The notes under the pieces: model-generated
Databases searched by the model: none
What the model was told of the DNA's origin: nothing
The model's input: only the letters and a program-made list of their open reading frames with translations
Origin: Pteria penguin
Lineage: Eukaryota; Mollusca; Bivalvia; Pterioida; Pteriidae
Reading direction: 5' to 3'
DNA: 64,000 nt
Assembly: GCA_035048485.1 (NCBI GenBank)
Contig: CM068580.1
Span: forward strand, 36,679,585 to 36,743,584
Shown here: positions 1 to 64,000 of the stretch, piece after piece
How positions within the stretch are numbered: position 1 is the first letter of the stretch
How the letters are laid out: each line of letters starts with the position of its first letter
Made by a program: the position numbers and the translations under genes

Positions 1-229
1 TAAATTATTTAGTAACTTGAATTTGAAAATACATGTATATCCAAGTATAACTGACACATCACTGGACTGTACAAACACCTGGGGGTGGTGTCACATCACA
101 ATACAGATGTAGGAGGTAAATACTGCAACCTCTTAAACATAGTGGTGCATTCAATGAATTCTATTACTCTATGAGAATAGAGTCACTGGGGCTTTATACG
201 TCAGTCTTGAAATACAGATCTGGACAGTC

Positions 230-715
230 AATTTTTGGTCTTTATGTGCTCCTTGAGACGCAAGTTGAGGTAAAGGTGGGACACCGCTGGCTGTTATACG
301 TGTTATAGTAAAGGATATCTTGGTAATTGTAAATCATAAGGATTTTTCAGTGAAACTACCAACACTATAATTTGTTAAGCATTGTCAAACTGAAGTATCC
401 TAGATGTTCATGTATTGTATTTTGTCTGACAATTTTTATTGTACTTTGTAGAAGCCATATTTCCACTGGGATCCACTGTACTGAAAATTTGTTAAAACCA
501 CCCCAAAAAGATAAAAAAAAAAGTTCACGCATGAAACTGGTAGTTCTCAGTTTTATTTCTAAAATCTATTTGAACATACATTATTATCCTTCATGTATTT
601 GTAGATTTATTAGTGTTTAAACAGAGCGGGTCATGAACATGTCCCACCTTTGCCACGAAAAGCTCATAAAATTTGAAAAATATCATTCCGAATCAGTATC
701 TCGAAACTTAATTCC
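230..715 (+). repeat. Ancient direct repeat, copy 1
   Basis: Shares ordered blocks with 2450-2900: TTTTTATGTGC/TTTTTATGCAC, CAAGTTGAGG, AAAGGATATC, AATTTGTTGAGCATTGTCAAA-like, GGATCC(A/G)CTGTA, AAAGTTCACxC, and TGTCCCACCTTTGCCA versus CGTCCCACCTTTGCCA. Many indels make it old. Whether it is a transposon family or a local duplication is unknown. Confidence 0.7.
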
Positions 716-756
716 AATATAGAAGTCCTGCATTTCCATCACCACACTAGGATGTC

Positions 757-900
757 GTGTTATGCATGGCACGTTAAAGATCCCTCACTGCTTCGGGTGG
801 GTCCGTTGCAAAGGTCAAAATTTGTATGCCCCGCATCAGGCAGATGCCGTCACCATATACGTGAAATATTCGTGGTGTGACGTAAAACAAAAATCAGTCA
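757..900 (+). mobile_element. SINE body and tail, plus strand
   Basis: Contains GGCACGTTAAAGATCCCTCA, the GGTGGGTCCGTTGCAAAGGTC block and GCAGATGCCGTCACCATATA, identical or nearly so to the reverse complement of 15105-15250. It ends in GACGTAAAACAAAAATCAGTC, the 3' tail. The tRNA-like head is missing or unrecognisable (5' truncation). Confidence 0.75.
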
Positions 901-905
901 ATCAG

Positions 906-1053
906 TTTAACTGCGGAGCTGTAACATTGGACGGCAAATTGATTAACGTTCCCTCCAATTTTATTACGTCATAATGTATTTTGACGTCATTCTGATCGAT
1001 TTGGAGGGAACGTTTATGATTTTGCTGTCCAATGTTTCAGCTCCACAGTTAAA
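906..1053. mobile_element. Foldback element / hairpin with about 65-bp arms
   Basis: Left arm 906-971 (TTTAACTGCGGAGCTGTAAC ... CCCTCCAA ... TTACGTCA) pairs with right arm 982-1053 (TGACGTCA ... TTGGAGGGAACGTTTATGAT ... CTCCACAGTTAAA), with a 10-base spacer. Compact enough to be a miniature inverted-repeat element; CRE-like TGACGTCA sits at the tip. Confidence 0.85.
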
Positions 1054-1082
1054 GGAAAAAGGTCTATTCAGATCACCGCTAC

Positions 1083-1114
<32 letters not shown>

Positions 1115-1654
1115 CACCTGTTTTAGTTTAGAGCAATGTTGATTTTAAAGTCTCTACAATGTTACTTTATACATCAACACATTAAAATTTTCATTTATAC
1201 CCTCATGGTCTAAAGGAAAGCTGCCTTTATCTGGTCCATAAAATGTTTGTCGTTTCGCAGGGGTTGCCATCACTTCTTGGCCAGGGTTTCAGCTACTATT
1301 CAACACGTATGATAACTTGAACTTGTATCAATATATCAAAAACTTAATAACTTTGCCTTTGTTAAAATTTGGATCTACGATTCATACATGTATATATTCA
1401 CATGTTTCAATGCGTACATGGGAAACAACTCTTCTCTATTTTTACTTTCACTTTGAAATCGAAAAGTCACATGATCATGATTTAGTGAGGGGAAGTTGGA
1501 GTATTTGTTTTTAAATGTAGGTTTGTTTACTGTAATGTTGCTGTTTGTTTTCGCCTGAAAGTTGAAGAGTAATAATAATAACTTTATGATATATATTTTC
1601 CATAATTTTTATAAGTTTTTAAGCAAGCTAGGTTCCAACCACAGTTTCTCACTT

Positions 1655-1686
1655 TCTGACACTGTCAGTGACACTGACAGTGGTCA
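1655..1686. repeat. Short near-perfect palindrome
   Basis: CTGACACTGTCAGTG is followed after a one-base centre by its imperfect complement CACTGACAGTGGTCAG. Arms of 15-16 bases could form a cruciform; function unknown. Confidence 0.7.
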
Positions 1687-2449
1687 GTGCACAGTGAGTG
1701 TATAAAGAAAAATAGATTCGTCCTATTAGCATATACAACAGGTTAGAACTTCCAACACTGTGAGGGAAAATCACTTCAACACGTTTTTATTTGTTTTGTC
1801 ATTGTTTTACACCTGACACCAAAGATATTCCATTTATATATTGGTATATAGCTATACATGGGGCCACCAGCCAGTGGTGCATGGCTTCATATAGTTTTAT
1901 TCTTTGTATACAAGTAGAATGGGAAAAACCAGTGTTAGAGAAACAAACACTCAAATGCATAATTGTCTGTAACAGGAGCCTTCTTACCAGCGTAACACGA
2001 AAAGGGGCTCCCCTCTCATCTAACATTAAAAAAAACCTAGATCCTCTATCAAACATGTTATTTCCCTTTTTTTTTTTTTTTTTTTTTTGGACTGCCTTCT
2101 GAGGCTCTTATCTTGACTGCCACATGAAATATGACACTCATTTATGAGTACGCTTCGTAATGGAAGAAGAAGAAGGATAAAGATCTTTGCTTTCAGTAAT
2201 CAGTTCAGGGACTAACCAGAAGTGAACATGCGCAAGTACTAAAATATAACAAATTTGGAATTTTGACATTCAGATAGGCACATCTTTATATTGAATGTAA
2301 CTTACAAACAAACTGCATGACCTTTTTAACTTACTGATTTATATTGTCTGACCAACCTGACCATTTCAATTTTGAGATGTTTTTCTAATACATATATCAT
2401 TTTGGAGATACCAACATGTACAAATCCGAACCATTATTTTCGATTTTTA

Positions 2450-2900
2450 TGCACTTCTTGGGCCTCAAGTTGAGGCAAAGATCATGGACACTGTTGAATA
2501 TATTAAAGGATATCCCAACAACTGTGAATTATCAGGAATTTTCTGTGAAATCACTAGTACATGTACTAATTTGTTGAGCATTGTCAAAAAGAGTTCTCTT
2601 ACATGTCCTTTTTCCTATAGTTTTTTTTAATTCATCATAGAAGTTGTGTCTTTACCAGGATCCGCTGTAATTGAAGATCTGAACTGCCTCATGAAGGTAA
2701 AGAAAGTTCACTCTTGAAGGTGCTAGGTTGAACAAAGAAAGATTGTTATCCCATGATATATTTATATATTTGGTGATTTATTCACGTTTTAACAGATCAA
2801 GCTGGTCATTAACTTTACAAAGAGATGGATGTAAACGTCCCACCTTTGCCATGAAGTGGGTGTAAAATCTTTAAAAAGTTTGTCCAACTCGGTATCAGTA
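2450..2900 (+). repeat. Ancient direct repeat, copy 2
   Basis: Second copy of the 230-715 segment, about 2.2 kb downstream in the same orientation. Similarity stops near CGGTATCAGTA (copy 1: TCAGTATCTCGAA). Confidence 0.7.
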
Positions 2901-3724
2901 AACTCACATTTTACATCTTGCAAATCTGATTTTCCAGAATTTTTCAATTTGGTTGTTAAGTCTATACCGTTGACTTATGGAAAATTGATCACTTCTTTGT
3001 TTGTCATCATTGCTAACTTCCCTTCCTTAATAAGGATTTAGATGAGGACTAGTAAATTGTACATTGATCATTAATCTTGCATTTGTTTGATTGCTATGAA
3101 GTGCAGCGTAAGTATTGTTGAACATTCCTCTTCTGTTTCTAGCTATAAAGGACATCATGAAAATGTAGAAAATAAATTAGCCCGATGGAAATGGCCATAA
3201 GAAATTACATTATCATTGCATGCATGATGTAAATATACCTTTAATAAATAGATCCATACTTATCGGTAATAATGCTTCATTTACCATATATCATATTGAG
3301 GTAAAGTAAATTATTTGTATTCTGAAGGTTTTGACGTGTAAAGGTAATGAAGTGAGAAAAGTGTATGTAGTCCTGGAAATGCTCTCTAGGTGCTAAACTA
3401 TAGGCAGTTCCCCTTCCACTGGTGCCAGGATACTATTTTCTACTTTTTGACTTAAGAGCACTTATATCAAAGATGCCTGTCAGAAAAATTAACATCTCAT
3501 CATCAAAAGTAGCTGATGGGTCAGACTACAAGTTTATAGCTACACAAATGTTGCAGCTATAGTTCATTGTGTTATAAAAATGTATCCTTTCAAATTTCAG
3601 TTCAAAATTCCATATGTCAATTTTAAATGTTTAATACATGTAATTAATACATGTACTTGAAATTGATTTCGGGAAAAAAAGTTCACCTCACATTTGAGAG
3701 ATTGTCTCTCAAATGAGAGGTTGT

Positions 3725-3835
3725 CTCCAACCTTCTGCAACAGACCTACCTGAAGCAATGAGAGAGCTTTACAAGCCAGTGTATACTGTGACATGGGACC
3801 TCAGTTTATACTGTCTCATAGGATGGATAGGGAGG
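3725..3835 (-). mobile_element. Diverged SINE fragment
   Basis: GCAACAGACCTACCTGAAGC, AATGAGAGAGCTTTACA, and GTGACATGGGACCTCAGTTT with ACTGTCTCATAGGATG are diverged counterparts of 15200-15290. Same orientation as that SINE, i.e. minus strand. Confidence 0.65.
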
Positions 3836-4842
3836 CAGAAGGTGATAAATCATCCTAGAAAAATCTGAACAGACAGCTGAGATGGAACCAGGTCATGCAG
3901 TTTTGATCTGAAGTGACTACCATAATTCCTCAGGACCAACCTGCCATTCACTTCATTGTGTATCAATCTCCACTTTCAGTAATCAGTCACAAGTAATGAG
4001 CAGAACTAAATAAGTACTAAAACCAAAAATTTCAGAATTTGATTTTAAACTCAAAAAGGGTACATCTTTAATCATATCATACTGAACATAGTTTACAAAG
4101 AAATTGACTGTTTTAACTAACAACATTGAATGTATTAGTTTAAGTGAATTTGTTTTGCAAATTAGAGGTTGTTCCCAGTCTACATGACCCAGTGATGTCT
4201 ATGATATTGCTGGATCATAGAATTCTTGAATGGAAGCAGATTAAGAATTAGGCATTTTGATAGTGTCATATCATTTCTTTGTAGTCTGATTTGAGTTTAA
4301 TAATGAAACTCTATGTACTGAATTCTTTTCAGTTTTTACAAGTAAATTCACTTGATATGCATAAAGATGAATGTCTTGTTTATCAAACAATTAAGATACA
4401 TTTGTGAAATTTCACAAATTCATCAGTAAAACCAAATGCTTTAATCACCTTCACCTTGACAGCTGGCTGAGAGGTCCTTGGTTCTGCTCGTAACAGATGA
4501 CTCTGTAGACATTAAAAACTGTCTTCCTGTAAACAATTTAGCATAACACAGAAATTGAATCACTCACCACTTCATGAGGGTCCTTTGAATAATTCGAAAG
4601 TTTCTGTGCAATGCATTAGGCAGGTAATGATGCTATATAAGTGAAATGATATAATACACGAACAAACAATCAAGATATGAAAGATGATTGTACACTTATA
4701 GCAGGGTGATTTGAGCTTATTCTTTTCTGATCTTCTCTGAATATTCTGTTGATCTTTGCAGAAAGATTTTAATCATCCAGAAATCTATATTGACTTCCGA
4801 TGAATATTTTCAGATCAAAGAGACCTAACTTTGGAGGAAAGT

Positions 4843-5064
4843 ATGAATGCCATCATATCGTTATGCCATTTTTGTGAGGTCCATGGTCCTCAGGTATTGT
4901 TCTGTACACAGCCTCATCATCCACTAGAAAGGTCAAACTCAGCAGACTCAGATGAGACGGTGACGGGTGCTGAAGGTGGGGTTACAAGGCGAGTCAAATC
5001 TCCATCATTATCCAGCGATCCATTGACTCCCACTTCATCTGGGTCCAAAAATGACTTTTGTGAG
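4843..5064 (+). CDS. FLCN: FLCN coding exon 1
   Basis: Codes residues 1-74: the conserved start, then a Ser/Thr-rich disordered stretch containing RRVKSPSLS, which lies where human FLCN has its Ser62 phosphosite region (positional inference). It ends GAC TTT TGT GAG, followed by a GC donor (GCAAGT) in phase 0. The next exon restores CEGCSS, matching the human CEGCRS. Confidence 0.95.
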
Positions 5065-8000
5065 GCAAGTTATGTATTGTTATTGATGATTATCAATTAA
5101 AATCAGTAATAATATTGCAAAGCAAAAATATTGTGGAAAAAAGTGTATTAGGCAGCGAAAAAGATATGACCACATTTACCCTCGAACCCAAGGCATTATA
5201 CATAATGTTTGGAGGCTTTAATAACTGAACTACTTGTGCCCGCAGCTCAGTCTGTGGTAGTTCTCCTCTTTAAGACATTGCATCTACAGAAATCAAAACA
5301 AAAAGAACCCAAAGTATACGAGTGTTGGTAAAATTTATCACTGATTAAAAGAAATGTTAATGATTACTCTTTATAGAGATCATGCATTAAATTTCGGTCA
5401 AACTTGTTTTAAGAACTACAGTGGACTCCATTTTATCTGATATCGTATTATCTGATATTTCGTTTTATCTGATATGATATTAAAACACCAAACCGTTTCT
5501 ATGTATTTCTGTAATAATTTGTCTTTTTTATCTGATAGTGAAAAGTCCAAGTTTCGGTTTATCTGATAGCAAATTTACTGTTGATAAAATGTTTCACCCC
5601 GAATTTAGCCTATTTTAAGCCCGGATATTGTTGTGAAACCAACCAGCTGTGACAGCATAGGCATATAAAAACACCTACGGCGATACGACGACGACTAAGG
5701 AATAATAATTGATTGTTTGTGTACACAACTATTGACATCTCATTGAAATACATGTGCAGGTTTAATTAGTGATCGCTGTAGCGTTATTCGTAATTAATGA
5801 AATATGTTGATGACCGAAATTGGGAGTAGATGTACCGGAAATACTCGAATATAATACGCACTCGAGTAAAATACGCACCTAAAAATGACCTCCAAAATCA
5901 TGAAAAAAAAAACTCCGTCTTACTCGGTGTATAATACGCAGGGAAAAAATCCAAAAAATAATGTCAATTTCGTAATGAAACAACAACACCGCGAGATGCA
6001 ATCGATATTGCTTAGCACGATTTTGTTTTGATGTTTAGTGATTCGTCTTTTGTGTACCTCCACATTTCATAGTCTATGTTGTTATTTCAATTTGCATTGC
6101 CGTATTTCTATCACAATGAGATCGCATTATGTATATCATCACCAAAACCGGCACGGAACGACCAGCCTTTATTCATCGTGTGATATCAACGCTTTTGTCT
6201 CATTCACTTCATTTACGACCAAACTCGCATAGACTTCAAATTTCTTCACTATCGCGGCCGTACTAGTAGTTAAACCCTCGTCCCAACCTCCGCTTCAACT
6301 GTTTTCGCGTTGGAATGAACGTGCATGTCCACATAAATTACGCGAACTGTACGCGGGTATCGGCCATGTTAGTGAAGACATAATAAAGAAAGAATGAATG
6401 AATGGAGTGTTGTAAGCAGACATTGTCCAATTTATAACAATTCTTAAATTAATCTAACATTCTTATGATAGTAACCCACACTGCCGATGATCGTGCCGTT
6501 ACGGTCAAGTAATTTCACTTGCTGTGTAACTATCAGTTAACCAATTAAGATTCGATCACTATATCATCCGTACACTTTTGCTGATCAGAAATCATTGCTA
6601 AATAAACACAGCGCAAGTCTTCTATTGTATTCTTTTTGAAAAGCACTCTGTAGATATTACTTCTGTTATCACCTTGGTCATTTACTACGGGAAGCAGACA
6701 GTATACAGACAATAGACATATCTCACACCTCGTAGGTTTGATTGACGGCTTTAGGTACTTTAACACCATATAAGCGGTGGAAAACAACCGCTATCAAACG
6801 TCCATATGAGTAGACATCTATAACATGTTACACAACATAAACCACCAACTTTCGCAATTTCGTCTAATCTGATAGCCCGCTTTATCTGATATTTTATTCA
6901 CGCAAACAGACTATCAGATTAAACGGAATCCACTGTATTAGTAGAAGGTCCTCTTTAGTCCCATATGATGTATAGTTAAGGTATTTACTTTGAGTCATAC
7001 TTTATTTCTGTATGACAGGTATTTATGCAGTAGCAGATCAAATATGTAGTAGAAAATATTAAAGTGCAGTCATATTGAGACAATTGATATTTCACACATG
7101 TAACTCACAGAAGCACATGCAACCCACATGCTTTACACTTCAAGCATACCTGTAATGTATAAGTATAAAATCGCAACCTCTCTGATAAAGGTAATTTATT
7201 AATAAAATGGAAATGTCTCCTGTGCTCTCACTAATGGCAGATATATTCTTACTACTGCCTACTCTCATTTGTCATTTATGTTGACACACAATAATATTGC
7301 TCTATATTTTAAGAGATGATTGATAGTAAACAGTCTTATTTTAGGGATGTTCCTCAGTAAGGACTGGATTTATATGTCGTGACGAGGATGCCCAAGTGAA
7401 CTACATCAGCTGTAAGCAGCCCTTTGACAGAGAGGTGTATAGTATGAGTCGTCAAGCATGTATACGCAGTCTGAGTGGAGAGGTAGGTGGATCAAGAGGA
7501 AGTGAATATATCAACAAGCTTCCTTAGGAATATAGATCAAGAGGAACCTCCAGCTTTACAAATGTCAGTTGCAGCTGCTGAGCACTATTTGCTCCCAGTT
7601 GTTTTTTATGTCTTTTAAGTTTGTCCTTAACTTGTGTTGTCTAAAAGCTTGTGTCATAAGAGGTGCAGCTTAAAGGCGTGGGTGTAAAAACCTGGGGGAT
7701 AGTGATATTTTGAAGCTGTCAATCACTTGTCGATTCATAATGCAGACCACAAGAGCGGATGACCGGGGTACTTGTGGTCAACCATACGACATAAAATTTA
7801 TATCAATTTCTTTATTGAATGTGAACGCAAATAACGATCTTCAAGATTTGTGAAGCCACAGTCTAGACTTTTTTAAATTTTAATTATTTTTTCTGAAAAT
7901 GTTAATGCATTATTTTTATAAGGAAAGGAAATTGAAAATAAGTAATTAACGTAATGAAGAGAACAAAGTAAAATTTGCAATTAGAAATTAATTATGAAAA

Positions 8001-11000
8001 AGTGTTTTCATATATCTGAATCTCTTCCACATATCATCATTCTGTTTCTAAAACCCAACAATGAACACTGTAACTTTGAATCTATCACCTGATAAGCTTC
8101 AAGCATTACAGGCATTTTTTGCACAGAATGACTGGGACTGGACAAATACTCTGCCAGCATTTTGACAGAGGATCTCGTGGTTACCGAACCACCTCACAAT
8201 GAGCCTCTCATTCCACAACCTGAAAGGGAACACGAATGCCCAGATTGCTTTTCGTCATCCTACGTGATAGATGATTGCAATCGGCAGATGTGGTGACCAG
8301 AATCAGACATCCCTCCTCACCACTGTAATCATAGAAAGAGAAAGGTCCTATACAAGAAGTTCAGGACAATGTTATGCCATTGTGGTGTGTGGGATGATTC
8401 TCGATATTTAGATAGAAAGACTAGGGAAGTCATGTCTGAAAGCGAAACAGATATGTATGGCAGTCCCATGGATATTGGGAGGAAATTATGCCCAACTGTG
8501 TAATTCGTAAAATACAGGAGAAATATAGGCTAATGTCCTCAAACTCTTTCAAAATAAAACTCTCCAAACAGAGATCAAAACAAACAAATACATCAAACAC
8601 CCCACCCCCTAAAAAGTGATAAAACCAATCAAAATGAAAAAATAAAACACTACTAGAATCTCCATAATTGGGACTAATTACCAATTCAAACCATACACAT
8701 TGTTTACACCATGCTATAACATGTTCACACCTCCCGATTACCATGCGCCTCCAGGCATACCCAATACCCACCGATTACCAAATGCTTCTAGGCAATACCC
8801 CAAGCTGGAGACAAGCAGTGATTTCGGCAACTAGTTAAACCATGCCCCCAACCGTATGGTCAAAAAGTTTCTGCTTTAAACCAACATGCACATGTTGCAA
8901 GATTTGAACCAGAAATTTTTAATTATAAATTGAGTGTTGGAAAAGGGAGTGAATCATTACATTTGTATTTAGATATAAAAAAAAACTTGCTGTTAATACT
9001 TTCAACAGTAAATGAAGCAGATATGTTACAGTCTATTCTTTGTGACCCCAGAATTTGACCTAATGATTTCTCAATACTTAATTGAAGTAAATGAGCAGGC
9101 TTCTTTCCAGTTTTAAATTCAGTGTCAAATCTTTAACACTGGTAAATATTTTTCTACTAAGGAAGTGTTAAGAGATTTTGAAATACATGTATTCTTAGAA
9201 AACAAGACTAGCTTTATTTATGAGGGCCAAAATATTTCAGATTTCTTGTATTTGTAGTACATGTAATTACAGCTTTCATAGACTTTTATGCCTTCTAAGG
9301 TATTAGTGAAATTTTTATTGTACTGATAAATATATATAATATTCATTCTCTAAGACTTACAGAAGTCCTTAATGATAAATATTGTTATAATCATATAACA
9401 TTCTCTTCATTAATAGGTCTGTCCAGGTAAAGATGGTCCAATTTTCTTTGGTAATGAACATTTAGGCCATGTCCTTAGTTATACATTCCAAATCAAAGAT
9501 AGCCAGGCCAGAGGATTTCAAAAGAAGTACAGTATCCTTGTGGTTATGATGGACAAAATATATCTACTTAACTCTTGGCCATTTCTTGTACCACATCTGA
9601 AAATTGTTATAGACCACATACAGAAAAAGGCTAACATTGTACACGAACGTGAAGAAATTAAATGTCCACAAAGGGCTCATAGATTACAGTCTGTTATACA
9701 TGCAGGAAATTTCATTCAGCAGAGAGGTGGCAATAATAAACCAGCTAGGTCTTTGATAGAGTTGACAGATGATAAAAATATTTTTAAACTCTTACATGTG
9801 GCTTTTGTATGGATATTAAAAGCATGTGCTAATCGAATCACAGAGACGTTACTAGAAGGACCTCCCACTGAGGATTCCATCATAGACATGGAGAAACAAG
9901 AAGGTAAAAGATCTTTCCTTGGTTTATTATACCCCCTGCTATGAAGTCTGTCTGGCAATTTTGTTTTCCTGGCTTCTTTTTGCGTTTTGACATATTGAAC
10001 TGAAACTTAATATATAGTTTCAGTGTGATGATCTTCAGATTGAGTTTTACTTTTGTCGTGATTGACCCACTTATCTAAGAGTTATTGCCCTTTGATCAAA
10101 ATTCATTTTCCTCACTTTTTTCTCACATGCTTTCACATATTGAACTAAAACTTGGTATATAACTTTAATATGATGATCTTCAGATTGAATTTTACTTTTG
10201 TCGCGTTTGACTCACTTTTCCAAGAGTTATTGCCCTTTGACCAAAATTCATTTTCCGGACTTTTTTCTCACATGCTTTGACATATTGAGCTGAAATTTGG
10301 TATATAACTTAGATGTGTTGATCTACAGATTGAGTTTTACTTTTGTCACGATAGACTCACTAGTCCAAGAGTTATTGCCTTTTGATCAAAAGTCATTTCC
10401 GCACTTTTTTTCTCACATGCTTTGACATATTGAATTGAAACTTGGTATATAACTTCAATGTGATGATCTACAGATTGAGTTTTAGTTTTATCGTGATTGA
10501 CCCGCTTTTCCAAGAGTTAATGCTCTTTGACCAAAATTCGTTTTCCGCACATTTCTCTCATGTGCTTTGACATACTGAACTGAAACTTGGTATATGACTT
10601 CAATATGATGATCTACAGATCAAGTTTTAACTTTAGTGTAAATTTGTTGTGACAAGGCCCTTTAATAAGCACTAAATGTTCAGCTTCCTATCAAGCTATG
10701 TTGACTACTCTTCTTTATTGTCTTGTCATTAAGGGACATATTGCAAGTTTCAACTTTATTGCCGCAATGGGTATTTGTCTTGTCAGGACAGCTCTAGTTA
10801 TACAGTGATTTTATAATTCTTCAACTTTACAGTTTTTGAAGTACTGATCATGAAGCATTCCTTTCATTTATTTATGTCAGATCTAATTTTACCAATTTAA
10901 GCACACCTTTTTAGCAAGCCGGGACGAATGTATGGGGAGCTAATGTCATAGCCCTAGTATCGTCGTCAGGGTCAGTTGTGTAGACAAAAACATTAACCTT

Positions 11001-14000
11001 TGCTATAATTTTTGAACCAAGAAGGGTAGAGCCTTGAAAATTCACACATGGATACATTGTGAAAGGAGCTTTCATTTGGGACTTTGACCTTTGAACTTGT
11101 GACCTTGACCTTGGAGTTTGACCTTTTTAAAAACTTTAACCTTGGCAATAACTTTTGAACCAAGAGGGGTTTGGCTTTGAAATGGCCCACACATGGCTAC
11201 CTTGTGAAAGACCCTTTCATTTAAGATCATGACCTTCATGACCTTGGAGTTCAACCTGTTTTTCAAAGACTAAAATTCAGCTTTAACTTTTGAACCAAAA
11301 GGGATAGGGCTTTGAAACTAAACATATGGATATCTTGTGGAAGGCGCTTTCATTTGGGACCATTACCTTTGACCTTGCAGCTTGACTACTTTTTAAATCT
11401 TTAACCTTCGCTATAACTTTTGAACGAGATGGGTAGAAGTATGAAATTTCACACATGGATACCTTGTGGAAGGCCGCTTCATTTGGGATCATAATCTTCG
11501 AGGTTGTGACCTTGACCTTGGATTTTGACCAGCTTTTCAAAAACTTTAACATTTGCTTAAACATTTTAACCAAGAGGGGTAAGACTTTAAAACTTCGCAC
11601 ATGGATTTCTTGTGACAAGATATTTCATTTGATTACGATAACCATTGATCTTGGAATTCAACCTAATTTCCAAAAGCCTGGGCTATATCTTTTAAACAAA
11701 TAGAGCTAAGGCTTTGGTACTTCACTCATAGATTCCTTATGACAAGAAATTTCATTTGGTACCATGATCTCTGACCTTTTGACCTTAATCTTGAAGTTTG
11801 ACCTATTTTTCGGAAACTTCTACATGGTCTTTTTCTTTTGAAATATTAAAGATAGGGACTTGTAGATTCGTTGTGACCAGAGCTTTCATCTGGTTAACTT
11901 TTGACATTTACCTTGGACTTGACCCTGAGTTCAGAATACATTAAAAATACATGTTTTCCCTCTGATAATGCCCTGCTGGAGAGCTATTTTGAATTTCAAC
12001 AACTTTGTTAACTTAATGTGAGAAGCATTTCCAGTTATGCTGATTTCAAATTGTATTTTGCAGCAGTACGTCATAGAGTGAAAAAATAGAATCATTCATA
12101 ATTGCATATTATTTGTAAAGTTATAATGATTTATTTATGTATTAGAAACTGAGGAGGGATTCTGTTTGCTGTTCAGTAAGAAGATTGGTCTAGATAATAC
12201 TGAATCTGTACCACATGACCCTGAAACTTTGGAGTCACCATTGGGTGATGAAGAGGAGGAAGATGATGAAGGGGGACTGACAGTCACTAACATAAGGCAT
12301 GTCATGAAGGTAAAGATACTAGTATGCTAACATAATGCATGTCATGAAGGTATAGATACTAGTATGCTAACATAAGGCATGTCATGAAGGTATAGATACT
12401 AGTATGCTAACATAAGGCATGTCATGAAGGTATAGATACTAGTATGCTAACATAAGGCATGTCATGAAGGTATAGATACTAGTATGCTAACATAAGGCAT
12501 GTCATGAAGGTGTAAATACTAGTATGCTTAACATAAGGCATGTCATGAAGGTATGAATACTAGTATGGTAACATTAGGCATGTCATGAAGGTATAGATAC
12601 TAGAATGCTAAGATAAGGCATGTCATGAAGGTATAGATACTAGTATGGTAACATAAGGCATGTCATGAAAGTATAGATACAAGTATGGTAACATAAGGCT
12701 TGTCATGAAGGTATAGATACTAGTATGGTAACATAAGGCATGTCATGAAGGTATAGATACTAGTATGGTAACATAATGCATGTCATGAAGGTATAGATAC
12801 TAGTATGCTAACATAAGGCACGTCATGAAGGTATAGATACTAGTATGCTAACATAAGGCATGTCATGAAGGTATAGATACTAGAATGGTAACATTAGGCT
12901 TGTCATGAAGGTATAGATACTAGTATGGTAACATATGGCATGTCATGAAGGTATAGATACTAGTATGGTAACATAAGGCTTTTCATGAAGGTATAAATAC
13001 TAGTATGCTAACATAAGGCATGTCATGAAGGTATAGATACAAGTATGCTAACATAAGGCATGTCATGAAGGTGTAGATACTAGTATGGTAACATAAGGCA
13101 TGCCATGAAAGTATAGATACTAGTATGGTACCATAAGGCTTGTCATGAAGGTATAGATACTAGTATGGTAACATAAGGCTTGTCATGAAGGTATAGATAC
13201 TAGTATGGTAACATAAGGCATGTCATGAAGGTATAGATACTAGTATGGTAACATAAGGCATGCCATGAAGGTATAGATACTAGTATGCTAACATAAGGCT
13301 TGTCATGAAGGTATAGATACTAGAATGGTAACATAAGGCTTGTCATGAAGGTATAAATACTAGTATGCTAACATAAGGCATGTCATGAAGGTATAGATAC
13401 TAGTATGCTTACATAAGGCATGTCATGAAGGTATAGATGCAAATATGGTAACATAAGGTATGTCATGAAGGTATAGATACTAGTATGGTAACATAAGATA
13501 TATCATGAAGGTATAGATACTAGTATGGCTTACACATGTATTAGAAATACAAGTATTTGTGGCATTCAGTTGAAGCGGTATTTCTTTGAGCTGGCATGGC
13601 TCCATGGTTAAGGTGTGTTGTTCAAGATTGGATAGTCATTATTTCAAATCTTGCTTGAATTTCATTTCATGTTAGCGTTTTGTCCTAAGGATGAGACAAT
13701 GATAAATGAGGTCTTATATCATTATAGATACATGTATCGAACTTTCATCTTGATCTTAGGTCATTGTTTAGGTCTTTTCAAGTGATACTCCAGATAGGTT
13801 GGACTTCTGCATAGGTGAAGTAAAGCAGGTGTGGAACTAAACAATAATCAGTCTTTAAGTTAATACCTTTAATAATGTTCAGCTGAAGTGATTTTCCCAA
13901 AAGATATGTATTTCATAAATAAATATGATTGTGTAAACATGATAAAATATGTGAATACTTTAGTTTACTTTTCAAAGTAATCACAGTGAAAATACTTCAT

Positions 14001-16696
14001 CAAATCAAATTTCAGATTCTTGGACCAGAGAAATTTCACATTTTGGCACACCATGTTGTCATTGGAAATCAAATTATTGTAAGAGGAAAACCGAAATCAA
14101 TTGTCACTTCATTCTTATCTGCATTGAAGGTATGTGTATGATTTTTTTTTTTGGCTGGATTGCAAAGCAATTCTAGTCTAAAGATTGGCAATATCTGTCC
14201 ATCAACGTTTTGGGTAAAGTTTCTGGTTGAAGCAAAATCTCAGCAACGAAGAGGAGTATAAACATAATACTTCACACATAGGTTCCTAATGACCAGAGCT
14301 TTCAGATTATGCCATGACTTTAAATCTGGTGACCTTGATTTTGGATTTTGACTTACTTTTAAGAAATTTTAACTTTGGCCATATATTTTGAATCAATCGG
14401 GACAGAGCTTTGATACTTCACACACTTTACAGTTCCCTACACCACAAGCCAAATGCTTAACCACTACACCAAGTCTGTCATTAACCATAGAGGGCTTGGA
14501 TGTCTCACAAACACATCTTTTATTATGTCTTTTCAGTAAGTTGTGTACATGTAGATCATGAATGAATTTTGATATCGAGACACTTTTCTCTGTAAACGTG
14601 TCTGAAGTATTATTCTTGCAATTCTAGGTACTTTTGCCGAAAGGATGTTGTCGTATGGAATCTTATTGCAAGACTTATGAGGAATCATGGAAATGCAACT
14701 TCCTTGGCATTGCTCCAGATGTTGTTATACCAAAACACATCATGTCCAATGAAATGTTTGTATTGATAGACATAACACCATTACCCAATGACAATGTTTT
14801 CAAACCTCCTAGTGATACAAATATCTTGGATGCTTTCTGTTTCAGCATGGCAAGTCCATCAAAATTATCAGACAAAGGTAATTATTTAGGACATTACAAT
14901 GTAATTTCTACTATTTCATTGCTGCAGTGTTTAATATCTAAGTTTCATCAGATTATTTTTCCTTGTTTTGACACAGGTCAGTCAAAAACATCTTTTTAAT
15001 TTCCTGGGAAATATACAAATTTGTATTGAATAGATAGAAAAACTAATTTTGATGTAGATAGGTCAAAGATCAAGGTCACCACTGATAAAAATTGATTGGT
15101 TTGTTTGTTTGTTTGATTATTGTTTTACGTCACTCCACGATTATTTCACGTATATGGTGACGGCATCTGCCTGATGCATTGCATACAAATTTAGACCTTT
15201 GCAACGGACCCACCCGAAGCAGTGAGGGATCTTTTACGTGCCACACCTACCGTGACACGGGACCTCGGTTTTTACTGTCTCATCCGAAAGACAGAACACC
15301 GGTGTGCCCCGGGCGGGAGTCGAACTCTCGATCACGAGCCGAGCACCTTTTCCACTAGGCCACACCGGCTTAAAATTGATTGTGTTAGTTTTGGTATGAT
15401 ATATAAGTTCCATGCATCCTATACCAACCAATTAGGATTTACTGATTGTTTTGATAGGGAAAGATGCCTATTAACTTTAGGGTCAATAGGTAAAAGGTCA
15501 AGACCATCCCTGGTAAAAATAATGGATTAGATTTCTATGGTCGGTAGTAGTCTCTTCTGCAGTTTGAACCTTATGTTGAAGAAGATCGAAGTGTCTAATA
15601 AACATTTGGTGGTGTCTCAGTTGCAGTACAGAGAGATTTTTACAAATTTTTAGAAATATTCTAAATTGCAACTGCTGGGGCATATTCTACAAACATGCTC
15701 TACAGTCACTAAAGCACAAATTGTGTAAGATTTTCAACTTTGTGTGTAACCTACCATGTTTCAATGTTTGCTTAGCACCAAGTGTGTTGTTAAAGATGAA
15801 GATGGCTCTGAGCAACAACAAGTTAACACAGGAAGTGGTGGAGCAGTGTCTTATATGTCTCAAAGAGGAATGGATGAAGTAAGGTTTTATCTTGTCATGT
15901 ATAGATCTATAAAACTTGTGCTGTTAATCTGCGATTCAAATAATTTCCTTTTACATCTACAAGGTATACCGGTATCTGCAAATCTATAGCCATTTCTTGA
16001 ATCTTTCTAACAGTATCATTATATTTACCTATAAAGGCCTGTTTAAGTGAGTATTGTGCTGTTATAGTGCTGATGTTGAAGCAGTAGTGTTTCAGCCGCA
16101 AAGCAATTGATTTCAAAAAGAATTTTTTTGGTTTTTCTACCTCCTGGTAAACAAAATATAACATCCATTACATGGAAATATTATTTTCTAAGAAGCAAAA
16201 AGTGACAGTACCTGGCACTATTGTTTAAGAGCACCTTTATCATTATCCAATCATATACCTAGAATTTATCATGTGATGCACTATGTATTTTACCACAATT
16301 GTATTGGTGTTGTTCTCTTTGGTTGTAAATGCCATATGTTCAAGTTTTATCTTTAAACTTAAAAGAAAACACAAACTTTATATAAATTATTTTTTTTGTT
16401 ACCAGTAAGTTGGATCCTTTTATTATTTTAGACATGACTTTTTGCCATTTATTTCATTAATTTTTCATTTATCATCTATCAAACACGAAACAGATCTTCT
16501 GTGTGATTTCAGCAAGGTTAAAGTATTATTCAAGTTCACTAAAGCCGGAGGAAGTCGTACAGATGAAGATACAAAGAAACTACTGCAAGTTGTTGGCGCC
16601 AATCCAGAGGATACGCCAATATTGAAGTTTTGGATGGAAGGGCTTAGTGTGCAATACAGAAACTATATCTTCACTACATCAAAGTCACAACATTAA
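4843..16696 (+). CDS. FLCN: Folliculin (FLCN), complete, 8 coding exons
   Basis: Joined exons 4843-5064, 7345-7482, 9417-9903, 12146-12309, 14016-14129, 14628-14877, 15776-15878 and 16513-16696 give 553 codons plus stop (human FLCN is 579), with phases consistent across every junction. The N-terminus MNAIISLCHFCEVHGPQ is the folliculin signature. Family knowledge: folliculin with FNIP forms a lysosomal GTPase-activating complex for RagC/D that controls TORC1 and TFEB/TFE3; it has a longin domain followed by a DENN domain. Here the longin part is about residues 75-280 and the DENN part about 330-553, joined by an acidic linker (about 310-325). Arg152 in DSQARGFQ aligns with human Arg164, the GAP arginine finger. 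The ATG at 4843 was chosen because it matches the conserved start; an upstream acceptor-like TTTTCAG at about 4807-4813 suggests a non-coding 5' exon. Intron 1 is GC-AG. Splice sites were inferred by eye and homology. Confidence 0.96.
5419..6935. mobile_element. Non-autonomous pogo/Tigger-like element in FLCN intron 1
   Basis: Terminal inverted repeats CAGTGGACTCC and GGAATCCACTG, extended by TTTTATCTGATA versus TATCAGATTAAAC, flanked on both sides by TA (5417-5418, 6936-6937). About 1.5 kb, no intact transposase recognised. The middle (about 5835-5950) carries AATATAATACGCAC motifs that may be a nested second element. Confidence 0.85.
7345..7482 (+). CDS. FLCN: FLCN coding exon 2
   Basis: 46 codons, residues 75-120, start of the longin region: GCSSVRTGFICRDEDAQVNY and then RQACIRSLSGE, closely matching human RQACVRSLSCE. 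The acceptor is TTATTTTAG and the donor GTAGGT; both ends are phase 0. Confidence 0.95.
8060..8512 (+). pseudogene. Decayed protein-coding relic in FLCN intron 2
   Basis: One frame reads LQALQAFFAQNDWDWTNTLP, then after a frameshift TEDLVVTEPPHNEPLIPQPE, HECPDCFSSSYVIDDCNRQM W, an in-frame stop (where Trp is likely), PPHHCNHRKRKVLYKKFRTM, LCHCGVWDDSRYLDRKTRE. The Cys pairs and protein-like composition show former coding sequence. I do not recognise the family. Probably a transposable-element or retrocopy remnant. Confidence 0.55.
9417..9903 (+). CDS. FLCN: FLCN coding exon 3 (longin core)
   Basis: Largest FLCN exon, residues 121-282 plus one base. It includes VCPGKDGPIFFGNEHLGHVL, IKDSQARGFQ with the putative arginine finger Arg152, MMDKIYLLNSWPFL, CPQRAHRLQS and LLEGPPTEDS, all recognisable counterparts of human folliculin. 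The donor GTAAAA is weak at +5. The ATG at 9546 is an internal methionine, not a gene start. Confidence 0.96.
9960..10640. repeat. Tandem repeat of about 145 bp, about 5 copies, FLCN intron 3
   Basis: CTTTGACATATTGAACTGAA-type blocks recur near 9980, 10125, 10270, 10414 and 10560, each followed by TTGGTATATAACTT, GATGATCTACAGATTGAGTT and GAGTTATTGCCCTTTG. Copies differ by many substitutions. Confidence 0.85.
10980..11935. repeat. Repeat array rich in TGACCTT half-sites, FLCN intron 3
   Basis: Units of roughly 130-150 bp carry CTTTTGAACCAAGAGGGGTA, CACACATGGATACCTTGTG, CTTTCATTTGGGACC and TGACCTTGACCTTGGAGTTT. Related single units occur at 14170-14420, 39340-39725 and 41345-41460. Confidence 0.85.
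12146..12309 (+). CDS. FLCN: FLCN coding exon 4 (acidic linker)
   Basis: Residues 283-337: ETEEGFCLLFSKK, an acidic GDEEEEDDEGG linker, then LTVTNIRHVMK. The last 20 exon bases, ACATAAGGCATGTCATGAAG, and the donor GTAAAGATAC are the first unit of the 40-bp tandem array that follows. The acceptor is TTATGTATTAG. Homology to the human RHMRQVLG region fixes the donor at 12310, because exon 5 continues with ILGPEKFHILAHH. Confidence 0.93.
12290..13530 (+). repeat. 40-bp tandem array (about 31 copies) starting in FLCN exon 4 and spanning its 5' splice site
   Basis: Unit: ACATAAGGCATGTCATGAAG followed by GTATAGATACTAGTATGCTA. The first unit is the last 20 bases of exon 4 plus the real donor GTAAAGATAC. 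Later units have GTATAG in place of GTAAAG, so each carries an AAG-GT junction. Variation (GGTA/GCTA, GGCA/GGCT) is scattered, as in a minisatellite. Confidence 0.95.
13585..13715 (+). mobile_element. tRNA-headed SINE, degenerate
   Basis: TGGCTCCATGGTTAAGGTG resembles an A-box region, TTCAAATCTTGC a B box, and TTTGTCCTAAGGATGAGACA matches the body motif GTCTTTCGGATGAGACAGTA of the SINE at 15100-15372. Confidence 0.5.
14016..14129 (+). CDS. FLCN: FLCN coding exon 5
   Basis: 38 codons, residues 338-375: ILGPEKFHILAHHVVIGNQI, counterpart of the human [20 protein letters not shown]. It starts the DENN part. The acceptor is CAAATTTCAG and the donor GTATGT; phase 0 on both sides. Confidence 0.96.
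14160..14420. repeat. Single unit of the TGACCTT-type repeat, FLCN intron 5
   Basis: CACATAGGTTCCTAATGACC, AGAGCTTTCA and GGTGACCTTGATTTTGGATT match the units at 10980-11935 and 39340-39725. A partial tRNA-like head (GGTGTAGTGGTTAAGC) follows on the minus strand at about 14450-14485. Confidence 0.6.
14628..14877 (+). CDS. FLCN: FLCN coding exon 6
   Basis: Residues 376-458 plus one base: VLLPKGCCRMESYCKTYEES, then WKCNFLGIAPDVVIP, matching human YRCNFLGLSPHVQIP. The acceptor is GCAATTCTAG and the donor GTAATT. Confidence 0.96.
15100..15372 (-). mobile_element. Full-length tRNA-derived SINE
   Basis: On the minus strand, head CCGGTGTGGCCTAGTGGAAA with A box TGGCCTAGTGG and B box AGTTCGACTCC; the first and last eight head bases (CCGGTGTG / CACACCGG) pair as an acceptor stem and CTCGTGA sits in an anticodon-like loop. 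The body has GTCTTTCGGATGAGACAGTA. The tail ends in GACGTAAAACAATAATC and a (CAAA)n run at 15100-15118. The T-stem is degenerate, so this is a SINE and not a working tRNA gene. Confidence 0.85.
15776..15878 (+). CDS. FLCN: FLCN coding exon 7
   Basis: Read in the frame set by exon 6 it gives APSVLLKMKMALSNNKLTQE and then VVEQCLICLKEEWMN, matching human VVDQCLVCLKEEWMN. A different reading frame is open through this exon and would mislead a single-frame scan. The acceptor is GTTTGCTTAG and the donor GTAAGG; it ends in phase 2. Confidence 0.95.
16513..16696 (+). CDS. FLCN: FLCN terminal coding exon 8
   Basis: Residues 493-553: KVKVLFKFTKAGGSRTDEDT, then KLLQVVGANPED, LKFWMEGLSVQYRN and the terminal HIFTTS-like segment, stop TAA at 16694-16696. 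It matches the human C-terminus KVKVLFKFTK...LKFWMTGLSKTYKSH. The acceptor is GTGTGATTTCAG. The last 73 bases belong to a 980-bp segment duplicated downstream. Confidence 0.96.
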
Positions 16697-17345
16697 TGTC
16701 TCTATACTTGTCTCATGTCTCCTTAAACTTTTGGGTTTATCCAAGAAGCAGCCTTTTTTCAATCCCCATATTTGTAAGGACAGCATATATATATGATAGT
16801 TTATAGGACCAGAGAATGGTATTGAGCTACAAGTACTCCAGACTATTACAAAATATTTATATCAGGTTCAGCTGCAGAGGATGTATATATTGATAATGGG
16901 TCACTACAACCAGCAGTGAACGTAAATTCTTCTGCTGGTTAAATCCAGTTTGGCATTGTCTTGTCACACTACATGAGACTACAGAAGGTGGTGACATCTA
17001 TCAACCATGATATACATAACAAAACAGTAGTCAGCTTTAGTCTGCTGTGCTTAACATCTAGTTCTTGAGAGCCAATTAATACCACGTTGTATATTTACTA
17101 TGTACTACATATTTTATAATGAAGAAGGCTGTTTTCCTGTTAGGCATGCTTACTTTGTCTTAGAATCTGCATTGAAGTATTGGTTACATATGCACAAGGA
17201 AGAGCAATTGTTTGAGGAGTATAGCATTTATGCTGCTCCAATAAGGCACAAATAATTTATTGAAATAATGTTCATAATAACCATTAAGTATACCCATATG
17301 GGCTTTCAATTGTAATTGCTTGATGTTATGAAAATAAATGTTTTG
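16697..17345 (+). other. FLCN: FLCN 3' UTR, first copy, with polyadenylation signal
   Basis: Non-coding sequence after the TAA. AATAAA at 17333-17338 is the first strong polyadenylation signal and would give a UTR of about 0.65 kb. The identical signal recurs at 18313-18318 in the duplicated copy, and a further AATAAATAAAG lies at about 18588-18598, so alternative transcript ends are possible. Confidence 0.6.
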
Positions 17346-17386
17346 TTTATTGACAATTTACTGTCTTTCAGTCTAAACATTATTAC

Positions 17387-17580
17387 TTATGGGGGCCAGG
17401 TAGCACAGTTGGTAGTGCACTCGCTTCTCATCAATGCGACACTGGTTCAATTCCCGGTGTGGTACGGGAGATTGTGACCAACCTGGTTTCCTGGGTTTTC
17501 TCCAGGTACTCTGGTTTCCTCCCACACAAACGACACCCTTACGCCAAGATCTGTGCCAAGGAGCAAGATTTATAAAACAA
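17387..17580 (+). mobile_element. tRNA-derived SINE, copy A
   Basis: The head GGGGCCAGGTAGCACAGTTGG has a polymerase III A box (TAGCACAGTTGG); about 35 bases on is a B box GGTTCAATTCC. The body contains TTTTCTCCAGGTACTCTGG and TTTCCTCCCACAC, a motif type common in invertebrate SINEs with a conserved central domain. Assignment to the MetaSINE group is a guess. It is not a functional tRNA. Confidence 0.75.
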
Positions 17581-17603
17581 GTTGTTAACTTGTTTCTCAA
17601 TCT

Positions 17604-18580
17604 GAAGTTTTGGATGGAAGGGCTTAGTGTGCAATACAGAAACCATATCTTCACTACATCAAAGTCACAACATTAATGTCTCTATACTTGTCTCATGTCT
17701 CCTTAAACTTTTGGGTTTATCTAAGAAGCAGCCTTTTTTCAATCCCCATATTTGTAAGGACAGCATATATATACGATAGTTTATAGGACCAGAGAATGGT
17801 ATTGAGCTACAATTACTCCAGACTATTACAAAATATTTATATCAGGTTCAGCTGCAGAGGATGTATATATCGATAATGGGTCACTACAACCAGCAGTGAA
17901 CGTAAATTCTTCTGCTGGTTAAATCCAGTTTGGCATTGTCTTGTCACACTACATGAGACTACAGAAGGTGGTGACATCTATCAACCATGATATACATAAC
18001 AAGACAGTAGTCAGCTTTAGTCTGCTGTGCTTAACATCTAGTTCTTAAGAGCCAATTAATACCACGTTGTGTATTTACTGTGTACTACATATTTGATAAT
18101 GAAGAAGGCTGTTTTCCTGTTAGGCATGCTTACTTTGTCTTAGAATCTGCATTGAAGTATTGGTTACATATGCACAAGTAAGAGCAATTGTTTGAGGAGT
18201 ATAGCATTTATGCTGCTCCCATAAGGCACAAATAATTTATTGAAATAATGTTCATAATAATCATTAAGTATACCCATATGGGCTTTCAATTGTAATTGCT
18301 TGATGTTATGAAAATAAATGTTTTGTTTATTGACAATTTACTGTCTTTCAGTCTAAACATTATTACTTACGGGGGCCAGGTAGCACAGTTGGTAGTGCAA
18401 TCGCTTCTCACCAATGCGACACTGGTTCGATTCCCGGTGTGGTAAGGGAGATTGTGACCAACCTGGTTTCCTGAGTTTTCTCCAGGTACTCTGGTTTCCT
18501 CCCACACAAACGACACCCTTACGCCAAGATCTGTGCCAAGGAGCAAGATTTATAAAACAAGTTAACTTGTTTCTCAATCG
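17604..18580 (+). repeat. Tandem segmental duplication, copy B (truncated FLCN end plus UTR plus SINE)
   Basis: Near-identical second copy of 16624-17603. At 17608-17676 it keeps an intact reading frame for the last FLCN residues (one Tyr-to-His change), but it lacks the acceptor and upstream half of exon 8. As a coding exon it is therefore most likely dead. It ends just before CGTTGTAAAATAAATAAAG. Confidence 0.93.
18367..18557 (+). mobile_element. tRNA-derived SINE, copy B
   Basis: Same SINE in the second 980-bp copy. Its B box is GGTTCGATTCC, closer to the consensus than copy A (GGTTCAATTCC), so copy B may preserve the ancestral state better. It was carried by the segmental duplication, not by independent insertion, because the flanks are shared too. 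Confidence 0.75.
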
Positions 18581-19339
18581 TTGTAAAATAAATAAAGTTT
18601 AAATTTTTTTTACTTTTGGCAAAATCTTGGGTTTGTAAAAATATTTCCTCCCATATAACCTTTACCTAGAAAAATAGATTGTTCATTTCTTTTCCGATTA
18701 CTATTTCACCCAAGGTGGTGAAGTACCGGTATGAGCCAAACCGTTTCAATAGAAATTATCCAGACATGTACAGTTCAAAGAAAGTTAAAGTACATCAGTA
18801 TCTAAAACTCTAGAATATTTTTCTTGATCACACTATTCAAAATAAATTTAATTTGTGGATTGTCCACTGGAGGAACAAATCTGAACAGTAGGTAGGTCAG
18901 TATATAAATGAATTGTGTTTTCTCACAAAGACTTTTCCATCAACATGGTGAAGATAGGGTACAATATTCTTACCAAGTAGCAAGGTTAGGCAACCTATGA
19001 CACATGTCACTTATACTAGGTCACATGTTTCTGGGAAAGGGGTTATATATGTGTATCAGATATTGGATTTGCTTCACCTCAATTTCACTTGATTTGTCAC
19101 CACCTGAATTATGTCAGTTTGATAGTACAAGTGCTGTATGGCCTAGTCCTAGATTTTCTTCCCATAAATCCATTCTATCTTCCCAATGTATGGGTTTTAC
19201 TCCGATCAAGTTCATTCATAACGAGTAACACCTAGCGTGGTAGAATACTCCCATTGCTTAGTTTGAGGGGGAGGATTTTGAAAATATGGATACATTCCCC
19301 CCATTAAATGTTAAACTGCCCTATCCCCAATAGTTCATT

Positions 19340-20260
19340 CTGTATCCTGCCTACAAGGTTTCCTAACCAAGTAGTACTATGCCCTCACCTTCGACCTTGG
19401 AAAAACAATAAACATCTTTGCTTTGCCATGAGAAGTAAGCGTACCAAGTATTGAAATGAGGAGTGAGTACACCAAGTCTTGGTATAAGGAGTAAGTGTAC
19501 AAAGTTTGACAGTCCTAGCCCAAACGTTTTGGGCTGTATCCTGTCTACAAGGGTTTCCTACCAAGTAGTACTATGACCTTGACCCTGAAAAACAGTAGGC
19601 ATCTTTGTCTTGGCATGAAAAGCAAGTGTATGAAGTTCGACCGTCCTAGCCCCAACGGTTTGATCTGTATCCTGCTTAGAAGGTCGTTCCTACCAAGTAG
19701 TACTACGACCTTGAAATTTGATCTCTGACCTTGAAAAACAACTGGGACCAGTTGTTCGAAACTTTAACCACTGATTAAGCTAACCAGTGGTTAAAATTTG
19801 AGAGACAATTATTTTGATTTATTAGATTTCTGTATAAAAATCTTGTTTTCGTTACAAAGCTTGTGTCATATGCTACAGATCAGCACGCAGACTACGACTT
19901 ATAGTCGTATCATTTCAAAGATATAGTCAGATGAAATTTAACGATTGGTTAGCTTAACCAGTGGTTAAAGTTTCGAACTGGCCCCAGGTGTCTTTGTCTT
20001 GGTATTAAGAGTAAGTGTACCAGGTTTGACCGTCTTAACCCCAATGTTTTGGGCTGTATCTTGTCTACAAGGGTTTCCTACCAAGTAATAATACAACCTT
20101 GACCTTTGACCTTGAAAAACAATAGGTGTCTTTGTCTTGGCATGAGGAGTAAGTGTACCAAGTTTGACAGTCCTAGCCCCAATGGTTTGAGCTGTATCCT
20201 GCCTACAAAGGTTTCCTACCAAGTAGTACTACAACCTTGACCTGTGACCTCTGAAAATCC
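19340..20260. repeat. About 150-bp tandem repeat, about 5 copies
   Basis: Units share GTTTCCTACCAAGTAGTACT, ACCTTGACC, CTTGAAAAACAATAGG, GTCTTTGTCTTGGCATGA, GAGTAAGTGTACCAAGTTTG and GTCCTAGCCCCAA. Starts near 19341, 19540, 19665, 20055 and 20200; the long gap is the inserted element at 19743-19985. Confidence 0.88.
19743..19985. mobile_element. Small inverted-repeat transposon (MITE) inside the intergenic array
   Basis: Ends GGGACCAGTTGTTCGAAACT and, reverse-complemented, GGGGCCAGTTCGAAACTTTA; both continue into AACCACTGxTTAAGCTAACCA. It splits one array unit (GAAAAACAA / GTGTCTTTG). Superfamily not determined. Confidence 0.8.
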
Positions 20261-21609
20261 TTCAGAAAGTTCTTTCATATACATGTACCATCACCAAATC
20301 ATCTGCATGCACCTTGATTAGGAAAAGCACAGACAAGCATTCATTTATCCCACCTTTTTTTTTTCCTACTCCAGGGGCCAAACCCCAGTTAAAAACCCAT
20401 GTGCACAACTTCAAGTCAGACCCTTACAAATTATCTGCATCTATCTGGTTCTTCAGAACAAGTGCAATTCTTTTTTTTTACTCTGCCCATTTTTCTGTAC
20501 CCCAATTTAAAACCCATGTGCACTACTTTCAAGTCAAACCCTTTTATATAACACCACAAAAACATTTGTACATGTAAATGTCATAGTTGGGAAGAAGCAC
20601 AGACCAAAGATTGCAGTGACAGACCACAGCAGTATAGCATAATGCCCCCATATTTTAATGCAGGCATATAAAATCATAGTATTGTTTCAATATCACCAAG
20701 GGGTCACAGTTCATCCCCTTCAGATGACAAACATTTGAACGACACATTGGTGACATAGATTTCAATCAAGTGATCATATAGTTACTGAATCAGTGATTTC
20801 ATTGAATCAGCTCTATCAAATCCTTAAAAATATGCAAGTATGTCAGTGGTATGCATTATTGTGTGTGTTGACAATCTAGTACATGTAAAATCATGAGATA
20901 AATACAGCATGACTTTCATTGAGTTACCAAATACATGAAATAAAGCTGATCTTGTGAAATAATTGATATGATTAGGCTGACAAATGATCAGCTCATTTAA
21001 ATATGAGTTATATATTTGTTGTGCTAGCGTTCAATTATTTCAGAAGTGGTTGAACTGCGACGTCTTAGCTACATTGGAAAAATCCAATTTCTTTTATGAT
21101 TACAGAGGCTCTGACCAAACCCCCCACAATGCCAATATGAGAAATGGATTTATGGTCAGAGAATTTCTCTTACTATCAAAAACCTAAACTAGCATTATGA
21201 GTTTTGATGCACGAAGACATGAAAGAGGGTGCATTTGGATCCAAGTTAAATTTTACACTAAAGAGAGATACATGTATCACCATTGCAATGTTTTACAATT
21301 CTGTGCTGCTGTTACCATCAACATTGTATCTTCGATTACTATCGAAAACTTTCTAAACAAGTAAAATCTATGTTAAACCTTATGCCCATGATGTGTGGTC
21401 AAATACAGTTCTGGCTTTCTTTTGAATACACTTCATTAGATGTATAAGGATGCAGAATACTACCGATGCATTTGTCCAGATAGTGCAACCCACATTAGAT
21501 ATCTGGGTATAGAAATACTTTTTGACCGATTAAAAGACAACATACACTTGTTGTTAAATTCAATGGTATAAAGTGGAACAGAACATATATAAATTCCCCT
21601 CTGTACAAC

Positions 21610-21615
21610 TTTATT
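21610..21615 (-). terminator. RPS15A: RPS15A polyadenylation signal AATAAA
   Basis: TTTATT on the plus strand, i.e. AATAAA on the coding strand, begins 40 bases after the TGA. This fits the very short 3' UTRs typical of ribosomal protein mRNAs. Confidence 0.7.
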
Positions 21616-21654
21616 AGTGCTTTACAAAGGAGTGTGCCCTGATGGCAAGTCTTT

Positions 21655-21748
21655 TCAAAAGAAAAATCCCAACACTTTTCCTCCTAAATGTTTTCTCCTG
21701 GCCTCTTCATGGTCCATGATGCCTCCTGATGTAGTTAATACAATAAAT
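21655..21748 (-). CDS. RPS15A: RPS15A last coding exon
   Basis: Completes the split glycine codon, then [20 protein letters not shown] and [10 protein letters not shown], stop TGA (21657-21655). The acceptor is AAATTTTTCAG. The segment is easily missed because it is short and 1.7 kb from its neighbour. Confidence 0.97.
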
Positions 21749-24700
21749 CTGAAAAATTTAATACATTCATGAATGTTGGATCATTTATAAAAAGAAGAAC
21801 TATGCATGTAGAAATGAAAATTAAACTTCCGTAATTTCCAAAACAAAAAAGTGGTCTCCACCTTTAACCTAATGTCTGAATGACTACTCTTGATAAAAAA
21901 AAAAAAGGATTGATGTTGGAATAGTGTTATTGTACCCAATGAAAGGTCTTGGCACAAGGAATACACGTGTTAAATATTAAAGCCCCGTCCCTAATAGTTC
22001 TGAAGTTATGATCCAAGTTAAAATTTTTGTCTACGGACAACAATGACGATGACAGGGATATGACAATAGCTCCTGTGACATTCATCCCAATGAGCTAAAC
22101 AAAAGGGAAATATGAAGATTTGGAACTCATTTTGTTTGAAAATCGAAAACAATCTAGCATTTCTAGAAATACTACAAGTATACAACAGCTCATGAAGGAG
22201 AAAACTGAAGACATCTGACAAAACTGTAAGAAAAAATCACCAAGTACATGCACACAAAAATGATAATAGAATATACACTGAAAAACTGCATTACAAAAAT
22301 ATTCGATTGTGCTGTGGTTACGAGACCGAAGAAATATTTTGATGAAATTTTCAGAGGCACATGTAATCTTCCATGCATTTTCTACAATACTTCCTTAGCA
22401 AACTTACAAAAAGTTCAGAGATTATGATTCTGCAGAAAATTGAATGCTTGTGTAACAAATTCAAGTTTGACAGTTTAGCGAACTGCAGAATTACAAGTAC
22501 CACATGACTGGACTGAATAGACAGTGTCTGATTCTATTTCATCTGGGTAAAGCACCACCTCCCCAACTAGAACTAAATATTTAATCTATTTGTGGTAAAT
22601 GTAGATCATACTTTGGTACTGGTAAAACAGTTCAGTTTTCTTCCTCAACTGTTTGTAGGTTCATTGATCTTCTTCGCACATCAATCATTTCCCATGTTGG
22701 CACCCCCTCATTTCATAAATACACCGACTACATTTGTATTAAATATTGAGAAATATGTTCAATATGCACATCTTCATAATATGATCCTTCTTCCTTTGTA
22801 CCAAGTTTCATAAAAATCAACCAAATTGACAAGGTATATTGCATAGAAATATCCAAGTCAGAGGGTCACAACTCCATTAAATTTTTTGGACAGCATTCCC
22901 CTTCCAATATGCACATCTTTAGGTGATGTACCATGTTTCATAAAAAATACTCCCAAAAGGTCTATGAGTAGTGGCGAAGACAAGGCGGAAAAATCTAAGA
23001 AACTCTAAGTTCAAGAGACATAACTCTTGCGTTATTTTTGGACAGCATTCCCCTTCAAATATGCACATCTTCATAAGATGTTCTTTTTTTTTGTACAAGT
23101 TTTATCAAAATCTATCCAAGGGTTTAGGAGGAGCTGCGAAGACAAGAAAGGTGTGACAGACAGAGGTTTACATTTTATGTTGGCATATAAAAAGCAGCAC
23201 AAAAATTTTAAAATGAATACGGCTAAATACCATCAAAATTCTATATTTTGAACTCTTTACTTTAAAAATCCAATGAATAATAAATGATGTTTATCAAGAT
23301 TGAATGCAAAATCATCATCAAATTTAAGAATTACAAAGCATTTATCAAATACATGCAAGACTTGTATGTGACAGATGTGAAGTAATATTGCCCGAGATGT
23401 TGCAATGTTTATATTTCAGCTTACCCGAATTGTCTAGATGGTAATAAATTTGTTGTCCATTTTTCCATATCTCGCATGGCTACATCAAATCGAGGACTGA
23501 TGACTCCACACTGAAAAATAACACAAGCATTAAATGCAGTATTGCAGAATGAACAAAAATGCATGACTGATTATTAGAAAATAATCAGAAGACTTAGCCT
23601 AGCGATTATAAATTACAGTCAAATATTTAATAAAACATGCATAATAATTAAGAAAACCTCAGTAACTAGAAACATGTCAACTGTGTCTGTGAACATTTGA
23701 TAGCAAGAGTGATATATACACATATGAACATTCTGACTATTAAGAAGTGATCCTTGTGGAATTCCTTGCTAAATACAAGTTACATCCTAGATTAGTTATC
23801 TATAGAAGTATCCATCTCTCCTTGTAATCGAATCACTCATTCTAATTTTCCAAGTAAAACTTATCACACCAGCATCAGTATGATAAGTCTGTGTAGCAAC
23901 ATTGAATACCACCTGAACAATATTTTTATAGTCAAGGCTTATTACCTTGTAAACGATAACTAATTTATAGTCGCATATAAGTCGACCCGCGTATAAGTTG
24001 GGGGTTACGTTTTGGAACTTAAATTCTGGGATTTGCCATTGACCCGCATACAAGTCGGTTGGAATTTTTGAGTGAACAAAGCCTGTACATGTTAACCGAC
24101 ATTCATTCAAAGAAATGTATACAAAGGTTTGGGAGAATTTTTCCGCTCTGATGATCGTGTGTAATCACACTACGGGAATTTAATTGACATATGAAATAGA
24201 GGGGCATTTAAAATGTGACATATAAAAGAAGTATTTATTTAAGATAAAACGATCTACCTGGTGTTACTTCATAGCTTAAATGACTACTTTTCAAATAATT
24301 TGGTAGCCGTGAAAACGGCTGGTTTTTTTGTGGCCATGAAAACGATTGTGGCTTCATTGCTTATTTAACTATTTAGTAATTAATTCATTAACGCAGTGAA
24401 ACCATACTATGAATAATACCCGACAAAGACTCTTTTACCACACCGACAAATCTACCGGTATCATTAACATACTTCTAGTGTCGGACCGTTATTTAATCAA
24501 TGGCCATCACGTCATGGCTCACTAAACCTGTAGACGCACTGTAGCGGATTTGTTTTACCTAATGGATATTTCAATTTTAGTACAGAATCTGTTGGTCACA
24601 AAATACACATTTTATTGTTATAGAATCGCATTTCAAAGCAGCATTGACCGGAAATTTTACCTACGTTATCTATCTTGTCTAATGTCTTAATTATCTGATA

Positions 24701-27700
24701 ATAATCGGGAGAAATCGGGAGAGTTTGGCTTCAGTCAAAGGTCAGATTTTTTTCTCTATGTCAGTATCTCGCATATAAGTCGGTAGTGATTTTCGATCAC
24801 GATTTTTTACTCCCCAAAAACCGACTTATATGCCAGTATATACGGTATCTGTTATATCACAACTATGTAAATCAGGCTTGGTTGTCATGACTAAAAATGG
24901 TCACTGATTACGTCCAGGTCTTAATCCTATTAATCTTATTATCCTTTTCACATCTTGACAGGTTTCTAAAGTTTGTACCATTTTCTGTATTTCACTCTTT
25001 ACATTCTTCTATAGCTTATGCATGAACAGGATCTAACATCCCATTTTAAGACTACATACCCTAACCTTTTTGAATCTGGAATTTCATTTTCCATCGGTGA
25101 GAACAACATCGAAAACTACTTTCCCAATCCGAAAATTAAGTTGGTGCAGGTGACGGAGATTTACATTTTGTGCCGGACGCGCTGGTTACAATTGAAAATA
25201 TCGTGCGATTGAACAAGTGTTGGTCAATAAATTTGATTATGTAAAGTTGGGAATTTTAAGGGAACAAAGTGGGGAAAGGATACTATTTGGAGTTGGAAAT
25301 GGGGTCATTACCAATTTTCACCGGTTTTGCCGGTCAGACCGGTTAATTTCAACATCTCTGATATGTGCTTATGTGTCCATAGATCTATTAAGTGGGGCGG
25401 ATCACGAATTGCGACAAAATAGAAAAAGAAATCCTCCCTTCCCTTTCTATCAATCTAGTATAATAATGTATTAATATTCAAGACAACTAACACCCTCCTC
25501 AATTCCACCCTAAAAATAAAATTAGCAAATTTATGTAAGGCAAACTATTTTCTGGTTAAATGTGGATAGTACACTACCCTCCATAAATAAGTACACACTC
25601 TTATATTGTTCATATTTTTGGAATTAATTTGACAAAAATGAAAGAATAGAAATAATTAAGGTATTTTGCTGTTTATATTCAATGAAAGAACATGTTTTAT
25701 AATGAAAAAGTGAATTTTAAAAAACATTTTTAATAATCATATACAAATGCAATACTAATCTGTAATGCACATTTCAGTCTAATATTTGGTGTACCGTATA
25801 TACTCGCATATAAGTCGGTTTATTGGGAGTAAAAAATTGTGGTTGAAAAGCACTACCGACTTATACGCGAGATACTGACAGAGAAAAAAATCTGACCTTG
25901 GACTGAAGCCAAACTTTCCCGTTTATTATCAGATAATGAAGACATTAGACATGATAGATAACGTAGGTGAAATTCCCGGTCAATGCTGCTTTAAAATACG
26001 ATTTTATGACAATAAAATGTATATTTTGTGACCAATAGATTCTGTACTTAAAGTCGTAATATATCGCTTATTTGTTGTTGAAATACCCATTACAAAAGGT
26101 AAAACAAATTCGCTACAGTACGTCTACAGGTTTAGTGAGCCGTAACGTGATGGCCATTGATTAAATAACGGTCCGGCGTATACACGACACTAGAAGTATG
26201 TTAATGATACCGGTAGGTTTGTCTGTGTGGTAGAAAAGTCTTTGTCGGGTATCATTCATCGATTCATAGTAGGGTTTCACTGCGTTAATGAATTAATTAC
26301 TTAATAGTTAAATAAACAAGCAATGAAGCCACAATCATTTTCACGGCCACAAAAAGAAAAAAACAGCCGTAATCACGGCTACCAAATTATTCGAAATGTA
26401 GTCACTTAAGCTACGAAGTAACACCAGGTAGATCGTTTTATCTTGAATAGATACATCTTTTATATGTCACGTTTTAAATGCCCCTCTATTTCATATGTCA
26501 ATTAAATTCCCGTAGTGTAATTACGCACGATCATCAGAGCGGAAAATTTCTCCCAAGCCTTTGTATACATTTCTATGATTGAATGTCGGTTAACAGGTAG
26601 AGGCTTTGTTCACTCAAAAATTCCAACCGACTTATATGTGGGTCAACGACAAATCCCAGAATTTGAGCTCCAAAGCGTACCCCCGTCTTATACGCGGGTT
26701 GACTTATATGCGAGTATATACGGTACCCTCCTCTTGCCCTTATCACAGCTTGAATATGTTTAGTTATGCTTTTAACAAGCGTTCTGCATCTCCTGGCAGA
26801 CAAACTGTCCCAACATTCTATCAGTTACAATCTAACAACCTAAAGTATTGACTTATTTTATGTTATTTTTATAGAAAATTTCTGGGGTGGGTACTTACTT
26901 ATGGAGGGTAGTGTATACTGTACTATTTACTACATGGAAACATTAAAGAGGGCTAGAAATCATTACACTGATTTACGCCAACATTTAGTAGAGGTAGGAG
27001 GTTGGCGTAGAGTTTCGACTAAATCTAAGCTAATCATAGAGTTACGATGTTTGACGAAACGCAAAATAGTTGGAAATTTAGTCTAGTCGGTTATTTACGC
27101 CAAACTAAACCTACGCCAGGTGTTACGCTGTTTGATGAAACAGGCTCCTGGAACTTTTCATGACAAAATGTGAGGTACAGATACAGTCTGTAGTCAGTCA
27201 TGACAAACCTTGGGTCCTAGGGAACAACATATTCCATACTATGATATTCGGGATGCAGCCTAAACAGAATATGTGGCAGCATATCCCTTTTTTCTCGAGT
27301 AAATAGACATACATAATTAGCCCATACTGAGAAGTCCAAAAGCAACCAAAATAAGTTAAAAGTTATTGTAATCAAGACTTAGAAGTTCTTGACCCCATCC
27401 ATGCATAATCTAAGGAAACACCTACCTTATTTAGACGACCAGTTAAATTAACCACTATTTTTCCATTCCTATGATCATCAACGACTTCAAATTCTCCAAT
27501 ATAACCTGTAGTATAAAATCAATAAATGGGCTACTATATGACAAAACAATATACAAGACATGGGTCATACAGTGTTGTTTATTACATTTAAGGAATGACA
27601 TTTTTACCTAGATCAAACTATTAACTTTGTACTGTGCATCAATATATCAAGTAACTTAATTAATATGGCAAACATTTTTGTGGTCATTCCTCATAAAGCA

Positions 27701-29546
27701 TATATACAATAATCTAAATCCTGTGATCTCACTCTTCACTTTGATGCAAGTCTTTGTCAGAGTTCAAGAACAATCATTGTCTCTCATGTTATATGCTTAT
27801 ATATAAACAAAATGAGGATGAATGATTTTGCAATTTATTCAGAAACAATATCGTTTGACATTGGCACACTTTATAACCTGTGAAGTGAGTAATAAAAAAA
27901 AGTGCACCACGTCAAACCACACTATTGTCTCTCCACAAAGTGCATTTTTTTTTCATGATTCCTTTCATTTATCGTAAACTGAACATAATGAAAATGTAAA
28001 AAAAATATATCATGTTAGGTAGGTTGCTCCTTGCAACTGCCCACGACAATGTTTGACAGACTATTTACATGAAAACATTCAATGTCAAAAGTAGTTCTTT
28101 AGAACATTTCCAACAGTGAGCATGTCTAAGGAACCTAAAAATTTATGGAGTACAACATAAAAACGACCCCCAATAATATTTGCCATCTTATACAAAATAA
28201 GAGATGTTTGTAAAACATATATGCCCCCTTCTGGTATGCTACCATACAACTGTATGAAGTACTACATGCACTCAGTGAACTTTGAACTTTTCACATGAGA
28301 ATCCACAGAGGTAATCTAATAATCATTATCAACCAACATTTGAAAAATTTCATTTCAATATAAGCACTCATTCCTCGTTGCAGAATTAATGAACGGAAGC
28401 TGTGAATAATTGGAAATTTTCTTAAGTTTAAGGAGTGTTACACTGTTGAAAATTGTTCTATGGTAACCAAATCAGAACTTGACTTAGATATTTTCATGAT
28501 ATATATGTTAAATTTCATTTCTATATATGTATCCATTTCAGAGATAATGAACAGAAGCTGTGAATTACTGGAATTTTCTAAATTCAAGGGGTGTCACTCT
28601 GGCAAAAAGTGTCCGATGGTAACCAAAATCGGAACCTGACCTAGATATTCTTAAGATGTATCTGTATACCAAATTTTATTTCAATATATGCATCTATTGC
28701 AGAGATAATGTGTGGAAACTGTTCAGGTTACAGACCTACTAGCCCACCAATCGACAGCAGCAAAGCAACATGCTCCTTCTTCCTCAAATAGGGCATAATT
28801 AAATTATATATAAATATGTCGATATTTAATCATAACCGAGAAATGAAATGTATGTTCTTCAGCACTTTAAGCAGTTAGGAAACTACCATTGATATCAAAA
28901 TACATATAACAAGCTGTGTTTATGAAACACTAATGCTCCTGGTGCCACCAAAGTCCAAAAAGTTATTTTTAGCATGAAGGTCATTGTCAAGGTCAAAAGG
29001 TCATCAACCTTAGAATCAATTGAAAGTGCTTCATTAGTTGAGTACGCATGTCAAGTATGAAGTCTTTATCCCTCACAGTTCAAAAAGATACAGCCAAGGT
29101 TAAAGTTGACAACAGACAGAAAAACAAACGACAAAAACAATATGCTCCCGATCTATCGATCCGGGGCATAAAATATAATAATAATAATAATCATGATTTT
29201 TGTCATTTTATTTGGACATCTATTTTCAGCTTGGCAACTTATCGAAATATCTTTCTTACTTACTGCAATATATTCCTAATATTTTGTCTAGCAACACCCA
29301 ACTCAATACATGAATATACCATATCTAACTCTTATGCAAACTTACAGAATTATAGAAGGAATGTACAGAACATAAGATTATTACTTAATAATCCAATGTA
29401 TTTGTTTGCTTACCATGTTTCATCATGACAGTCAGGAATTTGACTATAACTTTGGAGCAAGGTCTGATGAGAACCTGTCTCTTTCCGCGTCTCTCTGCAG
29501 CAGAGATAGCCCTAAGGGCATCGGCTAGTACATTCATTCGCACCAT
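21655..29546 (-). CDS. RPS15A: 40S ribosomal protein S15a (RPS15A, uS8), complete, 4 coding exons
   Basis: Minus-strand exons 29546-29414, 27505-27426, 23510-23425 and 21748-21655 join to 393 bases: 130 codons plus stop, exactly the family length. Translation starts [20 protein letters not shown] and ends [15 protein letters not shown], near-identical to animal RPS15A. uS8 is an rRNA-binding protein of the small ribosomal subunit. All introns are GT-AG with phases 1, 0 and 2. An acceptor AG immediately upstream (29554-29553) shows a non-coding 5' exon at a higher coordinate that I could not place. An AATAAA lies 40 bases after the stop. The gene spans about 8 kb of coding region, long for a ribosomal protein gene, because of transposons in the introns. 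It is convergent with FLCN. Confidence 0.98.
22780..23165. repeat. Tandem repeat, about 2-3 units, RPS15A last intron
   Basis: TTGGACAGCATTCCCCTTCA, AATATGCACATCTTCATAA, GTACCAAGTTTCATAAAAATC and GCGAAGACAAG recur near 22755, 22890 and 23040. Units are diverged. Confidence 0.7.
23425..23510 (-). CDS. RPS15A: RPS15A third coding exon
   Basis: Reads [20 protein letters not shown] then NLLPSRQF and two bases of the next glycine codon. Acceptor TATTTTTCAG, donor GTAAGC, phase 2 out. Confidence 0.97.
23962..24845 (-). mobile_element. TA-flanked inverted-repeat element, copy A (RPS15A intron)
   Basis: Right end TATACTGGCATATAAGTCGG-like (reverse complement of ...CCAGTATATACGG at 24845) followed by TA; left end around 23962 is eroded (TAGTCGCATATAAGTCGACC). 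The interior matches the reverse complement of 25794-26723 almost throughout. No transposase seen. Confidence 0.85.
25572..26913. mobile_element. Tc1/mariner-like element of about 410 bp split by copy B
   Basis: Ends CACTACCCTCCATAAATAAG and CTTATGGAGGGTAGTG are inverted repeats flanked by TA (25570-25571, 26914-26915). Removing 25794-26725 leaves about 410 bp. The right part (CCTCTTGCCCTTATCACAGC) resembles decayed transposon sequence with no open frame. Confidence 0.82.
25794..26723 (+). mobile_element. TA-flanked inverted-repeat element, copy B (inverted relative to A)
   Basis: Starts CCGTATATACTCGCATATAA and ends GCGAGTATATACGG, flanked by TA on each side (25792-25793, 26724-26725). TA target choice suggests the Tc1/mariner-pogo group. 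It lies inside another TA-flanked element (25572-26913). Confidence 0.88.
27426..27505 (-). CDS. RPS15A: RPS15A second coding exon
   Basis: Reads [20 protein letters not shown] then LTGRLNK, matching the human [20 protein letters not shown] segment. Acceptor ATACTACAG, donor GTAGGT, phase 1 in and phase 0 out. Confidence 0.97.
27820..27960. repeat. Imperfect palindrome, RPS15A intron
   Basis: TTGCAATTTATTCAGAAACA and GTTTGACATTGGCAC on the left face GTGCACCACGTCAAAC and a related right arm. The same motif TTGCAATTTATTGAGAAATA with GGTTTGATG occurs in the cleaner palindrome at 52055-52180, so both are probably one MITE family. Confidence 0.5.
28910..29175. mobile_element. Dispersed repeat near RPS15A exon 1, type unknown
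   Basis: AACAAGCTGTGTTTATGAAA, GGTGCCACCAAAGTCC, GGTCATTGTCAAGGTCAAAA and the end ATCTATCGATCCGGGGCATAA look like a dispersed invertebrate repeat. A preceding tract (28440-28720) repeats AGAGATAATGxxxGGAA units about 240 bp apart. Confidence 0.4.
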
Positions 29547-29552
29547 CTTCAC
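29414..29552 (-). CDS. RPS15A: RPS15A first coding exon (ATG at 29546)
   Basis: On the minus strand TATTTTAG then GTGAAG then ATG. The six bases 29552-29547 are 5' UTR; the coding part (29546-29414) gives [40 protein letters not shown] and MMKH. Donor GTAAGC, phase 1. Confidence 0.97.
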
Positions 29553-29975
29553 CTAAAATATAAGTATAAATTGAAATTCACTTAATTACAGTAATAATAC
29601 TTGCTTTGAAAAACATAAACCCAAACCTGTCTTGACTGACCATTCTTTTAACCAACAAAGCAAAGCCTAGCATGGCATAATATGCCCCTCGATTAGTTTT
29701 AAGGGATGAAATATGAAAGTATGGAAACATTCCTCCTTTGCAAACAATTCTGTGAAATATTCAAATCCGTGCAATGGGTTAAAAGCTATTGGCAGAAGAA
29801 AGATTTACCCCTCATATGCACTATGACCTTGTTTTTGCAGATATGAAACTTGATGCAAGGTAATAAAACACCCCTGGGTCCTGGGTAACAATTCTGTGAA
29901 ATATTACTTAAATCCATGCAAGGGGTAAAAAGTTATGGCCAAAACAAATATTTACCCATATGAAGTATGACCTTG

Positions 29976-30586
29976 CAGGGTTCAAAATTAGCGGTAGTCC
30001 GCTAGTCTGAGACTAGTGATTTCTCTCTCGGACTAGTTGATATCCTGTTGATTAGTCAAAAATGTACAAGAGACTCATAATCTTTGTATACAATTTACGT
30101 AAATTACAGAAAAATTGTGTTGAAAAAGTTATCGATGTTCTTGTGTCTAACCATTTTGACCGTAGTAGGCTTAAAGCACATATAACAACATACGTGACGA
30201 CCTATTCCCTAGAGGGGGTCTTCCAAATGACTAGTATCGCAATCTCTAAGACGCTTGTTCACATAGTAACAGATGTCAAACATTTCAAACATATATGCTG
30301 AGTCACACTGCTACACCCTTCAGGTATGTAGTGATATGTTACCAGAGATTCACCTCCACAAAAAAGTCAAAGTTGAGAAAAAGCAGAAACAAAATTTTCA
30401 GGAATCATGGGGTAATAATCGTCCTTGGTTGGCATGTAATAATTGTATAATTGATAATAAAGAGCTTAAAACATGATTTGGGTGTCTTACCATTTTTGGA
30501 CTAGCAAATTTGGTGTCGGACTAGCTAATTTTTTTGTCAACTAGTCCGACTGACTAGTGAATCTAAAATGTTAAATTCAACCCCTG
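29976..30586. mobile_element. hAT-like non-autonomous element with 5-bp target duplication
   Basis: Begins CAGGGTTCAAAATTAGCGG and ends TTAAATTCAACCCCTG; CCTTG flanks both ends (29971-29975, 30587-30591). Subterminal GGACTAG/CTAGTCC motifs are repeated at both ends. It interrupts a CTTGACCT repeat unit. The hAT assignment rests on CAGGG termini; 5-bp duplications are atypical for classical hAT (8 bp). Confidence 0.7.
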
Positions 30587-32187
30587 CCTTGACCTAGAAG
30601 ATACATGTATAACCTTGGTTCAAAGTCAAGACACACCCTTCGGTCCTGGGCAACAATTCTATGAAATGATATTCAAATCCATGTTAGGGGTAAAGAAATA
30701 TGACCAATGATTTACCCAACATATGCATTGTGACTTTGACCTTTCAGATATGACCTTTGAGTCAGGTCATGACACAACATTGGGTCCTGGACAACAATTA
30801 TGTGAAATATTATTCAAATCCATGCAAGGTGTTTTCAAAGACTGCCATCATTAGATTACAGTATCTTTTATAAAATGAAAGATTAGAAAACATGTCCTAT
30901 TTCAAAACTTGTGATACAATGTGATTAACTCAATAATCAATTAATGAATTAGGAGATGCATTTTGAAAAACAACCTGACTCCCCCCAGTACAAAGAATTA
31001 TAGTCTTTATCATAGTTATACTTAAGAAATAATTACTTGGCATATTTCTATTATAAGAAATTATCAAAACATTATATTATGCATTCCTAAGGATACATTT
31101 ACTTCAAATTAGTAGTAGTAGGTTATCATTCAAATCTCCAATGGTTCCAACACCTCTTTTCCATAGAATTAGAAAATATATATTTTTTCGAAAAACCCTC
31201 TCCCAAACGTGCACGGCCGATTATTATATCTTTTTAACATTTTTTAATCATTGTCAATGTCATGTCAAATTGATATTCATGTATACAACTATCATCATCA
31301 TTGATTCTTGCAGATGCCACCTTACATCCCAGTCTTTCTTATTCGAGTTGATATTTACACGTGAACATGATTGGGGTGATATGGTCGAATGTGTCTTCTG
31401 CATTACTTTTATTCTATTGTCAAATATCACAAGTTCCGGGGAATGGAGTTATCAGTCTTTGACATTCCCTAGCAGCTATTGTGAATGCTATAGTCAGTCA
31501 TTATGTCAGGATTTTACATGGACAGTCAGAGATCTGTTTTTTTCCAAATATCCAATACAATTTTTCTCCAGTGTTTAGTTCAAGTCTCTGGCTTCCAAAT
31601 TCATAAAGTGTGAAGAATGCTGATTTGGGAAAATACTTTTGTCTGTAATCAGATTCTCTGAAATGACTTTCTCTTAGTAATACACTGATAAACAGCTAAT
31701 GAGTAGTGTGCTAAATTTGTGGTACAGTGCAAGCCGCTTAATTGAATAAGTTATTTGTCAGAACTTTATTATTCAAATAAACGAATATTCAATTACACGG
31801 CATGGCGAATGAATGCAGTTTCAAAGACCAGAAGATCGACAGATTGTGCAAGAAGTGCATACGTGTATAACTTTCGCAGTATCTGTAATGGAATCATTGT
31901 ACATGTATCTATATATAGATACACTAGAGTTACCTCTCTTAGATCCTCTTCTTGTTTGCTTGATCTACATGAAAGTCAACAGACTACGTTTTCGATAATT
32001 TTGCAAATGTCTTTTTAAGTTCAGTGACCAAATGTTATTAAATAGTTACATTACACCTGCTCGTCTGACCGTAAAGATAAATCCACTGTCTATTGAAACA
32101 CATGTAATTGTATCTCAGTCGTGTAGCCAGGGTGATCAAAGACATAAGACGGGTTCAACAATTTATTTTAACAAAGGCAAATTAAAC

Positions 32188-32854
32188 CAGTGGCGTATAT
32201 TACATATAGGCTAAAAGGCTCGAGCCTAAACAAAATTTTGCAGATTTTTTTTTTTTTTTTTTTTTTTTTGCATTTTTGTTCATTTGTTTGTTCTTATCAA
32301 ATAAAAACTCCTTTTTCTACGTTGTTTTACATTTTAAGGCAAAGAGGATATTGATCTAGGTTTATTCATTAGAAACCATTTTCGAGGACACTGAAAACGA
32401 AAATTTTCCTGATTCGATAAAGTTAAATATTTTCCGATTTTTTGGAAATTCAATTTTGGGCCAAAAATTTGAGAGAAAAATACTCTTTTATAGGCTGCTA
32501 TGAAAGATACATCAGTTACATCCTCGGGGTATCAAAATCATGCAAAACCCTCGGAAAGCTTCGAGATTTACTTGATTTTGAGACCCCTCGGTTGTAACTG
32601 ATGTATCTTTTATAATCTATGATATCTTGTTTTAAGCCATTTCTCACTATCATGATATTTGTCAAATTGTATTGAAATATTATTATGTCAAATACTGAAG
32701 TATACTAAAAAATGCAGCATTTTGTTTCTTTTTTCCCGGGCGAGGCCCCACCTACCCTCCCCCCCCCCCCCCCCGTTTCGGCGCTACGCGCCTCGTATGA
32801 AGCGTGCGGCTTCATTTTAGCCTACACAAAATCATATCATAATATACGCCCCTG
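32188..32854. mobile_element. hAT-like element nested in the pogo element
   Basis: Ends CAGTGGCGTATATTACATAT and, reverse-complemented, CAGGGGCGTATATTATGATA; both continue into TAGGCTAAAA. TAAAC flanks each side (32183-32187, 32855-32859). Contains a T run (32248-32269) and a C run (about 32759-32774). Confidence 0.8.
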
Positions 32855-32929
32855 TAAACGGCATATTCAAGCGAGTAAAACTTTCCATCTGATAGAACAG
32901 GCTGAAGTCATCTCTTTACTTTTCCTCAA

Positions 32930-33362
32930 GGAATTGTCAAAGTATGGCTATTGCATCTTTACGTTCGCCGTACATTACTGGTATCGTTTCTTCAGCCACC
33001 TCGTCGTCACTAATGTCGCATGGTCAGGTCTCGTCCTCAGGGAAACTGGCGCGCATTTTCTCCTCAGTCCGGGCAGCTTAGCTTTCCAGGTTGCCATCGT
33101 TTGTGATGAAGGCATCAAACTTCTAGCTATCAACATCCTCTGGCGGCCGGACATTGTCAGTTTCGGTTGCGTCGTTGTCTGACGAAACAAAGCCAGCCTT
33201 TCGGAAGCAGTTGGCGATGGTTGTGGGTTTGGCGGTTCGCTAGGCCTTACTGAGTAAGTGGATGGCATCTAGTGAGGTCAGTCTTCACGCAGTGCCACTG
33301 GCTAACAGCGTCATCTTGTCGATGTTTTCGGTGATCTTGCGTACGATCTGGCTTCGGCAGTT
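32930..33362 (-). pseudogene. Decayed pogo/Tigger-type transposase C-terminal region
   Basis: The minus strand reads RSQIVRKITENIDKMTLLAS, then after a break LTSLDAIHLLSKA, stop, RTAKPTTIANCFRKAGFVSS. The DAIHLLSKAW-x(5)-T-x-ANCFRKAGF pattern is typical of the C-terminal end of pogo/Tigger DDE transposases. Further acidic sequence (EDETxPCDISDDEVAEETIP) follows. Several in-frame stops show it is dead. Confidence 0.8.
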
Positions 33363-34572
33363 GGTAATTAATTAATCCTTTCATCCCTACCGCTACGGCC
33401 TGTTCGACAAATAACGTGTGATTTGGTCAACAGCTTTTACCTGGACAGGTGTGAAACCATTTATCTCTAATTGATAGGTCGCTCGCACCGGAGTAAACAA
33501 CATGACCTCGGGCGTGATACAGTGAAGTTTTAACAAAGGTATACTTGATAGGATAATCGCGCTATTCAAATAAACGAAGTTGCTTCTTTATTCCAGTGTA
33601 ATACGTGGCGGATTTTCAATAGATTTAATAGAAAATGGTTTTGGATTTCAGCATCTTATTCAATAAAACGAAATATTCAATAATGCGACATTCAAATAAG
33701 TGGAGGGCACTGTATATCAAAATATCTAGGTTTTTTTTATTTGTTTAGTTTTCATTAACTTTCAAATGACTTGTATTGACAATCTGTGTATTGACCATTT
33801 ATGTAGTTGTCCATAAGGCATGTATGTAAGGTTGATATGCACTGGTCACTTTCTAGTGACGCAAGTTTCTTGTAATTTTATTGGTAAGTATGTATTCCTG
33901 CCGTTTTACTGGTACTGACCAGGTATTCACGATTTATACAAAGAACGCCATACAATACACATTGAAATTGATCACTGAATTCGGTACACGTATATTATGC
34001 GACATCTGCAACATCGACTTAACAGTAAGTTAGTCACTTTTTCCAACCTTATTCTATTATAACAATTCTATTTCTAATAATGATACAATATTTTTAATAT
34101 CTATCTTTTTAATTAATACCCATGCTTAATACATTTTGCATGTGTACAAATTTGAGCGTGTGGATGTTTCTGTATTTTTCCGTATGAAATAGTTATCATA
34201 TGTAAGCTTATATTAGTAAATATTTATTAAGATTTATCTATTTTACTCATAGGTAAAACATATATATATATCATCATTACCCATACTTTGTATGAACTTT
34301 GAATAAACCTTGATCCATGATCAGGTATATTTTTCTATTTCATAAATTTTATATCGAGCAAATGTATTAATTGTTGATATTTTCATTCTATCAATTGCAC
34401 TATCATCAAATGATATACATTTATTATGTTACTATACTTCGCATTGGTTTACGATATGTGAAGCATAATAGAAACTCTTAAATATCAGAAATTATCAAAA
34501 AGGGAAATAACTATTACATGTATTTAATACAATATTACGATATACTTTACTTAATATATATATATATTTATA

Positions 34573-35507
34573 CAGTCAAACTTCGATATCTCGAACACTG
34601 ATATCTCGAATAACCGGGATATCTCGAAGTCAAACGTCAGTTCCAAAAAAAATCCTTCATATTATGATTAAATTCACCCCGGATGTGTCGAACACTGATA
34701 TGTCGAATACCATGCTTATCTCGAGTACATTTTCAAGTCCCAAAGTTCTTATTTACCCGGGTTTATCTCGAAGTTGTCTTTTTATTGACAATATTCCCCG
34801 CGGTGTTACCCTAAACGACAGGTCGCTCGCGTGTTGTGATCAATTGGCCATGTCTGTGTACAAAGCCGCAGTAATTACATAATCGATTGCGTCTGTGCGT
34901 ACCCTGTTATTTATACCAAATATTAATAAATGTTGATAGCTGATTAAACTCGACACAAAATTAGATAATTACCATTAACTGTAAGTAGTGCTTTTCCATA
35001 CCTGCGTTTAAAGAAATTACTTTACACTGTTCATTAATTATCACTATTTCCCATCCGTGTGTATGTCTATGTATTTTTATGCAAAGTAAGAGTAATTAAA
35101 TCAAATTATGACGCGTGTCTTTATCTTGTCTTAAGTGTTAGCCCGTCCTCGGTTTTAGGTATAGTATAAGACAGTTATATCCAGTATTGGATGTTACTGG
35201 AATGGAAACATGACGTTTTCAGTTTTGGAGTATATTCTCTGTATGTTCATAAAATATAAAAGGTATGATGAGATTTAGATTAATTATTTAGGGCCAATAC
35301 AATATGTACATCTTCATGTGTATTTATTGATAAATACATGTATATCTCATACATCTACTGTAATAATCACAAATGTCAAATGAATCGGCGTACATTAACA
35401 ACTGCAAGATTTGTGATCCTAAACTGGAAATTTGGATATCTCAAACTACAGATATCTCGAAGTATTTTCCACGGTCCCTCCGACTTCGAGATAACGAGGT
35501 TTGACTG
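34573..35507. mobile_element. Pogo/Tigger-like non-autonomous element
   Basis: Ends CAGTCAAACTTCGATATCTC and, reverse-complemented, CAGTCAAACCTCGTTATCTC, flanked by TA. Internal ATATCTCGAA motifs repeat near both ends. 935 bp, no transposase recognised. A fragment of the same family end (GATAATGAGGTTT) lies at about 46420-46460. Confidence 0.87.
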
Positions 35508-37009
35508 TATATACGAACGCTTGATGTATTTTAATATGTATGTTTATCATGGATACTTATTATATTTCAGGGTTCAAAATTATCCTTCGTAATTATAACA
35601 AAATAAATCAAAAGGAACCCTGGACACAGGTGTAGCCACTACTAGCACTATTAGTACAGTAACAGTTCCCAGACGTTTGGCTGGTTTTATCATAATAGCC
35701 TAAATAGGCAAGAAATCATCCAAAATTTTTATCCCAAAAACAAAATGATATTGAAAGGAGAATAAAATTTTTTGGTAAAAATTTTTATCTATGCCTTCTA
35801 TATCATTTTATTTATCACATTCTGACCTACTTCAATATCCATACACTGGGGGAAAGGTGCTCATGATCAATGGACTTAAAATCAGTTTTTAAGGCCGAAT
35901 AATACAATATTTTCATTATAAGCTTTTTTATAAGAGATCAACTTTTGATTTTATCAAATGTCTTGTCTTTATATCCACTTATAATATCAGTAGACTAAAT
36001 CGTCCGAGAACTATTACAACGAAATTGGTATAAATGGCCGAAAAAGAGAGTCGTAAAGATGCATAAAATATTAGGTTAATGCAAGAGTTTTGTCATAAGC
36101 TTGACATTATTCTATACATAATGGGCAAACCATGCACTGTACCAAACTTCATGTATTTTGGTCTACTGTAGCAAAAGTTGCTTGCCGAAAACCTCAAAAA
36201 TCGTCCGGAAACTGTTACTGGACCAGTAGCCGGGACATGGACCACTATAGTCTATAATAGTATAATATACGGACTTGGCTGCAAGAAGTAATGAATAGTC
36301 CAAAGTACTCTTGATGTTATCAACGTTTATTCACTTTCCCCACATACTTGATGAATATCTGGATCATATTAAAGTTTTGCACTCTTACCAATACCCTAAA
36401 ATATACTTTTCCCATTCCAGAGAGGGGTAGTAGCAAGATTAAGGGGTGAATTTCAGACGTTCTGGTTCATAGAACTATGTGTGTTGATTTTCAATCTTTG
36501 CGTCAGTAAATTTAACTTTCAAAATTGAAGGATCAGTGATAACTGTAGTAAAATGATAGTGATGGAAGCAGATTTTATTTTATTATTTACATTTTCATGT
36601 CGTACCGAATTTAAGCGGATGTAAAAGGACTGACTGTGAATTCTGGGTAGAGCAAGTGCTCGTTTCGGATGTTTATCCAATATCTGCATATAAAGTCTAA
36701 AGGACATCCGAATGAAAACTATGATCACCAAAATGTTTCAAACAAAGATTTAATTAAGTTGTGCATATATATTTTGTATGACACTGATCCTTCGTTACAG
36801 TAAACAAACCTTATATAGGACCTAATCGTTAAAATGCCTTAATTCGATGAAAAAGAACAGCATTTTGTTGCAGATGAATTAGAGATGAATTTGCAATATT
36901 ATCACTCTACTCTTTGAAGATATTTAGTAATTTACTGGTAAATACGAGTTTCTTGATGCTGCTTCTGCTCTGCCAGAGCGTGGTCATCAAAAATCTCTTT
37001 TGAGATTCT

Positions 37010-37565
37010 TACACTCTTCATCACCATATGCCTCTCATCCTCTCAATCACCATATGCCAGGCTCTCATCCTCTCCATCACCATATACCTCTCACCCTCTC
37101 CATCACCACATGCCAGACTCTCATCCTCTCCATCACCATATACCTCTCATCCTCTCCATCACCATATGCCAGACTCTCATCCTCTCCATCATCATATACC
37201 TCTCATCCTCTCCATCACCATATGCCAGACTCTCAACCTCTCCATCATCATATACCTCTCATCCTCTCCATCACCATATGCCAGACTCTCATCCTCAGTC
37301 CATCATCATATTACCTCTCATCCTCTCCATCACCATATGCCAGACTCTCATCCTCTCCATCATCATATACCTCTCATTCTCTCCACCACCATATGCCTCT
37401 CATTCTCTCCATCACCGTATGCCTCTCATCCTCTCCACCACCATATGCCTCTCATCCTCTTCATCATCATATGCCTTTCATCCTCTTCATCACATATGCC
37501 TCTCATCCTCTCCATCATTGTATGCTTCTCATCCTCACCATCACTATATGCCTCTCATCCTGTAA
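37010..37565 (+). repeat. Pyrimidine-rich minisatellite with a 56-bp (30+26) then 26-bp unit
   Basis: CTCTCATCCTCTCCATCACC followed by ATATGCCAGA (30-bp form) alternates with a 26-bp form ending ATATAC for about six pairs, then switches to about eight 26-bp monomers ending ATATGC. All three forward frames stay open for 150-210 codons because the unit lacks stops. No coding function is implied. Confidence 0.93.
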
Positions 37566-38930
37566 TTTCTATCCACAGATTCCTCACCATCATCCTCTCT
37601 TTTACCCAGTCCCTGTCATATTAGGATTTTGAACTTGATTTATTTAGCACCACATAACACTCAAGCACCAAGTAAGATGTAAACATATTGATCTTGTTAT
37701 TAGATTGCGTTTAATACCATTACACAGCACTTAATTTTGAATTTTAATAAGCACATAAACGATTATGATTACGTTGGATCTAAACCATTTAATAACCAAA
37801 CAAAATAGCATTATGTGGTGACATTTTGCGGCGCGATAAAATGTTATTCAGTTGCCAAATGGGCAAGAATTTCATGATTTGAAGGTGCTGAGTGCCAATT
37901 CAAACATGACTCAGGGCGAGTGGTAATCCAACCCCCTGAATAATAACCTTTTACAATATAATGAATACATGTACCCTGTCTGTCACTTCTTATCTTAATG
38001 CAGCACATTAATTACAGTCAGATATTTTATGACTAAAACTTTGAAACTCAAAACCCCCAGAAGAATGAGGCAATCAGATTGCAGTCCTGACTGCCATCCT
38101 ATTCATTTTATTACTAAGAAAACTTTGAAATTTGAGTCTACCAAAACTTAAATTGATTTCAAAGGTCCCTTACACTTTAATATATGGAAATTTGACTGAT
38201 TTACAAAAATATTGCATAAGGTTTGCTCAATATATACAAATGCAGCATTCATAATTTTTGTTTTATTGTGCATACTTTGTTTTATAGGCTACCAATCAAA
38301 ATGAGGTTATCAGGTATATAGTTGATAATTATTAATTGCTGTATGCTTAACAAGTTCATGTGTATAATTTGCTTTAATTTCTTTGGTAGTCGGGCAAAAT
38401 GTGGTTAAGAACTGAAACTTTTTTTCTGTACTGTGCCGTAGTACATATATAGTGTATGTACATAATTTTAATGCATAGATTTCAACTACTAAATTATCCG
38501 GCTTTTGTGTTGACATTTGTAACATTTTCTTTCATTTCATTTTGTGGCTGTGGTTTTGGGATAACTTATGAATGCAGCGATTTTAAACCACTCAAATTTA
38601 AGTACTTTCAAATACTTAAAGGCAAATTGGTCGATGTCTTTTCATTTCTTATATTAAAAAATAAGAGCTTTTATAGATGTTGTTAAATATTTCTCGATGT
38701 GTTCGTAAATTTCATATTCAGTAGGTGAATGTTATATTACTTCAAAAATACTTGTTATAATATTTTGCTATTTTTTTTATATCAATATAATTTCCATTTT
38801 TAACACACAATAATATACAGATTTCCATCAAAAGGTTAGAAAATCCAGAAATTGAAAAACCAGTAGAATTTTTCAATTCATTATTATACATGTACCGGTA
38901 AATGTAATATTGCTTTGAAAACAATTTTAT

Positions 38931-39080
38931 ATGATTTCTTTTGAAGGTAAAAAGAAGATTAAAGGCATATTGAAAATGCCTGTACTTTCTGAAGAAAGAC
39001 CCAAAACTCTTCGGAGTGGGATCTCACTCCAGCCTAAGTACTCTGTACAGCATAGATCTGACATGCTAATAACAGAACAG
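38931..39080 (+). CDS. HEAT gene exon 1 seen
   Basis: KKKIKGILKMPVLSEERPKT then LRSGISLQPKYSVQHR and SDMLITEQ, donor GTATGT, phase 0. An in-frame TGA at 38916 and ATG at 38931 would make this the first coding exon. Alternatively TTTCTTTTGAAG (ending 38946) is an acceptor and translation starts upstream; both fit the frame. Confidence 0.75.
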
Positions 39081-42000
39081 GTATGTTTACTGACCCTGAT
39101 ATTTTGACCACTTCATGTAATCATTTCTTATTTTTGAGATCTCTTTTGTTTTTCATATAGTTACTTTCATAATCCTATATCATAAAGATTAACAGTAAAT
39201 TTTGAACTTTTAATGGTGTATTTTGATCAATATTGTTGGTTCCTGTGATTTTGTTTTTTTATTTTAGTTCACAAGATTAATGTCCAGAGAGTTATTGTCT
39301 TCTTACTTCCATGCGGTGGCAGCCGCGTCCTCATGCACAAAAACTTTAACCAGGGCTATACATTTGAACCGTTAGCGGTAGAGCTTTGATACTTCACACA
39401 TAGGTTCCTCATGACAAGAACTTTCTTTTTATACCATGACTGGTGACCTTGACCTTAGACTTATAACCTGGGTTTTATCTTTTGAACCAATAAGGGTAGG
39501 GCTTTTATATTTATCACATAGGTTCCTCATGACAAAAGCATTCAATTGATACCATGATCCTTGACCTTGGACTTTGATCTAGTTTTCAAAAACTTTGATA
39601 TGGGCTATATCTTTTGAACCGGTAGTGGTAGAGCTTTGATACTTCACACATAGGTCCTTTGTGCCAAGAGCTTTCTTATGATACCTTGACTTTTGACCCT
39701 GTGGAATTTGACTTACTTTGAAATACTGTTACCTGGGCCAAAGGCTCAAGTGAGCTATAGTCATAGTGTGCCGTCCGTCGTAGTCCATCCGTCGTTAACT
39801 TTTTCACATTTTCAATTTCTTCTCTGGGACTGCAGTGCAGAGTTGGATCAAACTTTGTATATATACTGTACTCAAGGTCCCCTACTAAAACTGTGTTCGG
39901 GATCCAGATTCCTTCAGGGATGGATCCAGGGCCGGGCCAAAAGTGCCCAAAACGGTACCCCTTTTAAAAAATCTTCTCCAGAACCTGAGTTCATAAATGG
40001 GGAAACTAATTGCATTTCAACAATCTATAAAGATGGGTTATCCAAAATTGTGTTCGGGCTTAAGATGCATAAATTTATGCTTTTTTGACGTGTTTCTGCA
40101 CTTAGTAATTTCAATGCAGAAAAGTGTCATGTTTTCAGTTAATTGATATTGATGATTTCTTACTGACTATTTTGATCATAATTATGGTAAAGAATATCAT
40201 TGTCAAAAAATTTTGTGAATATCTCAATTTTTGGATTTTTTATGAAGTTTTTAATACTTCCAAAAAAGGGGAGGGGGTTTGGCCATTTTTCACATTTCCA
40301 ACTTTTTCTGCAAAACTGTTGGAAGGATTTTGATAAATCTTGGTAGAAATAATTCACTAATGATCCCCTTCAAATTCTGTTGTTTTCGTCCAGACCTCTT
40401 TACAGGTGGCGCCACCATAGTCAAAAGTAGGTCACAAAAGAGTACCATCGATCTTTGAAAATATTCTTCTTCATACTGGCTGTATACAGCGACAAACAGA
40501 ATGCATAGAAATGATCTACAGGGATGAGTGAAGACGTATTGTTAATTTGGTTCCCTTCCAAAATCAAATTGTAGAATTTTTTTTCAACATTTGTTTGGAA
40601 TTGATGATTTCAATGCAAAAAAAGTGTCATATTTTCTAGTTAATTGATAATGATGATTTCTTATGGACTATTGTGATCATAATTATGGTAAGGAATGTTA
40701 CTTTGAAGGAATTTTGTAAGTATCTCAATTTCTGGATTTCTATGAATTTTCTAAGACTTCCAAATTAGGGTGTATAGGGACAATTCTTCACATTTTTAAC
40801 TTCTGCTGTTATACCACATGAAAGATTTTAATGAAACATGGTATACATGAAGTACTATAGGTCCTCTATCAATTTTGTGCATTTCATCCAAATTGGTCAA
40901 CAGATAATGCCACCATGTCTAAAACCTAGGTCTTACAATGGTACATATACCACTTGGTAATTAAAATATGGTTTTTAGATCTTACTCAACATATGAAAAT
41001 AGGCCATTTTAAGTTGGATCTGGACAACATTTGAAACAATTGTTGTTCATGACCCAGACTTGAAATCAGTCAACAAAAGGCCCCGCCTAAAAAAAATGAC
41101 AAACTTGTTGCCCTGAATCACATCTTGCAGAGACAAAGCAAATGCTTAATATCAAAATCACCTAAATGGATATGCAATAAAGTGTTGTTTTTTATTTTGG
41201 TCTGAAATAAAATTTTACTTATTTTCAACATTTGTGTTGACTTAGTCACAGTAATGCAAAAATAAATGACTTTTTCCTTCCTGTATGACTGATCATCTAG
41301 GTACTCAGGTGAGCTATATAGGCCCACTTGGGCCTCTTGTTATTTTGAAATATTAGATATAGAGATTTCACATATATTTCATTGAGACCAGAGCTTTTAT
41401 CTGGTTAACTTTTGATCTTCACCTTGAACTTGACCTTGAATTAAGAAAATATTTATATACATGTACATGCTTTCCCTCTGAGAAATTGGCACGCTTCCCA
41501 CTGGCAAGCAGTGTTATCTTCTGACAACTTTTGTTGATGTTATTCTATTGAACTGTCAGCATCTCTATTTTGAAAATTAAAAACCTTAATTTCAATGTTC
41601 AACTTTAAAATTGATACACTGTAGATGCTACAGTTGATGTCATTAAGTTAACTTCCATGTTGCTCAGTGAAAGTTGCAGCCTAAGGATGAGTACCATATT
41701 GTTGGTGTTCTTGGAAAATAAAGTCAACATGCCACATATAAATTCTCCAAGAATCAATTTGTAGTTCTTGGAACTGTATGTGACATGCTAACAGTAACTT
41801 AATACAAAATGTTTTTTGGAGAAATTGCACAATATGACATGCTGGCTTCATTTCCTCATTCCTTACATTTCTGATATTTTTGTTTCTACAAATACTTAAA
41901 GTTGTGATGCTAAAGTTGATTTTTCTTGTTAAAATTTCTACCTTGTTAATTGCTTAAATTTTGATTTGTACACTGACATTTTCATAATTCTCCCAACCTC

Positions 42001-43077
42001 ATTTTTTATTGTGATGATATGATAAGCAGTTGTTGGTGTACATGTACTAACACCGCCAATTATGGTGCATGTATTACAGTAACTTCATGAACGCAAAATC
42101 TTCAAGGGAAATATAATGGTAATGAAAATGTTCGATGATAGAATTTTTGTTTTGTTTATCTATGTTTCTTGGAAAATATTTGTGTATGCCAATAATTCCA
42201 AATCCAAATCCAAATGTTTTAAACTTGAATAAACTATTATAGTCAACTATACATAACGATTTGATAAAAAAATAATGAAGGAACATCCATATTGTGATAT
42301 GCAGTTTTGAGGGACTAAACATTTATTTATTGTATCAGACAACCTCAGACATTTTGTAATGATATTTTTATATAAAGAATACTATCACAATTTGATAATT
42401 TTGTTTAAAATCTAGAGAAATGATAAAACTGTATCTTCTGTTTTTTGTAGATTGAAACAGTTACAGACAGACAAAATAATTTGATGAATGTGCTTGACAA
42501 ACTAGATAATGCTAAAACAGAAGAAGAAATCGACACCTTAAGGGCTGAGGCCCAAGCATTGAAGGAAAAAGCAGATGCTGGACTAGTCATTTTAAATGTA
42601 AGTCATGATGGCCTTTTGCAGTATTAAGCATACATCAAATCATGTATCCTTTACAAAGGATTAAAATATACACATGTATACATATTGATACTAACTAGAT
42701 ACCAGTATATTGAAACGTTGATTTCAGATTCTGTACAAGATAAATCATGAATTGAAGTATGCAAGACTTGACCTTGAGGAGGCATTAAATCATCAGCAAG
42801 GAGATATATTAGCTGCTAGGAAACGTGTCATGTGGTTAGAGGATAGAATGGGCATGCTATGTGGGAAAGTTAGACTTAGAGTAAGTAACACTAATTGTCA
42901 CCATAGGAACAAAAAGACGCAACATTTAAGTAAAAGATCTTAATTGACTAATCTCTTAGCTTGTTGGTTTGATCTTAATGAAGAAAACTGAGAGAGCATT
43001 GAAAAAGATGACTTACAGATCTTGCTTGAAATTATTTTGTTCCATCTTTTATACATGAATTAATTAGAATATATACC

Positions 43078-43124
<47 letters not shown>

Positions 43125-44213
43125 TATATATATATATATTTATATATATATATATGTATGTATGTATACGTTAATTTTGTTTATCAAAAAGTCATATGTT
43201 AATATTAAGTGCTATAAAATCCAGGGACAGGTATCCAATAGACCAACCCAGCGAACACGAGGATCAACAGAGCGAGGAGGGATGACCATAACTTTTAGGT
43301 CTAATGTATCTGACAGTGACATGAGTGATGAGGAAGAACCAGATTTTGGTAGGGGTAAAGTACTACCCCCTATCCAACAGAATTCTGATTCTGAAGACTA
43401 TCCTCGGGACCAGGGTAGAGGAGGCATGAGGATGGTAGACACTCCCTCTATGAGTGGATCAGAGGACTATCGTGACATGCAAATGAGGCGACCTGGAATG
43501 ATGGATACTCCGTCATCAGCAACAAGCTCATCAATGTCTCCTGCTAAGATGGCTGTTTTACAACAAAAAGGAATGAATGAATACTCTGATAGTGATGAGT
43601 CCGATGAAGATAACACCAGTCCCGTTCCTCACACTGCCCCAAGTCCTGTACAAAGTTCTGTCCCCCCAGAAACACCTGTACAACAAAAGTCATCTCCACA
43701 TTCCAGTAAGGAAGGGTCTGAGGGTGAGGATCAGATAGGAGAGCTGCCTTCTATGTTTCAGCGTGATCATAAAGACTTACACACACCTAAATCTCCAATG
43801 ACAGTACAAGGACCTCCTATGTCCAGTACTCCTGATGATGTTCCTCCTGCTCCAGCTCCTGATGGCACTCCTGACCCTAACAAGATGGAACATCTGGAAT
43901 CAGAAGAACAGGTAAGTATTCCTGATGATATTCTTCCTGCTGTTGTTTCTCATGATCCTGATAGGATATTATTTCAGACTCAAAAGGACAGATAAGTACT
44001 CCTGATGATAGTCTTCCTCCTGCTGATTCTCCTAATCCTAATAGGATATTATTTCAGACTCACTACTCTTGATGATAATCCTCCCTTTGTACATTGAGGC
44101 TCATGTGCATGTAGCTTTGATATGTATTTTCAAATCAAGTCAATTAACAGCTTATTCACTTGAGTAAAAAGTACATGATGTGTTTGAAAATACATGTACA
44201 TTTTTGTTAACAT

Positions 44214-44248
<35 letters not shown>

Positions 44249-47200
44249 ATATATATATTTACAAATTAGATGTACAAAGTTCAGCCATAAAATATATAGT
44301 AAACATGTTTGCTCATTCTCTGCCTGATCTAATTTTTGTAGGGTGGAGCCAACTCTAGTCTGTAGGAGAGGCATATCATTACTGTAAAATGTTATTGAAC
44401 TTACTTGGTATGATTAAGGGTTGTTTTTTTAAGTGATTGAGTTATGCTTGTAGTCAGTCTTAGAAAAAAAATTAAGCAGCATGAAGTGCTGCACAAAAAA
44501 TTTTTTCAATGACCAATTAACTGCAAGCATACCCCATTGCTACAAAAAAAGAAATAAAAAACAATCCTTATGTGTATACACAAAGACATTTTTTCCTAAT
44601 AAGCCCATTGGATACCCCTTTTTTATATGTCAAAATTGTAATTCCAAGGGGGTGTTCAAATGACTAAACGGATACACAGTCACTCAGCTGTCGGTTAGAT
44701 GTTAGATGTTGAGAAGTGGTTTTGATTCAACTCCAATTTTTAAAAACACAAGTGTTTTAACTTTCATTTTATGGACAAAAGAAAAGGTGATCCCACAATC
44801 ATATTATACATATTCTTTCGCCTTTATGAGGCACATGTGTTTAGTCACGTGACAGAACTGCAAACATTGGAAAATGCAGTGTAGTTGCCCCACTAGCTAA
44901 CATATAAGGGATATACAGTTGATATGTAGATATTACAAATTGTATGTGTTCTATTAAATTTTGGTTAGGTTATGCATATATGATTTATATGTAATATACT
45001 GTTTCATTAACTCTGGTAGAAAGAAGATGTTGATGATGATGAAGATAATGATAAAGAGGAAGAAAAAGAAGAGAAATCACAAGAGAAATCAGAGGAAGAA
45101 ACAACTAGTGAGGATAAGGAAAGGAGTCCAGAGGAAAAAACCTTCATTACTGAAGTATCTGTTAATACAAATAAAAGCCGTGTTACCATAGTTACACCTA
45201 AACGTGAAGATACACGACAAGGTAAGGATTTCAACCATAGAAGAGTAAAACAACCTAGAATGTAAGACATTTATCGTATACTGTATAATATTTATCATCC
45301 TTGAGCATTTCCATCAGCATTTAAGAAGTGCAGAATGTATCTCTGTTACCTTTCATTAATGATAATGTGACCTTGGACCTAAAAATCTATGAATTAAATA
45401 CTGACAGGCATAATACAGCTATAGGATTAAACAATTACAAGCAAATTTTGAATGCTTTATCAAGCATATGTTGTTTACGATAATGACACGATGTTATTTC
45501 TTCCTTAATGTCTTTGAGAAAAGGATGCTTCGTAATAATATAGTTGATATCCTTTGGATGTGCATTCTCTGTCATCATTTTCATTTACTGTACATTCATT
45601 TTTTCAACACATTTTCTGTCAGTAATTATTAATATTTAGCTCAAACTCCACAACAGAAACTGGTGTTTATGCTATGGTAGTATAATTTTACACTGCTTAT
45701 GGTACTTAGAATTCAGCGATTCTATCTCAGTATGTTTCTAGTGCATATGTAGTGTAAAAGCTATCTCTTGAAACATGGTATAAAACAAGACTTTACTTAA
45801 CTTATGTTTACAACATTGTACTATTGTAGTAATAAAGTCCGAAAAAATATACAGACAAAACAAATTCAAACCAGGTACCTTATAATAGAGTTATACTAGG
45901 TATTTTAATTTTCATGGTGAATGGATAATAAAGGTGCTAGATCCTACTTTATGAGTTGGGATTTTAAATTTTATTGCTGTGATCTATTTGATAAGGTGAA
46001 GGAGATTTAGAATGTGATATATTTTTCCCAGTTGAATTAACAATGTTCATTGCTATTAATACGCCTGTATTCAAATAACTTGCATGCTTTTTGCTAATAA
46101 GCCAGACATTAATTACCTGTTTAAATGTGTATCTCATTTCTATATCATTATTCACATTTATGTAACTACATATTGTCATTCATAACTACTGCAGGACATA
46201 GACTTCTTGAAAGTAATCAATAAGAAAGAAATTAAAGACTGAAATTGACCAAATAAAAGATTCTTGATTTCTTTTTTTACACATACCATTAAATTTTGCT
46301 GTCTCAAAGCCAAACTGGCTATAGGAAATACTTACAGATATTGCTGGTTTCAGATTAACTACTAAAGTCTAACTCTACAGCCATAAATCAAAAACCAGCT
46401 TTTGACTTTGCGATAGCCCAGATATTCGACATATTAGTGTTTGAGATAATGAGGTTTAAATTTACTTTATATAGAAGCTTTTTTATTCACATTTCTTAAA
46501 ATTGTGTAGGTATGTAACCAAAATATAGTTAACAAATTATTTTATTCACCTTTAAATTTGATATTAGTACAAGTTTATTGATTAAGATTACCTGTTAAAT
46601 CATGATGTTAATATGTATACAGTTTCACATACTTATACGTGTATATGTCTGCATTACTTGTGAAGCTAATATGACATTGATGAAGCTTACATGGTTCAAT
46701 GATCAGTAAATCATTTGGCTCAGAATCAGAAGATTTGGGGTCAGGTACTCACTAGGGTTTCATCATTCTCCTGTCTTTTGGATGAGGCAGTAAAAACTTA
46801 GTAAACCCCCTCCACAAAAAAAAAGTCCACTTCTCGGCAGATGGCGTCAGGTGTTATACAATAATTATGCAATCTACTCTCGGACATTCTCAGAGAAAGA
46901 AAAAGAGTAAAAACCAAACAATGAGGCCCTTAAATTTTCTGTAGATGGTGTGATGTTAAACAATAATCATGCAATCTATTATAATGTTCATATTGTCATA
47001 GCAATCATATAAGAGAAACAGTATCAACAAAAATTAATCACTGTCATAGTAATTAAGTATACATCAGTTCCTATGCATGTATTACTATTTCTCCCATATT
47101 CACAGAGTTATTCTCACATTAACTGCAAAATGATAAGCCTGTCTCCCACAGGGAGGTGGAAGATAAGCTACACGACCTATTACACGCTCAATGTTATCAT

Positions 47201-50200
47201 GACGTCATAAGCAAACACGACATACGTCAATGTCAAGCAACCTAATTTTTGTTCATTTTCCAACAAAATGGAAGGGAAAATGACAAATTTAAGGCCAAAT
47301 TTTTGAATGGGAGAAAAATAATCTACAGCTATTTTACGGTGGTGACAGCCTCGGCATGGACTAAGCTAATTTGACACTCGGGTTAGTTGATTTCTCTGTC
47401 ACCACCGGACAATAGCGGTAGATTCTATTAATCACATTAGGCCATAATAAAAAAAATTGATAAATTCTCATCCACCTTTTCAAAAAATTTGGGGCCCGGG
47501 GTGCAAATGCTATTTTCTAGTTTTTGTTTTTCTCTAATATTGAATTGGACATTGAATATGACTAAATGACTTGGCAAACACTAAATGATAACATTGTTAA
47601 GCTTTCATAGTTTTATCTTACTTCCTATCAATATAACAATAACACAAAATCACAAATTCAACAAATATAAACGAAATTTCATATAATCTTTAATGGAAAC
47701 AGCCGGTCGGCTATATAATTTTCAAAATGGTAATTTGAAAAAAAAAAAAAATTGGGGCATGTGGGGATGAGAATCTAGTAATTTTTTTTTATTATGGCCT
47801 CAGCTACAATTTTATGTTTGTGACAGGAGCATGTAAAGATTTGGACAATTTATAAGGTTTCCTCTCTACATTTTGTATATCAAGTGACTCCGTTTTCAGA
47901 AATTAAGCATTGTTTGAGCTCTAATTTTATAGCTAGCTTTGCTATTATATTTTAGAGCATGCTACATCAGAAACATTCATATCACTTTATCAGTCACATT
48001 GTGTTGATTGTGCATTTTCATAACATATTTTGCAAACTCTGCTAATATAATTTCAGTAATTCTTTTCTCACGATTTTCACACCATTATTGTTTTGATATC
48101 TTAATTATCAAGTTTTAATTTCTCCTTAAGTCATTCTATTCTTGCTATCTTAGATTTCAAAGATGATTCCACACAGACATCATTTCTTTTAAAATTACAC
48201 GTACTGTGATTTATGGCTATGCATCTTAATCCTAATGTTCCTTTATTTCATTCAGGGGCAATATAAGGGTACCTTTGCTTTAAAATGAATGAATGATGAA
48301 TGAATCTTTCAGCATTTTTACGTGAGATTTCGGAAGAAGATAGGGATGTGGTTATGGAATACTGGCAGTCTGAACATCATCGCTTTGAGTATGGGGAGTA
48401 TGCTGATGTCTTGACACAACTGGATCCTTTGTCTTACCACCAGATGGGGCTAGCTGTACCAGGCAGCTTCTTAATGAAAGGTCATACTTCATTAATATTA
48501 TGATAAAATATTAACCACTGCAAGGGTACTTATATATGTACTAAATGTTGTTGTCAAATCATAAAATGTTTTTATATTCACAAAAATAACCCCAGAAATA
48601 TTTATATATGTTAAAGTATCAACAGTTATTCTTAATTTTTTTCAAACAATGCAGATGAATATATATTCACTACATAGAAAAGTCATTAAGTTATTTTCAA
48701 ATACCCAGTGAACCCTAAACTGATGGTCACAAAAAGTATCGTACTTTAGATAAACATTGACAATCTAAATACACTATTTAAATCACAAAGTCAAGTGTAA
48801 ATTTGATATTACTTTTTGAGTAGATATTACTACTTTTTGAGTAGATATTGCTGCTTTTGGGTAGATATTATAATTATTGCTTTTTGCTTTTCTTTCAAAG
48901 AATTTATTTCATATCACATGCTTTTTGAAAAAATATTACCTTTTCAGTTTAGGGTCTCAACATAAAAGAATTGTAGCCTATATATGGCCTATTGCGTAAT
49001 GTACAACACTTAAAAATAAAAGTAAATTGACAGGCTAATTTCATATTTAACTGGAGATAAATTAAGGCCCTGATATCAGATGAACTACTTTTTGCTTTTG
49101 CTGGGATTTTAATCATGATGTAAACATTTAGATTGTGATGTTACAATATAATTTGCAAATTTATCATATGTTGGGTATTTATTGAAATATAAGTTTAATT
49201 TGAAGAAGGTATATAAAAAGTGACTACATCAAACAATATAAATTGTACCTTTATATGAATATTTTTTGTAGTTGATAAAGAGTTTGAAGAATTACCTTGG
49301 AACATTAAACCTAATGAGAAAAAGTCTAGTGACATCACAGATATTCATGTAAGTGCTTGAAGTGCATGTTTATCCTTAAAGACACAAAACTATAGCATAA
49401 CTAACAGATCAAAGCTGCAATTTTATCCACTTTACATTTCTAGGTATCTTAAAAATTTACATTTTTCTAATAGAATCATTGCTAAATTTTTACAGAAAAG
49501 AGCTTTAGACAAGCTGGCCTTGAAAGTGCATAACATGTATGATAAAGTTTTCCGAGCTACCATGATGTCAGTTCGACCAACCAAAAAGTCTGTTGAAGGT
49601 CAAAGAGAGATCAGCTTCTTCAAGAGTATTGATTGTAAGTAACGTTTTCTTTACGTTCACTTGTTCCTTGTAAATATTGAGATCACTGTGTACATCTATT
49701 TAATACCTGGTATTTACCAGTAATAAGTACAGGAACACGATGTTCTGTTAGAGTTTTTTTATACCCCTGCTTTAAAAAGATTATGGTATACATGTATAAT
49801 GATCCACATATCTGTCTGTCTGCCAGTCCATCTATTGATTACAATTACCATTTCTAGATGATAAACGAGGAATGGCCAATGTGAATGTGGTATCTATCTG
49901 TGGTAACCACCTTGTAAAGTCTTATATAAAGACAAAGATGAATTATGGACCTTCATGGTAGCAGAAATGGTAATGGTATCAAGTTGATCACATGATAAAC
50001 TTTCTCTAGTATAGTTTTGTATTTATGTGATCTATACAATTACAAAGAAGCCTGTGTCCTATTTTGATAGAATAGTCACACTGTAGAAATATTCACTGTA
50101 ATGATATTTACTCCTTTCAGCTAAAGAGGGCACTCTGTCTTCGTCTTTGGTGGGCAGTAAGGTAAGAATACTTTTTCATAACTCCCTTATTTAGGTCACT

Positions 50201-53200
50201 TGTGTGTCACAGTGTATAAAGAAGCACTCTAAGTAATAGATTGTGGGAGTTATCCTGATGTGATTGGTCTGAATCAATTGTGGGATAGTTTAAGCCAGTG
50301 ATCCATGCAATACATGACATACATAAGTACTTTTGCTGCTCAGGTAGTTCCATTGTACATGTGAAAAATTTTCATGCAGTGCATCAGACACATAGATCTA
50401 TTACCACAACTTAACTGAAATATTGTTGAACTACAAACAAACACATCTAAATTTAAAGAAGTAGAGATTATAAGTATAACTAGTTCATAGTACAATATTG
50501 TGACAGTATTGTTTGTCTCTTGTGAATTAAATCTACATATATTGTTTATGCTATGAAGGCTGGTGCATCATCAGCTGTTGGAGAGGGTTCCCGTCCTGAG
50601 ACCATGCAATCTGTTGCTACAGTACAACTCTCTAAAGCTGAGAAACGTCGTCTAGGAGTTTCCACAGCAGGGAGACTGGTATATTATCCTAAACCTATAC
50701 CACCACCTGAAGTTCTTCCTTTAACTCGCACAGTAAGTTTTTAATGTCACAATTTATCTTTTTTCCAGTGAAAATTCTTTGTTTTGTTCAGATGTCTGTA
50801 TAGATGTTTTAAAAATTTAAAGCAATTAGGAATGCTCAAATGAATTTTAGGAATAGAACAGATAAATGAGATTTTCTAATAGTGATAGATAACACTGCAA
50901 AGCTGTTCATGATAATTCATGTTCTTTGTATGTATTGTTATATGTTCAATGTAACATTTCAGAATGTCATATGACAGGGACATATAGCATACATATGTTC
51001 CATTTTGCATTTAGCTCAATTCTTAAGAAGACATTACTCTGCTTTTACCTCACTTCTTATTACAAAATCAAAAATATATATTTTTAACCAATGGGATATA
51101 CATATCACATCATTTTGTTGCAACTAGAAATGGTCATTTATTGATGCTTTATCAATTAAATTGTTTTAATGAGAGATTTCCTATGTTGAAAATATGTACC
51201 CTCTTTTGTATTAAACTTAGCATTTTTGATAACTCTGTCTAGTAGGGGACACTGTTAAATGTCCTATGTAGAGGCACCATTCCCTAATGACCTTTTAATG
51301 TAAGATTAAACCTTACAAAAGAATTAGTCCATCGTCTGAGTTCATTCTTTTAGCCTCTACTTCATATACAATATTTAATTCTGCATTCACTCTTGTGACT
51401 ATAAATATCTCTATAAACTTACGTGAGTTGACACTAATGATGTTTTTTTGCAAGTGGGTTTTACTTAAGGTAAAAGAGTTGTTGTTTTTACCAAAGTGAT
51501 TTGCCTTTCTGCAGAAAAAACAGTAATATTTTGTTATAAAGAGAAGCTTTTGAGAAAAAAACTTAATAAATTAGTTATGACCAAATGTAATAATCATCTT
51601 TTTTTTATTTTCACTGTTGTAATTTTTAAAAACTGTGGGAAATAACTTTGAAAAAAATCTGTGACCAGAGCAAGGATAATGTTCAGCAGGAACATCTTCA
51701 TTTAGAAGTTTAGGAAACAAAACATTTTATAAGCATTCTAAGTCATGAAATATCTTATCTCTAGTGTGTAAAAGATCTGCTTAGGAGTAGTAGAGGTCAC
51801 ATGTAAAGAAATAACTTAATGTAATGTATTCCTTTGTAAACTGAAATTAATTGATTTTGTATGAGATAGCAGATGTGATTGGCTGTCATTTTCATTTCAT
51901 ATTCCATGAAATGTTAGGTTCCTTAGACACGCCTACTTCCGGAAATGCTAACAGGTTATAGCCCTTGGCTTTAAGTTTAAGTTTTGAAATGAATTAATTG
52001 TTGAAAATTAAAATGTGAAACCAAGTTATTCATGTCTTGTATTAAATTATAATAATCTTCATCAGTTTTGCAATTTATTGAGAAATAACATGGTTTGATG
52101 TGTTCACTTTTTTATAATCCGCAAGATGTGACTGCATCAAACCATAGTATATCTCAATAAATAACAAAATTGATGAAGATATTCCTTAAATATAATTGGT
52201 TCAAATTATGAATGAACATTTATCAAATTTCAGACCTTTTAAATATCCTAGTCAACGTTTAAATATCACCAGTTTAATTTAAAAGGAATAATTTGATAAA
52301 GAAATTAAACATATATCTCAGTAAAAGAGTTATGATTCTCCTCAAGGAAATGTATTACCTTAAATCTTATGCAGAAAATAAATTTGAATCGTTAGGTCAT
52401 GATTAATATTTGATATATTATGTTGTTAATAGCAATATCATGTAAGTATGTCGTTCTCCTTTATCTTTGTATCATATATCATATATCATACATCTATTTC
52501 TGTATATCATTTTACAACATTATTATGCTTTTTAACAAATTAATATATTCAAATTAGTATCTAATACTATATTCTTGAATTAGAATACAATAATTATTTA
52601 TTCAAGTCTTACTGTTTTTCATTTATTAATTATTTTAGTAAACATTGTTTTGAAAACTGTGAAATAGCATGGCGAATATGAGCATACGTATCACTGCATT
52701 TTATCTCTTGTATCACAGTTGCATTCAGAAGACTGTAGGCTTTAATAGATATAATTGCATCCAATACTTGCTGTAATATTTGATAGTACCGATGTAGCTC
52801 ATTTTAAGTCCAATATAATCTACAAGGATCATATTTGGTATTTGACAAGGATATGTCCTTATTATAAACAACAGTAATTAAGTTTCATTCAAATGAAAAC
52901 AGATGGATAGTTGTATGTATAGGAAACATAGAGACCTGTAATATCAACATAGAGACCTGTAATATCAAATACACAGTTTACATAAACAGATATCATTATA
53001 ACTCCCTCAGTAAAAATATGGAATGTAAACTATAAACTGCAATCAAACTATAAACTGCAATCAGGTTGTCTGTCCATTTGTCTGTCTGTATACAGTTTTC
53101 TGCATTCTTTTTCACATTGTTTGAGAATATATTGGACTTAAACTAAATACATTTTATTATTACCAACAACATCAGACTGCGATTGAATTTTGTTGCAGTT

Positions 53201-56200
53201 GACCTATTTTTGCCAGGTATGGTTCTATTTCACACATGGCCAGAGCCATAGGTCTTTGTCAGAAAATAGTTTTACATGATTGTGTTTAGAGACTTAAATT
53301 TGATGGCAGTCTTTATGCTTGGCACACAGAATACCCAAAACCAATATTTGTTTTGGGGGGAGGGGTTAAAACTCAAATTCACAAGACTTTTTTTTAAGCT
53401 TTTCCAAACTGTAATTCAGTAGTTTTTCATCTTTGTATTACATGTATTATACTTCACTCTTAGTATGTCACAATTGTTTCTCATGACACAAGGATAAGTC
53501 ATGACATTGACCCAAGGTCATATCTCCATGGTCGCTATGACCCAGATTTATTTTTGTACTATTTTTACTGCTGCAAGAGGTAGTTGTCCCAGTGGGACAG
53601 TTTTAGCTGATTAATACTATGAAAATAAAAACATGATATCTAAAATGACTAAGGCTACATTGAATTAAACTTCAGAGAAGTCTATTTCAGATGAACATAG
53701 ATTTATAGTTTTACATTATTTATTACTGATGTTTGCTTTATTTATCATTTTTTATTAAGTTTTTTGAATACATGGAAATAAGTTCAGGGGTTCATATTTT
53801 GCCACATAACATTAACCAAGCCAGGATTAAGTAAGAAAAATGTTAGTTCATACCCTTTTCATAGTTACATGTAGCAAATGTTCATTCACTTCACTGTCAT
53901 TGCAATAGAAATGGATCAGTAGAGAGAAAATAAATTTTATCTACGGTAATTTCAGACAGTAGGAAAAGAATATCCTAAACTGGCAGACAGTTACATTGAA
54001 AATGCAGATGAAACTCGGAATAAACCAGCTACTAGAATTGTGGACCAGAGGAATCTGGCTCAAGAGACAAAACTTTCATTGTACAAAGAGCGAAGTCGAG
54101 GGCGAGTGAAAGGCCCAAGTACTACAGAACAAAAATTTAGAATGATGCTACAACAGAGAAGTGCTGGAAGTAGTCGCAAAGCAGATTCGTAAGTATGATG
54201 AGTTACTGGTATAAAACATTTTATAATTCTAAAGATTAAATGAAAATATGAGAATTCTGTGTTATAGTATGGAAACTGGTCTTGTGCTGACTAAAGACTT
54301 TCAATTGATTAACTATACTGGATGTACTGGAATCAGGTTGTCTGTCCGTCTGTCCTTCTGTCCATCCGTCAGTAGACGCAATGGTTTCCTGGCTCTATAG
54401 TGTTATCTTTTTTGCCTAGAGTCAAGATACCATACATACAGACTCCAAATGAGGATGATTCCAATTTATTTTGGGGTCAAAAGGTCAAAGATCAAGTGTA
54501 CTGGACTTTGATATAGGTAAATGGTTTCCGGGCTCTATAGTGTTATTGTTTTCACTTAGACTCAAAATACCATACATACAGACTTACTATTGAATGAGGA
54601 TGATCCCTATCAATATTGGGATCAAAGTGTACTGGACATTGATATAGTTTTACGGACTCTCATGGGTTTCCCTTTTCACCTGAAATCACTATAATGGACA
54701 TTTAGACTCTCCATGGCACAAAAATGATCCCTATCGATTTTGAAATCAAAAGGTTAAAGGTCAAGTTTACTGCACATTAATAAAGCAACATCATTTCCTG
54801 ACTCTTACATCTAACTTTTTTTGCTTAGATTCACCATATTACACATATGGACTTCTCATGGGATGAGGAAGATTCACTCCCCATGTGACGAGGGTGATCC
54901 CCATCGATTTTAGGGTCAAAAAGTTAAAGGTCAAATGTACTTGACATTGATATAGGTAAATGGTTTCTAAGTTGTCACACATTTCACAATTTCAACCTTT
55001 TTCAGTACAACAATTTCCCATATATATTGAACCTTTGCCTGACACCTACGGGTGTGTGTGTGTGTGACAAGTCCTTCAACAAAGGCCTCTCCTCTTGGGC
55101 TAACATCATCACAACACACACATCTCCCAAGGAAAGCAACATGCTCATACTACCCACAACTTCCCCTTTTCACTGGAGTTTTGTCATGCCGTTGACCTGA
55201 TATACACAAGGTCCAGGCCACATTCAAAGAATCATTCTGCCAGCAGGGGGGGTGTTTGTGTCTGCCCCATGACAATTATTCTTGTTAGTTTTGAAATCTT
55301 TCCTTGTATGACATCTGACAATATTTGTGACTGCTTTAGCACATAAAGACTTGTTGTATATAAATAATAAAGTAAAAGACTACAAAAGGTGAAACATTTT
55401 TACAAGCAAATGTGAATCTTTCATTATTTACTTACAGAGCTACAAAACCTAGCCTTTTTAAGACCATGACCAATGCTTCTGTAGGTAAGTGAAACCTGCT
55501 TTCATGTATAAATAACTGTACAAGTATATCATAAAATGAAAACTCATTTAAGTCTGATCAGGACTTTCATGTGATATTTATTACATTTTTACTTTGGAGT
55601 TTAACATGATTATGTGACATAATACCTAAGAACCTTTCTTACCCCTCATGTATTTACAAGTGTAACTTGATAATCATCAAGATGATCTGATCTTCTATTA
55701 ACTTAAATACTTTTTATCTCCATACTTGCTTTGAAAGAACAACATAGATGAATTGATATTGCTTCTTTTTTTCTGTTCATATCATCATATAGCCCGAAAT
55801 TTTTAGTCAAGTTAATTCTGCTCATTTCAAGGAAACTAATTACTTTAACATAAAAAGTATTTGAATTGTAAAATAAAGTACATATGTATACGATGATTTC
55901 ACCTGCATACTTCAGTCAAAAGCTGTGAATTTTAAATTCATGTAATATTCTCATGACCTAATTGGTTAGATGGTGCTGATGAGGAAACATTGGATATAAA
56001 CACAAATTTAGATGATGTGGATAGTGAAGGTAACAGTAGATCCTAGAGACAGCTGTAGTGCTCTCACATGCTTATATATAGCTTTATAACATACTCCTTA
56101 CTCATGTTATTTGTACATGCTTCTTTGCAGTATAATACACCAGCCATATGCCTCGATACATATGAAAAATGATATTAATATGATTCTGTACTGTACAACA

Positions 56201-59200
56201 TACTAGAAATAGAAGATACAGCCTGCTGATATAACTTAGTATACACATGCTTTTGTACAGTACAAATGCTAGCCATATAACACACAGTTTACTGATATCA
56301 CATGGTATACACATGCTTTTGTACAGTACAAATGCTAGCCATATAACACATTCTACTGATATAACATGGTTTCAAATTCTTTGTACAGTACAAATGCTAG
56401 GCATATAACATAATCTACTGTTATCATATGGGATACAAGTACTTTTCTACAGTGCAGATTCTAGCCATTTAACATATATATAATCTACTGATATCACATG
56501 ATATTTACATGCCTGTACAGTACGATATAAGATACAATCAACTGATATCACATGATATATACATGCTTTTATACAGTACAAATGCTAACCATATAACATA
56601 ATCTACTGATATCACATGGTATATAGATGCCTGTACAGTACAAATGCAAGCCATATAACATAAATCTATGGATATCCCATGGTATACACATACTTTTGTA
56701 CAGTACAAATGCTAGCCATATAACACACAGTTTACTGATATCACATGGTTTACACATACTTTTGTACAGTACAAATTCTAGCCATATAACATAATCTACT
56801 GATATCACATGGTATATACATGCTTGTACAGTTCATTTGCTAGCCATATAGCATATACCCTACTGATGTAACATGGTATATAGATTTTTCTTAGCAGTAC
56901 AATATGCTATATAATATGCATATAACTGAGACAGTCATACAATATATGTATAATGCTTCTGTGCTGTTGATTTTCTAGTCATATAATCTGTAGATCATAT
57001 AATTAGAATTACTTTTATCGGTATATTTATCGTGCTCCTTTGCAGTTTTTATAACAAGATTTATAACATGTTTTTCAGTAGTACATACATAGTACAATGT
57101 AATATAAAACCTCTTTGTTTTTGCTGGTATAACACATTATATGCTGCTTTGCCACATATAATTAGTAGCATTAGATTCTTGTGTATTCTGCTTAAGTGTG
57201 GCAATGGTATATGTATTGTCTTGGTGAATATTTATATCATTACTGAGTGTATATGCTGTATGATATGTAATGCTAGACTATAAACTGCAATATATCATCG
57301 TGAAATGATTATGCAATACATTGTATTATAAGTAAGGTTATGCTTATGGACATACATTATTCATTCAGATATTTACATATATTTTGGTTATAGGAGTATG
57401 CAGTACAAGCTTGCTATTTTGTAACTGGATGTGGTGCCAATAATTACTTGTGATAACTTAAGTTACATTTATATAAGTAGCAATTTCTGTATCATTTTAG
57501 TTTAGTGCAGTCAGGAATATTTTGCTTGTTGCTTTTATAATATACATACAGCACACAGCGCAATAGCTTTCTTTTTGTAAGGATTTTTTCATTTCATAGA
57601 CATAGAAGTAAAGTATAGTGTTGACTTAATCAAAGAGTGTAAGCATTTTCTGATTTGAATGCCACAATGGTGACTAGTAGTTTTTACTTATGGCATCAGA
57701 AATTCCATGTTAAAAGTGATACATTATGAGTGATGAACTAGGGAGTGGTGATTATATCACTGGGTCTGTTGTATTGGTTAAACTTTTCCTAGAATGCACT
57801 TCAGCGAATGTGATGTAGTATTATGGTATGGCATTGTGGGTCTGTAGATCTGTGGGTCTGTGGTCTGTCTTCACCTTGTTAACATGATACAGACCATGTC
57901 GTTTAGACTAGAACTTTCAAACTTGGTACACTTGTTTCTTATGGCATGAGGACAAATCCTATTGATTTTCAATATCAAGGTCAAAGGTCAAGGTAATTTT
58001 TGGGGCAAAAATAGCAAATTTTTGAGAATGCAACTTGTAAACAATGTACAAACCAAACTGTTTATGCTAGAACTTTTAAGAACTTTTAAACTTTGCACAC
58101 TTATTTCTTATCCTATTGATTTTCAAGGTCATATCTGCAAGGTCAGCGTCATGGTGTGTATATCAATTAGATTCTTATCCAGGCCATAACTTTTTACACC
58201 TTGCATGGATTTGAATAAAATTTCACAGAATTGTTGCCCAGGACCCAAAGGTGTATCATGATCTTGACTCAAAGGTCATATCTGCAAGGTCAAGGTCACA
58301 ATACATATAATGGGAAAATCTTTGTCCGGGCTATACCTCTTTACCCCTAACATGGATTTGAATTTCACAGAATTGTTGACCAGGACCCAAGAGCCAAGTA
58401 TATATCTTCAAGGTCAAGGTCACTCTGCATATGATAGGTAAATATTTTTTTGGGCCATAATTTTTTTTCCCTTTTCATGCATTTGAGTAATATTTCACAG
58501 AATTGTTGCCCAGGACCCAAGTGTGTGTCATGACATTGAACCAAACTCATATCTGTAAGGACAAGGTCACAGTGCAAATGATGGGTAAATCTTTTCTGGT
58601 CCATAACCTTTAACCCACTGCACAGATTTTGATAATTTTTTATGGAATTGTTGGCAAAAAGGGAATGTCTCCATACTTTGAGATCTCATCCCTTCAAACT
58701 AAATGACGGGTGTATTATGCAGCACTAGGCATTGCTTTTGTAAATTTAAATACTGTTGAAATGACAGAAAATAACAAAAGAAAACCCCAAAAGCAGTTTC
58801 TTCCATCATTTCAATATATTTTTCAGCCAGGGTATCAAATATGTGTATGAATTTACATACATTTGTAATCTTTACAAACAATTACATTGTACTAGTATTT
58901 AAAAAAATATATATTTATGATGTATGCATTGTACATTAATTAAGTTATGAATGTTGTGTTATCAGGCAAATAAGTCTAAACAATTTATTTTAAAAGTAGT
59001 TTTGATAATATCAATCTTGAATTTTATGATGTTACAATATGTTATACATTTTTCAAGATTCAAAACCATTTAATTATTTTTTTGTTTAATTCAGGCAGTG
59101 TTTGGAGCAGAATGAAACCCAAAAGTAGAAATCGAGAATATTCAGGTCTAAAGTGGGAACGAGTCAAGGTATTGCATGTTATTAGGTCAAAAAGTATATA

Positions 59201-62200
59201 CACTATGTAAATGGCAAGAAACACTCCATATCTGCAAATTTTCAACCACATTTTTGTGGCCTAATATTTGTGGACATTGAATGTTTCTTGTCATTTATTC
59301 ATTATAAATATCATTATTAGTTCATACTTCTCTTCGGAGAACTTCTTATTATGTCTTAAATACACTATCACTTGATTAATAGTGACTTTAACAAGTGTAA
59401 ACCATTTTATCAATTATGATAACATATGTGATATGATTATATAGTACAGGGAAACCTGTACTTACAGACACCTTGAATTACCATACACCTGCCCTTGATG
59501 GACACTTGTGCAGTGTACCGATTTTTTCCTGTTGAAAGTTCATGAAATTAATCCTAGATTACCTGACCCTTTGGTATGGAATAGACATATAGATACACAC
59601 CAAAAGACATAGATTCAATACCCTGTCTTATTAAATCAGTAATGATTGAGTTTAATCAGTGGCATTCATGTACTCCCATGTGTGTTTATATACCCAACAT
59701 TTTACCCAATTATGTGTTACTTTAAACAGTCTGACACAGTATTGCCTTGGGGCTTATCTGAGCTTTAAATTATCTGTTGGCATGTATATTTGAGTAGTAG
59801 CCAGTGGTTGTTTAGTAGTTTACAAGTTTACATTTTTACATCATTACTGATCATATGTGTAGTGCTGATAATGTTCTGATGCAGATTATGACATAAATGT
59901 ACCCAGTGCACAATCACCATTATGGAATGAAAACGCACACCGATGTTCTTAAAACAGTAATTGATGTACTAGTTCACAATCACCACTTATATGGAATGAA
60001 AACGCACACCGATATTCTTAAAACAATAAATCATCTACAGTGCTACATACTGGTGACCAGTGACTATGCGGTACAATTCTTGCGAATTATACAGTATTTT
60101 GAATGCAAAATTGTAGATCTATATTGAAGAAAAAAGCAAAGAACCCTCAAAGACTTACAATCCAATTGTCACAGACCAATAAGTTTTGATTTCATTTATA
60201 CATCAGTTGTTTTCCTTATGTGTAACAAATTGATTTTATATGAATGCTTGAATGAATTGATTTTATGAAAGATAATTTTTATATCGGTTATAACCGTTGG
60301 TAAAATGACATGATGTCTTCTACGATCTTGAATAAGTGAACACCTGTGTATAACTGACATATTTCTTCAGTCCTTTGACTGACTGTTTAATACAGGTTTT
60401 ACTGACTTAATTTACATGTTCACCTAGAGTTTCATATCTGTAAGCTTTTTAACCTTAATAATATTTACAATAATTAAAAGATCTTCTAGTTAGCATGAAG
60501 AATTTCATATTTTTCAGACAATTGTTCACAACAATCTTGTCTCGAAAAGAGTTGAAGAAAGAATAGATGCAGCTAAGGTAAATACTCGTCCATAAATGAT
60601 AGAGGTTAAGTGATGTATTATTGAATACTGACATGCTTAAAGGTGAAAGTTTGCTATGTTTTCTTTTCACCTATCAGTGATGATTATCCAGCAATCAGTT
60701 CTGTCACAAAACACTTTATTTTTCATTATGAAAAACAATATGCCATTATAAACAATTCCACATTATTGATGATGCTAGCTGTCTACTTTTTGCTCTGTCA
60801 TATTTAAAGTGTAAAATGACCTAATTCTTCTGTACCATGTACTTCTATGCAAAATCATTTTTATACTACACATATTATGATGTGGAATATTTATGATATA
60901 TCTTATTGGATAAACATACATTGTTAACTTAGTTCTGACAGGTATTCACTGATTCTTCCATTGGAAACTGACTTTTCCCTGCAATGTGTTAACAAAGCAA
61001 GGAAAATTGGAGGCTTCCAGTGGTATAACCATGGTACTGTATACATGTTGGAAGCAATCAAATACCTGTTCTTACATCTCCAATCTAATTCTCTTTTAAT
61101 GCAAGTGTCATTCTACTGTTTGCAAATTTCTCTAATTTTCCAGCTATACAGACTGACTGTGTGTCATATTTGAATGTTAATTTCTTTGATAAGCAATTTA
61201 GTTCTATAAAGAGAATGAAAATTGAGATTGAAAGTACCAAGAATTAAGTGGATATTCACTCTGGTTAAATTACATATTCTACTCACTCACTCTCTTTCTT
61301 TTTATCTAATATCTATTTATTATCTTTTCAGCATCTTGGCCTGTTGCGTGTTGGTGATGCCATGGTGTTTTATGCCCTCAAAGAAAGAATGAGGAATGAC
61401 GAGGATCAGAGAGTTCGATACGAGGCAGCTAAATCACTCATTCTAGTTGGTAAGAGTGATGTTAACTGATATTCTACTCTGTTAACAGAGGCTTTGCTCG
61501 TTACTAAGTTTTGCTAGAATGGATTCAGCAGTTCTGATTGGTTAATCTTTGATTCTTGCTCTTGTGTATAATTTTACTGTAAAACAGCTTTAATCTTAAA
61601 AGTAGGCCTTAGAAAGTAAATCGATCACATTATCAAAATAAAACTAGTACACAGATGATTTCATATTGTACAGTTTATATGTGTGTGTGTGATTGCAGGT
61701 TGTTGGGAAGAGGATGTTCAACAAATTATTCTGAAATACTTGGTTATTGGCAATACAGAGATACGACTTGATCTTATCAAGACGATGCAGGAAGGAAAAA
61801 ATGTTCAGTATGTTGATAAGGTGAGTGCAGTGATGTCAGATCAAGCAAAAGTCTATGCAAGTCAATGGAAAATGAGAATAAAATTTCAGAGTATGGAGAA
61901 GTGAAAATGCAACATTGTACTACAAAATATGGAAAAAATATTCATCCACTGGTTTAAACATTTGAGATTTATATTGCAGCTACTGCCCTCTTATAGTAAA
62001 ATATAATTGACCTGGGTGTATAGCATAGAAAACCCAAAAGACAAATTAAATGCATGTTATGTTATTTCCATGAACAGAATGTGAGTACATTCCCAGAGAT
62101 GGTCAAGGTGCTGAGTCACTTTAGTCAAAATCCCGATCCCTGGGACTCTACATCACTAGAAGCTGCTGTACTATTGGGAAAACTGTGTGTGAATGATGAA

Positions 62201-62263
62201 AATGCTGAAAACAGACTCAAACAGTCTTTAAAGTCCAACACTGATACACACCAAAAGGCTAAG
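38931..62263 (+). CDS. Large coiled-coil / acidic / HEAT-repeat protein (HEATR4-like?), 3' end beyond the window
   Basis: Eighteen exons listed separately join without a stop in about 946 codons, with matching phases throughout. In order: a basic N-terminal segment; a helical, probably coiled-coil region (exons 2-3); a Ser/Pro/Asp/Glu-rich disordered linker (exons 4-5); a Trp/Tyr-rich segment (exons 6-8); a second low-complexity basic stretch (exons 9-13); and an alpha-helical region (exons 15-18) with HEAT-like pairs such as RIDAAKHLGLLRVGDAMVFY and RYEAAKSLILVG. HEAT repeats form protein-binding solenoids. The closest family I can propose is HEATR4 (human about 1,026 residues), from architecture and repeat style only. 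The start is uncertain: ATG 38931, ATG 38976, or a splice acceptor at 38945-38946 joined to an unseen exon. The last exon seen ends in phase 0 and the gene continues past 64000. Confidence 0.8.
39340..39725. repeat. TGACCTT-type repeat units in HEAT gene intron 1, left part
   Basis: TTTTGAACCxxTAxxGGTAG, AGCTTTGATACTTCACACAT and AGGTTCCTCATGACAAGA recur near 39365, 39485 and 39615, with GACCTTGACC / GACCTTGGAC. The family resumes at 41345-41460, so 39730-41340 looks like an insertion. Confidence 0.8.
39730..41342. mobile_element. Insertion within the TGACCTT-type repeat, type uncertain
   Basis: Starts CCTGGGCCAAAGGCTCAAGT and ends with CTCAGGTGAGCTATATAG plus the hairpin GGCCCACTTGGGCC and TCTTGTT. 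CAAGTGAGCTATAG / CAGGTGAGCTATA recur at the two ends in the same orientation. Two diverged internal units (about 40090-40330 and 40590-40830: AAAAGTGTCAT, TTAATTGATA, TGATCATAATTATGGTAA). No coding sequence recognised. Confidence 0.5.
42451..42597 (+). CDS. HEAT gene exon 2 (coiled coil)
   Basis: 49 codons: IETVTDRQNNLMNVLDKLDN, AKTEEEIDTLRAEAQALKEK and ADAGLVILN. Heptad-like spacing of Leu/Ile/Val with many Glu/Lys suggests a coiled coil. Acceptor TTTTTTGTAG, donor GTAAGT, phase 0. Confidence 0.9.
42728..42880 (+). CDS. HEAT gene exon 3 (coiled coil)
   Basis: 51 codons: ILYKINHELKYARLDLEEAL, NHQQGDILAARKRVMWLEDR and MGMLCGKVRLR. It continues the helical region. Acceptor GATTTCAG, donor GTAAGT, phase 0. 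Confidence 0.92.
43081..43156. repeat. (TA)n microsatellite just upstream of HEAT gene exon 4
   Basis: About 75 bases of almost pure TATATA, ending in TATGTATGTATG. It lies about 70 bases before the exon 4 acceptor. A second TA/GT tract is at about 44216-44260. Confidence 0.95.
43225..43911 (+). CDS. HEAT gene exon 4 (acidic, disordered)
   Basis: 229 codons, the largest exon. It is rich in Ser, Pro, Asp, Glu and Met, with DSDMSDEEEPDFGRG, SDSDESDEDN and STPDDVPPAPAPDGTPDP. No catalytic domain is visible; it looks like a disordered phosphorylatable linker. Acceptor AAAATCCAG, donor GTAAGT. Its last 87 bases are the first unit of a decaying tandem duplication that runs into the intron. Confidence 0.93.
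43825..44082 (+). repeat. Decaying tandem duplication of the exon 4 3' end and donor, HEAT gene
   Basis: AGTACTCCTGATGATGTTCC begins at 43825 in the exon; AGTATTCCTGATGATATTCT recurs at 43915 (just after the donor), AGTACTCCTGATGATAGTCT at 43995, and a remnant at about 44062. Units shrink from 90 to 80 to 67 bp. The real junction ACAG-GTAAGTA reads ACAG-ATAAGTA in the next unit. Confidence 0.85.
45020..45221 (+). CDS. HEAT gene exon 5 (acidic)
   Basis: KEDVDDDEDNDKEEEKEEKS, QEKSEEETTSEDKERSPEEK, TFITEVSVNTNKSRVTIVTP and KREDTRQ. It continues the acidic linker. Acceptor ACTCTGGTAG, donor GTAAGG, phase 1 out. Confidence 0.92.
46700..46905 (+). mobile_element. Degenerate SINE, HEAT gene intron 5
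   Basis: Body motif GTCTTTTGGATGAGGCAGTA with AAAACTTAGTAA matches the GTCTTTCGGATGAGACAGTA motif of the 15100-15372 SINE. The preceding head region and the following TCTCGGCAGATGGCGTCAGG part differ from that copy. A partial repeat follows (46935-46985). Confidence 0.55.
47320..47435. mobile_element. Short foldback element
   Basis: TAATCTACAGCTATTTTACG then GTGGTGACAGCCTC faces CTGTCACCACCGGACAATAG then CGGTAGATTCTATTA, i.e. arms of about 35 bp around an approximately 45-base centre. Confidence 0.75.
47437..47802. mobile_element. MITE with AGGCCATAATAAAAA ends
   Basis: Ends GGCCATAATAAAAAAAATTG (continuing ATTCTCATCC) and, reverse-complemented, GGCCATAATAAAAAAAAATT (continuing ATTCTCATCCCC). 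About 360 bp, non-coding. It abuts the foldback at 47320-47435. Confidence 0.8.
48313..48480 (+). CDS. HEAT gene exon 6
   Basis: AFLREISEEDRDVVMEYWQS, EHHRFEYGEYADVLTQLDPL, SYHQMGLAVPGSFLMK. The first ordered-looking segment after the linker. Acceptor GAATCTTTCAG. The donor is the poor GTCATA, accepted because the next exon restores the frame (VDKEFEELPW) and read-through hits a stop at once. Confidence 0.88.
49272..49348 (+). CDS. HEAT gene exon 7
   Basis: VDKEFEELPWNIKPNEKKSS then DITDIH. Acceptor ATTTTTTGTAG, donor GTAAGT, phase 1 in and 0 out. Confidence 0.9.
49496..49634 (+). CDS. HEAT gene exon 8
   Basis: KRALDKLALKVHNMYDKVFR, ATMMSVRPTKKSVEGQREIS, FFKSID. Amphipathic helix followed by a basic stretch. 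Acceptor TTTTTACAG, donor GTAAGT, phase 1 out. Confidence 0.92.
50121..50161 (+). CDS. HEAT gene exon 9 (micro-exon, 41 bp)
   Basis: SKEGTLSSSLVGSK. Supported by acceptor CTCCTTTCAG, donor GTAAGA and frame compatibility on both sides. It is too short to be found as an open frame alone. Confidence 0.82.
50559..50732 (+). CDS. HEAT gene exon 10
   Basis: 58 codons: AGASSAVGEGSRPETMQSVA, TVQLSKAEKRRLGVSTAGRL, VYYPKPIPPPEVLPLTRT. Acceptor TGCTATGAAG, donor GTAAGT, phase 0. The ATG inside the acceptor (50553) is not the gene start. Confidence 0.9.
52055..52180. mobile_element. Palindromic MITE-like element, HEAT gene intron 10
   Basis: Left arm ATCTTCATCAGTTTTGCAAT, TTATTGAGAAATA, ATGGTTTGATG; right arm is its complement, ending ACAAAATTGATGAAGAT. 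Arms are about 50 bp around a short centre. Confidence 0.82.
53956..54188 (+). CDS. HEAT gene exon 11
   Basis: TVGKEYPKLADSYIENADET, RNKPATRIVDQRNLAQETKL, SLYKERSRGRVKGPSTTEQK, FRMMLQQRSAGSSRKAD. Basic and low complexity. Acceptor GGTAATTTCAG, donor GTAAGT, phase 2 out. Confidence 0.9.
54330..54985. repeat. About 130-150-bp tandem repeat, about 5 diverged copies, HEAT gene intron 11
   Basis: ATGGTTTCCTGGCTCTATAG, ACCATACATACAGACT, GAGGATGATCCCTATC and TCAAAGGTCAAGTGTACTGG recur near 54380, 54520, 54650, 54780 and 54955. Includes AGGTCA-type half-sites. Confidence 0.8.
55438..55484 (+). CDS. HEAT gene exon 12 (47 bp)
   Basis: ATKPSLFKTMTNASV, completing a Ser codon from exon 11. Acceptor TTTACTTACAG, donor GTAAGT, phase 1 out. 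Confidence 0.85.
55970..56029 (+). CDS. HEAT gene exon 13 (60 bp)
   Basis: DGADEETLDINTNLDDVDSE, a short acidic segment. Acceptor TAATTGGTTAG, donor GTAACA, phase 1 in and out. It could be alternatively skipped, since 60 bases keep the frame. Confidence 0.82.
56095..56965. repeat. About 60-bp tandem repeat, about 13 copies, HEAT gene intron 13
   Basis: Units contain TACTGATATCACATGGTATA, CACATGCTTTTGTACAGTAC and AAATGCTAGCCATATAACA. The TTTGTACAGTACAAA core is a palindrome present in most copies. Flanking copies decay on both sides. Confidence 0.9.
57890..58670. repeat. TGACCTT/AGGTCA-type repeat, about 5 units, HEAT gene intron 13
   Basis: AATTTCACAGAATTGTTGCC, CAGGACCCAA, TCATATCTGCAAGGTCAAGG and GGxCATAACTTTT recur near 58220, 58365, 58490 and 58640. 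The reverse complement of the same unit type appears at 29640-29990 and 30590-30840. Confidence 0.82.
59095..59168 (+). CDS. HEAT gene exon 14
   Basis: GSVWSRMKPKSRNREYSGLK then WERVK. Acceptor TTTAATTCAG, donor GTATTG, phase 0 out. Confidence 0.87.
59895..60035. repeat. Two-copy tandem duplication (about 65 bp)
   Basis: CACAATCACCATTATGGAAT / CACAATCACCACTTATATGG followed by GAAAACGCACACCGATxTTC and TTAAAACA occurs twice in a row. Confidence 0.88.
60518..60577 (+). CDS. HEAT gene exon 15 (HEAT region begins)
   Basis: TIVHNNLVSKRVEERIDAAK, the start of an alpha-solenoid-like region; RIDAAK has the typical first-helix HEAT spacing. Acceptor CATATTTTTCAG, donor GTAAAT, phase 0. Confidence 0.88.
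61332..61449 (+). CDS. HEAT gene exon 16 (HEAT repeat)
   Basis: HLGLLRVGDAMVFYALKERM, RNDEDQRVRYEAAKSLILV. The pattern (A-x-A-LKERM ... D-x-D-x-RVRYEAAKSL) is classic for a HEAT unit: Asp at the turn and Arg in the second helix. Acceptor TATCTTTTCAG, donor GTAAGA, phase 1 out. Confidence 0.93.
61699..61820 (+). CDS. HEAT gene exon 17 (HEAT repeat)
   Basis: GCWEEDVQQIILKYLVIGNT, EIRLDLIKTMQEGKNVQYVD, K. A further helical pair. Acceptor GTGTGATTGCAG, donor GTGAGT, phase 0 out. Confidence 0.93.
62078..62263 (+). CDS. HEAT gene exon 18, last exon in the window
   Basis: 62 codons: NVSTFPEMVKVLSHFSQNPD, PWDSTSLEAAVLLGKLCVND, ENAENRLKQSLKSNTDTHQK, AK. Acceptor CCATGAACAG. The donor GTATTG after AAG is chosen because exon 14 uses the same donor and read-through runs into a stop at 62318. 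The next exon lies past 64000, after the tandem array. Confidence 0.88.
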
Positions 62264-62445
62264 GTATTGGGACATCTGTTTCATTTATACATTAAATCAA
62301 TAGGTCTGTACTGTTTTTGATATACGGTACTGAAGAAAATAATATAGAGCAATGATAGCACAGAAACATTAATCTATAAAAGTAAGAGCTGTTAGTCAAT
62401 TGATTTCTTAATTGTATAATGTGTCAAAGATCTCTAAGAAACTCT

Positions 62446-64000
62446 GTTCACTCGTAATCCTTGTGATATTGTTTCCCTACAGCTTGTTCACTTGTAATCC
62501 TTGTGATATTGTTTCTCTATAGCTTGTTCACTTGTAATCCTGTTGATATTGTTTCTCTACAGCTTGTTCACTTGTAATACTTTTGTTATTGTTTCTCTAT
62601 AGCTTGTTCATTAGTAATCCTGTTGATATTGTTTCTCTACAGCTTGTTCACTTGTAATACTTGTGTTATTGTTTCTCTATAGCTTGTTCATTAGTAATAC
62701 TTGTGTTATTGTTTCTCTATAGCTTGTTCACTTGTAATCCTTGTGTTATTGTTTCTCTATAGCTTGTTCACTTGTAATCCTTGTGTTATTGTTTCTCTAT
62801 AGCTTGTTCACTTGTAATCCTTGTGTTATTGTTTCTCTATAGCTTGTTCACTTGTAATCCTTGTGTTATTGTTTCTCTTTAGCTTGTTCACTTGTAATCC
62901 CTGTGTTACTGTTTCTCTTTAGCTTGTTCACTTGTAATCCTTGTGTTATTGTTTCTCTTTAGCTTGTTCACTAGTAATCCTTGTCTTATTGTTTCTCTAT
63001 AGCTTGTTCATTTGTAATCCCTGTGTTATTGTTTTTCTTTAGCTTGTTCACTTGTAATCTTTGTATTATTGTTTCTCTTTAGCTTGTTCACTTGTAATCC
63101 TTGTGTTATTGTTTCTCTTTAGTTTGTTCACTTGTAATCCTTGTCTTATTGTTTGTCTTTGGCTTGTTCATTAGTAATACTTGTGTTATTGTTTTTCTTT
63201 AGCTTGTTCACTTGTAATCCTTGTGTTATTGTTTCTCTATAGCTTGTTCACTTGTAATCCTTGTGTTATTGTTTGTCTATAGCTTGTTCACTTGTAATCC
63301 TTGCGTTATTGTTTCTCTTTAGCTTGTTCACTTGTAATCCTTGTGTTATTGTTTGTTTATAGCTTGTTCACTTGTAATCCTTGTGTTATTGTTTGTCTTT
63401 GGCTTGTTCATTAGTAATACTTGTGTTATTGTTTTTCTTTAGCTTGTTCACTTGTAATCCTTGTATTATTGTTTCTCTTTAGCTTGTTCACTTGTAATCC
63501 TTGTCTTATTGTTTGTCTTTGGCTTGTTCATTAGTAATACTTGTGTTATTGTTTTTCTTTAGCTTGTTCACTTGTAATCCTTGTGTTATTGTTTCTCTAT
63601 AGCTTGTTCACTTGTAATCCTTGTGTTATTGTTTCTCTTTAGCTTGTTCACTTGTAATCCTTGTGTTATTGTTTCTCTATAGCTTGTTCACTTGTAATCC
63701 TTGTGTCATTGTTTTAACTATAGCTTGTTCACTTGTAATGCTTGTGTTATTGTTTCTCTTTAGCTTGTTCACTTGTAATCCTTGTGTTATTGTTTCTCTT
63801 TAGCTTGTTCACTTGTAATCCTTGTGTTATTGTTTCTCTTTAGCCTGTTCACTTGTAATCTTTGTATTATTGTTTCTCTTTAGCTTGTTCACTTGTAATC
63901 CTTGGGTTATTGTTTCTCTTTAGCTTGTTCACTTGTAATGCTTGTGTTATTGTTTCTCTTTAGCTTGTTCACTTGTAATCCTTGTGTTATTGTTTTCCCT
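62446..64000 (+). repeat. 40-bp tandem array with acceptor-like core, about 38 copies, running off the window
   Basis: Unit: CTTGTTCACTTGTAATCC then TTGTGTTATTGTTTCTCTATAG. Each unit has a T-rich tract and TAG or CAG before CTTGTTC, so it looks like a 3' splice site. The oldest copies at the left have GATATTGTTTCCCTACAG. Composition is uniform apart from scattered point changes. Confidence 0.95.

What the first reader, a model, noticed from the sequence alone, without database searches (positions are those of the whole stretch)
12290..13530. A 40-bp minisatellite amplifies the FLCN exon 4 / intron 4 boundary, giving about 30 decoy 5' splice sites
Seen: the first unit is the real exon end (ACATAAGGCATGTCATGAAG) plus the donor GTAAAG; about 30 head-to-tail copies follow, each keeping the 20 exon-derived bases and an AAG-GT junction (mostly GTATAG). 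Inference: the exon end was the seed of the array. Because 40 is not a multiple of 3, use of a later donor would usually shift the frame and end the protein in the DENN region. The cell must pick the first of about 31 similar donors, or isoforms differ among individuals with copy number.
Basis: partly seen in the sequence, partly recalled or inferred. Interest (0 to 1): 0.86.

Follow-up and report, generated by a model that had tools for sequence, protein, structure and literature searches.

The report
Splice-site minisatellite in bivalve FLCN gene
In a bivalve's folliculin gene the end of one exon, with its splice signal, has been copied into a row of 31 repeats; the same kind of event is known in a human gene and turned up at other genes of this animal, so it is a natural test of how cells choose among near-identical splice sites.

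Summary
Thirty-one 40-bp units run from 12287/12288 to 13528; the first is the end of FLCN coding exon 4 plus its donor. The exon is the seed: it encodes FLCN residues shared with other bivalves, and exons 5-8 are intact. Two details change. The first donor (GTAAAG) differs from all 30 later copies (23 are GTATAG); 29 of the 30 score lower and one scores higher, as does one off-register site. Any later in-register donor reads a stop at 12328, so all give the same truncated protein whatever the copy number. Best reading: ordinary blind minisatellite expansion, donor 1 making the functional mRNA, later donors causing at most non-productive leakage. The kind is known: human CBS has a 31-bp VNTR across an exon end, 16-21 copies. 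New is recurrence. A pattern scan of this genome listed 27 consensus-donor arrays on two contigs; 9 begin at exon ends of recognisable genes (PDE5, KRI1, IFT172, IFT56, SMARCAD1, EED, ENPP, LRR, weakly a cadherin), 3 more probably do. That fraction resembles ordinary occurrences of the motif (2-3 of 7), so no special mechanism is needed. RNA was not testable.

The parts
12146..12309 (+). FLCN coding exon 4 (fourth of 8 coding exons mapped), ends ...NIRHVMK in phase 0
   Evidence: tblastn of Pinctada FLCN, splice neighbourhoods
12287..12326 (+). unit 1 of the array: 23 exon bases + 17 intron bases, carries the authentic donor
12310..12315 (+). authentic 5' splice site AAG|GTAAAG; joining here to exon 5 gives the MK|ILG junction seen in other bivalve FLCN proteins
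12327..13528 (+). 30 further 40-bp copies, each with a GT in register (23 AAG|GTATAG)
12328..12330 (+). in-frame TAA read by every transcript that uses a later in-register donor (product ...IRHVMKVKILVC)
12551..12556 (+). copy-7 donor AAG|GTATGA, scores 8.0 against 7.43 for the authentic donor
13458..13463 (+). off-register AAG|GTATGT in copy 30, scores 9.61 (same 9 bases as the exon 5 donor)
14016..14129 (+). FLCN coding exon 5, acceptor CAAATTTCAG|ATTCTTGG
14628..14877 (+). FLCN coding exon 6
15776..15878 (+). FLCN coding exon 7
16513..16696 (+). FLCN coding exon 8 (last)
43825..44075 (+). second case in the window: exon end of a HEATR4-like gene (exon ends 43911, donor CAG|GTAAGT from 43912) repeated about every 80 bp, three copies; the next copy reads ATAAGT where the donor would be
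   Evidence: homologs

Best explanation
A 40-bp stretch straddling the 3' end of FLCN coding exon 4 and its 5' splice site was tandemly duplicated and then expanded to 31 units by ordinary minisatellite turnover, which is blind to splice sites (seed shown; turnover inferred). The exon copy stayed under protein constraint while the copies drifted. Functional FLCN mRNA must come from the first donor, because joining 12309 to 14016 restores the MK|ILG junction of other bivalve FLCN proteins (shown from sequence). Donor 1 is favoured by a better +4 base and by giving a 164-nt exon, while later donors give longer exons (inferred). Any use of a later in-register donor reads TAA at 12328 and yields one and the same truncated protein without the C-terminal DENN domain, an expected target of nonsense-mediated decay (stop shown; decay inferred). 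The array is therefore at most a source of non-productive splicing whose amount might grow with copy number, as reported for human CBS activity; it is not an isoform generator.
For: Array and unit map; FLCN identity; exon junction aligned without an insertion in 16 homologs; exons 5-8 open and 65-93% identical to Pinctada; in-frame stop 12328; donor scores 7.43 versus 4.61 for 23 of 30 copies; no constraint seen on the array donors: invariance of the two GT columns P = 0.22, and exon-derived columns depart in 39 of 690 cells against 15 of 510 for intron-derived ones; single locus in the genome as far as reported; minisatellites are dense here, 14 arrays of period 15 or more and 5 or more copies in 200 kb; precedents CBS and OCT1.
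Against: Strength alone does not secure donor 1: with additive odds it gets 0.16 of the choice among the 31 in-register donors and 0.07 among all 103 GTs of the array; a limit on exon length of 300 nt raises it to 0.61. Two array sites and two more GTs of intron 4 (13613, 13829) outscore it. Greater accessibility of donor 1 holds for short folding windows only (rank 1-2 of 31, against 7-8 for longer ones). No RNA data.
Confidence: 0.8

Rival explanations
1. The array is a functional rheostat: many weak donors capture U1 snRNP and divert a copy-number-dependent share of FLCN pre-mRNA into non-productive mRNA, and this is selected.
For: Human CBS: more 31-bp repeats were reported to lower CBS activity (PMC5188458 passage). 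OCT1: an 8-bp donor duplication diverts 38-52% of minigene transcripts (PMC8137991). Naive competition would favour the array.
Against: No sign of selection on the array donors; the same arrangement sits at unrelated genes of the genome, which suits blind turnover.
Confidence: 0.13
2. The array acts through RNA pairing on splicing, as the TERT intron 6 38-bp VNTR is reported to do.
For: Units hold a palindrome (ATACTAGTAT) and ten of them fold on themselves at -106 kcal/mol; an 11-base perfect complement of the unit lies in FLCN intron 3 at 11232-11242 (E 0.86); TERT precedent (PMC3948165 abstract).
Against: No longer complement in the window than 10-15 bases, at E values expected by chance; accessibility effects depend on the folding window.
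Confidence: 0.04
3. A special process seeds arrays at splice donors (for example breaks at R-loops, or an introner-like element).
For: Matches of a consensus-donor array pattern outnumber those of the reversed pattern genome-wide, 685+392 against 367+221 (matches, not arrays), and 9-12 of 27 listed arrays sit at exon ends, although single AGGTAAGT sites are not more frequent than the reversed motif in 273,901 held bases (7 against 16).
Against: Of those 7 single sites 2-3 also lie at coding-looking exon ends, the same fraction (Fisher P 0.67-1.0, small numbers). The FLCN unit has no reported dispersed copies.
Confidence: 0.06
4. An older intron minisatellite grew into the exon and replaced its end.
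For: None beyond contiguity.
Against: The exon end encodes residues shared with oysters, an ark clam and Pinctada; the exon copy is intact while the others drift.
Confidence: 0.02

Closest known systems
Human CBS 31-bp VNTR, c.1444_1467+7(16_21)
   Same: Unit spans the exon end and donor (by its name 24 exon + 7 intron bases); many copies with substitutions between units (PMC2630376 passages); at the exon 13/intron 13 boundary (PMC5188458 and PMC1395315 passages).
   Different: Other gene and phylum; 40-bp unit with 23 exon bases here; CBS is known to be polymorphic and linked to activity, here neither is known.
OCT1/SLC22A1 8-bp duplication of the exon 7 donor (rs35854239)
   Same: Donor duplicated; the later donor gives a truncated product that is probably decayed (PMC8137991 abstract and discussion).
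   Different: One extra copy instead of 30.
Minisatellites at exon-intron boundaries of human paralogs (De Grassi and Ciccarelli 2009)
   Same: Tandem repeats at exon-intron boundaries change splicing (PMC2812944 passages).
   Different: Recent human paralogs with RNA evidence, some forming new introns; FLCN exon 4 here has one reported copy.
TERT intron 6 38-bp VNTR
   Same: Intronic array of similar unit size affecting splicing (PMC3948165 abstract).
   Different: [quoted passage not shown] reported to work by RNA pairing, not by donor copies.
Intron gain by tandem duplication across a splice boundary (potato RdRp)
   Same: Tandem duplication crossing an intron-exon boundary (PMC4974935 abstract).
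   Different: A new intron formed there; whether one could form here was not tested.

Membership tests
VNTR spanning an exon end and 5' splice site (CBS type) | repeat unit contains exon end plus donor, first unit is the real boundary | tested here: met
VNTR spanning an exon end and 5' splice site (CBS type) | many tandem copies with point differences | tested here: met
   31 units; mean pairwise distance 3.03 of 40 among copies 2-31
VNTR spanning an exon end and 5' splice site (CBS type) | copy number polymorphic | not testable with these tools
   one assembly only; one match of exon 4 in it
VNTR spanning an exon end and 5' splice site (CBS type) | array affects splicing or activity | not testable with these tools
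   no RNA held
Introner or dispersed splice-site element | unit present at many dispersed loci | tested here: not met
   all 20 reported genome matches lie in this array
TERT-type RNA-pairing VNTR | unit complementary to another part of the pre-mRNA | tested here: inconclusive
   minus-strand matches of 10-15 bases at chance-level E, one of 11 bases in FLCN intron 3; pairing energies to the rest of the pre-mRNA not modelled
Intron gain by tandem duplication | a copy-to-copy segment is spliced out as a new intron | not tested
   needs RNA

The most novel reading that the evidence does not exclude
In this bivalve, exon-end/donor minisatellites form a genome-wide class. At several of them (PDE5, KRI1, LRR, IFT56, cadherin, NUDC-like) the unit is a multiple of 3 and the first extra unit is open, so later donors would add repeats in frame. 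The spliceosome either reliably takes the 5'-most of many consensus donors (18 further sites of 6 bits or more at PDE5), or these genes make copy-number-dependent isoforms and non-productive mRNA.
Probability: 0.2. Interest if true: 0.75.

Novelty: new member of a known kind. Interest (0 to 1): 0.5.

Why it matters
How the spliceosome picks one of several near-identical 5' splice sites has, to my knowledge (recalled), mostly been studied with a few engineered sites. Here natural genes offer up to 31 in one row, with mostly weaker copies (FLCN), equal copies (PDE5, KRI1, IFT172) and a copy without GT (HEATR4-like) in one genome, so ordinary long-read RNA from one animal could test whether position, strength or exon length decides. 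It also warns that gene annotation in minisatellite-rich genomes may extend exons into such arrays, since several stay open in frame.

Tried and rejected
Second 40-bp array (62445-63995 in the window, on to position 1046 of L009): its units look like 3' splice sites, so I tested whether it is the acceptor-side counterpart. The next exon of that gene starts near 1499 of L009 with acceptor TTTTTCAG|TCATTGGAAATC, about 450 bases past the array and unlike the unit: rejected.

Conserved GT in all copies as evidence of selection: rejected (P = 0.22).

First donor protected by RNA accessibility: not robust to window size.

Unit length a multiple of 3 as a selected feature of the class: 8 of 14 cases against one third expected, P = 0.058; not claimed. 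The period of ENPP was entered there as 39.5.

Rfam: 0 matches in the window at gathering scores. The reversed donor motif as its own query did not complete; only the control counts inside one search are used. They count matches, not arrays. A KRI1 exon query found nothing in the PDB.

Full report
What is there. The window lies in a bivalve genome, probably a pteriomorph (nearest FLCN protein in the search Pinctada imbricata, 75% identity over the query; assembly 838 Mb in 49 contigs, window = C1:36679585-36743584). FLCN runs on the + strand with eight coding exons mapped. Coding exon 4 is 12146-12309. From 12287/12288 to 13528 there are 31 head-to-tail 40-bp units. The first is 23 exon bases plus 17 intron bases with donor AAG|GTAAAG. 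The 30 others keep GT in register: 23 AAG|GTATAG, 2 AAA|GTATAG, 2 AAG|GTATAA, and one each of AAG|GTGTAA, AAG|GTATGA and AAG|GTGTAG.

Seed. The exon end encodes NIRHVMK, joined to ILG of exon 5. In an alignment with 16 FLCN homologs this stretch aligns without insertion; oysters read NIRHLMKILG or a near form, an ark clam NLRHLMKILG, Pinctada NTRHAMKILG. Exon 4 has one reported match in the assembly, and all 20 reported matches of the doubled unit lie here. So the exon is the source of the array and not the reverse. Unit 1 is as close to the other copies (mean 2.9 differences) as they are to each other (3.03), and differs from copies 3, 4, 5 and 28 by one base, at donor position +4. Whether A or T is ancestral at +4 cannot be told without an outgroup.

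Consequence of using a later donor. Reading on from exon 4 gives VKILVC then TAA at 12328. Every in-register later donor (12350 and on) includes that stop, so all would give the same truncated protein, ending about where the Folliculin_C match begins.

Would they be used? With a recalled human-like donor matrix, donor 1 scores 7.43 and the modal copy 4.61; 29 of 30 copies lie 2.8 to 6.2 bits below donor 1, 12551 scores 8.0, and an off-register site at 13458 scores 9.61. The matrix is a weak judge: in introns 3, 6 and 7 of this gene the real donor ranks third, second and third among GTs, in introns 2 and 5 first. Under additive odds donor 1 would take 0.16 of the choice among the 31 and 0.07 among all 103 GTs of the array, but 0.61 if exon 4 may not exceed 300 nt. 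Intact downstream exons imply that donor 1 is used enough to make FLCN (inference). In the OCT1 duplication, two copies of a donor 8 bp apart split 38-52% to the wrong one in minigenes, yet the wrong product is 0.3-0.6% in liver, probably by decay (PMC8137991 abstract, outline and discussion read). Local folding shows donor 1 as the most accessible of 31 at one window size and second at a shorter one, but rank 7 and 8 at longer ones, so I do not lean on it. Array donors show no mark of selection: invariance of the GT columns has P = 0.22, and the exon-derived columns vary at least as much as the intron-derived ones (39 of 690, or 25 of 660 without the first column, against 15 of 510).

Known kind. 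Human CBS carries a 31-bp VNTR named c.1444_1467+7(16_21) (PMC2630376, passages): by its name the last 24 exon bases and 7 intron bases, 16 to 21 times. A review passage places it at the exon 13/intron 13 boundary and reports lower activity with more repeats (PMC5188458, citing Lievers 2001, which was not held). Minisatellites at exon-intron boundaries of human paralogs are reported to alter splicing (PMC2812944 passages). In ten paper searches, whose listings are capped, I noticed no listing that describes the FLCN case or a bivalve case; only one search was aimed at bivalves.

Not alone. In this window a HEATR4-like gene (homologs) has its exon end (43825-43911, donor CAG|GTAAGT from 43912) followed by two more copies at about 80 bp (alignment scores 44, 31 and 95 against dinucleotide-shuffle maxima 12, 15 and 23); the second copy has ATAAGT where the donor would be. 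A genome pattern scan for three AGGTAAGT at 20-50 bp spacing gave 685+392 matches against 367+221 for the pattern read backwards (matches, not arrays). The listed places, only the first of them, form 27 distinct arrays on contigs C1 and C2 by my grouping. I fetched flanks of all 27 and read them. Nine start at an exon end supported by a family or structure match: KRI1 (PF05178; nothing in the PDB), PDE5 (3.2e-18), an LRR gene, a cadherin (weak, 6.9e-4; no Pfam match), IFT172 (6.3e-16), IFT56 (5.6e-13), EED (7e-14 behind generic WD40 chains), ENPP, SMARCAD1 (1.7e-9; SNF2). Three more look like exon ends without a match in a call (L045 cysteine-rich and L047 signal-peptide-like; L056 NUDC-like by recall). 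Two are unclear (L030, L048). Thirteen show no exon (L035-L044, L050, L053, L054; in L038 the array starts before the stretch). In EED, ENPP and L047 only 0, 1 and 5 exon bases before the donor match the next strong donor exactly, so those arrays begin at or near the donor itself. In KRI1, PDE5, LRR, cadherin and IFT56 and the NUDC-like case the first extra unit is in frame and open; in FLCN, the HEATR4-like gene, IFT172, SMARCAD1, EED, ENPP, L045 and L047 an early stop or a frameshift follows. The pattern asks for perfect donors, so it cannot say whether later donors are usually weaker.

Special mechanism or chance? Minisatellites of period 15 or more and 5 or more copies occur 14 times in 200 kb taken at fixed coordinates, so blind placement must hit donors. 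In 273,901 held bases not picked for the motif (the window, L009 and the 200 kb) AGGTAAGT occurs 7 times, 2-3 of them at coding-looking exon ends, one being the HEATR4-like donor itself. That is the same fraction as 9-12 of 27 among arrays (Fisher P 0.67-1.0; small numbers). So blind seeding suffices, and there is no sign of strong purging either. Against this, the reversed motif occurs 16 times in the same bases while its array pattern has fewer matches, which would allow enrichment of donor motifs in arrays; the sample is too small to say.

Verdict. A real exon-end/donor minisatellite, a new member of the CBS kind, with an overstated first interpretation of isoforms; and a recurring class in this genome that makes donor choice testable.

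Noticed in passing
C1 and C2 of the window's genome; L031, L032, L033, L034, L045, L046, L047, L049, L051, L052, L055, L056: Tandem arrays with a consensus donor per unit start at exon ends of unrelated genes (PDE5, LRR, cadherin, KRI1, cysteine-rich, EED, signal-peptide-like exon, ENPP, IFT172, IFT56, SMARCAD1, NUDC-like).
   Followed up: partly
43825-44075: Exon end of a HEATR4-like gene present three times about every 80 bp across its donor; the second copy's donor reads ATAAGT.
   Followed up: partly
62445-63995 and L009:1-1046: A second 40-bp array (about 50 units across the window end) whose unit resembles a 3' splice site (TTGTTTCTCTTTAG|C); it sits inside an intron of the HEATR4-like gene, about 450 bp before the next exon, and is not exon-seeded.
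   Followed up: yes
5065: FLCN coding exon 1 uses a GC donor (GAG|GCAAGT, GC-AG intron).
   Followed up: partly
17603-17676: A 98.6% copy of the last 74 bases of FLCN exon 8 lies about 0.9 kb downstream of the gene's stop.
   Followed up: no
L031 (reverse strand): The PDE5-like exon is followed by 18 further donor sites of 6 bits or more, 48-bp period; reading on stays open in frame for 276 nt, so gene predictors could take it as exon.
   Followed up: partly
L025:1-4355: A 54-bp, 81-copy array in the fixed-coordinate sample on C5; nature unknown.
   Followed up: no
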